From positions 1,116,001 through 1,180,000 of the forward strand of contig QGFZ01000001.1 in NCBI GenBank assembly GCA_003149065.1: a stretch of 64,000 bases of DNA, in the 5' to 3' direction. Origin of the DNA: Ruminococcaceae bacterium R-25. GTDB taxonomy: Bacteria > Bacillota > Clostridia > Saccharofermentanales > Saccharofermentanaceae. Position numbers and translations under genes: made by a program. Positions 1-64,000 of the stretch are shown here, one piece after another. Within the stretch, counting starts at the first letter, position 1, and each line of letters opens with the position of its first letter. Below the pieces are notes generated by a model. That model was not told the DNA's origin, did no database searches, and was given only the letters and a program-made list of their open reading frames with translations.

Positions 1-574
1 AAGATAAAGAAGTGATATATGTATCGTCCGTGCTCTGCTCGAACTCTCTTCTTGCAACATAGAGCATACGGTCGAAAGCAAGACCCTTTTCGCAGTCAGC
101 AGGTCTTTCAACGAAACACTGCATGATGACGGGCATTGCATCTCTTGCGACCTTGCCAAGGATATCAGGATTTGTGGGAACTTCTCTCCAGCCCATGACC
201 TTAAGGCCGTTCTTTTCTGTGATCACCTTAAACATGCGCATTGCGAGAGTGCGCTTTTTTGTATCCTGGGGAAGGAAGAACATGCCGATACCGTAGTCGC
301 CCTCGTCCTTTACTTCGATGCCTGCTTCTTTTGCAGCGGGCTTAAAGAACTTGTGAGAGATCTGGACTAAGATTCCGACACCGTCGCCTACCTCACCGGT
401 AGCGTCCTTACCTGCTCTGTGCTCTAACTTTTCAACAATGGATAATGCATCGTCTAAAGTGCGGTATTCTTTTTTGCCATCGATGTTTACGACTAAACCG
501 ATACCGCATGCATCATGCTCTTCCTGCATTGCCTGATAGCATTCTTTTACATACTTTTCTTCGTAAGGTCTCAT
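1..574 (-). CDS. gltB: Glutamate synthase large subunit, N-terminal part (cut by window edge)
   Basis: Only the first 191 codons lie in the window; the frame stays open to base 1. The start ATG (572-574) follows a strong GGGAGGAG Shine-Dalgarno. The N terminus contains EHDACGIG, the class II glutaminase motif of GltB-type glutamate synthases, with the expected nucleophile Cys23 exposed after propeptide removal. Further on it reads through KLEHRAGKDATGEVGDGVG, also typical of GltB. The family releases ammonia from glutamine and channels it to 2-oxoglutarate. A divergent LysR regulator 216 bp upstream matches the gltC/gltAB arrangement of Bacillus. The flavin and Fe-S domains are outside the window, so a stand-alone amidotransferase protein cannot be excluded. 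Confidence 0.85.
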   Translation of the reverse strand, partial: MRPYEEKYVKECYQAMQEEHDACGIGLVVNIDGKKEYRTLDDALSIVEKLEHRAGKDATGEVGDGVGILVQISHKFFKPAAKEAGIEVKDEGDYGIGMFFLPQDTKKRTLAMRMFKVITEKNGLKVMGWREVPTNPDILGKVARDAMPVIMQCFVERPADCEKGLAFDRMLYVARREFEQSTDDTYITSLS

Positions 575-630
575 ATTCTCCTCCCAATCACCTGAGTCCA
601 TTTCATCCACCACCGGAGCTCAAGTTTGAA

Positions 631-650
631 ATCATACTCAAAAGATATTG
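631..650. promoter_or_regulatory. Left arm of a long inverted repeat between gltB and the LysR gene
   Basis: The 20 bases ATCATACTCAAAAGATATTG recur as a reverse complement at 751-770 with a single mismatch. This arm lies 57 bp upstream of the gltB start. Paired sites in a divergent intergenic region are typical of LysR-type control. Operator function is inferred. Confidence 0.6.
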
Positions 651-750
651 ATATTTGTTTTCAATGCGTTTAAACTATCGTTGTATGATTTCAAGGCATA
701 TTCTATCGTTATGACCGCAAGAAATAAAATACATATCATTTTCGTATAAC

Positions 751-770
751 AATACCTTTTGAGTATGATA
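751..770. promoter_or_regulatory. Right arm of the inverted repeat, next to the LysR gene
   Basis: This is the reverse complement of 631-650 with 19 of 20 bases matching; the inner 14 bases are perfect. It ends 20 bp before the LysR start codon, so a protein bound here could also repress the regulator's own gene. Confidence 0.6.
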
Positions 771-790
771 GAAAAGCGGAGGTAAAAACA

Positions 791-1675
791 ATGGATCTAC
801 GTCAAATACGTTATTTCTTAACAGTCGCAGAAGAACGTAATATTACGCGCGCAGCAGAGCGTCTGCACTTATCCCAGCCCCCGCTCTCGAGAGCCTTAAT
901 GGATCTTGAAGAAGAATTGGGATGCACACTTATCGTAAGAGGCAAGCGTCATGTTACCTTAACACCCGAAGGCCTCGCGTTAAAGCGCCGTGGCGAACAG
1001 ATACTTGCTCTTGCAGATATCGCGAAAACAGAGATAACCGATGTAAAGAAAGGCTTAAGCGGCACGCTTTACTTAGGACACGTTGACAGTAACGGTCCTT
1101 CTCTAGCAGCAGAATGGATATCTTCTTTTAAGAAAGAATATCCTAACGTTACTTATAACCTCTGGTGCGGCACCGTGGACGATCTCACATACAGAATGAA
1201 GTCCGGCCTTTTGGAGCTTGCTATAACGATGACTCCGCTCAATACAGAGCAGCTTGACGGCATCACGGTTTACAGCGATTCATGGGCAGCGATAATCCCG
1301 GGTTCGCACCCTCTTGCTAAAGCTAAGAAGCAGACAGTATCACTTAAAGATTTAGTTGATACGGACCTCATCATATCCTCACGTCATTCAAGAGAAGAAG
1401 AGATCCGTTCATGGTTCGAACCCACAGGAAAGGAACCGAGATTCATAGTTAAGACAGCGCACTCATCGAACGCTTCAAAGCTCGTTGACCAGAATATCGG
1501 AATAGCGATCTTCCCTGCCTCCGTTGCAAAGAATATCTCAGCCGATTCAAACGTTGTAGTTAAGAAGATCGTTCCTGAAGTTGACGTTGACTATATCCTG
1601 TCATGGGATAAGGAAAAGATCCCGAGCGCTTTAGCATCGAAGTTTATCGATCACGTAAGGAATCTCTATTCTTGA
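791..1675 (+). CDS. LysR-family transcriptional regulator, GltC-like
   Basis: A 294-aa protein of normal LysR length. The winged helix-turn-helix occupies residues 1-60 (MDLRQIRYF, then the conserved NITRAAERLHLSQPPLSRAL). The effector-binding domain follows from about residue 90. The start follows GGAGG at 779-783. It is transcribed divergently from the glutamate synthase gene, the same organisation as gltC-gltAB, so it probably regulates glutamate synthesis in response to nitrogen or carbon status. The last ten bases overlap the convergent lipoprotein gene. The LysR family is certain; the GltC role rests on context and the paired inverted repeat in the intergenic region. Confidence 0.9.
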   Translation: MDLRQIRYFLTVAEERNITRAAERLHLSQPPLSRALMDLEEELGCTLIVRGKRHVTLTPEGLALKRRGEQILALADIAKTEITDVKKGLSGTLYLGHVDSNGPSLAAEWISSFKKEYPNVTYNLWCGTVDDLTYRMKSGLLELAITMTPLNTEQLDGITVYSDSWAAIIPGSHPLAKAKKQTVSLKDLVDTDLIISSRHSREEEIRSWFEPTGKEPRFIVKTAHSSNASKLVDQNIGIAIFPASVAKNISADSNVVVKKIVPEVDVDYILSWDKEKIPSALASKFIDHVRNLYS

Positions 1676-2592
1676 TCAGATTTGTGTAATTTCGCAATCA
1701 CATATTTATATTCGTCTGCATAAAAGCAGTCGAAGTATTTATGGAAATCGTAGGATATTTCAGACTTTTTCTCCGACTTGGGATTAAAAGCCTGATACGA
1801 TGCTTTGACGTTTTGCGGAAACTCTGTTTTCTGGGAATACGGGAACCAGGCTACTTCACAAGACTTCTGTTCTTCATAGTCTTTCCAGTAAGATTTCAGA
1901 TAATCTTCAAAAGCTTTTTCGTCATTAAAGCATTTACTCTCAGGATCACTAAGCCAGACGCTAACAGTCTTTTCGTTCTCATTGGCACTTACAGAACAGC
2001 TGCCGATAAGTTCGCTTTTAAACGCGTTCTTAAATGAATAAGAATGGAAAGAAATTAATTTGTCTGACCACCCTGCACTTACGTAATCCTGTAAAAGATA
2101 GAAGTATTCATTACCTTTTCTATAGCAGTCGTATACTTCCACATGCGACTCGCCATCCCCATACATTATAAAATCAGCACTGTCATCGTTTTTGCTTTCA
2201 GGATCGTGCTTAAGCCTTGCTATGTCCTTATGGTCTTCTGTTATCTCATAGACCAGAGTACTCGAAAAAGCTCCGGACCCCTGGCACCAGCTGATAAGGA
2301 TCTCCAGCCTGCCGTTATGGTTAAGATCAGTTATTGCAAAATATGCATCTGAAAGAACGCTGTCGTTATTGTATTCTCCCAAGAGAGAATCGTATTTTGC
2401 CGTTATTATTTCGAGCTGTGAATCGAAATCAGGAGTTACGTTTTCCAGATTTTTAAAGATAACATCATACTGGGTTTCAGAAGTCTCCTGAGCTTCTGAT
2501 TCTGCCTTATTTGAAGGCCCGGTAACTTCATTACATGAAGCCAGTAAAGAAACACATAATACTGATGCAAAAACCTTGCAAATCTTTTTCAT
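1666..2592 (-). CDS. Putative lipoprotein of unknown function
   Basis: A 308-aa protein with a lipoprotein signal peptide: MKK start, hydrophobic stretch and lipobox LLASC with Cys20. The exported part has a segment AITDLNHNGRLEILISW resembling the DLNxDGxxEL pattern of VCBS/FG-GAP-like calcium-binding repeats, followed by beta-rich sequence. I do not recognise a specific family. Its 3' end overlaps the LysR gene tail to tail by 10 bp. A TATAAT-like -10 box at 2635-2640 lies between the arms of a short inverted repeat just upstream. Confidence 0.75.
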   Translation of the reverse strand: MKKICKVFASVLCVSLLASCNEVTGPSNKAESEAQETSETQYDVIFKNLENVTPDFDSQLEIITAKYDSLLGEYNNDSVLSDAYFAITDLNHNGRLEILISWCQGSGAFSSTLVYEITEDHKDIARLKHDPESKNDDSADFIMYGDGESHVEVYDCYRKGNEYFYLLQDYVSAGWSDKLISFHSYSFKNAFKSELIGSCSVSANENEKTVSVWLSDPESKCFNDEKAFEDYLKSYWKDYEEQKSCEVAWFPYSQKTEFPQNVKASYQAFNPKSEKKSEISYDFHKYFDCFYADEYKYVIAKLHKSDQE

Positions 2593-2625
2593 ACCTAATT
2601 ATCCGCCATTTCCCCAAAATCTATT

Positions 2626-2650
2626 AACGGTTGTATTATAACAATCCGTT
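2626..2650 (-). promoter_or_regulatory. Candidate promoter -10 box inside an inverted repeat
   Basis: On the minus strand a TATAAT hexamer (2635-2640) is flanked by AACGG-TTGT (2626-2634) and ACAA-TCCGTT (2641-2650), which are complementary apart from one bulged base. The site lies 43 bp upstream of the lipoprotein start. No convincing -35 box was found. It may be an operator that overlaps the promoter. Confidence 0.35.
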
Positions 2651-2686
2651 CAAGCGTCTAATAACGGTAAATGAGGTATTTTAGGG

Positions 2687-3730
2687 TTATAGCTGGAATT
2701 TTCTTCCCAGAGACTTATCAGTCTTTATCCTCTCGTAAAGTGCAGGATAAGGACATGTGCAGCCCTTGGCTAATTCTTCCTCGGTCTCGTTCTTTTCGAT
2801 CCTGTTTCCAATGGAAAACTTTAAAGGCTTTTTTGAATCGAAAAGCTTGATCGTAAGGACTCTGCGGAAAGCCGAAAAACCCGTGAGATAAGGCTGCGTC
2901 ATGGTTACATACTCTATTTCTTTATAAGAATGGAAAACACCGTTGATCTCATAACCGGAATTACTGAACTTCAAGGTCTTCAGCTTTTTTTGCTTAGGGC
3001 CGCGCTCGATCAGGTAACCAATAAACTTGACAACAACGATTACAAACAAGATTACTGCAGCGGTCAAGGGCAAAGAATAAATCCCAATGTCATGCTTTAA
3101 GATAAACATTACAACAAGCAAGAAAATCGCAGACCAAACAGGAATTGCAACCAGAAAGAAACCAAGGACAGCGGCTTTTGCATCAACACCGTCTTTTCTG
3201 GTTTTCTCGTACGCGTCTCCTTCAAAAGCTTCGTAAGTATGCTCACCGGAGAGTTCTTCCTTAGCAACCGTAATAGCATCACAGACAGTAATAAACTCTT
3301 TTACCTTGATTCCCGGAAGAGCAATAAAATGCGTGGTGTCAGGGTTATTTACGTCATCAGCGAAAGCTAACTCATAGCGGCGGTCCTTTTTCTTCTTCGT
3401 ATCAATATAGGGGCCGACAAATTGTTCTACCTGATAGACATAGTTCTCGCCGCCGGCAGTTATATCGACACTCTTGCTCATGACAGTTACATTGATGTCA
3501 TTTGTCTGGACAGCTTTAATTATTATTTCCACAACGGCAATGGCCAAAAATATCAGCCAATATTTCGTAGTGAACGGAATCGGGTCAGAAACATGTGAAT
3601 AATACACATAAAGGAACAAGGCTCCGTAGATGCCTGCCAGAGCGATGCCGGATCTTACTGAATAGTACAAAACAGTCTTTAACTTTGTATGTTTTTTATC
3701 AAACACTTTGTCTTTAAAAGCTGAAGCCAT
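2687..3730 (-). CDS. Multi-pass membrane protein of unknown function
   Basis: A 347-aa protein with four hydrophobic segments in two pairs, near residues 20-45 and 50-70, then 190-215 and 220-245. Between the pairs and at the C terminus are hydrophilic beta-rich stretches that look cytoplasmic. The start follows a strong GGGGAGGG. It is the upstream neighbour of the lipoprotein at 1666-2592 on the same strand. The layout (TM pair, soluble domain, TM pair, soluble domain) vaguely recalls PH-like YcxB-type proteins, but I do not recognise the family. Confidence 0.7.
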   Translation of the reverse strand: MASAFKDKVFDKKHTKLKTVLYYSVRSGIALAGIYGALFLYVYYSHVSDPIPFTTKYWLIFLAIAVVEIIIKAVQTNDINVTVMSKSVDITAGGENYVYQVEQFVGPYIDTKKKKDRRYELAFADDVNNPDTTHFIALPGIKVKEFITVCDAITVAKEELSGEHTYEAFEGDAYEKTRKDGVDAKAAVLGFFLVAIPVWSAIFLLVVMFILKHDIGIYSLPLTAAVILFVIVVVKFIGYLIERGPKQKKLKTLKFSNSGYEINGVFHSYKEIEYVTMTQPYLTGFSAFRRVLTIKLFDSKKPLKFSIGNRIEKNETEEELAKGCTCPYPALYERIKTDKSLGRKFQL

Positions 3731-3744
3731 CAGTACCCTCCCCT

Positions 3745-4446
3745 TTAGCCTATTAACGTTTCAATAAGTTCGCCGGCACTTTTGATCCTTTTGTATTCAA
3801 TACCGCACTCGATATCTTTACCTTCGTGGTCAAACCATATGGCGTTGATTCCGGCATCATGAGCGCCTATTACATCCGTTTCAAATATGTCGCCTAAAAA
3901 CACTATATCACTTCTTTGATTTCCGGGATTATCCTGCAAAACAGTTTCAATTGCCTGGTCAAAGAAACCTCTGTCAGGTTTTATCCTTCCGTAATCGCAG
4001 CTCGACCATACTTTTTTGAAATACTTGCCGATACCAAGTCTTTCCAACACCTTGGTCAATGCAGCAGCAGTAAAACCGCTGTTTGACAGGATATACATCG
4101 GAATGCCCTTTTCCTGCAGAGTCTCTAAAACATCTGCCATTCCCGGCATGACTTCCATGTCATTACAGAGCATAAGAAAATCCGCTTCTTCATCTGAAGA
4201 CATCGGGACAACTTCACCGCCGAACTTTTTAGCATATTCAGGAAGTTCGTCTGCTACAAATCTGTATTCCAAGCCCTTCTTATGTAGATCTAAAAGTATT
4301 AGAAACTGCTCATCTCCGACTTTCTTGATCTCTTCAAAATCGCAATTGTCCTTATAGTATTTTTCCCACAGCACTTTAAGACCACGGTTAAAATCCATGG
4401 AATGGGTCTTTATGACAGTTTCAAAATAATCGAAGATTAAGATCAA
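3745..4446 (-). CDS. HAD-superfamily hydrolase with altered motif I
   Basis: A 233-aa Rossmann-fold HAD protein. The start is TTG with AAGGA upstream. Motif I is IFDYFETV (nucleophile Asp6), motif II YILSNSG, motif III KPDRGFF and motif IV FLGDIFETDVIGA. In HAD phosphatases motif I is DxD; here the second Asp, which acts as acid/base, is replaced by Phe8. Haloacid dehalogenases also lack this Asp (DxYGT), so the substrate may not be a phosphate ester. The helical cap lies between motifs I and II at residues 15-95. It is 15 bp downstream of the membrane protein gene at 2687 in gene order and is probably co-transcribed. Confidence 0.85.
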   Translation of the reverse strand: MILIFDYFETVIKTHSMDFNRGLKVLWEKYYKDNCDFEEIKKVGDEQFLILLDLHKKGLEYRFVADELPEYAKKFGGEVVPMSSDEEADFLMLCNDMEVMPGMADVLETLQEKGIPMYILSNSGFTAAALTKVLERLGIGKYFKKVWSSCDYGRIKPDRGFFDQAIETVLQDNPGNQRSDIVFLGDIFETDVIGAHDAGINAIWFDHEGKDIECGIEYKRIKSAGELIETLIG

Positions 4447-4470
4447 AGAAAATATCCTTTCAGCAATTCA

Positions 4471-5598
4471 TTAAGTATCGAATTTTACTTTGGAAGCAGA
4501 ATTAAGAGTGACATCGATAATAAAATAGTAGTTTTCTCTAAGTTCGCCTGCGACTTTCATCAGTTCATCGTAAGTCATGTCGCGTTTAAATTCGATCTGG
4601 AAATCGCTCGTAATCTCAATGCATCCGACGATCTCTGCACCGATCTCTTCGCATATCTTCTGAACCTTTGCCTTTGCATCAGGAGTTCCCATCTGACAGC
4701 TTATCAGGAGCTGGTTCTTTACATATGTACGGCCTGATTTCTCATCCGTGACAATATCATCAGGTCCGGGTTCCTTGTAGTAGTTTTCTCCTATATCGCC
4801 AAAGCCGGAATCATCAGTCTCAGAAGGCTCTAAGTCGCTGCCGTCCAAGATGTGCCTCCTGGCTTCGCTGTTATAGCACTTGATCTTTACCTGCTCCACT
4901 CCTGATGAAGAATCGTATTCAACTCTGAAAGTGCACTCATTTCCCGTACTGAATTCAGCATAAGCCGGTCTCCAGAGTTTCTCATCATCAAGGGGTTCTG
5001 AAGATTTAGCTGCGCCAAAACATTTGGTGAGTTCTTTTTCGAGCATTGAATAGTAATTGCGCATCTCTTCCTGCGACATATCAAAAGGATTTAGATCTGT
5101 TTCTTTCTTGGAATTGGAGCAGATGTATTCCAGCGTATGAACTGCCCCGTGTTCGCTATTTGCAGTGAACCTGAACTTGTTGAAAGAAAGTTCTCCCTTT
5201 CTTACCTGCATGAAGTAATCGTAAAGGAAGAAGTATTCACCCTCCGGATATTCTTCATAAGAAATGTAATATCCCATATGACTGTCGCCTATTGCCGTCT
5301 GGAAGAAATCTTCGGTCATAACAGCAACCTTATAAACTCTCTGGCCTGAGACACTATGCATCAGCTCGCACAGATCAGCCACCGTACTGTCACCATAATC
5401 AGGCGCTTCTGTGCTTTTCGCAGTACCGTAAGTCCTGTCATCCGTTGTTTCTGAAATTGTTGCCGTCGGATCTGTTGTAGCAGCTGTTGTGGTTTCCGAA
5501 GTGACGGAACCGCTTGTTTCAGTTTCTTCTGTCTTAGTACATGCCGTATAAGACAGAACCATCAGTAACGACAGAATCGTTGCCAATACTTTCTTCAT
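4471..5598 (-). CDS. Putative lipoprotein
   Basis: The lipoprotein signal is MKKVLATI..LLMVLSYTAC, with the lipidated Cys at about residue 20. I start at the second ATG (5596-5598) because GGGGG with good spacing precedes it, not at the ATG seven codons upstream. A Ser/Thr/Glu-rich linker follows (residues 22-60), as is usual for surface lipoproteins of this group. The rest (375 aa in total) is a mixed alpha/beta domain of unknown family. The C-terminal 90 residues resemble a small alpha/beta fold (SCQMGTPDAKAKVQKICEEI). No function is assigned. Confidence 0.75.
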   Translation of the reverse strand: MKKVLATILSLLMVLSYTACTKTEETETSGSVTSETTTAATTDPTATISETTDDRTYGTAKSTEAPDYGDSTVADLCELMHSVSGQRVYKVAVMTEDFFQTAIGDSHMGYYISYEEYPEGEYFFLYDYFMQVRKGELSFNKFRFTANSEHGAVHTLEYICSNSKKETDLNPFDMSQEEMRNYYSMLEKELTKCFGAAKSSEPLDDEKLWRPAYAEFSTGNECTFRVEYDSSSGVEQVKIKCYNSEARRHILDGSDLEPSETDDSGFGDIGENYYKEPGPDDIVTDEKSGRTYVKNQLLISCQMGTPDAKAKVQKICEEIGAEIVGCIEITSDFQIEFKRDMTYDELMKVAGELRENYYFIIDVTLNSASKVKFDT

Positions 5599-5648
5599 AT
5601 TCCTACCCCCATTTTTCATAACGAACTAAATCTGCGCTAAGAACTGAC

Positions 5649-5996
5649 TCAGTCCTGCCCTACTAATTCGGTATCATCATCCATAATTATCTTGCTGAAT
5701 TCAATACCTTCAATGCATGTACTCTTAAGAACATCTTCCATACACGCAAACTCTTCCAATAGAGTATAATCTTTACCATCTTTTTTTCTCTGGTTCTTTT
5801 TGTATAATCCAAAGATTGCCTCTCTTCCATCAGGAAGGAGCGTATTATGTTCCTCGTACATTGATCCAGTATTAAACCGGTATTCATTACCCCTAAATAT
5901 AAAGTCTAATCCTAACCAATGGCCATCAGATGGGCCCCATTCTCCAATGTATTGTGATGTAAATTCTTTAAGTGAGTTATATTCATTAATTCTCAT
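5649..5996 (-). CDS. Small acidic protein, possible immunity partner of the upstream gene
   Basis: A 115-aa soluble, rather acidic protein with no signal peptide. Its start codon overlaps the upstream stop (ATGA at 5993-5996), which implies translational coupling. The N-terminal half (residues 18-60) has aromatic and Gly-rich beta-strand character: EWGPSDGHW, GNEYRFNTGSMY. Small size, acidity and coupling to a small basic protein are what a toxin-immunity pair would look like, but I do not recognise either family firmly. The sequence is AT-richer than the surrounding chromosome, like the rest of this island. Confidence 0.6.
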   Translation of the reverse strand: MRINEYNSLKEFTSQYIGEWGPSDGHWLGLDFIFRGNEYRFNTGSMYEEHNTLLPDGREAIFGLYKKNQRKKDGKDYTLLEEFACMEDVLKSTCIEGIEFSKIIMDDDTELVGQD

Positions 5997-6382
5997 TTTA
6001 GATGAAACTCCTTTTTGATCTTTTTTATTAATACTAACTCCTGCGGTTTAGGAGGCTCTCCTGGCAGATTTTTGCCGTGCTTTAGATGGATATGCCGGTG
6101 TGGCTTCACGCCATTATGTTCATGTGTAAGATCAATACTTACTTCCTGTTTGTGATTCTTATCATAGTAAGCAAGATGCTTTAACACTCCATCCTTAACA
6201 ACTGCATACACACGACCTGGGGTATGTGAAAACTCTGGTGCCTTAACATTATTTGTATCTTGTACAATTATTTTAACATTAGAATTGCTATTAAGAGTAC
6301 CCAAAGGCTTATAGTGTCGGCCTCCCGAAACAAAATCAAAATTCCCTTTGTCAACACTTATAAATGCACCACGTGATCCCAT
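5993..6382 (-). CDS. Small phage-like protein with GSRGA N terminus and His-rich C terminus
   Basis: A 129-aa basic protein beginning MGSRGAF. Similar small proteins beginning GSRGA occur, as I recall, in Firmicute prophages and mobile elements near head-morphogenesis genes. Residues 70-110 contain a histidine cluster (THEHNGVKPHRHIHLKHGK) that could bind metal or form a nuclease active site. The start has GGAGGTG and directly abuts the stop of the DUF4417 gene (TAAATG). It overlaps the next gene by 4 nt. Function is unknown; a toxin-like nuclease is a guess from the histidines and the coupling. Confidence 0.6.
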   Translation of the reverse strand: MGSRGAFISVDKGNFDFVSGGRHYKPLGTLNSNSNVKIIVQDTNNVKAPEFSHTPGRVYAVVKDGVLKHLAYYDKNHKQEVSIDLTHEHNGVKPHRHIHLKHGKNLPGEPPKPQELVLIKKIKKEFHLK

Positions 6383-7072
6383 TTAAGCCACCTCCCTTAT
6401 AGTAAAAACCCTTGAAATGCCTTCAAATTCAATTTGCGTATACTTGCAAGTAAATGTATCGGTATACTTATAATTTATGAAAGTTCCAGTCATTCCATCA
6501 ATCATTTTTCCTACAACAATAATTAGTGGCGGATTAATTCTTTTACGCATCTCATAAAAACCTTCTAGGAAAACATCCTTATGCTCGTCGCATCCAAGTG
6601 TCGAAACAATAACTGGTGATTCATATTCAACGCTACTAAAACAGAGATCATAAGTATCCGGCAAAGCCCATCCCATAGTAGGAATGACGTTACAATTGTA
6701 GTTCTGCCAAGTAACTCCAAGCCAACGAGACATATAAATATTGTAGCGAATATCATTCTCATTCATATTTGGATAAATAGAAAAATCAGGAGTGCCGACA
6801 GCAGCAAAACCTTGGAACAAACCAATCTTCTTTAGCGGCTCATTCCACAAACGTATAAGTTCCTTATCAAAAGCATGCATTAGAACAAGCTTATTCTTGT
6901 CAGATGTTCTTGGCGATGCACTCTTTATACCAATTGCTTTTAGGTTGTTTAAATCAACTCTCGACAAATCGGTCTTTTTCACGATCGGAATCTTGAAGCT
7001 GTCGTATTCGCATGGACCGATAATAGGTCTAATAACTTTAAACTTTTCATACTCTGATAAGCCCTTTATCAT
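6383..7072 (-). CDS. DUF4417-family protein, phage-associated
   Basis: A 229-aa soluble protein. The central block (residues 85-150) reads GTPDFSIYPNMNEND, IYMSRWLGVTWQ and VIPTMGWALPD, the pattern I associate with DUF4417, found in phages and mobile elements and of unknown biochemical role. The start overlaps the upstream small ORF's stop (ATGA at 7069-7072). It lies in the XRE/ImmA island and is followed directly by the GSRGA protein, so these genes probably form one transcript. The family is recognised by pattern only. Confidence 0.75.
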   Translation of the reverse strand: MIKGLSEYEKFKVIRPIIGPCEYDSFKIPIVKKTDLSRVDLNNLKAIGIKSASPRTSDKNKLVLMHAFDKELIRLWNEPLKKIGLFQGFAAVGTPDFSIYPNMNENDIRYNIYMSRWLGVTWQNYNCNVIPTMGWALPDTYDLCFSSVEYESPVIVSTLGCDEHKDVFLEGFYEMRKRINPPLIIVVGKMIDGMTGTFINYKYTDTFTCKYTQIEFEGISRVFTIREVA

Positions 7073-7203
7073 ATAGGGATCCTTTCTGATATCCTGTTGA
7101 TATCACGCTCATTCAACAAGGATTGAGACTTTAGATATTTCCTTGAGGGAGACTCTCCGGGACCCGAATAAAGGTTTTCCGAAGACAATTCTCTAAACAA
7201 CAT
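7069..7203 (-). CDS. 44-aa basic peptide upstream of DUF4417
   Basis: A short ORF starting at an ATG (7201-7203) preceded by a strong AAGGAG with 8-nt spacing; the stop overlaps the next gene's ATG in an ATGA. The frame stays open upstream to about 7327 but offers only TTG/CTG starts without a ribosome site, so the short form is preferred. The peptide (MLFRELSSENLYSGPGESPS at its start, SLLNERDINRISERIPI at its end) is hydrophilic with no transmembrane segment. The Shine-Dalgarno and the 4-nt overlap are the evidence that it is translated. Confidence 0.55.
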   Translation of the reverse strand: MLFRELSSENLYSGPGESPSRKYLKSQSLLNERDINRISERIPI

Positions 7204-7226
7204 TTTTGTTGCTCCTTGAATTTGTC

Positions 7227-7276
7227 CTCGAATATCGCTAAAATAATATTGCAGATTTCGAATAGTTATATTCGAG
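7227..7276. promoter_or_regulatory. Spaced inverted repeat in the leader of the DUF4417 operon
   Basis: CTCGAATAT at 7227-7235 is perfectly inverted at 7268-7276 (ATATTCGAG), with a related TTTCGAAT between them at 7256-7263. The arms are 41 bp apart (start to start). It lies just before the 44-aa gene and could be an operator for the neighbouring XRE repressor or an RNA hairpin in the leader. Function is not established. Confidence 0.4.
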
Positions 7277-7339
7277 AACAAAGCACTGCGATGATTGCAA
7301 AAACAGTCTAGCAGTGTTTTTCTTTTTTATTATTATACT

Positions 7340-7948
7340 TCACGACACACTCCCCCTTTCTTCAACATTATTAGCTCGCTCAAACATTTTCTGTAAGGCT
7401 TCTTCATAATTTTTTATTCGACCACCAAACTCTAACCAATTTGTATACCGCCTAAAGCAATAAGTTGCACACTTTTCAGTAACAAAAAATTCTGTTGCAA
7501 GTTCATTAGCATCTTGACAATCATACAAATAAATAATCGGCGATGGTGCCAATGCATACGCGGCAAAATAATTTGCCATCTTTCTAGCCAATTCGCTTTC
7601 TTCTTTATGGCCTAAAAGGATATGACCCAATTCATGCATTAACGTAAATCTTATCCTTCCGTGGTTTTTAGTGTCATCGTAACAAATAACAAATGTCTTT
7701 AATTCAGGGTCATAACAACTTGTAGCATCAAGTTCTTTACGTCTTAACTTTAATTGCTCATAAACTGGTAAGTCAGAATATTTGCGCAAAACATAACCCA
7801 ACTTTTTAATTATGTTAATTGGATCAATAGGATATGTATCAATGCCAAGATCTATGAAGAGTTTAACAACTACCCTCTCCATCTTTTCATAAACCTTCTT
7901 AGGGAGCTTAATATCTACAAATTCAATGTCAGCTATACAGTTCATCAT
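7340..7948 (-). CDS. ImmA/IrrE-type metallopeptidase
   Basis: A 202-aa zinc peptidase of the ImmA/IrrE (M78) family. The HExxH motif is in RFTLMHELGHILLGHKEES, with the downstream acidic residues that complete the site in this family. In ICEBs1 and many prophages ImmA cleaves the cognate XRE repressor after DNA damage and so derepresses the element. Here it is directly downstream of an XRE gene, overlapping by an ATGA at 7945-7948, which fits that pair. The C-terminal part (ELATEFFVTEKCATYCFRRY) is helical. Pairing with the adjacent repressor is inferred from the overlap. Confidence 0.9.
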   Translation of the reverse strand: MMNCIADIEFVDIKLPKKVYEKMERVVVKLFIDLGIDTYPIDPINIIKKLGYVLRKYSDLPVYEQLKLRRKELDATSCYDPELKTFVICYDDTKNHGRIRFTLMHELGHILLGHKEESELARKMANYFAAYALAPSPIIYLYDCQDANELATEFFVTEKCATYCFRRYTNWLEFGGRIKNYEEALQKMFERANNVEERGSVS

Positions 7949-8250
7949 TTCTTTGTTAATAACCTTACTAACTCCATCTTCTGATCAACTGACATTTCAG
8001 AAGTGCTGCGAGCTACTAATCGATAGATACTGGCAAAATCTTCAGACTCTTCTTTCCCACTGATCAGATAATCTGATGTAGTATTGAGGGCTGTTGCAAT
8101 ATTTGCAATAATCTCACTCTTAGGTTCCCTTTCATTATTAATATAGCGTGACATAGCAGAAACAGTAACACCAACCATTCCCGCAAGCTCAGCCTGAGTA
8201 TAATCAGATTCATCTAATAGCTTTTTAATCCTGTCACCGATTTTGTTCAT
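7945..8250 (-). CDS. XRE-family repressor
   Basis: 101 aa starting at ATG 8248-8250, which has GGAGG six bases upstream; the longer frame upstream lacks a ribosome site. The Cro/CI helix-turn-helix is residues 1-65: YTQAELAGMVGVTVSAMSRYINNEREP, then ANIATALNTTSDYLISG, the classical XRE C-cap. A short helical tail follows, likely the ImmA target and dimerisation part. It is the first gene of an XRE-ImmA unit. A perfect inverted repeat with 9-bp arms lies 34 bp upstream and is a good candidate for its own operator. Confidence 0.9.
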   Translation of the reverse strand: MNKIGDRIKKLLDESDYTQAELAGMVGVTVSAMSRYINNEREPKSEIIANIATALNTTSDYLISGKEESEDFASIYRLVARSTSEMSVDQKMELVRLLTKK

Positions 8251-8283
8251 TGGTTGCCTCCACTTTTGATGTTGCATTAGTCA

Positions 8284-8307
8284 CAACATAACAATAATGT
8301 TATGTTG
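8284..8307. promoter_or_regulatory. Palindromic operator candidate upstream of the XRE repressor
   Basis: CAACATAAC at 8284-8292 is perfectly inverted at 8299-8307 (GTTATGTTG) with a 6-bp AATAAT spacer. The size and position, just upstream of the XRE start, fit a dimeric CI-like repressor operator with autoregulation. Binding is inferred. Confidence 0.6.
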
Positions 8308-8378
8308 CCATTTTGTCAACCCGCCGTGCCGCATCGGCAATAGAACTATATCGAGGTCACTAACTGATTAAATACTTC

Positions 8379-9185
8379 TCACTCTTTCAGATTGCCTTTT
8401 GGAAGTATCTTAGAAGACCATGCATTCATTTCTTCGACTACCGATACCGGCTTTACCGTCATCTCGACCCAGGCAGGTATCAGGCTGCTCTTGACCGCAT
8501 TCCTGACGGATCTCACATTAGACCACGCTGTGCAGTAAAAAGGCACCTTGCCGCGGTTTAATATCTCTATTTCAAGTTTTGAAGTAAGTGCTGATGCTAT
8601 TCCTTTTCGCCTGTATTCAGGCAATACATCAACGCCGATCTGCCACATCTTATCTGCATCAGCAGAACAACCCGAAAGCCCTATCAGTTTTCCATAATCA
8701 TATGCACCTACAGCAAGCACGTCTAAATGCTTCCTGTCGCTGCACAGAGCGTTCGTCCACTCAGGGACATATAAATCTTCAAACTCACCTTTCTCGAGCG
8801 TCCTGAGCTCAAATTCACAGGGGAGTTCTTTTAAGGTGTTAAGATCAGGCAGATAGTATTCAGCCATGAAGCACGTGGTAAGGCCCAAGGGTTCCAACCT
8901 CTCATTGAGCCAGCGCATATTGGGTGTCTCAAAGCAGTGGTAAAACTCAAATTTTGAAATGTATTCTCTTGCTGTCTCAAAAGTATCATCCGTTGCCGCC
9001 GCAACAACATTATTCCCGTAAGAAATGAAATTACATCCGATCGGGAGCTTATAGTACTTCTTAGCATTTTCGCCGAGTTTTAAAGGAACGATCCTGTTAT
9101 CGCCTGCCAAGAAATCTTCGACTTTGCATCCAATATCTTCTGCAGACTGCTGCATCGCGATCTGCAATATTTCTTTATTAGTCAT
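8379..9185 (-). CDS. GNAT-family N-acetyltransferase
   Basis: A 268-aa protein. The N-terminal half (1-130) is a family-specific domain. The C-terminal half has GNAT motif A, IGVDVLPEYRRKGIASALTS (R/Q-x-x-G-x-A pyrophosphate-binding loop), followed by YCTAWSNVRSVR typical of motif B. It would transfer an acetyl group from acetyl-CoA; the acceptor is unknown. The start lies one base after the stop of the 53-aa membrane peptide gene, so both are probably co-transcribed. The gene borders the XRE/ImmA island. Confidence 0.85.
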   Translation of the reverse strand: MTNKEILQIAMQQSAEDIGCKVEDFLAGDNRIVPLKLGENAKKYYKLPIGCNFISYGNNVVAAATDDTFETAREYISKFEFYHCFETPNMRWLNERLEPLGLTTCFMAEYYLPDLNTLKELPCEFELRTLEKGEFEDLYVPEWTNALCSDRKHLDVLAVGAYDYGKLIGLSGCSADADKMWQIGVDVLPEYRRKGIASALTSKLEIEILNRGKVPFYCTAWSNVRSVRNAVKSSLIPAWVEMTVKPVSVVEEMNAWSSKILPKGNLKE

Positions 9186-9186
9186 G

Positions 9187-9348
9187 TTACTTGCTTCTTC
9201 TCATCTTTGCAGGCATCCAAAAATGCCACTTCGGAGCTTTGGGGAGATACTTATTCTTGATAAAGAATGCGATGACTCTGCCGTGAATAATTAAGCTGCA
9301 AAGCATCAATCCCAGGATGACCAGCAATACGATCAATAACGGTGACAT
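9187..9348 (-). CDS. 53-aa single-pass membrane microprotein
   Basis: An ATG at 9346-9348 with GGGAGA about 6 nt upstream opens a 53-codon frame ending TAA at 9187-9189. The peptide has one hydrophobic N-terminal segment (PLLIVLLVILGLMLCSLII) and a basic C-terminal tail rich in Lys/Arg/Trp (PKWHFWMPAKMRRSK), suggesting an N-out, C-in orientation. The acetyltransferase gene starts one base after its stop. The family is unknown; the ribosome site, frame and tight coupling support translation. Confidence 0.6.
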   Translation of the reverse strand: MSPLLIVLLVILGLMLCSLIIHGRVIAFFIKNKYLPKAPKWHFWMPAKMRRSK

Positions 9349-9578
9349 AAAAGATCTCCCTTCCCACTAGTAGTGAATTACCAGATTTATTAGCTTTTTT
9401 AGCCGATGCCTACATTATAACAAAAGCTTTTAAAGGCTTTTCCTAAAACATATAATGCGGTTTGTTTCTTCAAATCCGAGAACCATATGGAATTTCAAAC
9501 GGTCTGAATTATCGAGATCACAGTCGCTGGCAAATTCAGTGCAGCCTTTATCTCTCAACCACTTCTTACAGTCAGCCC

Positions 9579-10598
9579 TTACTTTTCCTTGATCCAGTCT
9601 TCGCCGTTCCAGCCGTAAGCACTGCCAATCGGGGCTTCCAAGAAGGCTAATATAGTAGGATACAGATTGCAGATGGTGTTGATTCCAACTATCTGAAGGT
9701 TGTCAGAATCGTTTACATATTCGTCTGCTTCGTCTCCGTGATAAAAGCACCAGCCGCAATCGGGCTTACCATCTAAAGGCTTTTGACGGCGCATGTATCC
9801 GACACCTTTTTCGAGCGCTGCTTTCGTTACGCAGCATCCGAAATTGCCGGGATATACATCAACCCATTCGCGCTCTTCAGGCTCATACCATTTGTAATAG
9901 CACCAGTCTCCGTTCTCATCGAAAAGATACTTTAATACGTTTTTCTGAATAGCAAAAAACTGGTCAAGACCGGATGTGTCTCTGAAATTTCCTGCTGAGA
10001 AATACATGGCTCCGCAAATATAAGATAAAGCATATCCCTTGAACGAATGATAGAAAACCTGAGCCTTTCTTACAAAGCGGTCGACTATGCCGTCGAACTC
10101 TTCCTCGTCAATTATGCCGCATGCACGGGCAGTTCTGCAGATGCTTATATATTCCGAGATGTCCCAGGCATAAAAGCCCTTTTCCTGAAGCATCGGATAG
10201 AACGGCTTTGCGAGGTTGATCATGTACTCAAAACCTTTACGACCATTGGGATTAAGTTCGTTAATGTCAAAGAGCGGAGCTTCTTTCCAGAAGGTCATGA
10301 ACTGCTCGTATTCGACGCTTGATCTGAACTGTTCTTTCTGATATTCAATAAGGCTCTGTCTGGAATCTATATTGAACATTTTGGAAAGGAACTCCTTAAC
10401 GATGACAGCTTCCTTTTCATTGCAGATATACTCCCCGTCCTCATTCATTCTTTCAGGAATTCCGGGCACTTTCCTCGTAGATGCAGGAGACGCCAGAAGC
10501 CTTGTAAACTGGCTTCTTGTGGGGCTAACGGCATCGTCTCTTTCCCTGACTGCTTCTGCTAAGTATTTTTCTATTTCATCTGCATACTTTTTCAACAT
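9579..10598 (-). CDS. DUF1266-DUF2185 (Imm33-like) two-domain protein
   Basis: A 339-aa protein with GGAG before the ATG. Residues 95-215 match the DUF1266 pattern (YAWDISEYISICRTARACGIIDEEEF). Residues 245-325 match DUF2185/Imm33-like immunity domains: CCVTKAALEKGVGYMRRQ, then GWCFYHGDEADEYVND and LEAPIGSAY. Imm33-type domains are annotated as immunity proteins of polymorphic toxin systems, so this may be an orphan immunity protein. No toxin gene of that class is visible next to it. It sits 4 bp after the stop of the membrane protein gene at 10603. Domain names come from pattern recall, not a search. Confidence 0.75.
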   Translation of the reverse strand: MLKKYADEIEKYLAEAVRERDDAVSPTRSQFTRLLASPASTRKVPGIPERMNEDGEYICNEKEAVIVKEFLSKMFNIDSRQSLIEYQKEQFRSSVEYEQFMTFWKEAPLFDINELNPNGRKGFEYMINLAKPFYPMLQEKGFYAWDISEYISICRTARACGIIDEEEFDGIVDRFVRKAQVFYHSFKGYALSYICGAMYFSAGNFRDTSGLDQFFAIQKNVLKYLFDENGDWCYYKWYEPEEREWVDVYPGNFGCCVTKAALEKGVGYMRRQKPLDGKPDCGWCFYHGDEADEYVNDSDNLQIVGINTICNLYPTILAFLEAPIGSAYGWNGEDWIKEK

Positions 10599-10602
10599 AG
10601 TC

Positions 10603-11118
10603 TTACTCCTGCTTCTTCTGATTTTTCCTTAAGGCTTTTTCTGAAATAACGATTAGTGCGATAACAAAAACGTTAACCGCAGGAATGATGATGAGTCCGT
10701 ATTTAACCAGCTTGTTATCGTTATAAATGAGGGCAAATTTTGAAGTGCCCTTAGTTGTAGATCCAAGGACTTTGCCTGTCTCAGGATTGACAAAGATATT
10801 AAGTCTGACCTCTTCTTTTTCTTCGATCAGCTCTTTTAATTCATGCTCGTCATCGGTTCCGAAAACTTCTTCTGCAACAACCCAGAAAGTATCTATGTCA
10901 TCATCAGCGGGCTGCATCTTGACCGCGCTCTGATATATTTGGGAACTTCCATAGCCTCTTCTGTACAGCGTGTGTTCAAAGCTGCCATATTCAACGGGAT
11001 AGGCTTTTTCGCGCTCATAGACTTTAATGTTCGTGCCGAACTGGCTTATCACCGTAAAAAAGATAAAAGCAATGCAAATGACATCTACCAGGGCCAAACT
11101 GATAATCCCGTTTTTCAT
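10603..11118 (-). CDS. Small membrane protein of unknown function
   Basis: 171 aa when started at ATG 11116-11118, which has GAGGGG at ideal spacing; the ATG four codons upstream lies inside that ribosome site. There are two transmembrane helices: residues 5-25 (IISLALVDVICIAFIFFTVI) and 140-160. The loop between them (about 110 aa) is acidic and probably extracytoplasmic, with a short Lys-rich cytoplasmic tail. It precedes the DUF1266-Imm33 gene by 4 bp, so the two are likely one operon. No family recognised. Confidence 0.7.
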   Translation of the reverse strand: MKNGIISLALVDVICIAFIFFTVISQFGTNIKVYEREKAYPVEYGSFEHTLYRRGYGSSQIYQSAVKMQPADDDIDTFWVVAEEVFGTDDEHELKELIEEKEEVRLNIFVNPETGKVLGSTTKGTSKFALIYNDNKLVKYGLIIIPAVNVFVIALIVISEKALRKNQKKQE

Positions 11119-11154
11119 GTTACCCCTCATTCCAAAAAGTAATCATATGGTTCA

Positions 11155-11835
11155 TTATAACAAATCAAAACTCATGGCCTCTTGGTTCTTAGTGTAGCTG
11201 TTCTTCCTTGGCTTGATGGTGACTTTTTTCGAGCTTAACCGGATCTCGCCATAATCATAGAGATCATTGGTCTCAGGAAGGTCGCGCTCAAACATTATGC
11301 TTCCGTCCAGATCGAAAACCTTCAGCAGAGGGAAATACTTTCCGTTATCAAGATACCTCAAATAGATAACTGCTTTGTTTTTCGAAGCCTGCTTTTCCTT
11401 ATAGACCATGGTCATCTTTTCACCCTGTTCCACTGCCTCTGCAATGCAATGGCGGATTTCATCTTCATCGAATTCAGGAGTTGCAAAGCTTAGCAGGACC
11501 TGTTCGACTAATCCTATGACCTTTTCTATACACTCTCGGGTTTCCAAGCTATCGTAAAACGCCTGGCTTACTCCTACGTCGTAATAGCGGTACCACGGGA
11601 AGTACGGATCTCTGCCTCTCTGGGACAGACTGAACGTTCCCTCTTCTCTACAAGTTGTCAGATTGATATAAAGATGATGGAAGTCACCCATCGAGAATCC
11701 GTTTTCCTGAAGTTTCATTACGATACGTCTGGCAACAGCGCATAATTCCAGATTATAAAAACCTTCAGGCAAAGAATTGCCCGGAATATTTTCAATGGTG
11801 CTTCTATAGATTCTGATGTCTTTTATCGGCTGCAT
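11155..11835 (-). CDS. Hypothetical protein
   Basis: 226 aa from ATG 11833-11835. The GAGG ribosome site overlaps the stop of the upstream lipoprotein gene, implying coupling. It is soluble and mixed alpha/beta with a conserved-looking segment GRDPYFPWYRYYDVGVSQAFYD cut here at two places by charged loops, and a beta-rich C-terminal third. The family is not recognised. Clustering with Imm33-like and membrane proteins suggests an accessory or immunity-type locus, but this is only context. Confidence 0.6.
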   Translation of the reverse strand: MQPIKDIRIYRSTIENIPGNSLPEGFYNLELCAVARRIVMKLQENGFSMGDFHHLYINLTTCREEGTFSLSQRGRDPYFPWYRYYDVGVSQAFYDSLETRECIEKVIGLVEQVLLSFATPEFDEDEIRHCIAEAVEQGEKMTMVYKEKQASKNKAVIYLRYLDNGKYFPLLKVFDLDGSIMFERDLPETNDLYDYGEIRLSSKKVTIKPRKNSYTKNQEAMSFDLL

Positions 11836-11843
11836 AATAATCC

Positions 11844-12620
11844 TCAATCACCAAACGACTTGATATATCCTTCGATGTCCAGTCTGGTATTCTCGTCGCC
11901 TTTTACTACAACGTATTCGTAAGATTCAAATCTCAACGACACATAGTCTATATAGTATATCGTTGGAGCTGTCCCGCATCCTTTAACATAAACATTATTG
12001 TTGCTGCGCGTGAGCACGTTGATATATCTGTATGTGTTGTCTTCATTCTTATAGACATATGTTTTGCGGCCGCCGTCAATATTGGAAAATACCGCCATAT
12101 AGTCATCGTCAATGGCTACGTCTACTGCCCATTCATCAGTATCGATAATGCGTCCTCCGAATTCGAGTTCAGAGCCGTCATCGTAAACCACCTTAACTTT
12201 ATCCGGAATCTTATTAAATCCCACAGAGCAGACGGGGTAAAGTATCGTATCGGTCTCAACAGAAGTGTCTCTGGTGGCAACAACTGAAATAACTACAGTG
12301 TCAGATTCATATCCGACATTGGTAACGTGGATACCATAGCCGCCGGATGACTTCCAGCCGTCACAGATCAGGATATACTTCTCATCAGCTTCATCACGGA
12401 TATACCATCCCCTGCAAAGATCAGGACCATATTCATCAGGCTTAAAAATTGCATATTCAAAGCCTTCAATGGTACAGATCTCACTGACAGTTGTCGTTTC
12501 CTGAAGTGTAGTTTGAGACATCTCCGTTGTTTTCTCAGTATCAAGCGAACAACCGCTAATCAGCATAACTCCAGCGAGAAAAGCTGCACCTGAATACTTA
12601 ATCCTTCGTTCCATTTTCAT
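11844..12620 (-). CDS. Putative lipoprotein
   Basis: The start at ATG 12618-12620 has GGGGGA upstream; a longer frame lacks a signal. The signal peptide MKMERRIKYSGAAFLAGVML ends in lipobox LISGC with Cys about residue 24, followed by a Thr/Ser/Glu linker. The exported domain (about 220 aa) is beta-rich, with repeated strands such as YGIHVTNVGYESDTVVISVV, and resembles an Ig-like or protease-inhibitor-like sandwich. No enzyme motif is visible. It is translationally coupled to the hypothetical gene downstream. Confidence 0.7.
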   Translation of the reverse strand: MKMERRIKYSGAAFLAGVMLISGCSLDTEKTTEMSQTTLQETTTVSEICTIEGFEYAIFKPDEYGPDLCRGWYIRDEADEKYILICDGWKSSGGYGIHVTNVGYESDTVVISVVATRDTSVETDTILYPVCSVGFNKIPDKVKVVYDDGSELEFGGRIIDTDEWAVDVAIDDDYMAVFSNIDGGRKTYVYKNEDNTYRYINVLTRSNNNVYVKGCGTAPTIYYIDYVSLRFESYEYVVVKGDENTRLDIEGYIKSFGD

Positions 12621-12662
12621 GTTATTATCCCCCACATCGCATGAAACAAAACTGAACAAAAC

Positions 12663-13118
12663 TTATCTCTCTAAAATGAACCTCACTACTTCAACATTTC
12701 CATCCATCTCGACAGACTTAACCGCAAAGCCGCATTTCTCTGTATAAAACTTGATATTCTCGGTCTTATCTGTCGGAGTGACCAGAGTGAACCTGTTCCA
12801 ATCATTATAATATGATTTCGCAAATCCCATAGCGGCTGTTCCGATTCCTTTGCCCTGGAACTCAGGGATCACGCAAAGACAACCGACTTCATATGTTCCC
12901 TTTTCGGTCTCTTTGCAAGAGATGCAGCCAACGGGCCTGTTATCGCACAAGATCAGGAATTTAGGAAAATCATCAATCGACTGCTCCATCTGCTCTATCG
13001 TTCTTCCATACGCAGGACATTCGCCATAGCGGATATAATCGCTGTAAAACGAATCGTTGTAGATATCAACGAGCACTTTGGCATCTGACTTTTCAGCTTT
13101 TCTGTATTCGATATTCAT
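12663..13118 (-). CDS. GNAT-family N-acetyltransferase
   Basis: A compact 151-aa single-domain GNAT protein. Motif A is VGCLCVIPEFQGKGIGTAAMGFA with the Q/RxxGxG/A loop; the C-terminal EKCGFAVKSVEMDGNVEVVRF is the usual final strand pair. The N terminus IEYRKAEKSDAKVLVDIYND is characteristic of the family. The acceptor substrate is not predictable. The start is 3 bp after the stop of the nucleotidyltransferase-like gene. The pair (nucleotidyltransferase plus acetyltransferase) resembles antibiotic-modification gene pairs, but neither substrate is known. Confidence 0.88.
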   Translation of the reverse strand: MNIEYRKAEKSDAKVLVDIYNDSFYSDYIRYGECPAYGRTIEQMEQSIDDFPKFLILCDNRPVGCISCKETEKGTYEVGCLCVIPEFQGKGIGTAAMGFAKSYYNDWNRFTLVTPTDKTENIKFYTEKCGFAVKSVEMDGNVEVVRFILER

Positions 13119-13121
13119 AGT

Positions 13122-13943
13122 TCAGTTACCTGCTTTTCTGCAGGACTCATACCAGTCCCAGATCGCAAAGAAAGCTTTACTCCTGTCCTTATATTCCGGA
13201 TAGAAATACCTGACCAGCCTGTCGTAAGAAAGAGCCGCAGAATAGATCTGATCTGCGATCCTGTTAAACGTCTGATCATCTGTCTTATAAGGAGCTTTTC
13301 CAAGATCCTTAACGTATTCCAGATCTTCTGAATATCCATACCTGTGATGATTGGTTCCATACTTCTGATCCCTCATTATCATCTGCATGACCAAAGTCTC
13401 ATTTAAGTTCATATTTGCCAGATGAGCAGATATCAAGTGATCTTTGCGGTACAGTTTTCCCAATGCCTGAAGCTCAATAAACCAGAAGCGGTTAATGTTA
13501 ACGTAAGGCCAGTCTTTGTTATCTTCAATAGAAGCAGGCGCATCTCCCAAATTCAGAGAAACATCATCAGAATACTCAAAATCAAAGATGAGATCGTAAC
13601 GCATGCCGTTATAGAAGATTATCCTGTAGACTTGATTCTCAGGAACGAGCATCCATCCGAGAGCGGTTTTCTCATTTATGCCAAAGCGGTCGATCCTTTT
13701 CGTGTAATCTTCAGGTGTAACGGAACCGTCTTTTGGCAGACGGACTTTTACAGCCAGATCCACATCGCTGAACAGATCGTGAAAGCTCGCTTCAAAAGCT
13801 TTTCGTCCTGCTTCTTCCATAGTCTCACGGGTAATAAGGTTCTTTTTCACTAAGCAGCTGACAACCTCAGGATGCTTAAAAACATCCTGCAGAAACTGCA
13901 GAAATAAGCTTTCCATTTTCTCTTTTGTCAGACTGATCAACAT
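13122..13943 (-). CDS. Nucleotidyltransferase-like protein, aminoglycoside adenylyltransferase type
   Basis: A 273-aa protein. Residues 50-60 (FHDLFSDVDLAVKV) carry the DxD metal site of the pol-beta nucleotidyltransferase fold, and a third acidic residue is likely in YDLIFDFEYSDD. The helical C-terminal half (FWFIELQALGKLYRKDHLISAHL..) resembles the C-terminal domain of AadE/AadK-type aminoglycoside 6-adenylyltransferases. The usual GS preceding SDxD is FS here, so the glycine is missing. It is probably an adenylyltransferase with unknown acceptor; resistance should not be assumed. Confidence 0.65.
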   Translation of the reverse strand: MLISLTKEKMESLFLQFLQDVFKHPEVVSCLVKKNLITRETMEEAGRKAFEASFHDLFSDVDLAVKVRLPKDGSVTPEDYTKRIDRFGINEKTALGWMLVPENQVYRIIFYNGMRYDLIFDFEYSDDVSLNLGDAPASIEDNKDWPYVNINRFWFIELQALGKLYRKDHLISAHLANMNLNETLVMQMIMRDQKYGTNHHRYGYSEDLEYVKDLGKAPYKTDDQTFNRIADQIYSAALSYDRLVRYFYPEYKDRSKAFFAIWDWYESCRKAGN

Positions 13944-13964
13944 GCTAAAACCTTTCGATGCTTA

Positions 13965-15419
13965 TCAATAGACCTCGAAATCGATCTCCGGCCAATCATC
14001 ATCTTTATCTTCTTTTCCGTCCAGATAGTAAGATCTGACGCGCTTCGGAACGGCATGGACCTTAAGATCCGTACGGCGCGTTGTATCAAGGTATCTTTCA
14101 AGGCCCGGGTCCTTGTCAAAATCATTCGATGCATCTGCTTTCTCCCGGATCTTTTCAGAGCCAACGGTTGCAACTCCTCGAACCGCATACATCAGGATTA
14201 TCCCGGCAAGAAGAATGACCTCTATAATAGCCAGAATGATAAACAGAGTCATAAAGAACGGTCCGGTATTCATGGACATTGTGATCAGGAAGATAATAGC
14301 AGGAATTATCGAAGCAACAGCTATCGGTATGGCCATCAGTTTGCTTCTTGTAAACCTCGCAATGCTGTAGAAAACATCGAGGGCTTCTGTAGTCGGCGCC
14401 TGGCCGCTCGCTTCACCTGTCTGGCCGTTTACCGCAAACTGATACTGCCTGCCGTCAAACTCAACGGTCATGAACCATACAGGAAGAAGACAGTACTTAA
14501 TATTAAGCTCGCTCATCCATGTGAAAGTCTTTTCGCGGTCCGGAACATACTTATCGAATTTTTTAGCAACCTTCTCGTGTAGTTCAACTGAAAACCTGTC
14601 GAACCTCTTGATGAACCTGTCCATAATCTCAATCGGGCCCTGGTCGTACTTTTCGGCACAGAAACCCTGCAGATATCTGTTATGGAAAGGTACCATCTCG
14701 CTGTAATCAAAAGGTTCAATAGCTTCCATCAGCTTATTTGCAATTCTCATGGAAGCGTCGAAAGGAACGCCTTTGACGAAATATGAAGCTTTCGAAGTGA
14801 CATGGTTCACCTGTGCAGAGCTGCCGCCCAAATTGGTGCCGGTACCGATCATGTCGGAGTGGACACCGCAGTCTACGATCCAGAAAGGCACATAGAAAGC
14901 CATCATCTTGGTGACACGGCTCTTTGACTTAAAGCCTGCTTGCGTCATTTTCCTGGTCTTGATCCACTGCTTCATATTCTTTTCGGCAGTGGGCCTGTCG
15001 ATCTTGAACGGAATGATGTAATCAGGCTTAAATTCACGTGTCATCATCCTCGTGACGAGTGCCGGCGAACCGCAGAAAGGACACGTTGTAGACATCATGT
15101 GCTCATCAGCGATCATGGTAGCGCCGCAGCTGTCGCACACTATCTCATGACGCTTCTTGTCGTCATCAGATATCTCGCTGTCGCTTGAGTAATCGTGCTC
15201 TATGCTGTAGCCTAAAGAGCCAATCTTTTCGAGCGTGGAAGCGTTGTAGATATTACCGCAGTTGCGGCATACCATACCCCTGACTTCCGGACGGAAGACG
15301 ATATTCGATCCACACGAAGGACACTTTGCAGATTCGGCCGAGAGAGGTCTCTCGCCCACGCTCTGGTTCCTGCCGAAAGGATCCGGACTGTCTGAATTAA
15401 ACGGTCTTGCACTCCACAT
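13965..15419 (-). CDS. Double zinc-ribbon membrane protein (TFIIB-type ribbon family)
   Basis: 484 aa from ATG 15417-15419, with AAGGGTG upstream, three codons inside a GTG-started frame. Two zinc ribbons stand at the N terminus: CPSC/CRNC (33-54) and CDSC/CPFC (95-116). A long soluble domain follows (YIIPFKIDRPTAEKNMKQWI) that is conserved in clostridial proteins annotated as TFIIB-type zinc-ribbon or primosomal-like proteins. There are two transmembrane helices near 365-390 and 393-420, then a charged tail. Its role is unknown; names suggesting a helicase in databases would be misleading, since no Walker motif is visible. Confidence 0.75.
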   Translation of the reverse strand: MWSARPFNSDSPDPFGRNQSVGERPLSAESAKCPSCGSNIVFRPEVRGMVCRNCGNIYNASTLEKIGSLGYSIEHDYSSDSEISDDDKKRHEIVCDSCGATMIADEHMMSTTCPFCGSPALVTRMMTREFKPDYIIPFKIDRPTAEKNMKQWIKTRKMTQAGFKSKSRVTKMMAFYVPFWIVDCGVHSDMIGTGTNLGGSSAQVNHVTSKASYFVKGVPFDASMRIANKLMEAIEPFDYSEMVPFHNRYLQGFCAEKYDQGPIEIMDRFIKRFDRFSVELHEKVAKKFDKYVPDREKTFTWMSELNIKYCLLPVWFMTVEFDGRQYQFAVNGQTGEASGQAPTTEALDVFYSIARFTRSKLMAIPIAVASIIPAIIFLITMSMNTGPFFMTLFIILAIIEVILLAGIILMYAVRGVATVGSEKIREKADASNDFDKDPGLERYLDTTRRTDLKVHAVPKRVRSYYLDGKEDKDDDWPEIDFEVY

Positions 15420-15470
15420 ACTTATCACCCTTATTCCTGTAGCAATGCATTCCTAAAACTTTTCTATATT

Positions 15471-16619
15471 TTAATACATTATCGTCCTGTGACCATAAGT
15501 CTCTTTGAGCCATGTACCGCTCGCATTATCCTGTGCCGGGAAAACGATCGTATCAGGATCGCCGTCCGAGATGTATCTCTTGCCGTTGTTGAGCTGTTTG
15601 AAATTATCTTCGATATCCCAATAAACGCCGCCGTTGTCGTATCCCCTGATCCTTCTTATCGCAGTCTTGTCGTAATCTCTTACAAAAGGCGAATAGGATC
15701 TGGTCCATGCACATAAAAGCGTCGCTTTGGTAGTGTAACTGAAGCCCTCATATGTTCCTTTGAAGATCTTTTCGTACTCGGGCTTTGATGCTGCGCCTTC
15801 AGGAGAGCCATAAGGCAAAGCGATGATATTAACGAATCTTCCCGGAATGATCTCGTCTAAGAGCTTATACATCTTGCCGACCTCTTTTTCGATCTCATCC
15901 GCACTCATTCCGCCTAACTTAACGTGGTTATATGTGTGGTTTCCAATGTCATAGCCATTATCGACGAGCCACTTGATGACCTTCCTGTCGTCTTCTTCAT
16001 TGTTGCAGAAAAGCTTATAGTTCAGGAAGAATGTAGCAGTAACATTGTAATCCGGGTACTCGGCCTTGATCTTTTCAAGCACATCAATTGCACAACCGGC
16101 TTCAAACTTCGGTGTGCCGTCATCGTTCCAGCCTTCTATAACGACGTCATTGATACCGTCATCAAAAGTAAGGATCAAGGGACTGTATCCGAATGCGACA
16201 TCGATATTGCCGTCGACAAAATCAGTAAGCCTCATCATGCGGTAGCCCTGCTCGTAAAAGCTCCTCAAATCCTTTTCGAAAGCTTCGGAAGTTCTGTTGT
16301 ATCCGTCCTTATCGACATTGCCGCCCGTATACTTAGTTTCGCTGTTTTTCATATTGTAGATCCTGTGATACATAAGGATCGGCACTGAATTGAGCTCGTT
16401 AACTCCCGCGTTCTTATACTCATCGAGCGCGTGTGTAGGTTTTGTGGGTTTTGTGGTTTCCTCTGTCGTTGTTTCTGATGTTTCGGTCGTCTCAGTTGAT
16501 ACCGTTACAGCCGGATCTACAGACGTTTCTGTAGCATCCCCGTCCTTCTTACAACCCGAGAGCATTGATCCTGCTATGGCAGCGATAAGTATAAGTGCTG
16601 TAAATTTTCTAAAGTTCAT
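15471..16619 (-). CDS. Polysaccharide deacetylase family lipoprotein
   Basis: A 382-aa protein. The lipoprotein signal has lipobox MLSGC (Cys23) and a Thr/Glu/Pro-rich linker to about residue 65. The NodB domain begins near residue 80 (VPILMYHRIY); motif 1 is LILTFDDGIND with the catalytic Asp and metal Asp, and motif 2 is DIGNHTYNHVKL (HxxxH metal site). Such proteins remove acetyl groups from N-acetylglucosamine polymers (peptidoglycan or exopolysaccharide) outside the membrane. It is preceded in transcription by a hairpin terminator (16641-16672), so it is likely a separate unit. Confidence 0.9.
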   Translation of the reverse strand: MNFRKFTALILIAAIAGSMLSGCKKDGDATETSVDPAVTVSTETTETSETTTEETTKPTKPTHALDEYKNAGVNELNSVPILMYHRIYNMKNSETKYTGGNVDKDGYNRTSEAFEKDLRSFYEQGYRMMRLTDFVDGNIDVAFGYSPLILTFDDGINDVVIEGWNDDGTPKFEAGCAIDVLEKIKAEYPDYNVTATFFLNYKLFCNNEEDDRKVIKWLVDNGYDIGNHTYNHVKLGGMSADEIEKEVGKMYKLLDEIIPGRFVNIIALPYGSPEGAASKPEYEKIFKGTYEGFSYTTKATLLCAWTRSYSPFVRDYDKTAIRRIRGYDNGGVYWDIEDNFKQLNNGKRYISDGDPDTIVFPAQDNASGTWLKETYGHRTIMY

Positions 16620-16640
16620 AAATCCCTGTCTTCAATCCCT

Positions 16641-16672
16641 AATAAAAATCCGCCCGTTAATTTACGGACGGA
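16641..16672 (-). terminator. Rho-independent terminator after the coiled-coil membrane gene
   Basis: On the minus strand, TCCGTCCGT pairs with ACGGGCGGA (one wobble) around a 6-nt loop and is followed by TTTTTATT (hairpin at 16649-16672). It lies 27 bp after the stop of the gene at 16699. Confidence 0.8.
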
Positions 16673-16698
16673 CATATTATACCACCTTATGGAACTGC

Positions 16699-17676
16699 TC
16701 AGATTTCAAGTAATTCAGCTTCATCGAAATCTTTGAGTTCATCTAAAAGTCTTTTCTTCCTGATCTCCAATTCTGCCAGTTCGTCCTGGAACTTTGAAAT
16801 CTGCACATACATCGAAGCGCACTTTTCATCGAACCTTTTGTTGTATCTATCTCTCATCTTTCTTGCAAATGCGCCTCCGAAAATATGGATCAGTAAAAAG
16901 ACATGACCTGCAATGATCGCCGGGAGATATGCCGAATAAGCATACAACGCAATTTGCAAATGCGTACTCAGGATAAAGAATAATATAAAAGAGGCTAAGA
17001 GAAACGGCCAGAAATAATACATGGATTCTACTTTTCCAGCCGAAATCTCAACACGCATCTTGTTAATTTCGATATTACGGTCTTTTATTCCTTTTGCGAT
17101 CTTGTTTAATTCAGCTACTTTAGAAGTCAAAGCATTATCAATAGCACTATTGTCTATTGTAGTTTCAACATGCAGAGTTTCAACGGGAGTCTCCATGGGA
17201 GTCTTAACAAACGGAGTTTCAACGGGGATCTCAACCGGAACCTCTCCCAGCAGTTCTTTTTTCTGTGCCTTAAGCTCAATGACCCTCTTCTCTAACTTCC
17301 TGAGATCAGCTACCCTGCTGTTCTCTATCTGCTCCAGATAATCGTTCTTCTTTCTGGCCTTATATCTGGCAAATATGCCGCCGAAGATATGAAGCGCAAG
17401 GAATATCAGTAAAATTATGAGCAGTTCAGTATTCTGGATCGCATGATATTCTTCTTGCCTGGAAGCTCTCAAAAAGGCAGCGATACCGGCAACAATGATT
17501 CCGCCCAACCCTTCAACAAGAGACAAAACCAGGAACGGCCAGAAATATCTGAAGGGACTTACTCTGGAACGATCGATAGTTGCATATTCCCTTTGAATAC
17601 TATCTTCTAAGTTCAAGACCTCATTATCGATAGCCTTGACTTCAGTTGTTCTAGAAGTATCTGCCAAAGTAGTCAT
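16699..17676 (-). CDS. Membrane coiled-coil protein with internal duplication
   Basis: A 325-aa protein with GGGAGGGG before the start. It consists of two homologous halves. Each has a YFWPFL-start transmembrane pair (about residues 40-110 and 215-275), an IFGG(I/A)FAR motif at the end of the second helix (residues 110-120 and 275-285), and a charged coiled coil (120-160 and 290-320). The linker (about 155-180) is a degenerate VPVE/TPVET repeat. The halves are clearly paralogous by eye. Function unknown; the coiled coils suggest scaffolding or envelope stress sensing. Confidence 0.75.
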   Translation of the reverse strand: MTTLADTSRTTEVKAIDNEVLNLEDSIQREYATIDRSRVSPFRYFWPFLVLSLVEGLGGIIVAGIAAFLRASRQEEYHAIQNTELLIILLIFLALHIFGGIFARYKARKKNDYLEQIENSRVADLRKLEKRVIELKAQKKELLGEVPVEIPVETPFVKTPMETPVETLHVETTIDNSAIDNALTSKVAELNKIAKGIKDRNIEINKMRVEISAGKVESMYYFWPFLLASFILFFILSTHLQIALYAYSAYLPAIIAGHVFLLIHIFGGAFARKMRDRYNKRFDEKCASMYVQISKFQDELAELEIRKKRLLDELKDFDEAELLEI

Positions 17677-17830
17677 ATGCCCCTCCCGAAAGTTTTATCT
17701 CTGTTGGGGACATAATAGCAGTTTAGGAATTGCTTTTCAATAGTTTTTTATCGTTTTTCAATATATTTTTGCGATATAGCGATAAATTTGGCGTTTTTGC
17801 AGAATCCTATCAAGCGGCTGACATTATAAA

Positions 17831-18026
17831 TGTATCGAAATCATCGAAAATCATGCTTATTTCGATACAGCGTACGCTAAGCATGTATCGAAAACTCAAA
17901 GAAATGCCCTCGTTTCGAGACAATTTAGGGAAATTGTATCGAAAACACCAGGAAATGCCTTATTGTCGAGACACTCATTTCTGCTCATGTATCGAAAACC
18001 TTATAAAAAGCTTCGTTTTCGAGACA
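17831..18026. repeat. Array of four imperfect palindromes, period 51-53 bp
   Basis: Left arms TGTATCGAAA start at 17831, 17884, 17935 and 17988; right arms (TTTCGATACA, TTTCGAGACA, TGTCGAGACA, TTTCGAGACA) start exactly 29 bases later each time. Every unit therefore spans 39 bp, with variable bases between the arms and between units. This fills the 379-bp gap between the GGDEF gene's 3' end and the next gene; no T-run marks it as a plain terminator. The rest of the gap (17677-17830) shows nothing clear. Confidence 0.85.
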
Positions 18027-18055
18027 CTGCAAGCCTGGCTATCCGAATCTTCTGC

Positions 18056-19189
18056 TCATGCCTGATTTTCTATATCTTCAGCGTCCTCAAACACGAGCAT
18101 ATTCTTGCCGTGCTGCTTGCCGTAATACATGCGCTCATCAGCTTTCTTGATAAGGGCTTCAGGCTCTTTATAGTTATCCTTGTACTCTTCAAGACCTATC
18201 GTCATCGTAACGAAGATCTGCTTGCCGAAGAATGATGTGGGATTGGATTCGATGGTTTTCCTGAGTCTTTCGACCTTTCCCTTGGCAGAAGCCATATTGC
18301 AGTCCCTTAAGAGGATTACGAATTCCTCGCCGCCCCATCTGCAGATATCACAGCCTGGGAGCTCATCTTTGATCATCATCGTTGCATGCTTGAGGACTTC
18401 GTCACCTGCTTCATGTCCGTATGAATCGTTTACACGCTTAAAGTCATCCAGGTCGCCAAATGCGATGCAGAAATGACTGATCTTGTCGCCGGACATAAGA
18501 GACTTAACGAGAGGCAGGAATCCTCTTCTGTTGAGAAGATTTGTAAGCGCATCTTCATGTGCATCTGCCGAGAGCTGCTTATTCTTCAGTTCAAGATTAG
18601 TAACTGTATTTTCGCTTGTGTAGATATAAAGAGCGTTGTAAAAGACAGTCGCAAATATCATCGCGAAAGCCGAGAATACAACAAGGATCAATGTTATTGA
18701 AGTCGGAAGTTGATAAACGGGTTCATTGAAAAAGAAACTGAAGTAAAGAACCGCAAATGTCGCGAAGTTCAAAACGAGCATCAGGATAACTCCCCATCTC
18801 TGTTTACCCTTAAAGAGGCTGCAGCCGAAATAGATGATTATCGGAACGATCGAAAACAGGAAACAGTACGTTCCGCAGCGAAGGCCGACAAAATAAGTGG
18901 ACACGACAGAATAAGCAGTTACTTCCAGGATTACGCTGACATAAACCGGAAGGATATGTCCGGTCCTGCACAAGATAAAACAGAATGCATAAATGATAAC
19001 GCTTAGGAAATTAAACTGAACGAGCTGCTCGACTCCGGCGATCCAGAAGATAGCAAGAAGGACCGCATGGACAAAACCCATCGCTCCGACAGTAAACGAG
19101 TATGCATTACTGCCGAAGAAATGCAGTACTTTATCGACCATTACCATTTTACGGTTGTCATTCTGCTTTTTGTTTGATGCGGCTTCCAT
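18056..19189 (-). CDS. Membrane-bound diguanylate cyclase (GGDEF)
   Basis: A 377-aa protein. About six hydrophobic helices occupy residues 25-205. A GGDEF domain follows from about 215: HEDALTNLLNRRGF, DLDDFKRVNDSYGHEAGDEVL and the active-site loop WGGEEF. The GGEEF signature and the upstream DxD are intact, so it should make c-di-GMP from two GTP. The inhibitory RxxD site expected before the active loop is absent (LPGCD), so product inhibition at that site is unlikely. The N-terminal part presumably senses a membrane or external cue. Its likely antagonist is the HD-GYP protein encoded at 26028. Confidence 0.93.
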   Translation of the reverse strand: MEAASNKKQNDNRKMVMVDKVLHFFGSNAYSFTVGAMGFVHAVLLAIFWIAGVEQLVQFNFLSVIIYAFCFILCRTGHILPVYVSVILEVTAYSVVSTYFVGLRCGTYCFLFSIVPIIIYFGCSLFKGKQRWGVILMLVLNFATFAVLYFSFFFNEPVYQLPTSITLILVVFSAFAMIFATVFYNALYIYTSENTVTNLELKNKQLSADAHEDALTNLLNRRGFLPLVKSLMSGDKISHFCIAFGDLDDFKRVNDSYGHEAGDEVLKHATMMIKDELPGCDICRWGGEEFVILLRDCNMASAKGKVERLRKTIESNPTSFFGKQIFVTMTIGLEEYKDNYKEPEALIKKADERMYYGKQHGKNMLVFEDAEDIENQA

Positions 19190-19399
19190 AAAGTTAAGGT
19201 CCTTTAAAATGAATCTTCTTGCCTCTGATGATTATATTTTCACATTTAAAGATTAAAAAACCTATGGATAATATATGAATATTCTGAGAAATATGAGCAC
19301 CAAATAAGGCAGAGAAATCACAATTCAAGATTCATATGTCCGGTACCGACCGTCGCTTATATCGTTTTGAAGTTCTTGAAAGATGATGTGATGCCGCTG

Positions 19400-20848
19400 T
19401 TATTTCACTTTAAAATCCCTGAAAATAGCTGTTCCGCCTGCTTTTGCTGTCGAAAAACATGACAGCGCAAATCTCGCTCCGGTGAAGTGATCGAGCCTGA
19501 AACTCAACTGATGGGGTGATCCAAGCTGAAGATAACCTTCCCCTGTCTTGGCAAAGCATGTTGCCGTATCGTTCGTGAAATCACATATAACTTTTACGGT
19601 GAGTTCAGATCCGTTAATCAGTTCTTTAGCTTCGACTGTGCCTTCATCTTCTGTTAAGTCCCAGATGCCGCCCTTGCTGATATTGCTGAGCATTACGGCA
19701 TAATACCTGTCACCATCTTTAGCAATTCCGTTGAACGCATAATCGCCCTGGAACGCCGAAAGGCCTGCAAGATCGCCGTCATTAAGATCTTTTGCATCGA
19801 TTGTAACTTCAGCCTCACGAACAGGTCCTTCGATCTTTTGAGTCAGGGTGTTTTTCGCATGGAAAAGATTTTGGCAGACTTTGTCAGTCGTGATGTGGAA
19901 ACCGTCTTCAAACTTAATAAGGCTCATGTCAGGTTCATGATTAAACTGCCAGAAATCCTCATGACCCTCTTTAAAATCATCGCTACCTGAAAGGCCTGTA
20001 AGTTCGCATTCTTCGACCACTGTATCGTCATCGAAAACAGGTTTTCCGTCCTGCCACTCAAAAGGAACGATTACAGGAAGCCTTCCTATCGCTCCGCTGT
20101 CCTGGAACATAATGAGGTGATTGCCCAAAGGACCTTTTACAATGCCTCCCTGCGCGATTCCCGAATCCCTTATTCCGAGATCGTTATCATAGATATCTCC
20201 GCCTTTAAACTCACAGTCAAGGCTGTCTGCAGTATACATCGCCTCCACCCTTCTCCAGCGGTCACGCAGAGAATGGATCATGAAAAGATAATACTTTCCG
20301 CCAATTTTATAGATGTGCGAACCCTCCAGACCCAGCATCGGATTTCCCGCATCATCAACGATCACACGGTCAAGTCCGCCCTCCTTTGGACCAGTCAGAT
20401 CTTCATTCAATTCGGTCAGGTGGATATCGGTATTGCCGTAAACAACATAAGCTTTTCCGTCGTCAAAAAGGAGCGAGAGGTCATGGTAAAAGCCCTTGAT
20501 CTCATTGCGTTTCCACGGGCCCTTCAGATCAGTCGAACGGAAAAGATAAGTCTTGTTCATATCGTTGGAGGAAAAAGCGACATAGAATGTACCTTCGTGG
20601 TATCTTAATGTCGGCGCCCACATTCCCTTGCCATAGATATATCCATCGCCTTCAAGCCTCTGGGCAGGAGTGCTCTCGAGCTTTTCAAACACATATGAAT
20701 AATGCTCCCATGTCTTAATATCTTTGCTTCTTAATATCTCGGCACCCGGAAAGAAATGCATGGTCGTAGTGATCAGATAATAATATCCGTCAAAAAAGAT
20801 CACATCCGGATCAGGTATATCCATGTTGAAATGAAAAGCTTTTCGCAA
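19400..20848 (-). CDS. Glycoside hydrolase family 43 enzyme (beta-xylosidase/arabinofuranosidase type)
   Basis: A 482-aa protein that starts at TTG with GGAGA upstream; an ATG eight codons later is an alternative. The five-bladed propeller occupies residues 1-300. The expected catalytic triad is the base in IPDPDVIFFDGYYY, the pKa-tuning Asp in YHDLSLLFDDGKAYVVYG and the acid Glu in LGLEGSHIYKIGGKYYL. A C-terminal beta-sandwich (about 320-480) resembles the DUF1349/XynB-like domain of GH43 xylosidases. There is no signal peptide, so it is cytoplasmic and acts on imported oligosaccharides. No sugar transporter is adjacent. Confidence 0.9.
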   Translation of the reverse strand: MRKAFHFNMDIPDPDVIFFDGYYYLITTTMHFFPGAEILRSKDIKTWEHYSYVFEKLESTPAQRLEGDGYIYGKGMWAPTLRYHEGTFYVAFSSNDMNKTYLFRSTDLKGPWKRNEIKGFYHDLSLLFDDGKAYVVYGNTDIHLTELNEDLTGPKEGGLDRVIVDDAGNPMLGLEGSHIYKIGGKYYLFMIHSLRDRWRRVEAMYTADSLDCEFKGGDIYDNDLGIRDSGIAQGGIVKGPLGNHLIMFQDSGAIGRLPVIVPFEWQDGKPVFDDDTVVEECELTGLSGSDDFKEGHEDFWQFNHEPDMSLIKFEDGFHITTDKVCQNLFHAKNTLTQKIEGPVREAEVTIDAKDLNDGDLAGLSAFQGDYAFNGIAKDGDRYYAVMLSNISKGGIWDLTEDEGTVEAKELINGSELTVKVICDFTNDTATCFAKTGEGYLQLGSPHQLSFRLDHFTGARFALSCFSTAKAGGTAIFRDFKVK

Positions 20849-20922
20849 AGGTCTTATCTCCGTTTCACCGTTTTCCTTTTAACCGTTTGAATAATTGTAT
20901 CATTATAAGGTGTTCAACAATC

Positions 20923-21025
20923 AGTCTCTGTTTTTTCGATTTCAGTGATACAAAAAGTTGAACTGAAGGCTGATTTTAACTTTTAGTCACCGTTTTTTCG
21001 ATTTGCGTGATACAAAAAGTGAAAC
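20923..21025. repeat. Two direct copies of a 41-bp element, period 62 bp
   Basis: Copies at 20923-20963 and 20985-21025 share about 35 of 41 bases, including GTTTTTTCGATTT and GTGATACAAAAAGT. Within each copy the outer ends are weakly complementary (GTCTC or GTCAC against GTGATAC). It lies upstream of the GH43 gene. Confidence 0.75.
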
Positions 21026-21080
21026 AGTCTTGTTTCATCATCCCAACAACGTTCTCAAGATGTTAATTCACCGCTGTCGA

Positions 21081-21179
21081 CGTTTTGTAGACGATTTTTC
21101 ATTTTTCGTCATCAAAACGAGCAAAAGAGCTTAAATTTGCACATTTTGTAGACGATTTTCGAAAATTCGTCTACAAAAT
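21081..21179. repeat. Two palindromes with TTTTGTAGACGA arms, period 62 bp
   Basis: Unit 1 (21081-21119) pairs CGTTTTGTAGACGA with TCGTCATCAAAACG (12 of 14). Unit 2 (21143-21179) pairs ATTTTGTAGACGA with TCGTCTACAAAAT perfectly over 13 bp, around an AT-rich centre. There is no gene in 20849-21268; these arrays and the terminator at 21211 account for most of it. Confidence 0.85.
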
Positions 21180-21202
21180 ATCAACACGGCCAAGTCACCA
21201 CA

Positions 21203-21242
21203 ACAGAAAAGGCTGCCTCACGCACGAAGCAATGAGACAGCC
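21203..21242 (-). terminator. Rho-independent terminator after the CPBP protease gene
   Basis: On the minus strand GGCTGTCTCA pairs with TGAGGCAGCC (one wobble; arms at 21233-21242 and 21211-21220) and is followed by TTTTCTGTTG. It lies 26 bp downstream of the protease stop. Confidence 0.85.
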
Positions 21243-21268
21243 CTGAAAATAAGTCAACCAAACGTGTT

Positions 21269-22126
21269 TTACACTACCTTTACCTCAGCCTTATTCTGCG
21301 AAGAACCCTTGTCCATGAGGATACCTACGATGTATACCGCAAGGAGTATTCCGCCTGCGATCGTGAGAACATACATGCCCACGTTGTTCAGCTTTTCGAG
21401 CACAGGGAAATAAGAGACTACCATGCCAAAAGTATTCATAATGATGTGGAAGATCATCCCGGGGATGATGGAACCTGTCTTAACTCTTACAACGCAGATA
21501 ATAAGGCCTACAACACCTGCCCAGATTGCCCATACAAGGCCGCCGTGGCAGAGGCCGAAGACAACGGAAGAGATTATCGCTGCAACTACTGCGGGCATCG
21601 CCTTACCGAGTCTGCTGAAAAGATAACCTCTAAATACTACTTCTTCCAAGATCGGTATCAGGATCGCATTTACGATGATCGCGAGCCAGAAGGGATACGA
21701 TGTGAGTGAGCTCATGCCGCTTGAAAGGTCGCCGATGAGTTCCTTCGGGATCGGGAGAATGTTGAGCATGAAGTTCAAAAAGAACATTCCGCCAAGTGCA
21801 CCAACTACTGTTAAGCCGAGCTGCTTTCCTGTAACCATTTTCATGTCGGTTTCTTTTGCGAGGCTTGTCTTCTTTACCTTTTCGATAATGAAAAATACCA
21901 AAAGTGTCAGGAGCGCGCCGATAAGCATGCTGATGCCCCTGTAGCCGTCTTTGACTGTCTGGAAAGCCGCCATTGCTTCCTCCGAACTCATGCCCATTGC
22001 CCTAAGTTCTGCACCTTTCATGTAGCCCCATACAAAGCCTGCGATTAGGTCGACAATATTCATGCAGGAAAAATAAACTGCGAAGTAGCCTAATGCCTTT
22101 CCTATCTGCTTAAACAAGTTCTTCAT
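21269..22126 (-). CDS. CPBP (CAAX-type) intramembrane metalloprotease
   Basis: 285 aa from ATG 22124-22126 with GAAAGGA upstream; the longer frame has an uncharacteristic charged extension. About eight hydrophobic helices are present. The ABI/CPBP motifs are present: EEVVFRGYLFSRL (paired Glu plus Arg), FGLCHGG (His) and HIIMNT (His/Asn). These proteases are linked to peptide maturation and bacteriocin self-protection in Firmicutes. It is divergent from an Agr-like response regulator, which raises the possibility of peptide processing, but no signal-peptide gene was found nearby. Its own terminator follows. Confidence 0.9.
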   Translation of the reverse strand: MKNLFKQIGKALGYFAVYFSCMNIVDLIAGFVWGYMKGAELRAMGMSSEEAMAAFQTVKDGYRGISMLIGALLTLLVFFIIEKVKKTSLAKETDMKMVTGKQLGLTVVGALGGMFFLNFMLNILPIPKELIGDLSSGMSSLTSYPFWLAIIVNAILIPILEEVVFRGYLFSRLGKAMPAVVAAIISSVVFGLCHGGLVWAIWAGVVGLIICVVRVKTGSIIPGMIFHIIMNTFGMVVSYFPVLEKLNNVGMYVLTIAGGILLAVYIVGILMDKGSSQNKAEVKVV

Positions 22127-22290
22127 ATCAATATTCCTTTCTTCGTTGAACTCAAGGGCGATTCTAGCATCCAAAAAGGCCCTGATATGAAGACTGGAGT
22201 GAATGGTATGTTTCCTGTCGCAAACGGTATTGCGAATCACTAAATGTTTATTTAGAATTCAATACAGCAATATAAAAGGAGCTATAAAAA

Positions 22291-22992
22291 GTGCGTATTG
22301 CCATTTGCGATGACGAAGAATTATACAGGGTGGAACTTAAGACCATCCTAGATAAGCTTTTGATCAATGTCGATTACAACATCGACACTTTTGACGACGG
22401 CAACAGGCTCATCGAAAGCTTTAAGGCGCAGCCCTACGACATCCTTTTTCTTGATATCGAGATGCCCGCAGTAGATGGCATCACGCTCGCAAAGAGCCTT
22501 CGCGCGATATCGGAAAAGGTCTTTATCGTATTCCTTACAAGTCATGTCGAATATGCGATCGAAGGCTACGAAGTCAACGCATTAAGGTATTTAACCAAGC
22601 CTGTCGACATCGAAAAGCTCAAGGAAGTCATCAGATACGTCCAGGAAAAACAGGGTGCTTGCCGCCAGCTGATCATTAAGGAAGACGGCGAAGAGCTCCT
22701 TATCAACATAAACGATGTTATCTATCTAGAATCCATGAACCAGAACGTCAGGATCGTTACCACACAGGGCGAGCATGTCATCAGATATAACATCGGAGAC
22801 TTCGAAGAACAGCTCAAGAACGACGGTTTCTTCAGAAGCCACAGAGGTTATCTGATATCACTTGCAAAGGTTAAAAAGCTCTCGAAAAACGACGTCATCA
22901 TGGAAGGCGATGTAATACTTCCCGTGAGCCGAAGCAATGTAAAGGCTCTTAAAGATGCCTTATACACTTATGTAGAAGGACTGGCTTTCTGA
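22291..22992 (+). CDS. LytTR-type response regulator (AgrA-like)
   Basis: A 233-aa protein that starts at GTG with AAAAGGAG upstream. The receiver domain occupies residues 1-120: ICDDEE acidic pair, phospho-acceptor Asp in DILFLDIEMPAVDG, switch region and YLTKPVD Lys. The LytTR DNA-binding domain follows (about 130-230: VIYLESMNQNVRIVTTQGE, FFRSHRGYLISLAKVKKL). It would bind direct-repeat promoter sites once phosphorylated by the kinase encoded next (ATG 2 bp downstream of the stop). The pair is AgrA/AgrC-like, but no AgrB or AgrD is visible. Confidence 0.93.
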   Translation: MRIAICDDEELYRVELKTILDKLLINVDYNIDTFDDGNRLIESFKAQPYDILFLDIEMPAVDGITLAKSLRAISEKVFIVFLTSHVEYAIEGYEVNALRYLTKPVDIEKLKEVIRYVQEKQGACRQLIIKEDGEELLININDVIYLESMNQNVRIVTTQGEHVIRYNIGDFEEQLKNDGFFRSHRGYLISLAKVKKLSKNDVIMEGDVILPVSRSNVKALKDALYTYVEGLAF

Positions 22993-22993
22993 T

Positions 22994-24415
22994 ATGTCTG
23001 AAACCTTGGAATTCATCCTCAGTTTAGGGTTGGCATTTTTGAGCAATGCCCAGACGATTCTTTCCATGCTGCTGGTAATACTCGTTGCAGCATGTTTTCT
23101 CGGGCGCTATATAGAGCTTTCCAAAAAGCTTGTATTATCGTCACTCGGTCCTCTGGTACTGACCTTGCTGGCAAATGTGTTTATCAATCTGTTCTTCAGC
23201 GAACTGCCTGAAGGAGCAATCATGCTCGACATCAATACCGTATTGGTGGTGGGACTGTTTATCTACGCATTCTTCTTTTACTTTTTCGCTTATAAAGAAA
23301 AGAAGTTTTTGAGAGCCATTGAATCTACAGTCTGCCTGTATCTTGTAACCACTTATACATCCACACTCTCACAGATGACCGCCATCTACTTCTATGGCGG
23401 GACAGATGAAGTTATGGAGGATCTATTCATAGATCATTTAGGCGTCGGCGGCACCTGGACATTCATAACTATAATGAACTTTGTGGTCACGCTGGCACTT
23501 TTCCTGGTGGTATATTTCGGTTTCTACAGACCCAGGAAATTCTATGTCATTAGTATTCCTTTCAGGATCTTTTTTTCAGTGTGGGCAGCTCTTTTTGTAA
23601 TTATCCCTTTTATTCCCGCACAAATGTCTTCAGACGTAATAACGCTGGAAGAGAGATACCATTACCTCAGCATCTTTTATGTAGTAGGAACAGTCATCTT
23701 AGGACTTGCAGTGCCTGTCATCATGATCATTTCCTCAGTCGAAAGATCCCTGCGCGAAAAGAACCAGGCACAGGAAGCATACCTTGCTGCTGAGCTCGAA
23801 TACATCGGTCAGTACAAAAAGCAGCAGGTCGAGACAAAGGCTTTCAGGCATGACATTAAGAACAACCTCGCTCTTACCCAGATGATGCTCGAAAAAGGCC
23901 AGACAGACGAAGCAAAAGCGCATATCGCAGACATGCTCGGAAACGTCAGCGCTCTTTCTCCCAAATACGTAACCGGCGACGAGATGCTCGACCTCATCGT
24001 TTTCATGAAGGCCGACAAGATGGAAGAAAAGAACATCAAATTCACGCTCGACGGCGTTGTCGACGGCGGTCTCAACATTAAGGCTATGGACATGTGCAGC
24101 ATCTTCGCAAACACTCTGGATAACGCTATCGAAGCAGCATCTGCCTGCGAAGATCCGTTTATCAATTTCAGCATCAAAAGGACTGACAAGTTCTTTATCC
24201 TCAAGATCACAAATTCAGCCAAAAGCAAAGTTGACATCGGCAAGCTCATGTCTTCATCAGGCTACACATCCAAAGAGGATAAGGACCATCACGGCTTCGG
24301 TCTCATGAACATAAGACGCGCAGTCGAAAATGTCAGCGGTCTTATCAAAGCAGAATCAAACGACAGCTCATTTACCCTGTCGATTATGATGCCCAGAAAT
24401 AATCTTTCCAAGTAA
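22994..24415 (+). CDS. GHKL-type sensor histidine kinase (AgrC-like)
   Basis: A 473-aa protein. Six or seven transmembrane helices span residues 10-250. A short coiled segment and the phospho-acceptor region follow: KAFRHDIKNNLALTQMMLEK with His about residue 290. The GHKL ATPase part has N-box FANTLDNAIEAA and G-box HHGFGLMNIRRAVE. A polytopic N terminus with this HisKA variant is typical of peptide-pheromone receptors such as AgrC/ComD. It follows the response regulator by 2 bp and they form an operon. The ligand is unknown. Confidence 0.92.
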   Translation: MSETLEFILSLGLAFLSNAQTILSMLLVILVAACFLGRYIELSKKLVLSSLGPLVLTLLANVFINLFFSELPEGAIMLDINTVLVVGLFIYAFFFYFFAYKEKKFLRAIESTVCLYLVTTYTSTLSQMTAIYFYGGTDEVMEDLFIDHLGVGGTWTFITIMNFVVTLALFLVVYFGFYRPRKFYVISIPFRIFFSVWAALFVIIPFIPAQMSSDVITLEERYHYLSIFYVVGTVILGLAVPVIMIISSVERSLREKNQAQEAYLAAELEYIGQYKKQQVETKAFRHDIKNNLALTQMMLEKGQTDEAKAHIADMLGNVSALSPKYVTGDEMLDLIVFMKADKMEEKNIKFTLDGVVDGGLNIKAMDMCSIFANTLDNAIEAASACEDPFINFSIKRTDKFFILKITNSAKSKVDIGKLMSSSGYTSKEDKDHHGFGLMNIRRAVENVSGLIKAESNDSSFTLSIMMPRNNLSK

Positions 24416-24517
24416 GCCTCTCTCATCCGTTAACTATTCATTTGATTTTTGTCTTCTTTCGGAGTAAAATGCCTATCCTTGCTTATATTTGTTGGGAAAA
24501 CATAGGATAATTTTATT

Positions 24518-25873
24518 ATGGAACAGGTAAAGGATACATCTTTTAGAAAGAAGTTAATCTCTCTGATACTGCCGATGACACTGCAGAACTTCGTGTTCGC
24601 ATTGGTACCGGTATCAGATGCTGTCATGCTGCTCTTCCTGTCACAGGATTCAATGGCAGCAGTATCTTTGGCTACACAGGTCGTACTCGTATTGACCCTG
24701 TTTACCATGACCATAACAGCCGGCGGATCCATGTTCGCAGCACAGTACTGGGGCAAAGGCGACAACGAGTCTATCGAAAAAGTATTCGGCTACATGTTCG
24801 CTTTATCACTGCCCGTCATCATCGTCTTCTTCTCTTGCGGCATGTTCATGCCTGAAGGCGTAATGCGTGTATTTACGAACGAGCCCGGACTCATCGAAAA
24901 CGGAATCCCCTACATCAGGATCGCGTCATTTTCGTATGTATTCATGACACTCGCATCTGTTTTCGAGACACTCCTTAAGAATGTCGGATACGTTAAGGAA
25001 TGTACGATCGCGAGCGTCGTTATCGTATTCATGAACATCATCCTTAATGCGATATTGATCTTCGGACTTCTGGGCGCTCCCAAGATGGGTTCTGCAGGCG
25101 CTGCTCTTGCAACGACGATCTCAAACGGCGCAGGATTCCTCCTGTGCATAATCTTCATTCTCGTGAAGACGAAGTTCAGGCTTAAGTTCAAGAACATCTT
25201 CCATGCGGATCTGGACTTAAGACAAAGATTCTCGAAATATACTCTTCCCTACCTTTTGAATTCCCTTCTCTGGGGATTCGGCTTTACCATGATCACCGTA
25301 ATCATGGGACACTTAGGATCTGATGCTGCAGCCGCTAACGGCATCGCAGCCATCGTAAAAGACCTTGTATCGTGCCTTTGCTACGCAATCGCAGGCGGAA
25401 GCGTCATCATCATCGGCAACGAGCTTGGCGCGGGCAGGCTTGATAAGGCTAAGGAATACGGCGATAAGCTTCTTAAGATCACTGTTATTTCAGGTATCGT
25501 CCTGGGCCTTATTGCAGCCGCATCCGCACCTCTCGTACTGTATTTTGTAAACCTTACAGAGACAGCCGAGCATTATCTTTTAATAATGCTCCTGATGTGC
25601 AGTTATTACATCTTAGGCAGATCTATTAATTCCACTACGATCAGCGGAATCTTCTCAGCAGGCGGCGACACGAAGTTCGGTTTCATCTGCGACACCGTTA
25701 CTATGTGGGCATTCATCGTGCCATTGGGATTCATCTCAGCATTCGTCCTTAACTGGCCCGTCATGGTCGTCTACTTCATCCTAAACCTTGACGAGATCGT
25801 TAAGCTGCCTGTAGTAATCGCCCACTACAAAAAATACAAATGGGTGAAGAACATCATCAACGAAGAAGTGTAA
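24518..25873 (+). CDS. MATE-family efflux transporter
   Basis: A 451-aa protein with twelve hydrophobic helices in two related six-helix halves (residues 12-225 and 235-445). Conserved features include the N-terminal PMTLQNFVFALVPVSDAVML, GSMFAAQYWGKGD in helix 2 and GNELGAGRLDKAKEYGDKL in the second half, all typical of MATE/NorM multidrug or cation-coupled exporters. It is separated from the kinase gene by about 100 bp and ends in a long hairpin (25903-25950). Substrate unknown. Confidence 0.93.
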   Translation: MEQVKDTSFRKKLISLILPMTLQNFVFALVPVSDAVMLLFLSQDSMAAVSLATQVVLVLTLFTMTITAGGSMFAAQYWGKGDNESIEKVFGYMFALSLPVIIVFFSCGMFMPEGVMRVFTNEPGLIENGIPYIRIASFSYVFMTLASVFETLLKNVGYVKECTIASVVIVFMNIILNAILIFGLLGAPKMGSAGAALATTISNGAGFLLCIIFILVKTKFRLKFKNIFHADLDLRQRFSKYTLPYLLNSLLWGFGFTMITVIMGHLGSDAAAANGIAAIVKDLVSCLCYAIAGGSVIIIGNELGAGRLDKAKEYGDKLLKITVISGIVLGLIAAASAPLVLYFVNLTETAEHYLLIMLLMCSYYILGRSINSTTISGIFSAGGDTKFGFICDTVTMWAFIVPLGFISAFVLNWPVMVVYFILNLDEIVKLPVVIAHYKKYKWVKNIINEEV

Positions 25874-25880
25874 TTGACTC

Positions 25881-25972
25881 ACTATCGCATCAGCTGATTT
25901 TTAAGGCCGATAATTATAGAAAAACCGTCTTTTCTGTAATTATTGGCCTTATTTTTTGCCTCATGCGATAGT
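25881..25972 (+). terminator. Nested palindrome: terminator inside 10-bp terminal inverted repeats
   Basis: Inner arms of 21 bases at 25903-25923 and 25930-25950 (start AAGGCCGATAATTATAGAAA) match at 19 positions with the rest wobble, enclose a 6-base loop and are followed by ATTTTTTG; this terminates the MATE gene. Outside them ACTATCGCAT (25881-25890) is perfectly inverted at 25963-25972, giving a 92-bp element with terminal repeats. Confidence 0.8.
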
Positions 25973-25988
25973 AATCCGGGGTTATGAA

Positions 25989-26020
25989 TACAATAAATAA
26001 GCTGTCCCGTATGAGACAGC
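25989..26020 (-). terminator. Short hairpin terminator for the HD-GYP gene
   Basis: On the minus strand GCTGTCTC pairs with GGGACAGC (one wobble; arms at 26001-26008 and 26013-26020), followed by a T-rich tail TTATTTATTG. It lies 8 bp after the stop of the gene at 26028. Its GGGCTGTCTCAT start also occurs in the terminator near 21240. Confidence 0.7.
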
Positions 26021-26027
26021 CCTTATT

Positions 26028-27785
26028 TTATCTTGCGTAATCCGTGTTCTCGAAAGATTCGTAGAGCGCAATGATATCTTTCTTCAGAGAGATGAAGATG
26101 CGGCCGAGGTGCGGATCGAAGTGATGTCCTAATTCCTGTCTGATGAGCTCGAAAGCTTCGTCGTAAGACATCGGTTCCTTGTAGTAGCGGCGGCTTGCCA
26201 GCGCATCGAAAACATCTGCAAGTGCCATTATCCTTGCTTCGAACGGGATGCTCTCTCCCCTTAACTGGTCAGGATAGCCAGTGCCGTTATATTTCTCATG
26301 GTGATAGTGGGCAACGTTGGTAGCGACTCTTACGAATTCCTTATCCTCAACGTCTTCAAGGACCTTGCTCATGATCTTCGCGCCGTACTGGGCGTGGATC
26401 TTCATCTTCTCATATTCTTCTTCAGTAAGACCGGAAGGCTTTCTTAAGATGGCATCGTCAACGGCGATCTTGCCCAGGTCATGGAGAGGCGCAGCGTTGA
26501 TAACGGAATCCCAGTAGTTTTCGCTCATGTTGTAGTCGTCTAATTTTCTGAGATGCTCAACGAACAAAGCGACGCAGGCAGATGTTCTGTTGATGTGACC
26601 GCCTGTGGAGTTATCACGGGATTCGATCATGGCCGCCATACCGAGGATGGTGGACATCTGCATCGATTTGGCTCTCTTAGCCTGACGCTCGGCCTCTCGC
26701 TTTAAGGTTTCGCCCTTGAAGCTCATGGACTCGATCATGTTGTGCTGCTCTGTATCGTCTGTGATCTCAACAAGATAGCCTGATACGTGGTTGCGGAAAC
26801 CAAAATGGATCAAGCTCAGTTCGCACTCCAGATATCTCCTCTCGCTGGGGTTTCTGTCGTTTATTACGATGGCCTTTTTAAATTTGCCCTGTGTATTCTT
26901 GTTCTCATCGGCTTCCTCAGCACATTTAGCGACCCACTTAAGGAGATCCTTTAATGCGTAGTCTTTTGCGTTGATCTTTGAGTCGATACGGGCATTGGCT
27001 ATTTCAGGGAAGAACTTTGCGGACACGGAGTTGCTTCCTACGAAATTGAACTGCTTGTCGAAAACAACGTAGCCGAATGTGCTGAGCTCGTCTATCTTTT
27101 CCTGAACGCTTAAATTAACGTTGTAGATCGTGGATCTCGCAACCACATAATCGAGCATCAGTGTGCAGATAAGATAGAAGAACGGGATAAGTTCAATCTT
27201 GAGATTGAAAAATCTTGTTCCCAGGTATACCAGCATAACGCAAAAGAGTGAGCCGGCATAAGTAGCCATGAGCCTGAAAGAAGCGCTGCGCTTGCCGAGA
27301 TATGTGAGGATCGTAAAGAAGGCGGCCAGGCCGACTTCTACAGCCAAAAGGATGTATCTGATGTAATAGATCTGGCCGTGTTCCTTGATCAAAGGAGAAT
27401 ACGAGCCGGCATTGAACTGCAGAGCAGAATAGAAATACGGAAATCTGTCAGTGAGCATTATTGAGATAAATACGAGGATATTTATCACAAGGATCACAAC
27501 AGAAAACCATGTAGGGACCTTTGAGTCCGAATAGTCGATCAGGATATAAACGATGAGGAGCGGCAGAAAGATTCCGCCAACATAAGCTAAAGTATTGGAA
27601 AGTAAAGCTTCTTCGAGGTTTCTCGAACATGAGAGCATGAAGTATCCGGTGTTGCTGATCATGATGCAGACGGACATCAAAATCTCAAGTGTATTTGCAC
27701 CCCTTCTCGAAAAGAGTACGAGCGCAAAAGTAGACAATATGCTGAGTAGCATTACTACTCCCAGTACGATCGAATATATACCCAT
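26028..27785 (-). CDS. Membrane HD-GYP phosphodiesterase
   Basis: 585 aa from ATG 27783-27785, where AAGGG gives ideal spacing; a GTG two codons upstream overlaps that site. About seven transmembrane helices lie in residues 5-215 (7TM histidine-kinase-like sensor). A PAS-like segment follows (about 225-340), then a coiled linker and the HD-GYP domain from about 375: HINRTSACVALF, HDLGKIAVDDAIL, and HHEKYNGTGYPDQLRG with an intact GYP. It should hydrolyse c-di-GMP. It is the probable counterpart of the GGDEF cyclase at 18056. Substrate specificity within the family is inferred from the intact motifs. Confidence 0.92.
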   Translation of the reverse strand: MGIYSIVLGVVMLLSILSTFALVLFSRRGANTLEILMSVCIMISNTGYFMLSCSRNLEEALLSNTLAYVGGIFLPLLIVYILIDYSDSKVPTWFSVVILVINILVFISIMLTDRFPYFYSALQFNAGSYSPLIKEHGQIYYIRYILLAVEVGLAAFFTILTYLGKRSASFRLMATYAGSLFCVMLVYLGTRFFNLKIELIPFFYLICTLMLDYVVARSTIYNVNLSVQEKIDELSTFGYVVFDKQFNFVGSNSVSAKFFPEIANARIDSKINAKDYALKDLLKWVAKCAEEADENKNTQGKFKKAIVINDRNPSERRYLECELSLIHFGFRNHVSGYLVEITDDTEQHNMIESMSFKGETLKREAERQAKRAKSMQMSTILGMAAMIESRDNSTGGHINRTSACVALFVEHLRKLDDYNMSENYWDSVINAAPLHDLGKIAVDDAILRKPSGLTEEEYEKMKIHAQYGAKIMSKVLEDVEDKEFVRVATNVAHYHHEKYNGTGYPDQLRGESIPFEARIMALADVFDALASRRYYKEPMSYDEAFELIRQELGHHFDPHLGRIFISLKKDIIALYESFENTDYAR

Positions 27786-27924
27786 GTTCACCCTTGTTCA
27801 CAAAATTTAAGCACTTTACCGAATATATTTTACCGCACATTCGACATAAAGTGTTATTATTTTTGTTAATTAGTTATATATATTTACCAAATTCTTATAC
27901 AAAGTGAGGTCGAATGACTGAAAA

Positions 27925-28917
27925 ATGCTGAAGGATGACGTGCTTAATATTATTTACTGGGAAGAAGATTTTATCTCCGGTGAGGCCATAAGCCGTAAGC
28001 TCGGTGTCTCAAGAGCAGCGGTCAATTCGGCCGTAAAAGCACTCAGGGATGAAGGCTACGAGATAACCTCATCGACCAACAAGGGTTACCTTCTTACCAA
28101 GAGCCCTGATATCCTCACCAAAGGCTCAGTTTCGGTCTTTCTTCCTGATGCCGTAATACCCGATGTTCATGTTTTCGATTCCGTAGACTCCACCAACAAT
28201 GTCCTGAAGGACATGGCAAGGAACGGCGCTCCGTCCGGAACGGTCGTTATCGCCGACCACCAGACAGGCGGAAAAGGCAGGCGCGGCAGGAGCTTTTCCT
28301 CCCCCAAGGGCGTCGGAGTGTATCTCTCCTACCTCTTCAAGCCTGAATCAGGTTTTGATAAGATATCCAACCTTACCAGCTGGACCGCCATCGCCGTCTC
28401 TGACGCGATCTACAACGCCTACGGAATCTACTCACAGGTCAAATGGGTAAACGATCTTCTCATGAACAGGAAGAAGATCTGCGGCATTCTGACAGAGGTT
28501 ACGGTTGAGGCTGAAAGCGGGCTTATAGACAACTGCATCATCGGCATCGGCATCAACGTCAACGAGACTTCCTTCCCTGCCGAATTATCTGAGATAGCCA
28601 CATCGATCTCGCTTGAAAACGGAGGAAAGACTTTCGACCGTTCAAAGCTTGCCGCCGAGCTCATCAGATCTATGGGAGATCTCGTGTACAGATGGCCTGA
28701 CGATGAGTACTATCTTAACCGTTACCGCAAGAGCAATGTCACTGTAGGAAGCAAGATCGTGGCTTATCCACAGCTCGCCGAGAACAGCGAGGGACGCTCA
28801 GGCACGGCAATTGATATCAACGAAGACTTCTCCCTCAAGGTTAAGTTCGACGACGGTTCCATTGCGGACTTAAGGAGCGGAGAAGTAAGTGTCAGAGGCC
28901 TTTACGGCTACACCTGA
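27925..28917 (+). CDS. birA: Bifunctional biotin-protein ligase / biotin repressor
   Basis: A 330-aa protein. The N-terminal winged helix (residues 1-65: SRKLGVSRAAVNSAVKALRDEGYEI) is the repressor part. The ligase domain follows with VDSTNNVLKDMA, the biotinyl-AMP loop GKGRRGRSF and VKWVNDLLMNRKKICGIL, then the C-terminal SH3-like domain. It adenylates biotin and attaches it to carboxylases. A 5-codon frame (ATG 27914, stop 27931) overlaps the start, and the only Shine-Dalgarno (GAGGT) sits between the two candidate starts, so initiation could be coupled. Its stop directly abuts the convergent comEA gene. Confidence 0.95.
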   Translation: MLKDDVLNIIYWEEDFISGEAISRKLGVSRAAVNSAVKALRDEGYEITSSTNKGYLLTKSPDILTKGSVSVFLPDAVIPDVHVFDSVDSTNNVLKDMARNGAPSGTVVIADHQTGGKGRRGRSFSSPKGVGVYLSYLFKPESGFDKISNLTSWTAIAVSDAIYNAYGIYSQVKWVNDLLMNRKKICGILTEVTVEAESGLIDNCIIGIGINVNETSFPAELSEIATSISLENGGKTFDRSKLAAELIRSMGDLVYRWPDDEYYLNRYRKSNVTVGSKIVAYPQLAENSEGRSGTAIDINEDFSLKVKFDDGSIADLRSGEVSVRGLYGYT

Positions 28918-29649
28918 TCAGACGCAGATATAATCCTTTATCCTGTTATATTTTGAGTCGCCTATTCCGGTGACGTTCTTGATATCCTCTATCGTCTTAA
29001 ACGGATTCTTGGCTCTGTAATCAACGATCGCCTGAGCAGTAACCTCACCGATACCCGGCAGGGTCTTCAGTTCATCTACTGTAGCTGTATTGATATTGAC
29101 TATGCTTATGCCGGTGCTTCCGGTATCTGAACCGCTGCCCTGTTGATTACCCCAGACATATACTCCTTCCTGCCTTATTATGTCACCGCCGTTAAAGCCC
29201 TTCTCGATCTCTGACTTAGACGGGATATAGATCGACATGTTGCCTGTTATCTGGTAAACGAAGTTGATATTATTCACGGAAGCGTCCTCAGTAAGGCCTC
29301 CCGCATCTTCAATGATGTCATTTAACATTACACCTTTAGGAGCTTCGTAGATGCCCGGTTTATTTACTTCTCCGCATATATAGACGCTTATAAGCATAAC
29401 GGTTTCTTTTGCTTTGGCAGGCTTATCGGATGTATCGGAAGGTTCAGTAACATCATCTGTTTCAGAAGCCATAGTGATGCCGGCGCTTTCCGTCACTTGC
29501 GCGCTCCTGCCGTTCTTAAATGAGCTTATGGTAAAATCCCCGCTGCCTTTCAGGACAAACTTATAGAAGGCACTCAGGATTATTACCAGAACGAATGCCA
29601 ATGGTGTTATCAGTTTCTTGATCTTGGTCTTTATGCTTTTCTTGTTCAT
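28918..29649 (-). CDS. comEA: ComEA-like DNA-binding protein (SLBB plus helix-hairpin-helix)
   Basis: 243 aa from ATG 29647-29649; a longer TTG frame runs through the upstream repeat and is rejected. An N-terminal membrane anchor lies at about residues 10-35. An SLBB domain follows (about 80-150: VYICGEVNKPGIYEAPKG, IYIPSKSEI) and a C-terminal HhH pair (IVNINTATVDELKTLPGIGE, FKTIEDIKNVTGIG). ComEA is the surface receptor for transforming DNA. No comEB/comEC follows within the window. Three phased TTGTCG boxes stand just upstream. The gene meets birA tail to tail with no gap. Confidence 0.92.
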   Translation of the reverse strand: MNKKSIKTKIKKLITPLAFVLVIILSAFYKFVLKGSGDFTISSFKNGRSAQVTESAGITMASETDDVTEPSDTSDKPAKAKETVMLISVYICGEVNKPGIYEAPKGVMLNDIIEDAGGLTEDASVNNINFVYQITGNMSIYIPSKSEIEKGFNGGDIIRQEGVYVWGNQQGSGSDTGSTGISIVNINTATVDELKTLPGIGEVTAQAIVDYRAKNPFKTIEDIKNVTGIGDSKYNRIKDYICV

Positions 29650-29671
29650 ACGAAAAGCATACACCCGAGTT

Positions 29672-29711
29672 TTGTCGGTTTTTTGCGACAAAATACGACA
29701 AAAACCGACAA
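29672..29711 (-). promoter_or_regulatory. Three 10-bp-phased TTGTCG boxes plus one inverted copy upstream of comEA
   Basis: On the minus strand TTGTCG occurs at 29706-29711, 29696-29701 and 29686-29691, exactly 10 bp apart. An inverted copy (TTGTCG on the plus strand) is at 29672-29677. A nearly identical triple repeat lies upstream of the tad operon at 51378-51403. Regulatory function is inferred. Confidence 0.6.
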
Positions 29712-29763
29712 GGAAAATCCCTGCCGGTTTCAAACATTATTTTAAAATAATTACTAAAACAGT

Positions 29764-30108
29764 TTAGTCTTCGCCTTCTCTGCGCTTGGTCTCCCAGAAC
29801 TTCTCGATGTTATAATTCTGGCGCTCTTCCCTGCCCATTACATGAACGACAACATCCTTATAATCCAGGAGGATCCACTTGTCGCCTGAGCGTCCTTCGA
29901 TGTGGTCAGGAACGATATCGAAGTCTTTCTTAAGAACATACTCGACTTCGTCTGCCAAAGACTTTATCTGTGTGGTGGAATTACCGCTCGCGAGCACGAA
30001 ATAATCTGCCAAAACTGTCTTTCCTGTCAGGTCTATCGTCTCAATATCAATTCCCTTCTTTGAATCGAGAATGTCAACGATCTTAGCGGCTAATTCTTTT
30101 GTGTCCAT
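29764..30108 (-). CDS. rsfS: Ribosomal silencing factor RsfS
   Basis: 114 aa, the normal size of RsfS/YbeB/DUF143. Diagnostic blocks: ADYFVLASGNSTTQIKSLAD, PDHIEGRSGDKWILLDYKDVVVHVM and REERQNYNIEKFW. RsfS binds ribosomal protein uL14 and blocks subunit joining in starvation. It follows nadD-yqeK on the same strand, its usual neighbourhood in Firmicutes, with a structured hairpin between them. Confidence 0.96.
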   Translation of the reverse strand: MDTKELAAKIVDILDSKKGIDIETIDLTGKTVLADYFVLASGNSTTQIKSLADEVEYVLKKDFDIVPDHIEGRSGDKWILLDYKDVVVHVMGREERQNYNIEKFWETKRREGED

Positions 30109-30189
30109 TATTTATCTCCTTGGTTTGATTATTAATTTGATTTTATCACAATAGTATTTGTTTGGTTTTGCAATTATTGATAGCGGGCA

Positions 30190-30248
30190 ACATCTCACGA
30201 GCGGTTTCCGCACAAGCGAAGCACGGAGGACTAAAGCGAGTGAGATGT
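30190..30248. repeat. Hairpin-forming element between nadD-yqeK and rsfS
   Basis: ACATCTCAC (30190-30198) is inverted as GTGAGATGT (30240-30248), enclosing a partly structured GC-rich loop with CGAAGCACGGAGGACTAAAG. It begins at the stop codon of nadD-yqeK. No T-run follows, so it is more like a REP-type intergenic element or mRNA processing hairpin than a terminator. Confidence 0.55.
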
Positions 30249-31468
30249 TACATGTTAAGGTCTTTCATCATCTGTTTTGTCAGCGGATGGATGTCCCTGC
30301 CCTGCGAGACGAACTTATCTCTTACAGCGGCTGCTGTCATGCGCATGGCGCAGTCCAAGTCTTTTTCGGCAGCTTCCCTGATGGGTGTCAGATCCGTATA
30401 GTTTCTGGAAGGCTCGATCTTGTCTGCCAGATAAACGATCTTTTCCAGGATGCTCATGTCACCCCTGCCGGTCGTGTGATAGCAGATGGCATCAAGGATC
30501 TCTTTATCTTCTATGCCGAATTCTTCTTTAGCGAATGTCGCACCTGCCGGCGAATGAAGGAGCTTCTTCTCGGTGAACAGGTCGCCTGAATACTTCTTTG
30601 CGAGTTCTAACTGCTTTTCTATTGGCAGTTCTTTCGCGCAGTCGTGAAGAGCGCCTGCGATCAGGGCTTTATCCTTATCGCACCCGAAAACGTCTGCCAG
30701 GTGTGCGGACAGATAACCGACATTAAGCGTGTGAAGGAGTCTTTTCGCGCCCAGATACTTATACATCCATACGGCACTCTCGAAAAACTGTTTCCTTGCT
30801 TCCTCCGAAACACCTGAAAGCTTTGTATTCTCAGTGTAGAGGGCATGCCTTTTAATGAACTCTCTGGCGGGCGCAGGAACCTTAGAAAAGTCACCTGTCG
30901 TTGTGATCTCAGATGAAGAACAGTCAACGCCGTCTAATCTGAAGATCTCGACTTTGCCGCCTAAGTTCTTCTTTATTGAATCAGCAGCCTTATCGACATC
31001 CGTGCTGTCACCCGGCCTTACGGCTGCAAGGAGTGTCGCATACTTTAAGATCTCACCGGGCTTATACCAGGTCTCAAATGTTCCGAGGGTATCAGAGCCC
31101 ATGATCCAATAGAATTCATGGCTCTCTTCAGCCTTCTTTTTCTTGATACCGTTTGAAGTGAGGAACCCCTTTATATAAGCGTCAGAAGTAAGTTTTTCAA
31201 GAACAACGGCAGTATAGCTTACGCCTTCGATATCGTACTCGATATCGCTCACAAAGCACTCCTTGATGCCAAGACCTTCAATGGTCTCTTGCATCATGCA
31301 GAGGCGGTACGGGGGCGGAAGCTTATTTGCATAGAGCTTAAAATTATTTCTGACAGAAGGAATAACGATCACAAGGTCAATGAATCCGCTCTTCAGCGCG
31401 GAATTTACCATTGCTATGTGACCGTTATGTACGGGGTCGAATGAACCTCCGTAGATACCTATTCTCAT
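30248..31468 (-). CDS. nadD: NadD-YqeK fusion: nicotinate-nucleotide adenylyltransferase and HD-domain dinucleotide hydrolase
   Basis: A 406-aa protein. The N-terminal nucleotidyltransferase (1-205) starts IGIYGGSFDPVHNGHIAM (HxGH motif) and contains IVIPSVRNNFK and MGSDTLGTFETW. The C-terminal HD domain (215-406) has RLLHTLNVGYLSAHL, LIAGALHDCAKELP and ICYHTTGRGDMS, typical of YqeK, which hydrolyses Ap4A. In Bacillus these are adjacent separate genes; fusion is seen in some Clostridia. It makes NaAD in NAD synthesis. The stop of purD is 3 bp upstream, so it is in an operon with purD and rsfS. Confidence 0.95.
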   Translation of the reverse strand: MRIGIYGGSFDPVHNGHIAMVNSALKSGFIDLVIVIPSVRNNFKLYANKLPPPYRLCMMQETIEGLGIKECFVSDIEYDIEGVSYTAVVLEKLTSDAYIKGFLTSNGIKKKKAEESHEFYWIMGSDTLGTFETWYKPGEILKYATLLAAVRPGDSTDVDKAADSIKKNLGGKVEIFRLDGVDCSSSEITTTGDFSKVPAPAREFIKRHALYTENTKLSGVSEEARKQFFESAVWMYKYLGAKRLLHTLNVGYLSAHLADVFGCDKDKALIAGALHDCAKELPIEKQLELAKKYSGDLFTEKKLLHSPAGATFAKEEFGIEDKEILDAICYHTTGRGDMSILEKIVYLADKIEPSRNYTDLTPIREAAEKDLDCAMRMTAAAVRDKFVSQGRDIHPLTKQMMKDLNM

Positions 31469-31471
31469 CTA

Positions 31472-32725
31472 TTAACCAAGTGTCCTTCCTATGTCGTGAC
31501 GGAAGTGCATATCCTTGAAAGAGATCTTGGCAACGCCTTCGTATGCGCCGTCGATAGCTTCATCAAGGGTATCTGCCTCATCGTATACGCAGAGGACGCG
31601 TCCGCCTGATGTAACGAGCTTGCCGTCCTTGAGCGCGGTGCCTGCCTGGAAAACGATCTTGCCGCATGTATCGATGCCTGTGATCTCGTAACCCTTTGCA
31701 TAGCTCTGCGGATATCCGCCGGATGCCATGACAACAACGCAGGAGCACTTATTCTTCCACTTGAACTCGACCTGGTCGAGCTTGCCGTCGATTACTGCAT
31801 CAACGATGTCGAGGAGGCTGTTTTCGAGAAGCGGCAGAACTGCCTGAGCCTCAGGATCTCCGAAACGTGCATTATATTCAACAACCTTAGGTCCTTCGGG
31901 TGTAAGCATAAGTCCGAAGTAGATAACACCCTTAAAAGGTCTTCCCTCTTTCTTGAGTGCTTCGACTGTAGGTGTGATGATCTCATTCTGGATTCTGGCC
32001 TTAAGCTCATCTGTCATGTCAGCACCGGGTGTAACAGCGCCCATGCCGCCTGTGTTAAGGCCTTCGTCGTGGTCGTATGCTCTCTTGTGGTCTCTGGAAG
32101 ATACCATAGGAACACATGTGTTGCCGTCAGAGAAAGCGAGGACTGTGAGCTCAGGACCTGTCATGCACTCTTCGATAACGATCGTGGAACCAGCAGAACC
32201 GAACTTCTGGTCTTCCATCATGTCCTTAACTGCCTGCTTAGCCTCATCAAGGTTCTGGGCAATGATAACGCCCTTACCCAATGCAAGGCCGTCGCACTTG
32301 ATAACGATAGGCATAGGCTGTGTCTCAAGATAATCAAGAGCCTTCTGCTCGTCGTCGAAGATCTCATACTTTGCAGTAGGGATCTGATATTTCTTCATGA
32401 GTTTTTTTGAAAAAGCCTTGGAGCCTTCGATGATAGCTGCATTTGCCTTAGGACCGAAGCTTCTGATGCCTGCTTCTTCGAGCTTATCGACCATGCCCAT
32501 TGCGAGCGGATCGTCGGGTGCTACGAAAACGAGATCGAACTGTTCTTTTTTCGCAAACTCGACCATACCGTCGATATCTGTTGCCTTAATATTTACGCAT
32601 GTAGCGATAGATGCGATACCGCCGTTACCGGGAGCGCAGTAAAGCTCCGTTATCCTGGGATCCTGCTTGAGCTTCCAGCAGATAACATGTTCTCTTCCGC
32701 CGCCGCCTACTACGAGTACCTTCAT
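31472..32725 (-). CDS. purD: Phosphoribosylamine-glycine ligase
   Basis: 417 aa, full length. The N-domain begins MKVLVVGGGGREHVICWKL. The ATP-grasp core shows PIVIKCDGLALGKGVIIAQ, GLNTGGMGAVTPG and VVEYNARFGDPEAQAVLPLL, all signature blocks of GARS. It ligates glycine to phosphoribosylamine, the second step of purine synthesis. No other pur genes are present in the window; it sits with nadD-yqeK and downstream of hom. Confidence 0.97.
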   Translation of the reverse strand: MKVLVVGGGGREHVICWKLKQDPRITELYCAPGNGGIASIATCVNIKATDIDGMVEFAKKEQFDLVFVAPDDPLAMGMVDKLEEAGIRSFGPKANAAIIEGSKAFSKKLMKKYQIPTAKYEIFDDEQKALDYLETQPMPIVIKCDGLALGKGVIIAQNLDEAKQAVKDMMEDQKFGSAGSTIVIEECMTGPELTVLAFSDGNTCVPMVSSRDHKRAYDHDEGLNTGGMGAVTPGADMTDELKARIQNEIITPTVEALKKEGRPFKGVIYFGLMLTPEGPKVVEYNARFGDPEAQAVLPLLENSLLDIVDAVIDGKLDQVEFKWKNKCSCVVVMASGGYPQSYAKGYEITGIDTCGKIVFQAGTALKDGKLVTSGGRVLCVYDEADTLDEAIDGAYEGVAKISFKDMHFRHDIGRTLG

Positions 32726-32754
32726 TTAACTATTCCTCCGAAAAATTGATCAAC

Positions 32755-33933
32755 TTATTTAAGATAGTGCATCCAGGACTTAGCGCCTGTCTCACTTATG
32801 AGCTCAGCGATATCCTTGTGCTTTACGCCGTTAACGAGGATTGCTTCCTCTGAAAGGTATACACAGCTGTAACCCTTAACGACAACGGCAGAAGCGTCAT
32901 CGACCCTGATAACGATATCTGCGATGATCTCGTCATAAGGCATAACCTCAACGCTCTCGGATGTCCATGCTCTTGATTCAGACGGGTTGCCCATTGCAGC
33001 CTCAAGAACGTCGCCGCATACAGCAGAAGCCGTAGGCATCGTGCCTGCGCCCTGACCGTAGAACATAGCGCGGCCCAGGCTGTTTCCGTCAACCATTATC
33101 GCATTGAATACGCCGTTTACGTTGAACAGGAGATTTGTCTTGTCAACCAAAGCGGGCGCAACGTAAGCGATAGGCTTTTCATCAGCTTCGAAATAAGCAA
33201 TGAGCTTAATGTCGCAGCCGATAGACCTTGCAAATGCCATGTCGTCTGTTGTGATGGCGGAAATGCCTTCTGCCCTGATATTTTCAGGTGCAATATAAGC
33301 GCCGTCATTTGCGATCGTTGAGAGGATCGAGAGCTTTCTCTGAGCGTCGATTCCATCGATATCCGCAGAAGGATTAGCTTCGGCAAAACCGTTTTCCTGC
33401 GCCTGCTTTAAAGCCGTAACGAAATCCAAGCCCTCATCCTTCATCTGTGAGAGGATATAATTTGTCGTACCGTTAACGATGCCTGCGATCTTTGTGATCT
33501 TGTTTGCTGCAAGGCACTTATAAAGAGGTCTTATGATCGGGATACCGCCGCCTACTGCAGCCTCAAAGAGATAGCAGCAATTATTTTCCGCTGCGATCTT
33601 CAAGAGCTCGGGACCCTTTGTCGAAACGAGTTCCTTGTTGGATGTTACTACGCTGATGCCTTTTGACAGAGCGCGCTTTGTATATTCATAAGCGATCCTT
33701 GCGCCGCCTATGGTCTCAACTGCAATCTTGATATCGCTTGAGAAAACTTCATCAGCGTCATGAGTTACGAGACCTGCAAATCTGCTGTCCGGGAAATCCC
33801 TGATATCAAGGATGTACTTTACGTTGATCTCTTTTCCGATACGCTTTGCGATGACATCCTTATTGATGTCCAGAGTCTCAGCGACGCCCGAACCGACCGT
33901 GCCGAAGCCCATAATTGCAATGTTAATAGCCAT
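32755..33933 (-). CDS. hom: Homoserine dehydrogenase
   Basis: 392 aa from ATG 33931-33933 (AAAGGA upstream); the longer frame would overlap the preceding gene. The N-terminal Rossmann motif is IAIMGFGTVGSGVAETL. The catalytic domain has TSNKELV, FEAAVGGGIPIIRPL and the diagnostic GIVNGTTNYIL and ADIDGIDAQRKLSIL. The C-terminal tail after residue 320 is short, so the regulatory ACT domain is reduced; the adjacent ACT protein (20 bp upstream) may supply regulation. It reduces aspartate semialdehyde to homoserine for Thr/Met synthesis. Confidence 0.96.
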   Translation of the reverse strand: MAINIAIMGFGTVGSGVAETLDINKDVIAKRIGKEINVKYILDIRDFPDSRFAGLVTHDADEVFSSDIKIAVETIGGARIAYEYTKRALSKGISVVTSNKELVSTKGPELLKIAAENNCCYLFEAAVGGGIPIIRPLYKCLAANKITKIAGIVNGTTNYILSQMKDEGLDFVTALKQAQENGFAEANPSADIDGIDAQRKLSILSTIANDGAYIAPENIRAEGISAITTDDMAFARSIGCDIKLIAYFEADEKPIAYVAPALVDKTNLLFNVNGVFNAIMVDGNSLGRAMFYGQGAGTMPTASAVCGDVLEAAMGNPSESRAWTSESVEVMPYDEIIADIVIRVDDASAVVVKGYSCVYLSEEAILVNGVKHKDIAELISETGAKSWMHYLK

Positions 33934-33953
33934 TTCTTTCAGTGTTCCTTTCG

Positions 33954-34400
33954 TTATTCCCTGCTCAGTACCATGCACTTGCGCACACCGGCGAGCTTAG
34001 AGATATCATTGATGATGTCGTCAACAGTTCCGTACATCGACACGGTCTCAATAGAGATCGAAATGTCAGCCAGACCGTTGATCGGGATATTCTGATTGAT
34101 AGTCAGAATATTTGCGCGTGATTCCGCGATAGTTCGGATGATCTCCGACAATATACCCTGGAAGTTCTCAACAGACAGAAGGAGTGTAACCTTCTTTCCG
34201 CTTGCTGCCTCATAGAACGGCAATACGGAATCCTTGTACTTGTAGTAAGCACTTCTGGAAAGACCGGTCTTCCTAACCGCTTCGTTGACCGAAGTGGACT
34301 CACCGGTATTAAGGCGCTGCTTAACTTCCATTACCTTAATGAAAACTTCAGGTAAAACTCTTTTATCTACGAGGAAATATTCGGGATTATCCTGGTGCAT
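33954..34400 (-). CDS. ACT domain-containing protein (PheB/UPF0735-like)
   Basis: 148 aa. Residues 1-65 carry a helix-turn-helix-like segment (NEAVRKTGLSRSAYYKYKDSVLPF) and residues 70-145 an ACT domain (VTLLLSVENFQGILSEIIRTIAESRANILTINQNIPINGLADISI). This architecture is conserved next to homoserine dehydrogenase in many Clostridia, where it is presumed to sense an amino acid. The stop is 20 bp before hom, so the two genes form an operon. The upstream 188 bp (34401-34588) shows no clear terminator. Confidence 0.92.
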   Translation of the reverse strand: MHQDNPEYFLVDKRVLPEVFIKVMEVKQRLNTGESTSVNEAVRKTGLSRSAYYKYKDSVLPFYEAASGKKVTLLLSVENFQGILSEIIRTIAESRANILTINQNIPINGLADISISIETVSMYGTVDDIINDISKLAGVRKCMVLSRE

Positions 34401-34588
34401 AAGGTCAAGGCCTTTCTATGAGTTTTCGCGCCCAAGTATACTTCCACAGACGGACATTTGTACGCGCCTGACAATATTAACACGATTAAATGGTGTTTTC
34501 AATAAATATAAGAAGAAGGCGTGCTGATTTATTGCGTTTGCAGATTATCGTTCAACTTCAGCCGCGATTTTCGTCAGAAAAGCAAAGT

Positions 34589-35197
34589 TTACAGGCCTAT
34601 TTCCGCCTTCAGCTTCTCAGCCATTGCCCTGGAAGCCTTGCCCCTGTGGCTGATGCTGTTCTTCTGATCCTTGGTCATCTGGGCTGTGGTCATGCCGAAC
34701 TCAGGCACATAGAAGATAGGATCGTAGCCGAAACCGCCGTCGCCCATGGGCTTTTCGTGCAAGATACCGCAGACCTCGCCTCTTACAGTGAACTCGGAAC
34801 CGTCAGGTCTTACAACTGCGATGCTGCAGACGAACTTTGCAGTTCTCTGATCTTCAGGTACGTCCTTAAGCATCTCGAAGATCTTTGCAAACTTCTCGGG
34901 ATATGTGGAATCCTCGCCGCAGAATCTTGCAGAATAAATGCCCGGAGCGCCGTCTAACGCATCGATGCAGAGGCCTGAATCATCGGCCATTACGTATGCG
35001 GAAGGAGCCAGAGCATGCACTGCGCGTGCCTTTATCAATGCATTTTCTTCAAATGTCTTGCCGTCTTCTACGATGTCGGGATTAAAACCCTCTTCCTTCA
35101 TTGTCGTAACGACAAAGGGTGTGTCAGATAATATATCAGCTATCTCTTTTGCCTTGTCCTTGTTGGATGTTGCAAGAATGAGTTTGAATTCCGTCAT
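34589..35197 (-). CDS. rdgB: XTP/dITP diphosphatase (RdgB/HAM1)
   Basis: 202 aa from ATG 35195-35197, with GGAGG five bases upstream; the start overlaps the preceding stop (ATGA). Signature blocks: KLILATSNKDKAKEI, VMADDSGLCIDALDGAPGIYSARF and GFGYDPIFYVPEFGMT, then SHRGKA near the C terminus. It hydrolyses non-canonical purine triphosphates such as dITP and XTP to keep them out of DNA. It is translationally coupled to the rRNA methyltransferase gene. Confidence 0.96.
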   Translation of the reverse strand: MTEFKLILATSNKDKAKEIADILSDTPFVVTTMKEEGFNPDIVEDGKTFEENALIKARAVHALAPSAYVMADDSGLCIDALDGAPGIYSARFCGEDSTYPEKFAKIFEMLKDVPEDQRTAKFVCSIAVVRPDGSEFTVRGEVCGILHEKPMGDGGFGYDPIFYVPEFGMTTAQMTKDQKNSISHRGKASRAMAEKLKAEIGL

Positions 35198-36624
35198 ATA
35201 AGCCTCCATGCCTTGGGATACATATTTTTAGCGGTCTGTCCGTTGATCTTGGCAAAGCCCAGCGGATAGTTTCCGATGCCGACCAGAATGGTTCCGGATG
35301 ATTTAAGGCCGTCTTCAGGAGTAACGGATATCGTCTCGCCCCTTAAGTACTTAACGAGCCTGTCATCGTCTCTTGAAAGCCCCAGATATGAGTCATCACG
35401 GATCTCAGAACGGGAGAGCGCGAGAGCTATGCTGTTTGAGGGCTCGAAAACTTTCTTTCCCGACTTCAAAGGCTTGATATCGCCTACATAAAGCCCGGTC
35501 TTTACGACCTTTAAGCCCTTGAAAAGCTTCTCGTCAAAAGTCATCTGGAAAACGCCAGTTCCGTGGCTTATGAATTCACCCTTAAGGATATCTTCCCTGC
35601 CCTTATCGGATAAGACTTCATCGAGCATTCCCATAGCCGCTTCGACATTCTTATCTTTTGTGCGGACTTCACTGTTGATCAAGTAATCAGCAGCTGACTT
35701 CAGATCCTTTTCCTCACCCTTAACGATATGAACGCAGAAGTGGCCGTCACCTTCAGATAAGTGGGGCCAGATCCTCATGGAGCCCGGCAGTATTGAATCT
35801 TCACCGTTGTGGGTGATGCCCATGATCTCAGGATGAGCCTTAACATGATATTCAGGGTGGCGCTCGATAAAGCGCTTTATCTGGTTCTCGTCTTCGTCAA
35901 CGCAGAAAGTACATGTGGAATAAACGATCGAACCGCCGTCTTTAAGGCACTTGTGGGCAGCTTCAAGGATCGATTCCTGCAAAGGAACGCAGACCTTGGG
36001 TCCGTAATTCATGTAGCTCTTAACGGCACCCGGGTCTCTTCTGAACATGCCCTCGCCTGAGCAGGGCGCATCGATAAGGATCTTGTCGAAAAACTGAGGG
36101 AGCCTTGATGCAATATTTTCGGGCGTTTCATTGAGAATGACACAGCCTTTGATGCCGGAACGCTCAATGTTTCTAAGCAAAGCTTTTGACCTGTCAAAAC
36201 TTATCTCGTTGGCGACGAGGATACCCCCGCCCTTCATGTCTTCGCCCAATCTGCAGGCCTTGCCGCCCGGAGCTGCACAAAGGTCAAGAACGATCTCGCC
36301 GGGCCTCGCTGCCATTACCTGTGCGGGCAACATCGCAGAAGGCTCCTGCGGATAGTAAACACCGGCGTGATAGAGTGCTTCCTTGCCGCCGGTCTCGTTA
36401 TTTATGTAATAGCCGCCTGAGCACCATGAAACGGGGTTTTCGCCCTCTCCAAGGTCCTTTAAAAGCTGCTTTTCTTCATCTTCAGAATTGATCTTCGTAC
36501 GGGAGAACCTTATTCCCTTCAAAGGCTCTTTTTCGAAGCTCTCGTAAAAACCTTCCTGCGGTACATACTTGTAACGCGAGAAGAAGTCATTCATCTCATT
36601 TACAAATTCTTCGGGAAACTTCAT
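35194..36624 (-). CDS. NOL1/NOP2/Sun-family RNA m5C methyltransferase (RsmF-like)
   Basis: A 476-aa protein. The N-terminal region (1-95) is followed by the SAM-binding core: VLDLCAAPGGKACRLGEDM, ILVANEISFDRSKALL and the catalytic DAPCSGEGMFRRDP (PC motif), with STCTFCVDEDENQI carrying the second Cys. The C-terminal 150 residues resemble the RsmF/YebU extension with a PUA-like fold. It methylates cytosine C5 in rRNA or tRNA; the exact position cannot be read from sequence. It overlaps rdgB by 4 nt and follows the oligopeptidase gene by 8 bp. Confidence 0.93.
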   Translation of the reverse strand: MKFPEEFVNEMNDFFSRYKYVPQEGFYESFEKEPLKGIRFSRTKINSEDEEKQLLKDLGEGENPVSWCSGGYYINNETGGKEALYHAGVYYPQEPSAMLPAQVMAARPGEIVLDLCAAPGGKACRLGEDMKGGGILVANEISFDRSKALLRNIERSGIKGCVILNETPENIASRLPQFFDKILIDAPCSGEGMFRRDPGAVKSYMNYGPKVCVPLQESILEAAHKCLKDGGSIVYSTCTFCVDEDENQIKRFIERHPEYHVKAHPEIMGITHNGEDSILPGSMRIWPHLSEGDGHFCVHIVKGEEKDLKSAADYLINSEVRTKDKNVEAAMGMLDEVLSDKGREDILKGEFISHGTGVFQMTFDEKLFKGLKVVKTGLYVGDIKPLKSGKKVFEPSNSIALALSRSEIRDDSYLGLSRDDDRLVKYLRGETISVTPEDGLKSSGTILVGIGNYPLGFAKINGQTAKNMYPKAWRLI

Positions 36625-36631
36625 CTAAGCC

Positions 36632-38344
36632 TCACAGATTAAGGAAATCCGCACACTTGTAGGCAAGGCGCTTCATGACATCGACGTCAAAAGGCGACTC
36701 GATTCCGGATTTACTTATGAGATTTAAGAATGTGTCGCTGCCGCCTAACTGGCAGAGCGTATTGTACTTTTCCAAAGCTACCTTAAGATCGGTCCTGGAC
36801 TCGTCCCAGAGCTCCAATGCGCAGATCTGTGAGAGGCAGTAATCGATATAGTAGAAAGGCGTTGTGAAGATGTGGTCCTTCTTCATCCAGGCGCCGCCCA
36901 TCGCGTGGAAAGGCGTGTCGTTTACATCGTATTCGGTGTAAGGCTGGTAGGTTTGCTCGAGCATTCTCCAGATCTCGTGACGCTCATTGGGAGTCATGTT
37001 CGGGTTGTCGTAGATGATGTGCTGGAACTCGTCGACCATGCATCCGTAAGGCAGGAACAAAAGGCCGTCAGTCATGTGGAGTTCGCAGTACTGTTCAGCC
37101 TGATTTCCGTAGAAGATGTTCATGAACGGATAAGACATGTATTCCATCGATGTCGAATGGATCTCGCATGTCTCAAGTGTCGGCGAAAGGCACTCTACAA
37201 AAGGCGAGGATTCAGCGCCCTGCAATGCCGCATAAGCGTGGCCGCCCTCGTGGATAACTGTCGCAACATCATCGAAAGTACCATTGCCGTTCATGAAGAT
37301 AAACGGGATGCAGTAATCTTCAAGATACATGCAGTAGCCGCCCGTAGACTTAACGGGACGTGATAAAAGGTCCGTATATCCGTGGCTTGAAAGGATGTCG
37401 AAAAAGCTCGGGTTAGCGCCGAACATCTTTCTGAAGAACTTGCCGGCAGCCTCTTCGTAAGTATCTTTGCTTACGACGGGAGTGGGATTGCCTTCCTTAA
37501 AAAGACACGGAAGGTCGTGGAACATGAGCTTGTCCACGCCGAGCCTTTCTTTCTGGAGCTTTCTTATCTGAGTCGTGAGCGGTACGATATATCTCTTGAT
37601 ATTTTCCCTGAAAGAAGCAACGTCTTCCCTCGTGTAATCGTAACGCTCCATACGCTTATAGCCGAGCTCGGTAAAGTTCTCATAGCCGAGCTTTCTTGCA
37701 GCCTCAGTTCTTACCTTTACGAGGTCATCGTAGATAACATCGTAGGTTTCTTTACGGGACATATAGTACTTGTCGAGCGCGATATGAGCCTCTCTTCTTA
37801 TCTTCCTGTCAGTTGACTGGAGATAAGGCTGGATAAGGCTTAAATTCAAGGTCTTCTTGCCCAAAAGGATCTCAGCTTCGGACTGCTTCTGGGAGTACTC
37901 GTTTTCGAGCCTTGATTCCTCAGTGAGGTCATCAATTACTTCGCTTGAGATGATCTCCCTCTGGTTTTTAGCCTTGCGGAAGATCATGGGACCGTACTTG
38001 ACCTTCAAACTGTCAGCGCAGGGAGCCGTCAGAAGGCCTGATAATACGGCGGATGAGAGCTCCTGGACTCTGGCGGAAGCCTCGTCGAAGAACTCTATTT
38101 CTTTATTGTAGAATTCGTTTGATGTATCGAGATCGTGGAGGATCTGGCAGAGCGCATACATGGTATCGAAATAGCTTATCGCTATCTCATATTCGCCAAT
38201 CGCTTCATCAGCCGCTTCTATTGTCTTGGCGGTCATGAGCCTTAATCTAACGGCTTTTACTGTCTCGGTGAACTTGTCGAGGTCGGGCCTCTGGTATTTC
38301 AGTTCCTTAAAATCAGGTACAGAGCTGTTAGTCGTATTCTCCAT
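36632..38344 (-). CDS. M3-family oligoendopeptidase (PepF-like)
   Basis: A 570-aa protein. The zinc site is VIHEGGHAYAALQG (HExxH) with the downstream Glu in LSPTLETCEIHSTSMEYM. The N-terminal helical domain (1-200) matches PepF/M3 proteins: VIDDLTEESRLENEYSQKQSE, TEAARKLGYENFTELGYKRMERYDY. The C-terminal part reads DVNDTPFHAMGGAWMKKDHIFTTP (split here in sense, contiguous in the protein). Cytoplasmic, it degrades oligopeptides. It lies between argS and the methyltransferase gene on the same strand, with gaps of 16 and 7 bp. Confidence 0.94.
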   Translation of the reverse strand: MENTTNSSVPDFKELKYQRPDLDKFTETVKAVRLRLMTAKTIEAADEAIGEYEIAISYFDTMYALCQILHDLDTSNEFYNKEIEFFDEASARVQELSSAVLSGLLTAPCADSLKVKYGPMIFRKAKNQREIISSEVIDDLTEESRLENEYSQKQSEAEILLGKKTLNLSLIQPYLQSTDRKIRREAHIALDKYYMSRKETYDVIYDDLVKVRTEAARKLGYENFTELGYKRMERYDYTREDVASFRENIKRYIVPLTTQIRKLQKERLGVDKLMFHDLPCLFKEGNPTPVVSKDTYEEAAGKFFRKMFGANPSFFDILSSHGYTDLLSRPVKSTGGYCMYLEDYCIPFIFMNGNGTFDDVATVIHEGGHAYAALQGAESSPFVECLSPTLETCEIHSTSMEYMSYPFMNIFYGNQAEQYCELHMTDGLLFLPYGCMVDEFQHIIYDNPNMTPNERHEIWRMLEQTYQPYTEYDVNDTPFHAMGGAWMKKDHIFTTPFYYIDYCLSQICALELWDESRTDLKVALEKYNTLCQLGGSDTFLNLISKSGIESPFDVDVMKRLAYKCADFLNL

Positions 38345-38360
38345 CGTTCTGCCTTTCTAA

Positions 38361-40133
38361 TTACATCTTCTCAACGACGCCGATTCCGAGCATGTCGAGT
38401 CCGGACTTGATCGTGTCAGCAACAGCCTCGCAAAGCTTAAGTCTTGCATCGCGGAGCTCAGCAGATTCGCAGTTCAAGATCCTGGAATTGTTGTAGAAAC
38501 GGTTGAAGTTTCTTGCGATAAGAGCGATCTGGCGTGAGATCATGAAAGGCTCATAGCTCTCAGCTGCCTTAACAACAGCATCCTTGAAATCTGCAAGGCT
38601 TCTGATAACTGCATATTCGTCTTCGGCAGTAAGCTCCGAAACAGAATCGGAAGAAGCTGAGATGCCCTGATCTGCTGCTTTTCTCAAGATAGACTTGATC
38701 CTTGCATAAGTGTAGATAAGGTAAGGCGCTGTATCGCCCTCAAAATCAAGCATGTCATCCCAGTCAAAGAGGATATCCTTCTCTCTTCCTGCCTTGAGAT
38801 ATGTGTAAGAAACAGCGCCAAGTCCGACGACTTCGGAAACCTGGGCGATCTGCTCATCTGTCATGTCACCGCCACGAAGCTCGCTGTTCTTTCTGATGAT
38901 CTCAGCGGTCTTTTCAGTAGCCTTATCGAGGAAATCGTCAAGCTTTATGATGTTTCCGGCACGTGTTGAGAAAGCCTCAACGATCTCGTTGCCGTTCTCA
39001 TCCTTCTTGGGCTTGAACTTCAAAAGTCCGAAACCTACGTGTACGCAGTCATCGGCGCACTTATAGCCTGCCTTCTTGAGAACCGCGAAAACCTGCTTGA
39101 AGTGAAGCTGCTGGGGAAGTCCTACTACATAGATATTCTTGTAGAAATTGAATTTTTCGTGTCTGTAGAGGATTGCAGCGAGGTCTCTTGAAGCATAGAT
39201 GGTGGTACCGTCGCTCTTGACAACGAGGCACGGCGGGAGTCCTTCATCGTCGAGCTTAACGACTCTTGCGCCTTCACTCTCTTCCAAAAGGCCCTTGCTC
39301 TCGAGCATATTAACAACAGAGTCAATCCTTGAAGAATAGAAAGACTCGCCGTTATAGTTATCAAACTTGATGCCCATTCTCTTATATGTCTTCTCGAAAA
39401 CCTCAAGGCTCAAGTCCCTGAAACGCTTCCAGAGAGCTACTTCCTCTTCCTTGCCCTCTTCGAGCTTTCTGAAGTTGTCTCTTGCTGTGTCTTCAAGTTC
39501 CTTTTCGCGCTCAGGAGATACCTTGCACTCGTCATGGAACTTTACATAGATCCTTGTGAGCTCATCGATGGGGTTTTCTTCCATGGCCTTCTCGTCGCCC
39601 CAGAGCCTGTAAGCGGTGATGAGCTTACCGAACTGTGTACCGTAATCGCCCAAGTGATTGAATCTGATTACGTTATAACCGAGTCTGGAATAGATATTTG
39701 AGAGCGAATTGCCCAGGATCGTCGTAAAAGCGTGGCCTACATGGAAAGGCTTAGCGATATTAGGAGATGAGAACTCGATGATGACGTTCTTGCCCTCACC
39801 TATGTTCTTATTGCCGTACTGGTCGCCTGCTTCGATGATCTCATTGATAACGCTCTTAGCGAGAACGCCTCTGTCGATCCTGAAATTGATATAAGGGCCT
39901 GCAGTATCAACTGTAACTGCGCCGTCAAAGCCATTTACGAGCTCGGGAGAGTCCTTGAGCTCATTTGCGATCATGGGCGGAGCCTTGTGAAGGGTCTTTG
40001 CCAGAACGAAGCAAGGGAAAGCATAATCTCCGAGCTCGAGCTTCGGCGGAATCTCGATAAGTCCTTCAATCTGAGCCTTATCAAGGCCTGTGCAAGCGCT
40101 TAAATTTGTAGCTATTAAATCTTTGTAATCCAT
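38361..40133 (-). CDS. argS: Arginyl-tRNA synthetase
   Basis: 590 aa, the normal size. The N-terminal additional domain is residues 1-110. The class I signature HIGH variant is in SSPNIAKPFHVGHAFTTILG (HVGH). The catalytic core ends near the ArgRS-specific STRAGNIIKLDDFLDKA, and the anticodon-binding domain at the C terminus has LIARNFNRFYNN. The KMSKS lysine is replaced by the usual ArgRS arrangement. It charges tRNA-Arg. It is the first gene of the argS-oligopeptidase-methyltransferase-rdgB run. Confidence 0.97.
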   Translation of the reverse strand: MDYKDLIATNLSACTGLDKAQIEGLIEIPPKLELGDYAFPCFVLAKTLHKAPPMIANELKDSPELVNGFDGAVTVDTAGPYINFRIDRGVLAKSVINEIIEAGDQYGNKNIGEGKNVIIEFSSPNIAKPFHVGHAFTTILGNSLSNIYSRLGYNVIRFNHLGDYGTQFGKLITAYRLWGDEKAMEENPIDELTRIYVKFHDECKVSPEREKELEDTARDNFRKLEEGKEEEVALWKRFRDLSLEVFEKTYKRMGIKFDNYNGESFYSSRIDSVVNMLESKGLLEESEGARVVKLDDEGLPPCLVVKSDGTTIYASRDLAAILYRHEKFNFYKNIYVVGLPQQLHFKQVFAVLKKAGYKCADDCVHVGFGLLKFKPKKDENGNEIVEAFSTRAGNIIKLDDFLDKATEKTAEIIRKNSELRGGDMTDEQIAQVSEVVGLGAVSYTYLKAGREKDILFDWDDMLDFEGDTAPYLIYTYARIKSILRKAADQGISASSDSVSELTAEDEYAVIRSLADFKDAVVKAAESYEPFMISRQIALIARNFNRFYNNSRILNCESAELRDARLKLCEAVADTIKSGLDMLGIGVVEKM

Positions 40134-40298
40134 ATCTGTTACTCCTTAATTACAAGTTGTTATATTAACATATTTTGGCCAATACTGACGAGGCTATCCG
40201 GTCTATTTATTGCACGATTTGATAATTTTTTTATGCCTTTTCTTAGGATATAATGCTTTTGTTATAGAAACCTTAAATTGAGCGAGAGGCATTCTTGA

Positions 40299-41333
40299 AT
40301 GTATTTTATATATAAAATGGCGATCGGCCTTGTTGCCGCATTTGCCATTACAATGATCCTTCTCCGGTTCCTTCCCGGCGAAAAGATCTTATTAGGACAC
40401 GACCGCGGACGTAAATTCGCCCAGGGCGCAGCAGCTAACATTGGCAAACCCACCGGTGTCGGCTTCTATTTCATGCTGGTGTTCCTTGTTATTTCGGCAA
40501 TCCTCTGCTTTTTCTATAACCCAGTAACCTCCGACAAAGGCTTTTTCGAGAGCGGAAACGAAGTAACGGGCCTTGGCCTGGGACTTATCGCAACCCTCGC
40601 TGCCATGGTCACAGGCTGGCTTGATGACAGATCTAAAGATGCCTGGAACGAATATTTAAAGGGTGCATTGGACTTCATCGTATCCCTTATCGGAGCATTC
40701 ATTTGTGTCCATTTCTTCGGAACAAGAGTCTATATCGCAATGACGGGCACATTTTTTGACCTGCATCCCATCGTTTTCTATATTCTCGCGGTAATCCTTT
40801 TCGTAGTATCTATCAATGCAACAAATGCCACAGACGGAATCGACGGCCTCTCGGGAACTCTCTCGATCCTCGCAGTCTTCACGACATTCCTCATGGGATT
40901 CATGTGCCTTTCACTGCCCGACAGGAACTCGATCCTTTTACTGGTCGTCTTCATCCCTTCCGTTATGGCTTATCTTCTCTATAACTTCAATCCCTCAAAG
41001 ATGCTCATGGGAGACGCCGGTTCAAGAGGCTTAGGCTTCTTTATCGCATTCTTCCTGATCTACTGCAGGGTTCCGCTTTTATATTTCATCGTTGGTCTCC
41101 CCTTCCTTTGCGACGGCGGTATCTCTATCGTAAAGATCACGGTCGGAAGACTTACAAAAAAGAAGATCATTCTTTTCAAGAACATCACGACACCTCTGCA
41201 CGACGAACTCAGAAAGAACAGAAAGTTCAGTGTCAAGCGCGTCTGGTTCGTCCTCGTTATCGCAGCCGGAATGATCGACTTCCTCTACGTCTTTACTGCA
41301 ACTCTATTGAGAGTATTGGGAGTTGTAGGGTAA
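40299..41333 (+). CDS. mraY: MraY-like phospho-N-acetylmuramoyl-pentapeptide transferase
   Basis: A 344-aa polytopic protein (about ten helices) of the polyprenyl-phosphate sugar-1-P transferase family. Motifs: NIGKPTGVGFYF (MraY PTMGG loop), GWLDDRSKDAW (DD pair), NATNATDGIDGLSGTL (NxTDGxDGL), MGDAGSRGLGF and the MraY-type TPLHDELRKN. MraY makes lipid I. It lies outside any division/cell-wall cluster, so it could be a second copy or a related WecA/TagO-type enzyme. GAGAGG precedes the ATG; a TATAAT box lies at 40249-40254. A palindrome array follows its stop. Confidence 0.8.
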   Translation: MYFIYKMAIGLVAAFAITMILLRFLPGEKILLGHDRGRKFAQGAAANIGKPTGVGFYFMLVFLVISAILCFFYNPVTSDKGFFESGNEVTGLGLGLIATLAAMVTGWLDDRSKDAWNEYLKGALDFIVSLIGAFICVHFFGTRVYIAMTGTFFDLHPIVFYILAVILFVVSINATNATDGIDGLSGTLSILAVFTTFLMGFMCLSLPDRNSILLLVVFIPSVMAYLLYNFNPSKMLMGDAGSRGLGFFIAFFLIYCRVPLLYFIVGLPFLCDGGISIVKITVGRLTKKKIILFKNITTPLHDELRKNRKFSVKRVWFVLVIAAGMIDFLYVFTATLLRVLGVVG

Positions 41334-41354
41334 GTTACACTTAATAGCAAGTTC

Positions 41355-41543
41355 CTACTGAAATATCGGATTCTTATGTTTTCAGTCAAGAAAACCAATG
41401 ATTTCTTGACTGAAATTTAAAATTTTGCATCTTTCAGTCAAGTTTTTGCGAAAACTTTGACTGAAATCCGCTTTTTTGAAGATTTCAGTCAAAAATATGC
41501 CTTTAATCTTGACTGAAATGCCTCTTTTTTTAGATTTCAGTAG
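41355..41543. repeat. Array of three palindromes nested in an outer inverted repeat
   Basis: Three hairpins built on TTTCAGTCAA/TTGACTGAAA lie at 41380-41415 (perfect 14-bp arms), 41432-41466 (one bulge) and 41483-41518 (perfect), with starts 52 and 51 bp apart. An outer pair CTACTGAAAT (41355-41364) and ATTTCAGTAG (41534-41543) brackets them. The array fills the gap between convergent genes. Confidence 0.88.
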
Positions 41544-41565
41544 CCATTGTATAAAACGATTCCGC

Positions 41566-43983
41566 TTACATCTCCCTCACATACTTGGTAACTCTGTCAT
41601 TCAAATACCTGATCGCGTCGTCAAGCGAACGGTCTCCTGCATAGTAAGGTGCGAGTTCTTCATCCATGAACTGCACAATCGAGTAATCCTCGTAATAGTA
41701 AATTGAAATTGAAGCGAGGCTCTTTTTAAAGCTCTCAGCCATTTCATCCGTTGCATACTTATAGCCGAACGCCTTGTCTACATCGGGTGCGGGAATAAAG
41801 ACACCGCTCTTAATATTTGTTTCGTACCATCCGTAAGATTCGTTGTTGTGCTTTGCAAGAGATTCGATATTCCTGTCCATTATTTCCCTGTTTGTTACTA
41901 TCTGCATGAAATTACATTCAGCAGAATCGAAAGCTCTGCCGGAGAAAAGGAAATTAATAAACTTCTTGCAGCCGTCCTTTACATCGGTATTTGCAGATAC
42001 CGATATCGTCTCAAGAGCCTTAAATCTGGGGCCTGCCGCATCTACGGAAGGCGTTCCGATTATCGTATAACGGCTTTTTGTCCTGAAACAGGAACGGACA
42101 AAACCAAGATAATCGCCTATCTTTGTGTAATAGCATTCACCTCTGTACCTGGTCCAGCTGTTTATGACATCTTCAGGAGTATCTTCCAGATTATTGTACT
42201 TGATGTTGGCTTTTGCATATTGTGCCGTGGCGCGGAACTGATCTGTACCAAACTCGATTCTGTCGCCCTCAATGGCACGTTTCGTATCAACGCAGGACAG
42301 GATAAATGAACGCTTGTTATAGACCTTGGATTCGGGATAATCGTAAGGCGAAAAACCATTCAACTTATCCTGGACCATCTTATCGAAATCATCGAAAGTT
42401 ATTCCTACGGCACCGTCCTTTACCAGTTCTTCATTTGTAACCAGGCCCTCTATTTCCAGCGTTACCGGAAGAAAGTAAAGCTTTCCACCCAGCCTTCCTG
42501 CCTCTATGATGTTGCCATACTGTTTATCCATAACCTCAGGATCTAAAAAATCAGTAAGGTCCATGAATATCTCATCACGCATTGCATGATTTTTCTGGAT
42601 ACTGAGAACTAAGTCAGGTGTCTCATCGCCTTTAAGCTCCTGGATCATCTTAAATATCTGCTGCTCATTAAGTTCCTGATCCCTGCTTTCCTGAGGGTAA
42701 TAAAAATCCAGAGCCGTAGTGGCATATCCGCTCTTTGACTTGTCCCATATTCTTATGAGATATTCGTCATCTGTATTATTGAATTCATATATGGCTCTTG
42801 AAAGATATTCCGTAATACCTGAAAAAGTCGGCAAAGCCAATTCAATTATCTTTTTGCCGGCATTGGGATTCTTTTCGGCCTTTCTCAATATCCTGAAATA
42901 TTCAGCACTCTTGACATCATCACAGGCATAAACAACAGTTTCCTGGTCCCAAATGAGTGCGCTGTTTTCGTCGCAGTTCAAAACACCGGAAGAAAACATC
43001 TTTTTCTCAGAATTCGGCTGATAGAAATACGGTGTGTACCAGTTAGTATCGATAACCGTCTCCGGAGTCATGGTGTTAACATCGATCTTCACGATATTTC
43101 CGAGAGAATCGATCCTGCACATATCACCTGATGCAGTCATATTGTATTCCCAGAAGTTGACAGTGCTGCCGTCTGTTGACTCTACGTGATTCTTACTTTT
43201 GAGTCTGCCTGAATGAATATCGAACTCCATCCTGATGATATCGGATTTTTCGTAGCCATATGCATATATGGAACCTTGGGTCTCATTGACAGAATATCCT
43301 TCCAGCAAAACTCTTAGCTGTGTTGTTGACAGATCAAGATCAGCCAGGAATTCATTACCTTTGTACAATAAGAGCTGATAAGACATAATACCGCCGTTAA
43401 AAACGTACATCTCAAGGATCTCATATTCGCCTACAGTATGAATATTTGAGAGCGAACTGTTGTCAGCCAATGCTTCTACGGCTCTTCCGGTAAACAGATC
43501 TTTTACATCTGTGACTTCTCCGGATGCCGCATCAATGTCAATAAACTTATAATCGTTCTTTCCGGAAAAAGAGTGATACCAAACCGCAGCGTTGAGCTTT
43601 TTTCCTTCAGGATCCGAAGTTAAGGAATAAATATTCATGATGTTGTAATCTTCAGTACATTTGACGTTCCTGCGGCTTAACAGCTTACCGTTAAAATCAT
43701 AAGTATCAAGGACGGTTCTCGATGACGATCCCCTGTCAGGCGTCATACAGTACATGTAAAAGATGTAATCTTTGCTCATGCATATACCGCCGAGGCCCTC
43801 TTCTTCATTTTCCCTGATGTCCCTATCGATCTTTATCCTGACCGACTCGTACCATGGATCATCAGCTTTTACGACGTTGCTTACCTCTTTGGTCTTTGAA
43901 CAACCCGAAAACATCGGCAGCAGCATAACGGCCGTCATAACACCTGCTATGAGTTTTACCTTTTTCATTCCCCTCATTTTCAT
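41566..43983 (-). CDS. Large solute-binding lipoprotein, copy A
   Basis: An 805-aa protein. The signal peptide ends in lipobox MFSGC. Residues 35-380 are beta-rich, possibly a propeller (SLTSDPEGKKLNAAVWYHS). Residues 390-805 look like a family 1 extracellular solute-binding protein: GKKIIELALPTFSGITEYLSRAIYEFN at the start (cut between charged loops), then GGKLYFLPVTLEIEGLV and KFINFLFSGRA. It is a tandem paralogue of the gene at 44014, with identical C-terminal blocks such as DRNIESLA/DKNIDTLT and TKYVREM. No ABC permease or ATPase gene lies nearby. The first ATG has AGGGG at good spacing. Confidence 0.82.
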   Translation of the reverse strand: MKMRGMKKVKLIAGVMTAVMLLPMFSGCSKTKEVSNVVKADDPWYESVRIKIDRDIRENEEEGLGGICMSKDYIFYMYCMTPDRGSSSRTVLDTYDFNGKLLSRRNVKCTEDYNIMNIYSLTSDPEGKKLNAAVWYHSFSGKNDYKFIDIDAASGEVTDVKDLFTGRAVEALADNSSLSNIHTVGEYEILEMYVFNGGIMSYQLLLYKGNEFLADLDLSTTQLRVLLEGYSVNETQGSIYAYGYEKSDIIRMEFDIHSGRLKSKNHVESTDGSTVNFWEYNMTASGDMCRIDSLGNIVKIDVNTMTPETVIDTNWYTPYFYQPNSEKKMFSSGVLNCDENSALIWDQETVVYACDDVKSAEYFRILRKAEKNPNAGKKIIELALPTFSGITEYLSRAIYEFNNTDDEYLIRIWDKSKSGYATTALDFYYPQESRDQELNEQQIFKMIQELKGDETPDLVLSIQKNHAMRDEIFMDLTDFLDPEVMDKQYGNIIEAGRLGGKLYFLPVTLEIEGLVTNEELVKDGAVGITFDDFDKMVQDKLNGFSPYDYPESKVYNKRSFILSCVDTKRAIEGDRIEFGTDQFRATAQYAKANIKYNNLEDTPEDVINSWTRYRGECYYTKIGDYLGFVRSCFRTKSRYTIIGTPSVDAAGPRFKALETISVSANTDVKDGCKKFINFLFSGRAFDSAECNFMQIVTNREIMDRNIESLAKHNNESYGWYETNIKSGVFIPAPDVDKAFGYKYATDEMAESFKKSLASISIYYYEDYSIVQFMDEELAPYYAGDRSLDDAIRYLNDRVTKYVREM

Positions 43984-44013
43984 AAAATCCCCTGTATATT
44001 TTTTAGTTTAAGA

Positions 44014-46404
44014 CTACATCTCTCTTACGTATTTTGTCGCTCTGTCATTAATATACTTAATGGCATCGTCGAGCGAACGGTCACCTGCAAAGTATGGCGC
44101 GAGTTCTTCGAAAACGAACTGGTCGATCGTGTAATCCTCGTAGCTGTATGTTGAAATAGATGACAGGCATTTAATGAAGCTTTCACGCATCTCATCTGTC
44201 GCAGCCTTATCGCCCGTTGCCTTATCAAGGCCCGCTGCCGGTATGATCACGCCGTTTTTAACCTGGTTAGTGTAATACTCAAAAGTCTCGTTATTGAATC
44301 TCGTGAGAGTATCAATGTTTTTATCCATTATCGTCTTATTGGTGACGATATACTTGAATTCGCAGTTATCGGATTCGAATGCTTTTCCCGCGAAAATATA
44401 ATTAATGAACTTCCTGCAACCGTCTTTTACATCAGTGCTTGCAGTTACCGATATCGTCTCCCTCGTAAAAAATCTAGGACCGACCGCATCAACACTAGGC
44501 GTTCCAATTATGCTGAACTGCTTTTTCGAAGATTTGCAGGCATGAACGAAATCAAGATAGTCATCCATAGTTACGTAATAGCAGTCGCCCCTGTACCTGG
44601 TCCAGTCACTTATGTATTCAAGCGGCATGCTCTCGAAATCATCGTACTTGATATTCTTTTTCGCATATTCAACGGCCTTACGGAACTGCTCTGTTCCAAA
44701 GTCGATCTTATCTCCTGCTATTGCGCTCTGTGTATCAATGCACGAGAGGATAAAAGACCTCTTGTTATAGACTGAAGATTCAGGATAATCGTAGGGCGAG
44801 AAGCCGTACATTTTATCCTCGATCAGCTTTTCAAATTCTTCGAAAGTGATTCCTACCGCACCGTCTTTTAACAATTCCGTTTTCGTAACGAGGCCTTCGA
44901 TCTCAAGAGTTACCGGCAGGAAATAGAGTTTTCCGTTATTTCTTCCCGCCTCAATAATATTGGTGTACTGATCATTCAAAACCTCAGGATCAAGGAAGTC
45001 TGAAAGGTCCATGAATACTTCATCGCGCATCGCATAGTCTTTCTGGACGCCTATCGCTATGTCCGGCGCCTCATCGCCCTTAAGATCCTGGATCATCTTA
45101 AACTCTTTCTGCTCAGTTTCATCAACGGAATGTCCTATTGCCCTTCCGATGGTAAGTCCGGTCTTATACTTATCCCAAACCCTGATCAAGTATTCGTTGT
45201 CAGTTTTGTTGAATTCGAAAATAGCTTCTGCCAGATATTTTGAAATACCTGATTCAAGCGGCAATGCAAGTTCTATTACCTTTTTGCCTGCGTGAGGATT
45301 CTTATCGGCCTTTTTCAGGATCCTCGCATATTCATATTCAATGGTTTCAAAACCGCTGTACATCGTTCTTTCCCTGTCCATTATGACCGTTCTGTTTTCA
45401 GTAACGCTTACGATCTGGCAATTTTCATAAACCTCGTTCTTATTAAGAGCCATGAAACACGGCGTATACCAGTTAGCATCGATCACAGTCTGCGGAGACA
45501 TAGTGTTAATGTCGAGCCTCTCAATATTTCCGAGCGTATCAAGCTTACAGAGTTCACCATTAAGCGTCATAGTAAATTCTGCTAAATTGATCTTATCGGA
45601 ATCTGAGGACCCGTAAGGCTGCTTATTCTTGAGCCTGCATGTATTAAGGTCGAATTCCATCGTGATTGCGCTGCCCTCAGAAAAGCCTGCAGCGAAAAGC
45701 GAATCAGTCTGGGGATTTATCGAAAAACCATCCATCAAGTAAATGAGGTTTACTGTCGAGATATCCAATTCTCCTACAAACTCAGAATCCTTGTACAACA
45801 GCAATTGATATTCGATCCTGCCGGGACCGTTTGAGGAATCGCAAACCGCTACAGCATAATCACCCGCACCGATAATATTTAAAAGACCGGAATCAGCTTT
45901 TTTAACCTTTTTGACCCGCTCAGAATATAACTCTTTTACGTTAGATATGATTCCCGTTTCGGCATCGATATCTGCAAAAGCAGGACCATACTTATTCCCG
46001 TAAGACATGTAGATGATCGTCTTTATGGTTTTTCCATCAGGATCGGCACTGGCATAATAAAGATCTCTGATGACAAAGTCATCTAAAGAAGGACAAGAAA
46101 GTTTCATACGCTTAACGAGATTACCGTCATCGTCATAAGTATCGAGAATGGTCCTGTAGGTCCAGCCGGCATCTCTCAAACAATAGATATAGAACAACTT
46201 GTCATTGCTCGCACACAATTTGGTATTGTTTACCTTATCGGTCTCTCTCAAATCTTTTTCGAGAAGGAATTTGGTAGTCTCATACCATGGATCACTAGCC
46301 TTTACGACTATATTCCCGCCCTTGCCTGATACCTTGCATGAAGTAAGCACCGGCATCAGCATAACAACAGCCATTACTAATGCTAAGAGATTGTTCCTTT
46401 TCAT
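44014..46404 (-). CDS. Large solute-binding lipoprotein, copy B
   Basis: 796 aa from ATG 46402-46404 with GGGGGG upstream. The signal peptide MKRNNLLALVMAVVMLMPVL ends in lipobox LTSC. It has the same two-part plan as copy A: a beta-rich N half (residues 30-375) and a solute-binding-protein-like C half. The GKLYFLPVTLEIEGLVT, GFSPYDYPES and NKRSFILSC blocks are shared almost exactly with copy A. The two genes are 30 bp apart on the same strand and arose by tandem duplication. The N half has diverged more than the C half. It may be a sensor or a receptor for a distant transporter. Confidence 0.82.
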   Translation of the reverse strand: MKRNNLLALVMAVVMLMPVLTSCKVSGKGGNIVVKASDPWYETTKFLLEKDLRETDKVNNTKLCASNDKLFYIYCLRDAGWTYRTILDTYDDDGNLVKRMKLSCPSLDDFVIRDLYYASADPDGKTIKTIIYMSYGNKYGPAFADIDAETGIISNVKELYSERVKKVKKADSGLLNIIGAGDYAVAVCDSSNGPGRIEYQLLLYKDSEFVGELDISTVNLIYLMDGFSINPQTDSLFAAGFSEGSAITMEFDLNTCRLKNKQPYGSSDSDKINLAEFTMTLNGELCKLDTLGNIERLDINTMSPQTVIDANWYTPCFMALNKNEVYENCQIVSVTENRTVIMDRERTMYSGFETIEYEYARILKKADKNPHAGKKVIELALPLESGISKYLAEAIFEFNKTDNEYLIRVWDKYKTGLTIGRAIGHSVDETEQKEFKMIQDLKGDEAPDIAIGVQKDYAMRDEVFMDLSDFLDPEVLNDQYTNIIEAGRNNGKLYFLPVTLEIEGLVTKTELLKDGAVGITFEEFEKLIEDKMYGFSPYDYPESSVYNKRSFILSCIDTQSAIAGDKIDFGTEQFRKAVEYAKKNIKYDDFESMPLEYISDWTRYRGDCYYVTMDDYLDFVHACKSSKKQFSIIGTPSVDAVGPRFFTRETISVTASTDVKDGCRKFINYIFAGKAFESDNCEFKYIVTNKTIMDKNIDTLTRFNNETFEYYTNQVKNGVIIPAAGLDKATGDKAATDEMRESFIKCLSSISTYSYEDYTIDQFVFEELAPYFAGDRSLDDAIKYINDRATKYVREM

Positions 46405-46560
46405 ACATAAATCCCCCCACACAAAACTATTATCCCGAAGTGTTGTTTCCCCAACTAAGTCCCCAAAACGGCATCAAATATATTTGAAGCCAATTTCATA
46501 CTAAGATACAGATACATCTAATTGGCATCAAAAGTATTAACTTTTTTTAGAGGGACCGAT

Positions 46561-47364
46561 TTAGAACGGCTCCGCGTTCCTTACCACTCGGTTCCCGGCA
46601 AAGGCAACGCACAAAACCTTAGCCGCACCGGCTTTATATAACACTTTCGCAGCTTCATGAAGCGTCGCACCGGTCGTTGCAACGTCATCAATAACAATAA
46701 CCCGAAGGCCTGTCACATCCCAGTCTTTGCTTACTGAAAATGCACCCTTTACATTCCTGGCTCTTTTGCCGGTATCAGTAATCTGTGACTGCCTCTTCGT
46801 ATCTTTCACCCTGATAAGAAGCCCATCTGCTACAGGAATACTATTTAACTTTGCAACAGGATAGGCGATCTCGTAAGCCTGGTTAAAGCCTCTTTCCTCT
46901 AGTCTTGCCTCCGACAGCGGTATCGGAACGATCAGGTCACCCAATATTCCTTCATTTCTCACACATGATCCCAATATGATTCCCAGCATTCTTGCGAGCT
47001 CTATCTTTTTGCCGAACTTAATGCCGGGTATCGCCTTTTCCAAAATTCCTTTGTAAGGAAAAGGCATGAACAGAGGAAGACCGGGGCACGGATCGTTTTC
47101 TACAGGATTCGAAAGACATAAGAACCAGCGCAAGTCCTCATCGCTGATATTAATGGCAGACAGGCATTTTCCGCAGATGTGAAGTTCTGATTCTTTGCCG
47201 AAGACTGCCTTATAGACTCGCCCGTAGTTATCAAAGCGTTCTTCTGTATCTGCTGCACTCCCGCAGATCAGGCATCTGAAAGGAAGGATAAGATCTAACG
47301 CTCCCTCAAATGCTTCTCTTATTGTGTTTGAAATATCAGTTATTTGGTTACTAAGCCTTCGCAT
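46561..47364 (-). CDS. comFC: ComFC-like phosphoribosyltransferase family protein
   Basis: A 267-aa protein. The N-terminal zinc finger has CLICGSAAD and CGKCLSAI. The C-terminal phosphoribosyltransferase fold has the PRPP loop VIVIDDVATTGATLHEAAKVL and LIVPIPLSEARLEERGFNQAYEIA. ComF-family proteins are needed for uptake of single-stranded DNA in competence; the exact chemistry is unclear. Its ATG overlaps the stop of recD2 by one base, so the two are one operon, a plausible DNA-processing pair. Confidence 0.92.
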   Translation of the reverse strand: MRRLSNQITDISNTIREAFEGALDLILPFRCLICGSAADTEERFDNYGRVYKAVFGKESELHICGKCLSAINISDEDLRWFLCLSNPVENDPCPGLPLFMPFPYKGILEKAIPGIKFGKKIELARMLGIILGSCVRNEGILGDLIVPIPLSEARLEERGFNQAYEIAYPVAKLNSIPVADGLLIRVKDTKRQSQITDTGKRARNVKGAFSVSKDWDVTGLRVIVIDDVATTGATLHEAAKVLYKAGAAKVLCVAFAGNRVVRNAEPF

Positions 47365-49712
47365 TATTTATTTCTGCGGAAGTCCACGGTCTTAAGAAGG
47401 TCTTTGAGGCACGTCTGCCTGGTATCACCCTTAGGAGCCTTCAAAAACTTCTGAAGCGTTCCTTCAAGTTCAACGATGGTAACGTTCATCTTGCCTCTCG
47501 TTACCGCCGTATAGAGCAGGCTTCGCTTGTAAAGGAGCATATTCATCTTGCCCAAAGCGATAATGACCCTGTCAAATTCACAGCCCTGTGACTTATGTAC
47601 CGTAACTGCATAAGCAAGGTCGATATTCTCTAAGAGCTTGCCTTTATACTCCGCCGATTTGCCTTCATCGAAAGTGATAGTGACACTTCCCTTCAAAGGA
47701 TCAATATCACTTACGACGCCCAATTCACCATTGAATATTCCCTGCAGGACCTCGCCTGTCACAGGATCTATCCACTCGGTCTGATAGTCATTTTTATTCT
47801 GCATGACCTTGTCGCCGACATGAAGCGTCAGGCTCTGGCCGCGCTTTATAACCTTGAGTTCATCTTTAACTTCCAATGCCTGGATAAGCCTATTAAGCTG
47901 CACTGTACCCAATGCGACATTCTCATTTTTGGTCGGAGTAAGACATATAAGATCTTCGTCCTTATGCTCCATAACAAGACGGGCAATAGTCTCCTGTGCT
48001 TCCTCTTCGGTCTTGCAGCTGATTATCTCAAAATCGCCGCCGGCGCTTTCAGGTGAGGTGCCTTCAAGAATTCGTTCAGCATTGGCAGCGATGGAACCGT
48101 CGTCAGCCTGCCTGTGCAGAGCATCGAGCCTTATCTTCGGAACGGAATCGCAGGACAAAAGGTCTCTTAAGATATCACCTGAACCTACTGACGGAAGCTG
48201 GTCAGGGTCTCCGACGAGGATAATGGAAGTGCCTTTATCAACAGCATCTAAAAGGTGCCTGAACAGCATCGTATCCACCATCGACATCTCGTCTATAACG
48301 ATAACGCGGCACACTATAGGATTGTCTTTTCCGTGCACGAAAAGCATGCTGTTATACTGCCCTGCTTTATCATCAGGAAGGAGTTCCTCATCGTCTGTAT
48401 TGATAGTCCTTCTGACACCTAAAAGCCTGTGAATGGTGGAAGCTTCAGTGCCGCTCGCCTCCGACAGTTTTTTAGCCGCTCTTCCTGTAGGAGCTGCAAA
48501 CACGCAGCTGATCTTGTTCCTTCTGAAGTATTCACCCAGGACACCCATGATGGTAGTCTTGCCTGTGCCGGGGCCGCCCGTGATAACGCTTATCGGACTG
48601 TACATACAAAGATACAGGGCATCGAGCTGTGACTTGTCGGGAATGATCCCGAGATCAGATGCGACCTCTTTGATTATCCTGTCGCTCTCATCTCTTGAAG
48701 GAGGATTGGTCTTCGTCTTGAGCATCTCGTTGATGCGTCTCTCGATCGCAAGTTCCGAAGCGAAATAACTCATGGTCGCAAAGCGTGCATCTGTGTCTTC
48801 CACATCGCACACCGCGCACTTGCCGTTATCGTACTTATATACGGCTATCTTCTTGTCTTCTATTGCAAGCGAAGCCGCATCTCTGAACACAGCAGAAAAC
48901 TGTTCGGATGTTATCTTGGATTCTCGGAGATTAACATATTCCAAAGCCCGCTTTCTGACATCCTGAGGCAGAAGAGCCGTGGATTTTGTGTCCTCATGAA
49001 GATACATGCATGCCTGATAAAGAGCCGCAGCGATCCTTTCTTTGGCAGTGATCTCCATTCCTTCTCCGAGCGCGATGCGGTCAAGAATCTCAAAGCCAGC
49101 TATACCATGTCCCATAAGGGCAAACGGTTTTTTCCTTATCTCTTCGCAGTCAAGCCTGTCGGTATTCTTCAAAAGCTTTATCTGAGCCTGAGAAAAGCCC
49201 ATGAGCTTAGCTTTCAGACCCTGTTCAAAGAACTCATATTCTTCGGTTATCTTGTCACATATCGCAAGTGCTCTGGAGGAAGATAATCCCGTAACCGAAG
49301 ACGAAGCGAGTTCAGGCGTTTCTGTAAGAACTTTCAATACTTCTTTGCCAAACTTCTCAGCCAACGCTTCAGCCGTGTTCTTGCCCAGACCTGAAATGTT
49401 GTCTGCAAGAAATGAAGCGATAAGAAGTGTGTCACCTGCTTCTTCGTCGACCTTTATCTTCTTTAAAGTGACCTGAGGCCTGTTGTTCCACTCGGTGACT
49501 TTTCCGGAGATTATGTAAGATCCGCCTTCGACGATATCGACCTTTGACTTGCCTGCTGCGGTAAACCTTCCGTCGCAGAGGAAAGACACGAAATCATTGG
49601 CTTTTCTGGGACAGAAAACCTTGATGCACGTAACCTTTGCATCTTCAATCTCACTGCCGATGTCCGCAACAGTGAGGGTGAGTTTCTTATCGTCCTTAGA
49701 GTCCTTTTTCAT
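47364..49712 (-). CDS. recD2: RecD2-type ATP-dependent DNA helicase
   Basis: 782 aa from ATG 49710-49712. A longer frame starts inside the metK terminator and is rejected. The N-terminal OB-like domain and HhH region (DNISGLGKNTAEALAEKFGKE) are followed by helicase motif I ITGGPGTGKTTIMGVL, VFAAPTGRAAKKLSEASG (Ia), VIVIDEMSMVDT (II), GDPDQLPSVGSG (III) and the C-terminal YAVTVHKSQGCEFDRVII (V) and LLYTAVTRGK (VI). RecD2 lacks RecBC partners and unwinds 5'-3' in DNA repair and replication. It is coupled to comFC. Confidence 0.95.
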   Translation of the reverse strand: MKKDSKDDKKLTLTVADIGSEIEDAKVTCIKVFCPRKANDFVSFLCDGRFTAAGKSKVDIVEGGSYIISGKVTEWNNRPQVTLKKIKVDEEAGDTLLIASFLADNISGLGKNTAEALAEKFGKEVLKVLTETPELASSSVTGLSSSRALAICDKITEEYEFFEQGLKAKLMGFSQAQIKLLKNTDRLDCEEIRKKPFALMGHGIAGFEILDRIALGEGMEITAKERIAAALYQACMYLHEDTKSTALLPQDVRKRALEYVNLRESKITSEQFSAVFRDAASLAIEDKKIAVYKYDNGKCAVCDVEDTDARFATMSYFASELAIERRINEMLKTKTNPPSRDESDRIIKEVASDLGIIPDKSQLDALYLCMYSPISVITGGPGTGKTTIMGVLGEYFRRNKISCVFAAPTGRAAKKLSEASGTEASTIHRLLGVRRTINTDDEELLPDDKAGQYNSMLFVHGKDNPIVCRVIVIDEMSMVDTMLFRHLLDAVDKGTSIILVGDPDQLPSVGSGDILRDLLSCDSVPKIRLDALHRQADDGSIAANAERILEGTSPESAGGDFEIISCKTEEEAQETIARLVMEHKDEDLICLTPTKNENVALGTVQLNRLIQALEVKDELKVIKRGQSLTLHVGDKVMQNKNDYQTEWIDPVTGEVLQGIFNGELGVVSDIDPLKGSVTITFDEGKSAEYKGKLLENIDLAYAVTVHKSQGCEFDRVIIALGKMNMLLYKRSLLYTAVTRGKMNVTIVELEGTLQKFLKAPKGDTRQTCLKDLLKTVDFRRNK

Positions 49713-49779
49713 GTCCTTTTCTTCTTTTCTTGCGAAAACTTTTTCAAATGCTAACAATAATCCAAAGACAAAACAATAA

Positions 49780-49809
49780 GCCCGGCCAAAGTTGAGACTT
49801 TGACCGGGC
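49780..49809 (-). terminator. Terminator of metK
   Basis: On the minus strand GCCCGGTCAAAG pairs with CTTTGGCCGGGC (one wobble) around a 6-nt loop, followed by TTATTGTTTTG. It lies 26 bp after the metK stop and overlaps the falsely extended recD2 frame. Confidence 0.9.
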
Positions 49810-49834
49810 ATTTGAGACTGATGTTGTCCTAATA

Positions 49835-51025
49835 TCAGATTCCTGCGAGCTTTTTGATCTCTTCAGCCTTATCTGTCTTTTCCCAGGGAAGCTCGATATC
49901 TGTTCTTCCGAAGTGACCATAGCTTGCTGTCTTAGCGTAGATCGGTCTTCTGAGATCAAGATCTCTGATGATGGCAGCCGGTCTTAAATCGAAGACCTTA
50001 TTTACGATCTCAGTGATCTGCTCATCGCTGATCTTACCTGTATCGAAAGTATCGACCATTACGGATACCGGCTTTGCAACGCCGATAGCGTAAGCAACCT
50101 GAACTTCGCACTCGGATGCAAGACCTGATGCTACGATGTTCTTAGCGATATAACGCATCATGTAGCATGCTGAACGGTCAACCTTCGTCGGGTCCTTGCC
50201 GGAGAAGCATCCGCCGCCGTGGCGTGCGAAACCGCCGTATGTATCAACGATGATCTTTCTTCCTGTAAGACCGGAGTCACCCTGAGGTCCGCCTACTACG
50301 AATCTGCCTGTAGGATTGATGTAGATCTTGGTATTCTCATCCATGAGGTCAGCAGGAATGACTGCCTTGATGACATTTTCCTTGATGTAATCTTCAAGGA
50401 ATTCCAAAGTTACATCAGCGCTGTGCTGAGTGGAGATTACTACTGCGTCGATTCTCTTAACCTTGTCGTTCTCATACTCTACCGTAACCTGTGACTTACC
50501 GTCAGGTCTTAAGAAATCAGCGCCGTTCTTACGAACTTCCGTAAGACGGATCGTGAGCTTATGTGCAAGAGCTATAGGCATAGGCATAAGCTCAGGTGTG
50601 TCGTCGTTTGCATAACCGAACATCATACCCTGGTCGCCTGCACCTGTGTCTAACTCCTTTTCGCCGCCGTGACGTGCCTCATAAGACTCGTTAACGCCCA
50701 TTGCGATATCGGGAGACTGCTCATCGATCGATGTAAGGACAGCGCATGAATGGCTGTCAAAGCCCATCTCGCTTGAGTTATAGCCGATCTCCTTTACAGT
50801 GTTTCTTACGATAGAAGGGATATCAACATAAGCTGATGTTGATATCTCGCCCATAACGAGTACCATACCTGTTGTCGTGCATGTCTCGCATGCAACGCGC
50901 GCTGTCGGATCCTGCTCCAGGATAGCGTCAAGTACGCTGTCAGAGATCTGGTCGCAGATCTTGTCGGGATGTCCCTCAGTAACTGATTCAGAAGTGAACA
51001 GCCAGTTTCCTTTTTTATTTCTCAT
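49835..51025 (-). CDS. metK: S-adenosylmethionine synthetase
   Basis: 396 aa, full length. Signatures: [32 protein letters not shown] (hexapeptide GAGDQG), [19 protein letters not shown] and the phosphate loop [16 protein letters not shown]. It makes SAM from methionine and ATP. Expression is controlled by a SAM-I riboswitch in its leader. GAAAGGAAAG precedes the ATG. Confidence 0.98.
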
Positions 51026-51057
51026 TTTCTTTCCTTTCTACCATTGCCTTATGCAAT

Positions 51058-51205
51058 GAAAAAACCTCCTCCCGAAAGGAGAAGGCCAACGCTTAGTGTA
51101 TCGATCCTCATCTTTCAGGTTTCCCTGCCGGAATTGGCACCGCTGCTTTCCGCGGTTGCCGGGCTCATAACGGGCCGGTCCCTAGAGCCACTCTTGATAA
51201 GCAAG
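51058..51205 (-). promoter_or_regulatory. SAM-I (S-box) riboswitch with terminator, upstream of metK
   Basis: Read on the minus strand, the aptamer (51205 to about 51104) has the S-box core: CTTATCAAGAG, then GGACCGGCCCG, GAGCCCGGCAACC, GGTGCCAATTCCGGCAGG and GAAAGATGAG. The expression platform ends with CCTTCTCC/GGAGGAGG around TTTCG and a T6 run (51059-51085). SAM binding should favour this terminator and switch metK off. Confidence 0.97.
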
Positions 51206-51377
51206 AATTTAATTGTAATGACAAGATTGTACTTTTACCTTCACGCTTTGTCAATCTTGAATTGTTTTGAGCATTCATTCCCGAAAAAAGTTTCCAAAAA
51301 ACTCTTCAGAACGGCAATTTGTTAATAATATTAATTTTATACTTACGCTCCCAAACGGCCTTTTTACGTGTTTTTTC

Positions 51378-51403
51378 TTGTCGGTTTTTGTCGGGTTTTG
51401 TCG
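51378..51403 (+). promoter_or_regulatory. Three 10-bp-phased TTGTCG boxes upstream of the tad operon
   Basis: TTGTCG occurs at 51378, 51388 and 51398, exactly one helical turn apart, 68 bp before the first tad gene's ATG. The spacer after the first box (GTTT) is also the same as at comEA (29686-29711). A shared regulator is inferred. Confidence 0.6.
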
Positions 51404-51470
51404 CTTTTATCAAAGGCTATATGGCCCTACAATCCGAAGTATCAAAGGCACTTGGTAAGGAGGTTTGGTC

Positions 51471-52376
51471 ATGGCATTTACTATCAAGATCTACGAAAAG
51501 AACGAATACTTATTCACGCTCTTAAGAAAGAGACTTTCGAGCTTTTTCCCTGATGCCTACATCATCGATCCTTACTATGAGACCGGGGATCAGGACTATA
51601 GGTTCAGCGAATACGAAAAGGTCTTATACGATCCCAGAGACATCAAAAAAGAAGACATTGTTTCTCTATCACCCCCCTTACGACTGACGGATGACGGCGG
51701 CATTATAGACTGCGCCTCGTTTTTACCCTTCATAAGGCAGAGCATTGAATCACCCTCACTTCTAAGACCTGCCACGGGCACGGTCACCGCCGTCCTTCCG
51801 TTCGTCTATTCTGATGTAAGAGACAGATTTATAAGTAATCTCGGAACCGATCTTACAGGCGCTGACTTTAACATCAGGCTTGATTTCACTAGCAGGTTAA
51901 GATCGCTTTGCAGAAGATCAGCAGGTTCTAACATGACTTCGCTTTTAGATGCCTGCAGGTCCAGAAAATTCACACCTGAAGATATCCTCAAATACTGCAA
52001 CATGGATGACTCGGGATTCTTAACACCCGGTGCTACGTCAAATAACGATGACGTTTACGATCTGGGCATTACGAGATCCATTACTCTGATGAACCTCGCA
52101 TCTGACCTCGCCCACTCGAAAACAAGATTTGTAAATGTGGTCGCGGTAATTGAAGGCTTCAGGACCAAAGACCTTCCGGACCTGTTAAGCAGCACGGACA
52201 ATGTCATTTTACTGATGCCCGCAAAAGATGCCGGCGAAGACATCGGAGCAAAAGACCTGATAGAACTTCTGACGAGGACTCTGGGAAGCGAAAGGGTCAG
52301 CGTTACATATGCTGAAGACCTTAAGGATGCAGGTGTTCTCGATGACAGCTTAGCTCCCAGGAGACAGGTCGTATGA
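51471..52376 (+). CDS. TadZ/CpaE-like protein without visible Walker A motif
   Basis: 301 aa from ATG 51471, with AAGGAGG six bases upstream (an earlier in-frame start overlaps the ribosome site). It is first in the tad operon, where the polar localiser TadZ/CpaE stands in complete loci, and overlaps tadA by 4 nt (ATGA). The N-terminal 60 residues resemble a receiver-like fold. The C half (VNVVAVIEGFRTKDLPDLLSSTDNVILLMPA) resembles the MinD/ParA core, but no GKGGxGKS loop is seen, so ATP binding is doubtful. The assignment rests on position and fold-like pattern. Confidence 0.6.
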   Translation: MAFTIKIYEKNEYLFTLLRKRLSSFFPDAYIIDPYYETGDQDYRFSEYEKVLYDPRDIKKEDIVSLSPPLRLTDDGGIIDCASFLPFIRQSIESPSLLRPATGTVTAVLPFVYSDVRDRFISNLGTDLTGADFNIRLDFTSRLRSLCRRSAGSNMTSLLDACRSRKFTPEDILKYCNMDDSGFLTPGATSNNDDVYDLGITRSITLMNLASDLAHSKTRFVNVVAVIEGFRTKDLPDLLSSTDNVILLMPAKDAGEDIGAKDLIELLTRTLGSERVSVTYAEDLKDAGVLDDSLAPRRQVV

Positions 52377-53569
52377 AGGATCAAGCAACAGATATCGTTG
52401 ATATCAAAGAGCAGATCACGTATTGCGTTCTGAACGCCATCTCAAGCGAGTCCGATCCGTCGGATGAAAAACTCAGGCAGATAATATCCGACGTGATATC
52501 AGAGAATACGTCTTACAGGATGAACCTTGAGCAAAAGCGCGAGATGGCAAAGATGGTTTTTAACTCCTTAAGAAGACTCGACGTGATAGAGCCTTTGATG
52601 GAAGATCCTACCGTCACGGAGATAATGGTAAACGGACCTTATAAGATCTTCTTTGAAAGAGACGGAAAGCTGTATAAATCAAATCTTTCTTTCCGCGATG
52701 AAGAATCCTTAAAGACTTGCATCTCATGTTTTTTCGCTAACCAGAACAGGCCTTTAAACGAAGCTAATCCTATTGCCGACTTAAGGCTTCCTGACGGCTC
52801 CAGAGCCAATGCAGTCCTTCCTCCGATATCAAGGGAAACGACAGTAACCATAAGAAAGTTTACCGGTATCACGCATGACATCGTATCGCTCATAAGACAG
52901 GACTTTATAACGGAAGAAGCAGCGAGGTTTCTTGCAGAATGCGTAAGGAATAAAAGGACGATATTTATATGCGGCGGAACAGGCTCGGGAAAGACTACGT
53001 TTTTAAATTCGCTTTCCAATTTCATACCTAAGGATGAGCGAATAGTAACGATAGAAGATTCAGCCGAATTAAAGCTTCAGGGAATCGATAATCTGGTGCA
53101 GATGGAAGCAAGGCTCCCCGGTCCTGACGGCACAGGCGAAGTCAACATAGGAATGATGATCAGAGCATCTTTAAGAATGCGCCCTGACAGGATCATTGTC
53201 GGTGAAGTCAGAGGAAAAGAAAGCGCGGACCTCCTCAACTGCTTAACGAGCGGGCACCCTGGCTCAATGAGCACCGGCCACAGCAACTCATGCTTTGAAA
53301 TGATGGAGCGTCTTACGGCCATGATAATGTCGGGTTCGTCCCTGCCCTACGATGCAATACTTTCGCAGGTTTCGATGGGGATAAACATAATCCTTCACAT
53401 CATGAGAAGCCGCGAAGGAAAAAGATATATAGATGAGATCTGCGAGGTGCTGCCGCCCGAAGATCACGAATATAGACTTAAGACTTTATTTAAAAACAAA
53501 GGAGGTGAAAGACTTGAACGTATCGCAAGTACTGAAGACATCAAAAATGCGATGGCCTACCGCGCGTAA
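52373..53569 (+). CDS. tadA: Tad pilus assembly ATPase (TadA/CpaF)
   Basis: 398 aa, full length. Family blocks: MEDPTVTEIMVNGPYKIFFE, LRLPDGSRANAVLPPIS and TIRKF. Walker A is FICGGTGSGKTTFLNSLS, the Asp box RIVTIEDSAELKLQ, Walker B RPDRIIVGEVRGKES and the His box SGHPGSMSTGHSNS. This secretion-superfamily ATPase powers assembly of Flp pili. Its start overlaps the TadZ-like gene, and its 3' end overlaps the TadB-TadC gene by 56 bp, with the next ribosome site inside it. Confidence 0.95.
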   Translation: MKDQATDIVDIKEQITYCVLNAISSESDPSDEKLRQIISDVISENTSYRMNLEQKREMAKMVFNSLRRLDVIEPLMEDPTVTEIMVNGPYKIFFERDGKLYKSNLSFRDEESLKTCISCFFANQNRPLNEANPIADLRLPDGSRANAVLPPISRETTVTIRKFTGITHDIVSLIRQDFITEEAARFLAECVRNKRTIFICGGTGSGKTTFLNSLSNFIPKDERIVTIEDSAELKLQGIDNLVQMEARLPGPDGTGEVNIGMMIRASLRMRPDRIIVGEVRGKESADLLNCLTSGHPGSMSTGHSNSCFEMMERLTAMIMSGSSLPYDAILSQVSMGINIILHIMRSREGKRYIDEICEVLPPEDHEYRLKTLFKNKGGERLERIASTEDIKNAMAYRA

Positions 53570-55079
53570 AGGCAGTCTCTCCTTTTCCATATTTCTCGCA
53601 AAAACGATCTGGGTCTACCCCATTTTCGTTGCCGTGGTCTACTTTGCATCAGGCCTTTTCATCGCTTCTGAAACAGTAAGACTGGTGCTTGCCATAATCC
53701 TTAGTATCTTCCCGTGGAAAGAAGCCATGAAGAAGATCTATTCAAATAACTACAGGCATATGAGGACGCAGCTTTTAGTCCTTTTGCAGGTGCTTACAAC
53801 GAGCGTGTCGAGCGGTTATTCCATAGAAAAATCACTTCTCCTGATAAGGCCTGTTATCGAGAAGACATTCGGCAAGAGGTCTATGCTCCTAAAGCCTCTT
53901 ATTAACCTTGAGAACAATCTCAAGCTCCATGTAAGTTTGGAAGATGCACTTAATACATTTGCAGAACAGATAGCATTTCCTGAGACAGTTCCGGTATTCC
54001 ATGCTCTAGCCATATCAGGAGAAGTGGGAAATAACAGCCTTTCAATTCTAAGAAGTTCTTGTCAGATGCTGTCTGAACTTAATGCGGTACAAGGGGAAAT
54101 CGCCGCATCCAATGCAGGCAAAAACGCAGAAGCGGCAATACTCTGCGCAATGCCTTTCGGCGTTACTTTTGCGCTCAATTACATGAGCCGCGAATATCTT
54201 GATATGGCCAGGAATACAAGGACAGGATCGGTGCTTCTGGCATTAGCCTTCGGCATATGCACGATAGCCTGTGCAATGCTCTTAAAATTCATGTCGCATG
54301 AACACGGCAGGAAAGCATATAGATCAGAACTTGCGACTAACGTCACAAATGGCAATAAAACAAAAGGAACACCACTGACGGGACTTGTCAAAAAGATCTT
54401 CCCTGCAAGCTTTATAACTGCAAGGCATGAGCTTTTTAACGAGCTTTCGGTAAACCCTGATTATACATATGAGCAATATCTTAAAAAGCAGCTTTTGACA
54501 GGAACGGTTTTCTTTATCCTGGCAGCTGCAATACTAATTAACCTAGGCAAGAATCCTCTCTTTGCGTTCTTTTTTACAGCCGCAATTTTATTAATGGGCG
54601 GATATGAGATCAGGACTGATGTCGAACGCAAGAGAGAGGATCTAATGAGCGATATTCCGCTGTTCCTATGCCTTATATCAACGCTTTTAGAATCAGGCAT
54701 GCAGCTGCCCAAAGCAATATCGATATGCTCGAAAGCATTTGATGAGAATAAGAGTCTGTCTCTTGAAATAAAGAACTTAAGAGCAATGGTATTAAGCGGC
54801 ATCCCGGCTTCCGATGCAGTAGAGAGATTCTCTTTGAGGATACAGATACCGGAAGCCCAAGCAGCGCTCCTCCTTATCGCAAGATACGGAAGGCTCGGAA
54901 CTGCTGAAGTATTGAATATGTTAAACCTGCAGTCACAGGCTTGCTGGAATCTGTGCAGGAACGCTTCAAGGAAAAGACAGGAAAGAGAAGCCCTGGGAAT
55001 GATAATCCCCATGACTCTTGATTTTATAAGCGTCCTTATGGTCGCTATGACACCCGCAATTATCTCACTCGGCATATAA
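53514..55079 (+). CDS. Fused TadB-TadC inner-membrane platform protein
   Basis: 521 aa starting at TTG 53514, six bases after GGAGGTG within the end of tadA. Two type II secretion system F domains are present. The TadB-like half (residues 70-270) has LLVLLQVLTTSVSSGYSIEKSL and EQIAFPETVPVFHALAISGE. The TadC-like half (about 380-515) has DIPLFLCLISTLLESGMQLP and PEAQAALLLIARYGRLGTAE. Hydrophobic helices lie around 25-70 and 225-275 and again at 335-370 and 490-515. TadB and TadC are separate genes in described Tad systems, so the single chain is unusual. Confidence 0.85.
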   Translation: MNVSQVLKTSKMRWPTARKGSLSFSIFLAKTIWVYPIFVAVVYFASGLFIASETVRLVLAIILSIFPWKEAMKKIYSNNYRHMRTQLLVLLQVLTTSVSSGYSIEKSLLLIRPVIEKTFGKRSMLLKPLINLENNLKLHVSLEDALNTFAEQIAFPETVPVFHALAISGEVGNNSLSILRSSCQMLSELNAVQGEIAASNAGKNAEAAILCAMPFGVTFALNYMSREYLDMARNTRTGSVLLALAFGICTIACAMLLKFMSHEHGRKAYRSELATNVTNGNKTKGTPLTGLVKKIFPASFITARHELFNELSVNPDYTYEQYLKKQLLTGTVFFILAAAILINLGKNPLFAFFFTAAILLMGGYEIRTDVERKREDLMSDIPLFLCLISTLLESGMQLPKAISICSKAFDENKSLSLEIKNLRAMVLSGIPASDAVERFSLRIQIPEAQAALLLIARYGRLGTAEVLNMLNLQSQACWNLCRNASRKRQEREALGMIIPMTLDFISVLMVAMTPAIISLGI

Positions 55080-55094
55080 AAGGAGGATTTGACA

Positions 55095-55268
55095 ATGAGA
55101 AAAATCACGAAACGGCAGAATAAGAAAGGTATGGGAACCGTCGAGATCGTAATCATCATCGCGGTCCTCGTAGCATTGGCATTGCTGTTTAGAGCGGGCC
55201 TTACGGAATACGGACAGAAGATAATGGCATTCTGTTTTGACGATTCGAAAATAGCCTCTGCTTTCTAA
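55095..55268 (+). CDS. Flp-type pilin
   Basis: 57 aa with AAAGGAGG seven bases before the ATG. A basic leader (MRKITKRQNKKG) ends in Gly, followed by the mature N terminus MGTVE with Glu at +5 and a 17-residue hydrophobic stretch (IVIIIAVLVALALLF): the class III prepilin signature. It lies directly after the TadB-TadC gene (15 bp). It would be cut by a prepilin peptidase, which is not in this window. It is short and single-copy, with no TadE/TadF pseudopilins here. Confidence 0.85.
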   Translation: MRKITKRQNKKGMGTVEIVIIIAVLVALALLFRAGLTEYGQKIMAFCFDDSKIASAF

Positions 55269-55320
55269 TGTCACCACTCCCCAATAAGTTTTTGAGTTAA
55301 ACATAAAAGGAACTATTACC

Positions 55321-56553
55321 ATGCAGATAAAAAAGGGACCCTACGGATATTACGCCATAGAGAAGTTTGACAGTCCGGACAGATTATGCAGTTATGCCGA
55401 AGAGGTAATTGCCGGAAATAAGACAGACTTCTATCTCCGCCCTGTTACCGAGATTTTCGGTTCGGGAGCGATGTGCTGCTTTGAATTTTCAGGATATATG
55501 CAGATAACAGATCCGGAGTTTTCCGTATTTTCTCCGAACAAAAAGACTGCTTCAAAGAAAAAAGATGCAAAGAACTTAAGTTTAAGACGCAAGTCCTGCG
55601 GGGACCTTTTTTACGCTGTTGCCAAACTTCTGGATAATCTCATATCGCCTTCATGCCTGGTCTTGGATCCCAACATGATGTTCACGGATCCTGACGGCAT
55701 TACGGTCAAGATGTGCTGCATTCCGATTAAGAGCGATCCTAATGATCTCTGCATCTCATCTCTTGGTGCATCTAGACTCGAAGACCTTCTAAACTGCGAC
55801 TTCTTTAAAAGCGTTATCACTGACGATGAGAGAAATGCATTAGTATACAGCGTGAAAGAAAACAAGGAAGATTTATTCCTAAAAGTCGCACGCATAATCA
55901 AAGGCATAGATGAAGAACCAAATCCGGCTTTGCCTGAACAAAACACAGAGAGCAAAGTACAAATAACAGGAGCTGTTAAGAATCTTTCCAGGTCTGACAG
56001 AGATCTGATAATTGCAGGGCTTTCTGCATTCCTTTCACTTGCATCGATACTAAACAGGATGCTCCTTCCCTGCTTCCTGTTCTACTTCCTTGCATTAATA
56101 ATCTTTGCGACAACTCTTCTTAATATGAGAAAGAGCAAAGAGAGCATCAAGAAAGAAGAATCTGAAGAAGTATCCAAACAAAGAAGTTCCATTCTTTTTT
56201 CTGATTTACCGCAAACTCAAGACAGCGAAGAAAATCATTTCATACCGCTGACATCAGGAAAGCTGATACTTATATCCGACAGGAATGACGTAAAGAAAAA
56301 CTACTCTGTTTACTTAAGCGAGACCAATATCGGTTCAGACTGCTTTTTGTCTGACATAGTTATCGACGATCCGTTGATAGCGCCGCTTCATGCAGTGATC
56401 AGGCAAAAGGACGGAGCATTCTATTTAGAGCCTTCAAAAGGCTCTGGAAGAACATATATAGAAGACTCTCCTATCGAAAACGGAAGAGCTTATGAGATCA
56501 AATCAGGACAAAAGATAACATTCGGAGAAATTGAATTCAGGTTCAGCAGTTAA
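55321..56553 (+). CDS. FHA-domain membrane protein (DUF6382-like N terminus)
   Basis: A 410-aa protein. The N-terminal domain (1-200; YLRPVTEIFGSGAMCCFEF, LDNLISPSCLVLDPNMMF) resembles DUF6382 proteins linked to tad loci and FHA domains. Two transmembrane helices lie near 230-270, followed by a Lys/Glu-rich linker. The C-terminal FHA domain (315-408) has TNIGSDCFLSDIVIDDPLIAPLHAVIR and a GxxxY fold end; the canonical GR(x)xxx(S) becomes GSD, so phospho-Thr binding may be weak. It ends the tad operon. Confidence 0.8.
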   Translation: MQIKKGPYGYYAIEKFDSPDRLCSYAEEVIAGNKTDFYLRPVTEIFGSGAMCCFEFSGYMQITDPEFSVFSPNKKTASKKKDAKNLSLRRKSCGDLFYAVAKLLDNLISPSCLVLDPNMMFTDPDGITVKMCCIPIKSDPNDLCISSLGASRLEDLLNCDFFKSVITDDERNALVYSVKENKEDLFLKVARIIKGIDEEPNPALPEQNTESKVQITGAVKNLSRSDRDLIIAGLSAFLSLASILNRMLLPCFLFYFLALIIFATTLLNMRKSKESIKKEESEEVSKQRSSILFSDLPQTQDSEENHFIPLTSGKLILISDRNDVKKNYSVYLSETNIGSDCFLSDIVIDDPLIAPLHAVIRQKDGAFYLEPSKGSGRTYIEDSPIENGRAYEIKSGQKITFGEIEFRFSS

Positions 56554-56556
56554 TAC

Positions 56557-56946
56557 ATGAATAAGATTGGGACAATAGATATATCTCGACTAAACTCACC
56601 ACCTGAAAAAGCTGAGTTTGAAACAGCGAAATATTTCGCGGAGTTAGGTAAAGATATCGTATTTATTGATCCAAGCGATATACCAAATCAGCATACGCCT
56701 GACATAAAAATGGATGGTGCTGAATGGGAAATCAAATGTCCGACAGGAGATAGCAAAAGAACTATAGAAAACAATATGCGTAAGGCAGTAAAACAATCGC
56801 ACAATATCATATTTGATCTTAGACATACTAAGCTGTCCGAAAGCAAAAGTATTGCTAAACTTGAGCATGAATTTAAGATTAATACTCGACTAAAAAAACT
56901 ATACATAATTAGAAAAGATCGAACCCTATTATCGTACAAAAAATAA
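56557..56946 (+). CDS. Stand-alone CdiA-CT-like nuclease domain
   Basis: A 129-aa protein. Residues 46-62 read HTPDIKMDGAEWEIKCP: Asp49, Glu58 and Lys60 form a PD-(D/E)xK-like active site. Further blocks (NNMRKAVKQSHNIIFDLRHT, LKKLYIIRKDRTLL) match the C-terminal tRNase domain of CdiA as I remember it. There is no signal peptide, no delivery domain and no immunity gene adjacent. It starts 3 bp after the FHA stop, with only a weak ribosome site, and its codons are AT-richer than the neighbours. It could be a captured toxin domain or a restriction-like nuclease. Confidence 0.7.
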   Translation: MNKIGTIDISRLNSPPEKAEFETAKYFAELGKDIVFIDPSDIPNQHTPDIKMDGAEWEIKCPTGDSKRTIENNMRKAVKQSHNIIFDLRHTKLSESKSIAKLEHEFKINTRLKKLYIIRKDRTLLSYKK

Positions 56947-56982
56947 CGTTGATTTTTCATTACCGCGTGATATTATTAAAAT

Positions 56983-57043
56983 AAGATAAGGCTCGACCCA
57001 CTGCTGGATAGCGGAGGGCCAAGAGCCTTTTTCTTTTGGCTTT
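56983..57043 (+). repeat. 61-bp element, copy 1, ending in a terminator
   Basis: This copy is identical to 57097-57157 except at one base (A57021/C57135). It contains AAGGCTC paired with GAGCCTT and ends in TTTTTCTTTT, a terminator for the tad/nuclease transcript. The interior (GACCCACTGCTGGATAGCGG) may fold further. Confidence 0.8.
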
Positions 57044-57096
57044 TTTCTTTGAAGAACTAGATTGACTTCTATGATATAAATGCTAATATTCAGTTA

Positions 57097-57157
57097 AAGA
57101 TAAGGCTCGACCCACTGCTGGATAGCGGAGGGCCCAGAGCCTTTTTCTTTTGGCTTT
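57097..57157 (+). repeat. 61-bp element, copy 2
   Basis: The second copy starts 114 bp after copy 1, with one mismatch. Its end overlaps the stop codon of the convergent methyltransferase. The 53 bp between the copies show no other feature. Confidence 0.8.
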
Positions 57158-57959
57158 ATTTCCTAGCAAGTTCCAGATCAAGAGTATCGCTTATTGTTAT
57201 AGTCCCGCCATGACGGTTGATGGCATCTTCGATCTTTGAGAAGAATACTTTCCTTATGCTTTCCTCGATCGCAATATGATCAGAATATGTTCCAAGAAGC
57301 TTGGTATATTCACTGGCAGTAAAAACTCTTTCTCGGTAGAAAAGGAAATACTTGATATCCGTAAATCCGTATTTTTCAGGGATCAAAGAGATTGCTTTTG
57401 CATCCTCTTCAGTGAACCACTTTTTGGTTCCTGACTTTATATTATGCTGCTTGTTGTAATACTCGTGATATAACTCCTGTATCTCTTCTCCAAGCTCAGG
57501 CTCGTTTTGACAGTTCCTCGGGCGGTTTGCAAATCTTGCAAATGCTCCGCCCTTTTTGAGCATCCTGTATACCTTCTCGTAGCCTTCCTTCTCAGGTACC
57601 CAGTGGAATGCCGTAGCTGAGAAAACAAGATCAAAGACGTCTTCCTCCAAAGATACTTCTTCGAACTTTCCTGTTACGACAGAAAACTTCGGAAAGTCCT
57701 TGAACTTATTTTTCAAAAGCTCAGAAAAGTTCTCACCATATTCGACTGCAGTTAACTTGCAGCCTGTCTTTAATACGGGAAGTGTTGCCTGGCCTGAACC
57801 GCTGCCGACTTCTGCTACATTGCTGTTCCCATCGATTGGAATGTATTTAAAGATAGCCTGATAGAGCTCATCAACATAACCAGGTCTCATCTTGTCGTAA
57901 TTGGAAACCGCTGTATCAAAAGTCCAGCCCAAACCGTCAGTTGCAGACATAAAGAACAC
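57156..57959 (-). CDS. Class I SAM-dependent methyltransferase
   Basis: A 267-aa protein. Motif I is NVAEVGSGSGQATLPVLKTG, the acidic end of strand 2 TAVEYGENF, motif II/III VFDLVFSATAFHWVP and KKGGAFARF. The N terminus (AVSNYDKMRPGYVDELYQAI) is typical of the UbiE/Trans-aconitate type of small-molecule methyltransferases. It is preceded by GGGAGGTG and a near-consensus sigma-A promoter (58006-58034). Substrate unknown. Confidence 0.9.
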   Translation of the reverse strand: MFFMSATDGLGWTFDTAVSNYDKMRPGYVDELYQAIFKYIPIDGNSNVAEVGSGSGQATLPVLKTGCKLTAVEYGENFSELLKNKFKDFPKFSVVTGKFEEVSLEEDVFDLVFSATAFHWVPEKEGYEKVYRMLKKGGAFARFANRPRNCQNEPELGEEIQELYHEYYNKQHNIKSGTKKWFTEEDAKAISLIPEKYGFTDIKYFLFYRERVFTASEYTKLLGTYSDHIAIEESIRKVFFSKIEDAINRHGGTITISDTLDLELARK

Positions 57960-58005
57960 CTCCCGACATGATCACGAATAAATCCTACTACCCAAAAGGA
58001 AGGCT

Positions 58006-58034
58006 ATTATAACCGAAGCAAACTAAAATGACAA
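58006..58034 (-). promoter_or_regulatory. Sigma-A promoter of the methyltransferase gene
   Basis: On the minus strand TTGTCA (58029-58034) and TATAAT (58006-58011) are separated by exactly 17 bp. The site directly follows the atpC stop and lies 47 bp before the methyltransferase ATG. Confidence 0.75.
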
Positions 58035-58541
58035 TTACTGAAGTCTTGGGATCTTTCCGTCAGGAAAATCGCTCTTCTTATAGCCTGCGAGCCTTTCTTT
58101 CTGGGCATCCGTGCCGTAACGTTCGATGAATTTCATTCTCGCAAGAGCTCTCTTTCCCTTAGCTTTGCTGTCTTCAGGAAATACCGGTCTGCCGTTCTTA
58201 TCTTTGTGTGTTTTTAATTCTTCCAGAGCGTTGTTATATGCTGTAACGATCCTTCTGAGACGCATATTTTCAGGCCACTCTGCGGAGTTGCAGACGATAA
58301 GGGCGAGCATGCCGTTGATCTCGCAGTAGCCTTCAGAGAGCATGCAGTATCTTGTCTTACCGTTAGTTGTAAGTGCGCAAGCGCCTGGCTCTAATGCTGC
58401 GACAAAAGGAGAATGACCTGCCATGAAGCCGAACTCGCCGTCGCTCGTGGGAATACGGACACTGTCAACCAGCCCTTCGAAGAAATCTTCGTAAGGGGTA
58501 ACTATAAGAAGGTTGATCTTGTGTGATACGTGGTCTGCCAT
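58035..58541 (-). CDS. atpC: ATP synthase epsilon subunit
   Basis: 168 aa, longer than the usual 130-140. The N-terminal beta-sandwich has INLLIVTPYEDFFEGLVDSVRIP and GEFGFMAGHSPFVAALEPG. The C-terminal helical part (residues 100-168) carries an extra Lys-rich extension. The subunit couples the central stalk to the c-ring and can inhibit ATP hydrolysis. It is last in the atp operon, 9 bp after atpD. Confidence 0.95.
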   Translation of the reverse strand: MADHVSHKINLLIVTPYEDFFEGLVDSVRIPTSDGEFGFMAGHSPFVAALEPGACALTTNGKTRYCMLSEGYCEINGMLALIVCNSAEWPENMRLRRIVTAYNNALEELKTHKDKNGRPVFPEDSKAKGKRALARMKFIERYGTDAQKERLAGYKKSDFPDGKIPRLQ

Positions 58542-58550
58542 ATAAGAAGA

Positions 58551-59996
<1,446 letters not shown>

Positions 59997-60003
59997 TTAT
60001 TCC

Positions 60004-60942
60004 TCACATCTTATCTGCCTGCTGGGCACCGTTTACGATCTCGGTCAGTTCTGTCGTGATCTTCGCCTGACGCGCACGGTTGCTCATAAGTTCAAGCTTT
60101 TTCATCATTTCTTCAGCATTGTCTGTCGCATTCTCCATCGCGGTGAGTCTTGCCGTCTGCTCACTTGCGAAAGCATCGACCATCGCGCCGAAAACCATTG
60201 CGTTTGTATATGAATCGATGAGGTAGTTGAATACCGCATCAGAATTCGGGAAATACTCGAGTTCATTACCCTTCTGCATAGCGACGCCGGCATCGTCCAA
60301 GTCCTTGGGAAGAAGGATCTTGATGGACTTCGCATCTACCGGCAGGAGTCTTAAAGCGACGGGCTCCATCTTAATGGAAGATTCCATATGCGTATAAAGA
60401 AGATAAACGAGGTCGAAATCGCCCTTAAGGTATCTGTTTCTCATGATCGCGCTAACCTGGCGCGCATCGTTGTAAGTAGGTTCAGAGATCGGGAACGAGA
60501 ACTCGTTATTAACCTTATAGCCGAACCTTGAGAGCTTTTCCCTTGCCAGACGCCCGAAAACATTGAGCTCATAAGAAGTCGCAATGTTCTTCTGGGAATT
60601 CTCCATGATCTTTTTTCTTATGTGATCTTCAGTGATCTTGACCATGTTATTGTTGTAAGCACCTGCTAAGCCCTGGTCACCGGAAAGAACGTAATAGCCG
60701 ATCTTCCAGGTCTCGCCTTCCTGCTTCTGGTCCAAGATAAAGAACGGGTTATCCAGGTGTTCGTTATTTCTAATCATCTCCTGCATTGACTCAACGCAGA
60801 AAAGGAAGAACGGATACATCGATTCGTGAAGGAGCTGGGATCTTCTCATTTTCGCACTCGAGACGAGCTGCATCGCATTAGTCATCTGACTAATGTCATT
60901 GACGCTCTTCATTCTCTTCTTGATTGCGGAAAAGCTCTCCAT
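60004..60942 (-). CDS. atpG: ATP synthase gamma subunit
   Basis: 312 aa, slightly longer than typical (about 285-295). N-terminal helix: SAIKKRMKSVNDISQMTNAM; C-terminal helix: MMKKLELMSNRARQAKITTE and EIVNGAQ. These form the rotating coiled coil. A Rossmann-like middle has YVLSGDQGLAGAYNNNM. It lies 10 bp upstream of atpD in transcription and 4 bp after the alpha gene. Confidence 0.95.
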   Translation of the reverse strand: MESFSAIKKRMKSVNDISQMTNAMQLVSSAKMRRSQLLHESMYPFFLFCVESMQEMIRNNEHLDNPFFILDQKQEGETWKIGYYVLSGDQGLAGAYNNNMVKITEDHIRKKIMENSQKNIATSYELNVFGRLAREKLSRFGYKVNNEFSFPISEPTYNDARQVSAIMRNRYLKGDFDLVYLLYTHMESSIKMEPVALRLLPVDAKSIKILLPKDLDDAGVAMQKGNELEYFPNSDAVFNYLIDSYTNAMVFGAMVDAFASEQTARLTAMENATDNAEEMMKKLELMSNRARQAKITTELTEIVNGAQQADKM

Positions 60943-60946
60943 AAGA

Positions 60947-62887
60947 TCAGTAGTCCTCGACGTACTCTTCGTGCTCTGTCAGGAACTCTGCCTTGTACTC
61001 CTCATATGCCGAATCTATCTCATTCTTGATCTCATCGGTGAATACCTTACCGTCAGTAAGTTCCTCCAAGATATTGGGATGACGGACCTTTATCTCATTA
61101 AAAAGTGCCGAATAGAATTCATAGATATCTTCCGTTGCAAGGAAGTTGAACTTATCCGAAGTAGCGCAGTAAAGGAGAACGACTTCAGAAGCCATCGTAA
61201 GGGGCGAGAATCTCTCCTGCTTCAATACTTCGTTAAGGACAACGCCTCGCTTGATCTGAAGCTGTGTATTCTCGTCCAAGTCTGATCCGAACTGTGAGAA
61301 CGAAGCCATTTCACGTGCCTGGGCAAGTGAGATTCTCAAAGGTCCTGCAACCTTCTTTACAGCCTTGGTCTGGGCAGCGCCGCCTACACGGGATACTGAA
61401 AGACCTACGTTAACGGCAGGTCTCTGGCCTGAGAAGAACAGCTCAGGTGAGAGATATATCTGACCGTCGGTAATAGAGATAACGTTCGTCGGGATATAAG
61501 CCGAGATATCGTTACCCTGTGTCTCAACGATAGGAAGCGCTGTAATAGAGCCACCGCCAAGCTCATTCGAGAGCTTAGCTGCTCTTTCCAAAAGTCTTGA
61601 ATGGAGATAGAAGACGTCGCCCGGATAAGCTTCTCTTCCCGGAGGTCTTCTGAGGAGCAATGAGATTGCTCTGTATGCCTGCGCGTGCTTTGAGAGGTCA
61701 TCGTAAACGATGAGTACGTCCTTATGGTAGTCGTACATGAACTTCTCAGCGATGGCACAAGCCGAGAAAGGTGCAATATACTGCATTGCGGCAGATTCAG
61801 AAGCAGATGCTGCAACTACGACCGTGTAGTCCAGAGCACCGTGCTTTTCCAAAAGTCCTGCTGTCGCAACGATATTAGCCATCTTCTGTCCGATAGGAAC
61901 ATAGACACAGATGACGTCTTCATTTTTCTGGTTGATGATGGCATCTAATGCAATAGATGTCTTACCTGTCTGACGGTCGCCTATTATGAGCTCTCTCTGG
62001 CCTCTTCCGATAGGAGTCAGCGCATCGATTGCCGTGATACCCGTAAACAAAGGTGTGTTAACAGGAGCTCTTTGAATGATCGTTGGAGCGGGTGATTCGA
62101 CAGGTCTTTCCTCTGTATATCTTATGACGCCCTTGCCATCGATCGGGTGGCCCAAAGCATCTACAACTCTGCCCAAAAGTCCCATGCCTACAGGAACGGA
62201 ACATGTAGTCATGGTACGCTTGCAGCTCATGCTCTCTACTACGGTATCTTCGCCCGTAAGGAGGACTACGCCGACCTTGGACTTTTCGAGGTTCATTGCG
62301 ATACCTGTAGCGCCTGATGAGAACTCGATGAGCTCGTTAGCCATACAGTTCTTAAGTCCCGTTACAGATGCAACACCGTCTGAGATCGAAGCTACCTTAC
62401 CTACCTCGTCCCTGTGCTCCTGGAAAAGGAAAGCATCTTCGACACGGCGGTCTAATTCATCATCTCCGAGATTTGAGATCTCGAGGTTATCGATACTTAT
62501 CTTGTGCGATTCAGGGAACAATTCCAATGCATCAGCCAAGTCTTCCTTGATCTTGGTTGCAGGGAATTCTTCCTTTGATAAAGCGGCAGAACCATCTTCG
62601 TTCGCATCAAAAGAACGCGTCTGCTTGATAAAAGAGCCGATTCTGTTTAACTGGCCTCTTATTGAATAGTCGTACCGGCTGCCCTGAAAGTAAATGATGA
62701 AACCGCCGATGAGATCCGGCCTCGGCTCCACTATCAGACGGTAGTCTTCGATCTCGTTTAATTCGGCAAATTTTGCTGCAAACCGGACGAGTCGCTCTTC
62801 CGAAATATCACCAGCCGTCTCGATCCTTAACGAAGGACCTTTAGACTTTATCTTTGTATCCTTATTGTCAGTCGGATTGTTACTCAC
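60947..62887 (-). CDS. atpA: ATP synthase alpha subunit with fused delta C-terminal domain
   Basis: 646 aa, about 140 more than a normal alpha. The start GTG (62885-62887) lies inside the end of atpF, with GAGGTAG upstream. Residues 20-89 match the C-terminal domain of the delta subunit: RPDLIGGFIIYFQGSRYDYS and IRGQLNRI, equivalent to DPxLIGG...DxSxRGxL. A 70-residue linker follows. The alpha proper starts near residue 155 (EVGKVASISDGVASVTGL), with Walker A GDRQTGKT at 303-310 and ALPIVETQGNDISAYIPTN later. No separate atpH exists between atpF and this gene, and delta's N-terminal domain is not seen. Confidence 0.95.
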   Translation of the reverse strand: MSNNPTDNKDTKIKSKGPSLRIETAGDISEERLVRFAAKFAELNEIEDYRLIVEPRPDLIGGFIIYFQGSRYDYSIRGQLNRIGSFIKQTRSFDANEDGSAALSKEEFPATKIKEDLADALELFPESHKISIDNLEISNLGDDELDRRVEDAFLFQEHRDEVGKVASISDGVASVTGLKNCMANELIEFSSGATGIAMNLEKSKVGVVLLTGEDTVVESMSCKRTMTTCSVPVGMGLLGRVVDALGHPIDGKGVIRYTEERPVESPAPTIIQRAPVNTPLFTGITAIDALTPIGRGQRELIIGDRQTGKTSIALDAIINQKNEDVICVYVPIGQKMANIVATAGLLEKHGALDYTVVVAASASESAAMQYIAPFSACAIAEKFMYDYHKDVLIVYDDLSKHAQAYRAISLLLRRPPGREAYPGDVFYLHSRLLERAAKLSNELGGGSITALPIVETQGNDISAYIPTNVISITDGQIYLSPELFFSGQRPAVNVGLSVSRVGGAAQTKAVKKVAGPLRISLAQAREMASFSQFGSDLDENTQLQIKRGVVLNEVLKQERFSPLTMASEVVLLYCATSDKFNFLATEDIYEFYSALFNEIKVRHPNILEELTDGKVFTDEIKNEIDSAYEEYKAEFLTEHEEYVEDY

Positions 62888-63446
62888 TCTTTGCTACCTC
62901 TTTATCGAGGATATCTTCTGTGTGCTTAGCGGCAGATTTCTTGAGTTCTTCTTTTGAAACCGCATCACCAATGATGTGGCCTGCGATCTGAACAGAGAGA
63001 TCTGCGATGTCGTCTTTCATTGTCTCGAAAGCATTACGCTTCATTCTTGCAGCATCTTCTTCAGCTCTCTCAATGATCTGCTGAGCTTCGAGATTTGCCT
63101 GGTCGATTACAGCCTGGCTCTGCTTTTCGGCATTAGCCTTGGCTTCTTCTACGATCTCTGATCCCTGACGCTTAGCTGCTTCAACTGTTTCTTTAGATGA
63201 ATCAACGACAGCCTGGGCTTCTTCCCTGGCCTTCTTTGCAGCATCAAGTTCCGCGTCAAGCGCTTCCTGACGTGAATGTATTAATTTGAGGATCTTTTTA
63301 TAAGCGAACAGCCTGAAGATAATGAATACCAGTAAGATATTGAATATCGTTATTACGGCTGTTACGGCATATCCTGCAAACTGATCGGGCGAGAAGAGAT
63401 TTGATGACTCTTCGGCCTCCATTAGCAGTGTCGGTAAATATGACAT
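62880..63446 (-). CDS. atpF: ATP synthase b subunit
   Basis: A 188-aa protein. One N-terminal transmembrane helix (about 27-50, VTAVITIFNILLVFIIFRLF) and a long Ala/Glu/Lys-rich right-handed coiled coil (55-170). It is about 20 residues longer than most b subunits, but the extension is helical and does not resemble the delta N-terminal domain. It overlaps the alpha gene by 8 bp. Confidence 0.95.
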   Translation of the reverse strand: MSYLPTLLMEAEESSNLFSPDQFAGYAVTAVITIFNILLVFIIFRLFAYKKILKLIHSRQEALDAELDAAKKAREEAQAVVDSSKETVEAAKRQGSEIVEEAKANAEKQSQAVIDQANLEAQQIIERAEEDAARMKRNAFETMKDDIADLSVQIAGHIIGDAVSKEELKKSAAKHTEDILDKEVAKSE

Positions 63447-63482
63447 ACTGTTTTGCTCCCGTAAATTAGGTCAATCTTCCCT

Positions 63483-63758
63483 TTACTGAACTGTGAAGAT
63501 CAAAAGGAATGCGACAACGAGTGAATAGATACCGATTGACTCGATGAAGACGATTGAAAGGAGAAGCATTGTCTGAAGTTTGCTTACGATCTCAGGCTGT
63601 CTCGCACCTGCTTCCAAAGCAGTGCTTGCTGCCTTGCCCATCGCAAATGTCGAAGCGAACGCACCGCAGGAAATAGCGATTGCTGCTGCGATAGCTGCAA
63701 TACCTCTTGTCTCCAGTGCAGCAATGACCGGTAAAGCTGCGATTAAAATGCTGTTCAT
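63483..63758 (-). CDS. atpE: ATP synthase c subunit
   Basis: 91 aa with two transmembrane helices (residues 20-45 and 62-90) and the polar loop ARQPE (52-56). The ion-binding carboxylate is Glu73 in FIESIGIYSLVV. Ser74 and Tyr78 match the Na+-ring pattern (ExxxxY with Ser), but the Gln expected in helix 1 is not obvious, and the loop region has about four extra residues compared with Ilyobacter c. Coupling ion undecided. Confidence 0.95.
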   Translation of the reverse strand: MNSILIAALPVIAALETRGIAAIAAAIAISCGAFASTFAMGKAASTALEAGARQPEIVSKLQTMLLLSIVFIESIGIYSLVVAFLLIFTVQ

Positions 63759-63794
63759 ATATATTCCTCCTAAATTAATTATCTGAAGTGATTA

Positions 63795-64000
63795 TTAAGC
63801 TGCTACAGCTTCATTCTTGGACTTCTTCTTTTTCTTTTCGTGCTCTTCGGGATGTTCGTTATATTCATTGACCGTCTCAACGTTTTCGCCGATATAAGAC
63901 ATTGTCAGATATGAGAAAACGACAGCCTGGATGATTCCGTCGATGATATCAAACCAGAGGCCTGCAACACCGGGCAGGATCAAAGGTACTGATATCGAGA
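63795..64000 (-). CDS. atpB: ATP synthase a subunit, C-terminal part (cut by window edge)
   Basis: The frame is open to base 64000. The visible last 68 residues read PGVAGLWFDIIDGIIQAVVF and SYLTMSYIGENVE, the final transmembrane helix of subunit a, then an unusual Lys/Glu-rich tail (EHPEEHEKKKKKSKNEAVAA). The ion channel arginine lies outside the window. It is the upstream gene of atpE in the operon. Confidence 0.92.
   Translation of the reverse strand, partial: SISVPLILPGVAGLWFDIIDGIIQAVVFSYLTMSYIGENVETVNEYNEHPEEHEKKKKKSKNEAVAA

Follow-up and report, generated by a model that had tools for sequence, protein, structure and literature searches.

Three TTGTCG boxes set one helical turn apart precede the tad pilus operon of Ruminococcaceae bacterium R-25, and the same phased boxes recur before genes for DNA uptake and recombination, both elsewhere in this genome and in its relatives. 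We consider it probable, at roughly two chances in three, that these boxes are tandem activator sites through which a short Spo0A-like regulator governs a competence regulon with a Tad (type IVc) pilus. The window referred to below is the whole 64,000-nucleotide stretch of DNA that we analysed, G000:C1:1116001-1180000 of a 3.07-Mb genome.

Phased TTGTCG triples precede the tad operon and comEA

The tad-side triple lies on the forward strand at 51378-51403, with its boxes separated by GTTT and then by GGTT. The comEA-side triple, on the reverse strand (29711-29686), has the spacers GTTT and TATT. These positions bear out the earlier note, which had described two triples 21.7 kb apart that share a 10-bp period and the first spacer GTTT and differ at two bases. 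When up to two mismatches were allowed, we found two phased triples in the window, both of them exact, where 0.01 would be expected (the mean of 100 dinucleotide shuffles); a count of two was reached by none of the 100 shuffles. Pairs with up to two mismatches were ordinary in the window (8 seen, 4.84 expected).

Both triples are followed by a -10-like hexamer. Read from the sequence, TACAAT (51428-51433, forward strand) lies 24 nt past the last tad box. On the comEA side, TATGCT (29656-29661, reverse strand) lies 24 nt past the last box, separated from the comEA ATG by 6 nt, and an inverted TTGTCGG copy (29672-29678, forward strand) faces the triple. The comEA gene itself, assigned by Pfam through its SLBB and HHH domains, occupies 28918-29649 on the reverse strand; its open reading frame as listed extends to 29733, covering the boxes, and we placed the ATG at 29649.

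The boxes recur before competence and recombination genes genome-wide

Across the genome we counted 16 copies of the exact pair, TTGTCGN4TTGTCG, distributed over 10 places; the reversed pattern used as a control occurs once. Eight of these places precede comEA, comEC, comM-dprA, recA, the tad operon, a second tad-like operon and two paralogous nuclease-like genes; for comEA, the tad operon, comEC, recA and comM, five places in all, the assignment comes from Pfam. Behind comM lies dprA, and behind recA a RecX-like gene. The two paralogues, of 271 and 266 aa, have no Pfam match, and at C1:955978 the next feature downstream of the pair is an IS110-type element. The promoter scan proposed in the earlier note was therefore positive at comEC, comM-dprA, recA and the second tad-like operon too, and the recurrence of phased boxes before competence and recombination genes supports its suggestion of a regulator shared by pili and DNA uptake. 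That note had also named a dispersed repeat unrelated to promoters as the finding that would speak against it: such a repeat holds two of the ten exact-pair places (C1:1666813 and C2:253227), whereas the other eight precede genes.

Relaxing the pattern changed its value as a marker. A G-anchored triple with up to three mismatches was found 10 times in the genome and never in the control, but the pair with one mismatch barely exceeded its reversed control (30 versus 21), so that only the exact pair is informative. The single word TTTGTCGG was mildly enriched (174 versus 121 for the reversed control). Given this mild enrichment and the weakness of the one-mismatch pair, we excluded lone and relaxed boxes as evidence; the 14 one-mismatch places were followed in part, with C3:107530 left out. 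Same-strand pairs of TTGTCG were spaced by 10 bp in 16 cases, by 20 bp in 10, by 11 bp in one and by 9 bp in none, counted over 245 kb of own-genome sequence made up of the window and of stretches many of which were picked because they carry the motif.

Box and gene set are conserved in relatives

Thirty-four genomes of the same genus contain 352 exact pairs in total (control pattern: 20), and 29 of them have one match or more. Outside the genus, only G037 and G042 among 24 genomes had more than three matches. We fetched 60 arrays, 54 of them from eight genus genomes and six from G037, which belongs to another family. The motif places covered were 7 of 7 in G006, 4 of 4 in G010, 3 of 4 in G017, 4 of 4 in G031, 7 of 7 in G024, 12 of 12 in G022, 12 of 13 in G018, 5 of at least 10 in G025 and 7 of 7 in G037; those of G002 and G027 were left out of the set. 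At a threshold of 1e-4, 45 of the 54 genus arrays precede an open reading frame homologous to the own-genome set, and the nine unmatched ones include L255, which stands before a pilin-like small gene, and two at contig ends. An exact pair precedes tadZ in all eight genus genomes, nuclease-like genes in seven, comEA and recA in five each, comM and TadG-like genes in four each, and comEC in three. In G037, two of the six arrays precede homologues of comM and comEA, and four have no matched gene downstream.

An unguided scan for the exact triple over 84,980 species, one genome each, returned at least 118 stretches, and we examined the 80 that were listed. Homologues of the own-genome set follow 28 of these 80, and every one of the 28 comes from a record titled Clostridia, Clostridiales, Saccharofermentans, Ruminococcaceae or Lachnospiraceae. 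Several belong to contigs of relatives already counted, as with L131 and G006:C7, and the scan is therefore not independent of the set of relatives. The other 52 listed loci come mostly from other phyla, and many are GC-rich tandem repeats as judged by eye. At L082, L090 and L106, from Bacilli MAGs, TTGTCGAA-type triples adjoin an opposite-strand, membrane-protein-like open reading frame of about 410 aa.

We also approached the boxes from the side of a protein family, picking comEC genes without regard to the motif; of the 34 genus genomes, 30 were queried for the family and 28 gave a match. Just upstream of these 28 genes, boxes were spaced 9-11 bp apart in 17 cases and 19-22 bp apart in three, single in six and absent in two. 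At least one box thus stands upstream of 26 of the 28 genes, and a phased arrangement upstream of 20. Box density was 7.14 per kb upstream and 0.28 per kb within the gene. For 22 comEC genes of other families (a count that omits two G042 fragments, L354 and L360), two had boxes 19-22 bp apart, eight a single box and 12 none, with densities of 2.07 per kb upstream and 0.26 within the gene; the 'none' of L337 is uninformative because its sequence starts at a contig end.

The boxes stand at a fixed distance from a -10-like element

We aligned promoter features over 91 arrays: eight from the own genome, 59 from relatives and 24 from 30 loci of the species scan, the latter chosen after matching (the 28 with a gene match plus L088 and L125). 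Exact duplicates were removed and kin remain, so the 91 are not an unbiased sample. TAnnnT starts 23-24 nt past the last box in 50 of them. A second peak lies one helical turn on, with 22 counts at 33-35 nt, 19 of these in arrays that lack the nearer hexamer, and there is a weak rise at 42-45 nt (four positions sharing 12 counts); at the remaining 34 distances the mean is 1.15 counts and the maximum 4. Scored by position, the best -10 match fell at 24 nt in 30 arrays and at 23 nt in 17, compared with a shuffled maximum of 3.2. Taking the hexamer as the -10 element would put the end of the last box near -37. The -35 place shows no TTGACA-like columns in the 91 arrays, and the layout is what would be expected of an activator that touches RNA polymerase at -35. 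Together with the gene content and the conservation in relatives, the -10 spacing makes the boxes look, to judge from sequence, like promoter elements of a competence regulon with Tad pili among its members.

In 24 arrays an ATG follows the -10-like hexamer at a distance of 6 nt (23 arrays) or 7 nt (one array); 25 starts had been counted, and that of L031, a TTG opening only 61 aa, was spurious. These arrays belong to nuclease-like genes (15), comEA (6) and comEC (3). As background, starts opening at least 200 aa fell in 84 of 3880 random 6-nt windows. With the ATG so close to the hexamer, the comEA, comEC and nuclease-like messages are predicted to be leaderless.

The window encodes a Tad pilus, and a second tad-like operon carries the same boxes

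The first gene behind the tad-side triple is tadZ-like (51471-52376, forward strand, as are all genes of this run), with its ATG at 51471 after aaggagg. Its product has no Pfam or NCBIfam match, and its AlphaFold model (pLDDT 73) has as its best Foldseek match 3fkq (E 2.2e-7, TMq 0.44), which we take to be a TadZ; the remaining matches are ParA/MinD-type ATPases. There follow tadA, encoding a CpaF-type pilus ATPase (52373-53569; T2SSE, 4.1e-50), whose best NCBIfam model is TIGR03819 of the TadA family at 255 bits, under its cut-off of 373; a tadB/tadC-like membrane protein gene (53433-55079 as listed, the true start being probably later; T2SSF, 4.6e-9); and a gene for a 57-aa Flp1-like pilin (55095-55268; PF16982, 4.2e-12, above cut-off). 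Three Tad hallmarks, the TadA-type ATPase, the T2SSF membrane protein and the Flp pilin, thus exceed the Pfam cut-offs. From strand and spacing, the genes for an FHA-domain protein (55321-56553; FHA, 6.1e-11) and a 129-aa CdiA_C-domain protein (56557-56946; PF18451, 6.7e-17) are probably part of the operon. The CdiA_C protein has a further match (5.4e-16), to the end of phrog_13257, a phage head-maturation-protease family.

The products of the second tad-like operon have pilin-like N-terminal helices, as judged by eye, and no Pfam TadE match. In the own strain, an IS110-type element (G000:C1:954.6k-956.0k; L032:6594-8004) parts the phased-box promoter from this operon, and beyond the element come a small pilin-like gene, which is intact, and two TadG/TadE-like genes whose products have pilin-like N-termini. 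The insert is missing in the four relatives shown, and in the own strain it may have disconnected the operon from its promoter. The second tad-like operon also encodes a pilin-like protein with a C-terminal match to a CDI-toxin endonuclease-like domain (L032:3722-4729 and L227:1222-2238, both on the reverse strand).

Three further ATPases of the T2SSE family exceed the cut-off, two of them with frames of 560-561 aa (C2:604297 and C1:42676) and one with 377 aa (C2:605829); by length we provisionally take them for PilB- and PilT-type. Their presence means that the Tad pilus is not the sole pilus candidate. A whole-genome scan found no exact phased pair near these three genes. According to the passages of PMC6668835 and PMC8513845 cited here, Micrococcus luteus needs its Tad genes for transformation, and Liberibacter crescens needs them to take up DNA. 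By analogy with that requirement we read the Tad pilus as a candidate competence pilus here; the boxes it shares with the uptake genes suggest that it serves DNA uptake.

Nuclease-like genes are among the most constant members of the set

The two paralogues in the own genome (L037:9902-10717 and L038:10617-11417, both on the reverse strand) belong to a family with at least two copies behind the same boxes in six of the eight genus genomes. Four residues, E149, K164, D181 and E196, are common to all 11 homologues. Aligned by VIA-align, the model of one such protein (pLDDT 87.6) gave Z 8.0, rmsd 2.5 over 100 residues with 6p4w (Bax1), Z 7.3, rmsd 3.0 over 98 with 8gy8 (Bax1), and Z 6.2, rmsd 3.7 over 99 with the Holliday junction resolvase 2eo0; these comparisons re-examine Foldseek's own candidates, and a Z below 8 can reflect a common arrangement. 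In the Foldseek search of the PDB, nothing reached E<=0.001, and the best row was an unrelated macrocyclase. In PHROGs, phage resolvases and endonucleases matched weakly (best 1.4e-5). We provisionally take these proteins as putative PD-(D/E)XK-type nucleases that may act on incoming DNA.

A short Spo0A-like protein is the candidate regulator

The boxes are most likely read by a short protein, G000:C2:689073-689603, that is predicted to carry a Spo0A-type DNA-binding domain and to lack a full receiver. It is the only match to PF08769 (Spo0A_C) in the own genome, at 29.5 bits, just above the cut-off of 25. From its likely start it has 179 aa, of which about 78 precede the DNA-binding domain. 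A profile of the short protein had significant PDB matches only to two Spo0A DNA-binding-domain chains (E 2.5e-12 for 1lq1, and 3.3e-12). The E-R-x-x-R stretch of its last helix aligns with Spo0A, both arginines being present in 11 of 11 sequences and the glutamate in 10. D19 and D50 of the N-terminal part are invariant in the 11 sequences; this part has no significant PDB match, and to call it a shrunken receiver is a guess only. The full-length Spo0A model TIGR02875 does not match the own protein and gives 34.6 and 45.3 bits for two relatives, against a cut-off of 200.

0A boxes occur in 10-bp tandem at abrB and near -35 at spoIIG. The 0A core is TGTCGAA, with Spo0A contacts at G2, C4 and G5, according to passages of PMC3485338. 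The TTGTCG box keeps these contacted bases, which are constant by the definition of the search, and the AA at 0A-box positions 6-7 is not kept in our arrays.

The regulator gene was then compared among genomes. In G037, a phased pair stands about 100 nt before its Spo0A-like regulator gene. The gene close upstream of the regulator is ligA in the own genome and in G042, by eye, and the regulator adjoins a ligA homologue in G018 and G064. Counting the own genome both times, PF08769 matched in 50 of 59 genomes and the profile of the short protein in 57 of 59. Being present almost throughout the order, the protein does not follow the distribution of the motif, and its presence or absence was therefore uninformative as a test of the link. 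Among nine motif genomes from the species scan with competence-type, tadZ or nuclease-like targets, some of them relatives already counted, the regulator was found in seven and was absent from G059 and G063. In G005, which has 18 motif matches, the profile search did not detect the regulator; G005, G021 and G063 also have no clear ligA, the regulator's neighbour, which makes a gap in the assembly likely. In G059, ligA is diverged, no regulator was detected, and a triple precedes a nuclease-like gene. Five other genomes, in which triples precede unrelated genes, have profile matches in open frames of 274-297 aa. The genomes of L082 and L106 have a profile match in a frame of Spo0A length.

Discussion

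We propose that the three boxes of the triple are activator sites arranged in tandem in the tad operon promoter. A short Spo0A-like protein would recognise the TGTCG core, lining up head to tail on one helix face; once bound, it would bring RNA polymerase to the -10 element 23-24 nt on, or in some promoters one turn further, and so replace the -35 element. Through copies of the box at each gene set (tad, comEA, comEC, comM-dprA, recA, the second tad-like, TadE/TadG-like operon and the nuclease-like genes), a single regulator may turn on pilus, DNA uptake and recombination jointly. The boxes would thus serve activation rather than repression, and transformation would be the outcome. For the scheme in its fullest form, in which a receiver-less Spo0A relative has been rewired as the master competence activator, with a Tad uptake pilus, new competence nucleases and leaderless comEA, comEC and nuclease messages, we see about even odds.

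That the motif is merely a dispersed repeat lying near these genes by chance is extremely improbable. The own genome does contain a dispersed intergenic element, some 150 bp long and rich in TTGTCGG words spaced 10-22 bp apart, at five or more places (C1:129.8k, 277.3k, 839.3k, 1666.8k and C2:253.2k), and it accounts for the two exact phased-pair places noted above. The same genes nevertheless stand behind the boxes in different species, the -10 spacing is fixed, and the enrichment upstream of comEC was found without selection on the motif; on these grounds we rejected the repeat as sole explanation. Copies of the element align loosely with one another, and the long upstream region of comM resembles them.

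A regulon of this kind could be real and its boxes be read by another DNA-binding protein. The short Spo0A-like protein is tied to the boxes by resemblance rather than directly, is present also where boxes are rare, and went undetected in G059 despite the triple before its nuclease-like gene. We still think another reader unlikely, since the core and contacted bases match the 0A box as described in the cited part of PMC3485338, triples also occur in the five genomes whose profile match lies in a frame of about Spo0A length, and a phased pair precedes the regulator gene itself in G037. We hold it quite unlikely that the regulon is instead a programme of stress response, repair or adhesion in which the Tad pilus has no part in DNA uptake. 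Such a programme would suit the membership of recA, the constancy of the nuclease-like genes, the restriction of exact pairs before comEC and comM to three and four of eight genomes, and the availability of other T2SSE-family ATPases. Yet comEA, comEC and comM-dprA are uptake and DNA-processing genes, nearly every comEC of the genus has a box upstream (26/28), and the other T2SSE genes have no exact phased pair nearby. We therefore continue to favour a competence regulon with a Tad pilus under the short Spo0A-like protein.

To our knowledge, most Clostridia have no known competence regulator and no demonstrated competence pilus. In searches of open-licence papers we found no account linking Spo0A with competence, the Tad pilus and natural transformation, nothing on natural competence in Saccharofermentans, no competence regulon of Clostridia with Tad and a binding motif, and nothing on 0A-box geometry. 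Because the box marks the whole set in many species of the genus, it points directly to candidate competence genes, an unnamed nuclease-like family among them, and a candidate regulator can be named. If the reading is correct, Tad-driven DNA uptake would extend beyond Micrococcus and Liberibacter, and a sporulation regulator would have been reused.

Known competence regulons include those of Bacillus under ComK and of Streptococcus under ComX and the CIN box, with a pilus of the ComG type. As proposed here, each places the genes for pilus, uptake and recombination under a single regulator; the box, the type of regulator and the type of pilus would all differ in the present case. The Tad systems of M. 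luteus and L. crescens, as in our genome, bring a Tad pilus together with ComEC-type uptake. There the link is a mutant phenotype, and no promoter box common to the genes is mentioned in the cited passages of PMC6668835 and PMC8513845, whereas here the link is a shared promoter architecture in Clostridia. With Spo0A and the 0A boxes of Bacillus and Clostridia, the present system has in common the Spo0A_C domain, a TGTCG core with the contacted bases (as given in the cited part of PMC3485338) and the head-to-tail arrangement of boxes. It differs in that the candidate regulator has no full receiver, the AA of the box is lost, and the targets are competence-type and Tad genes.
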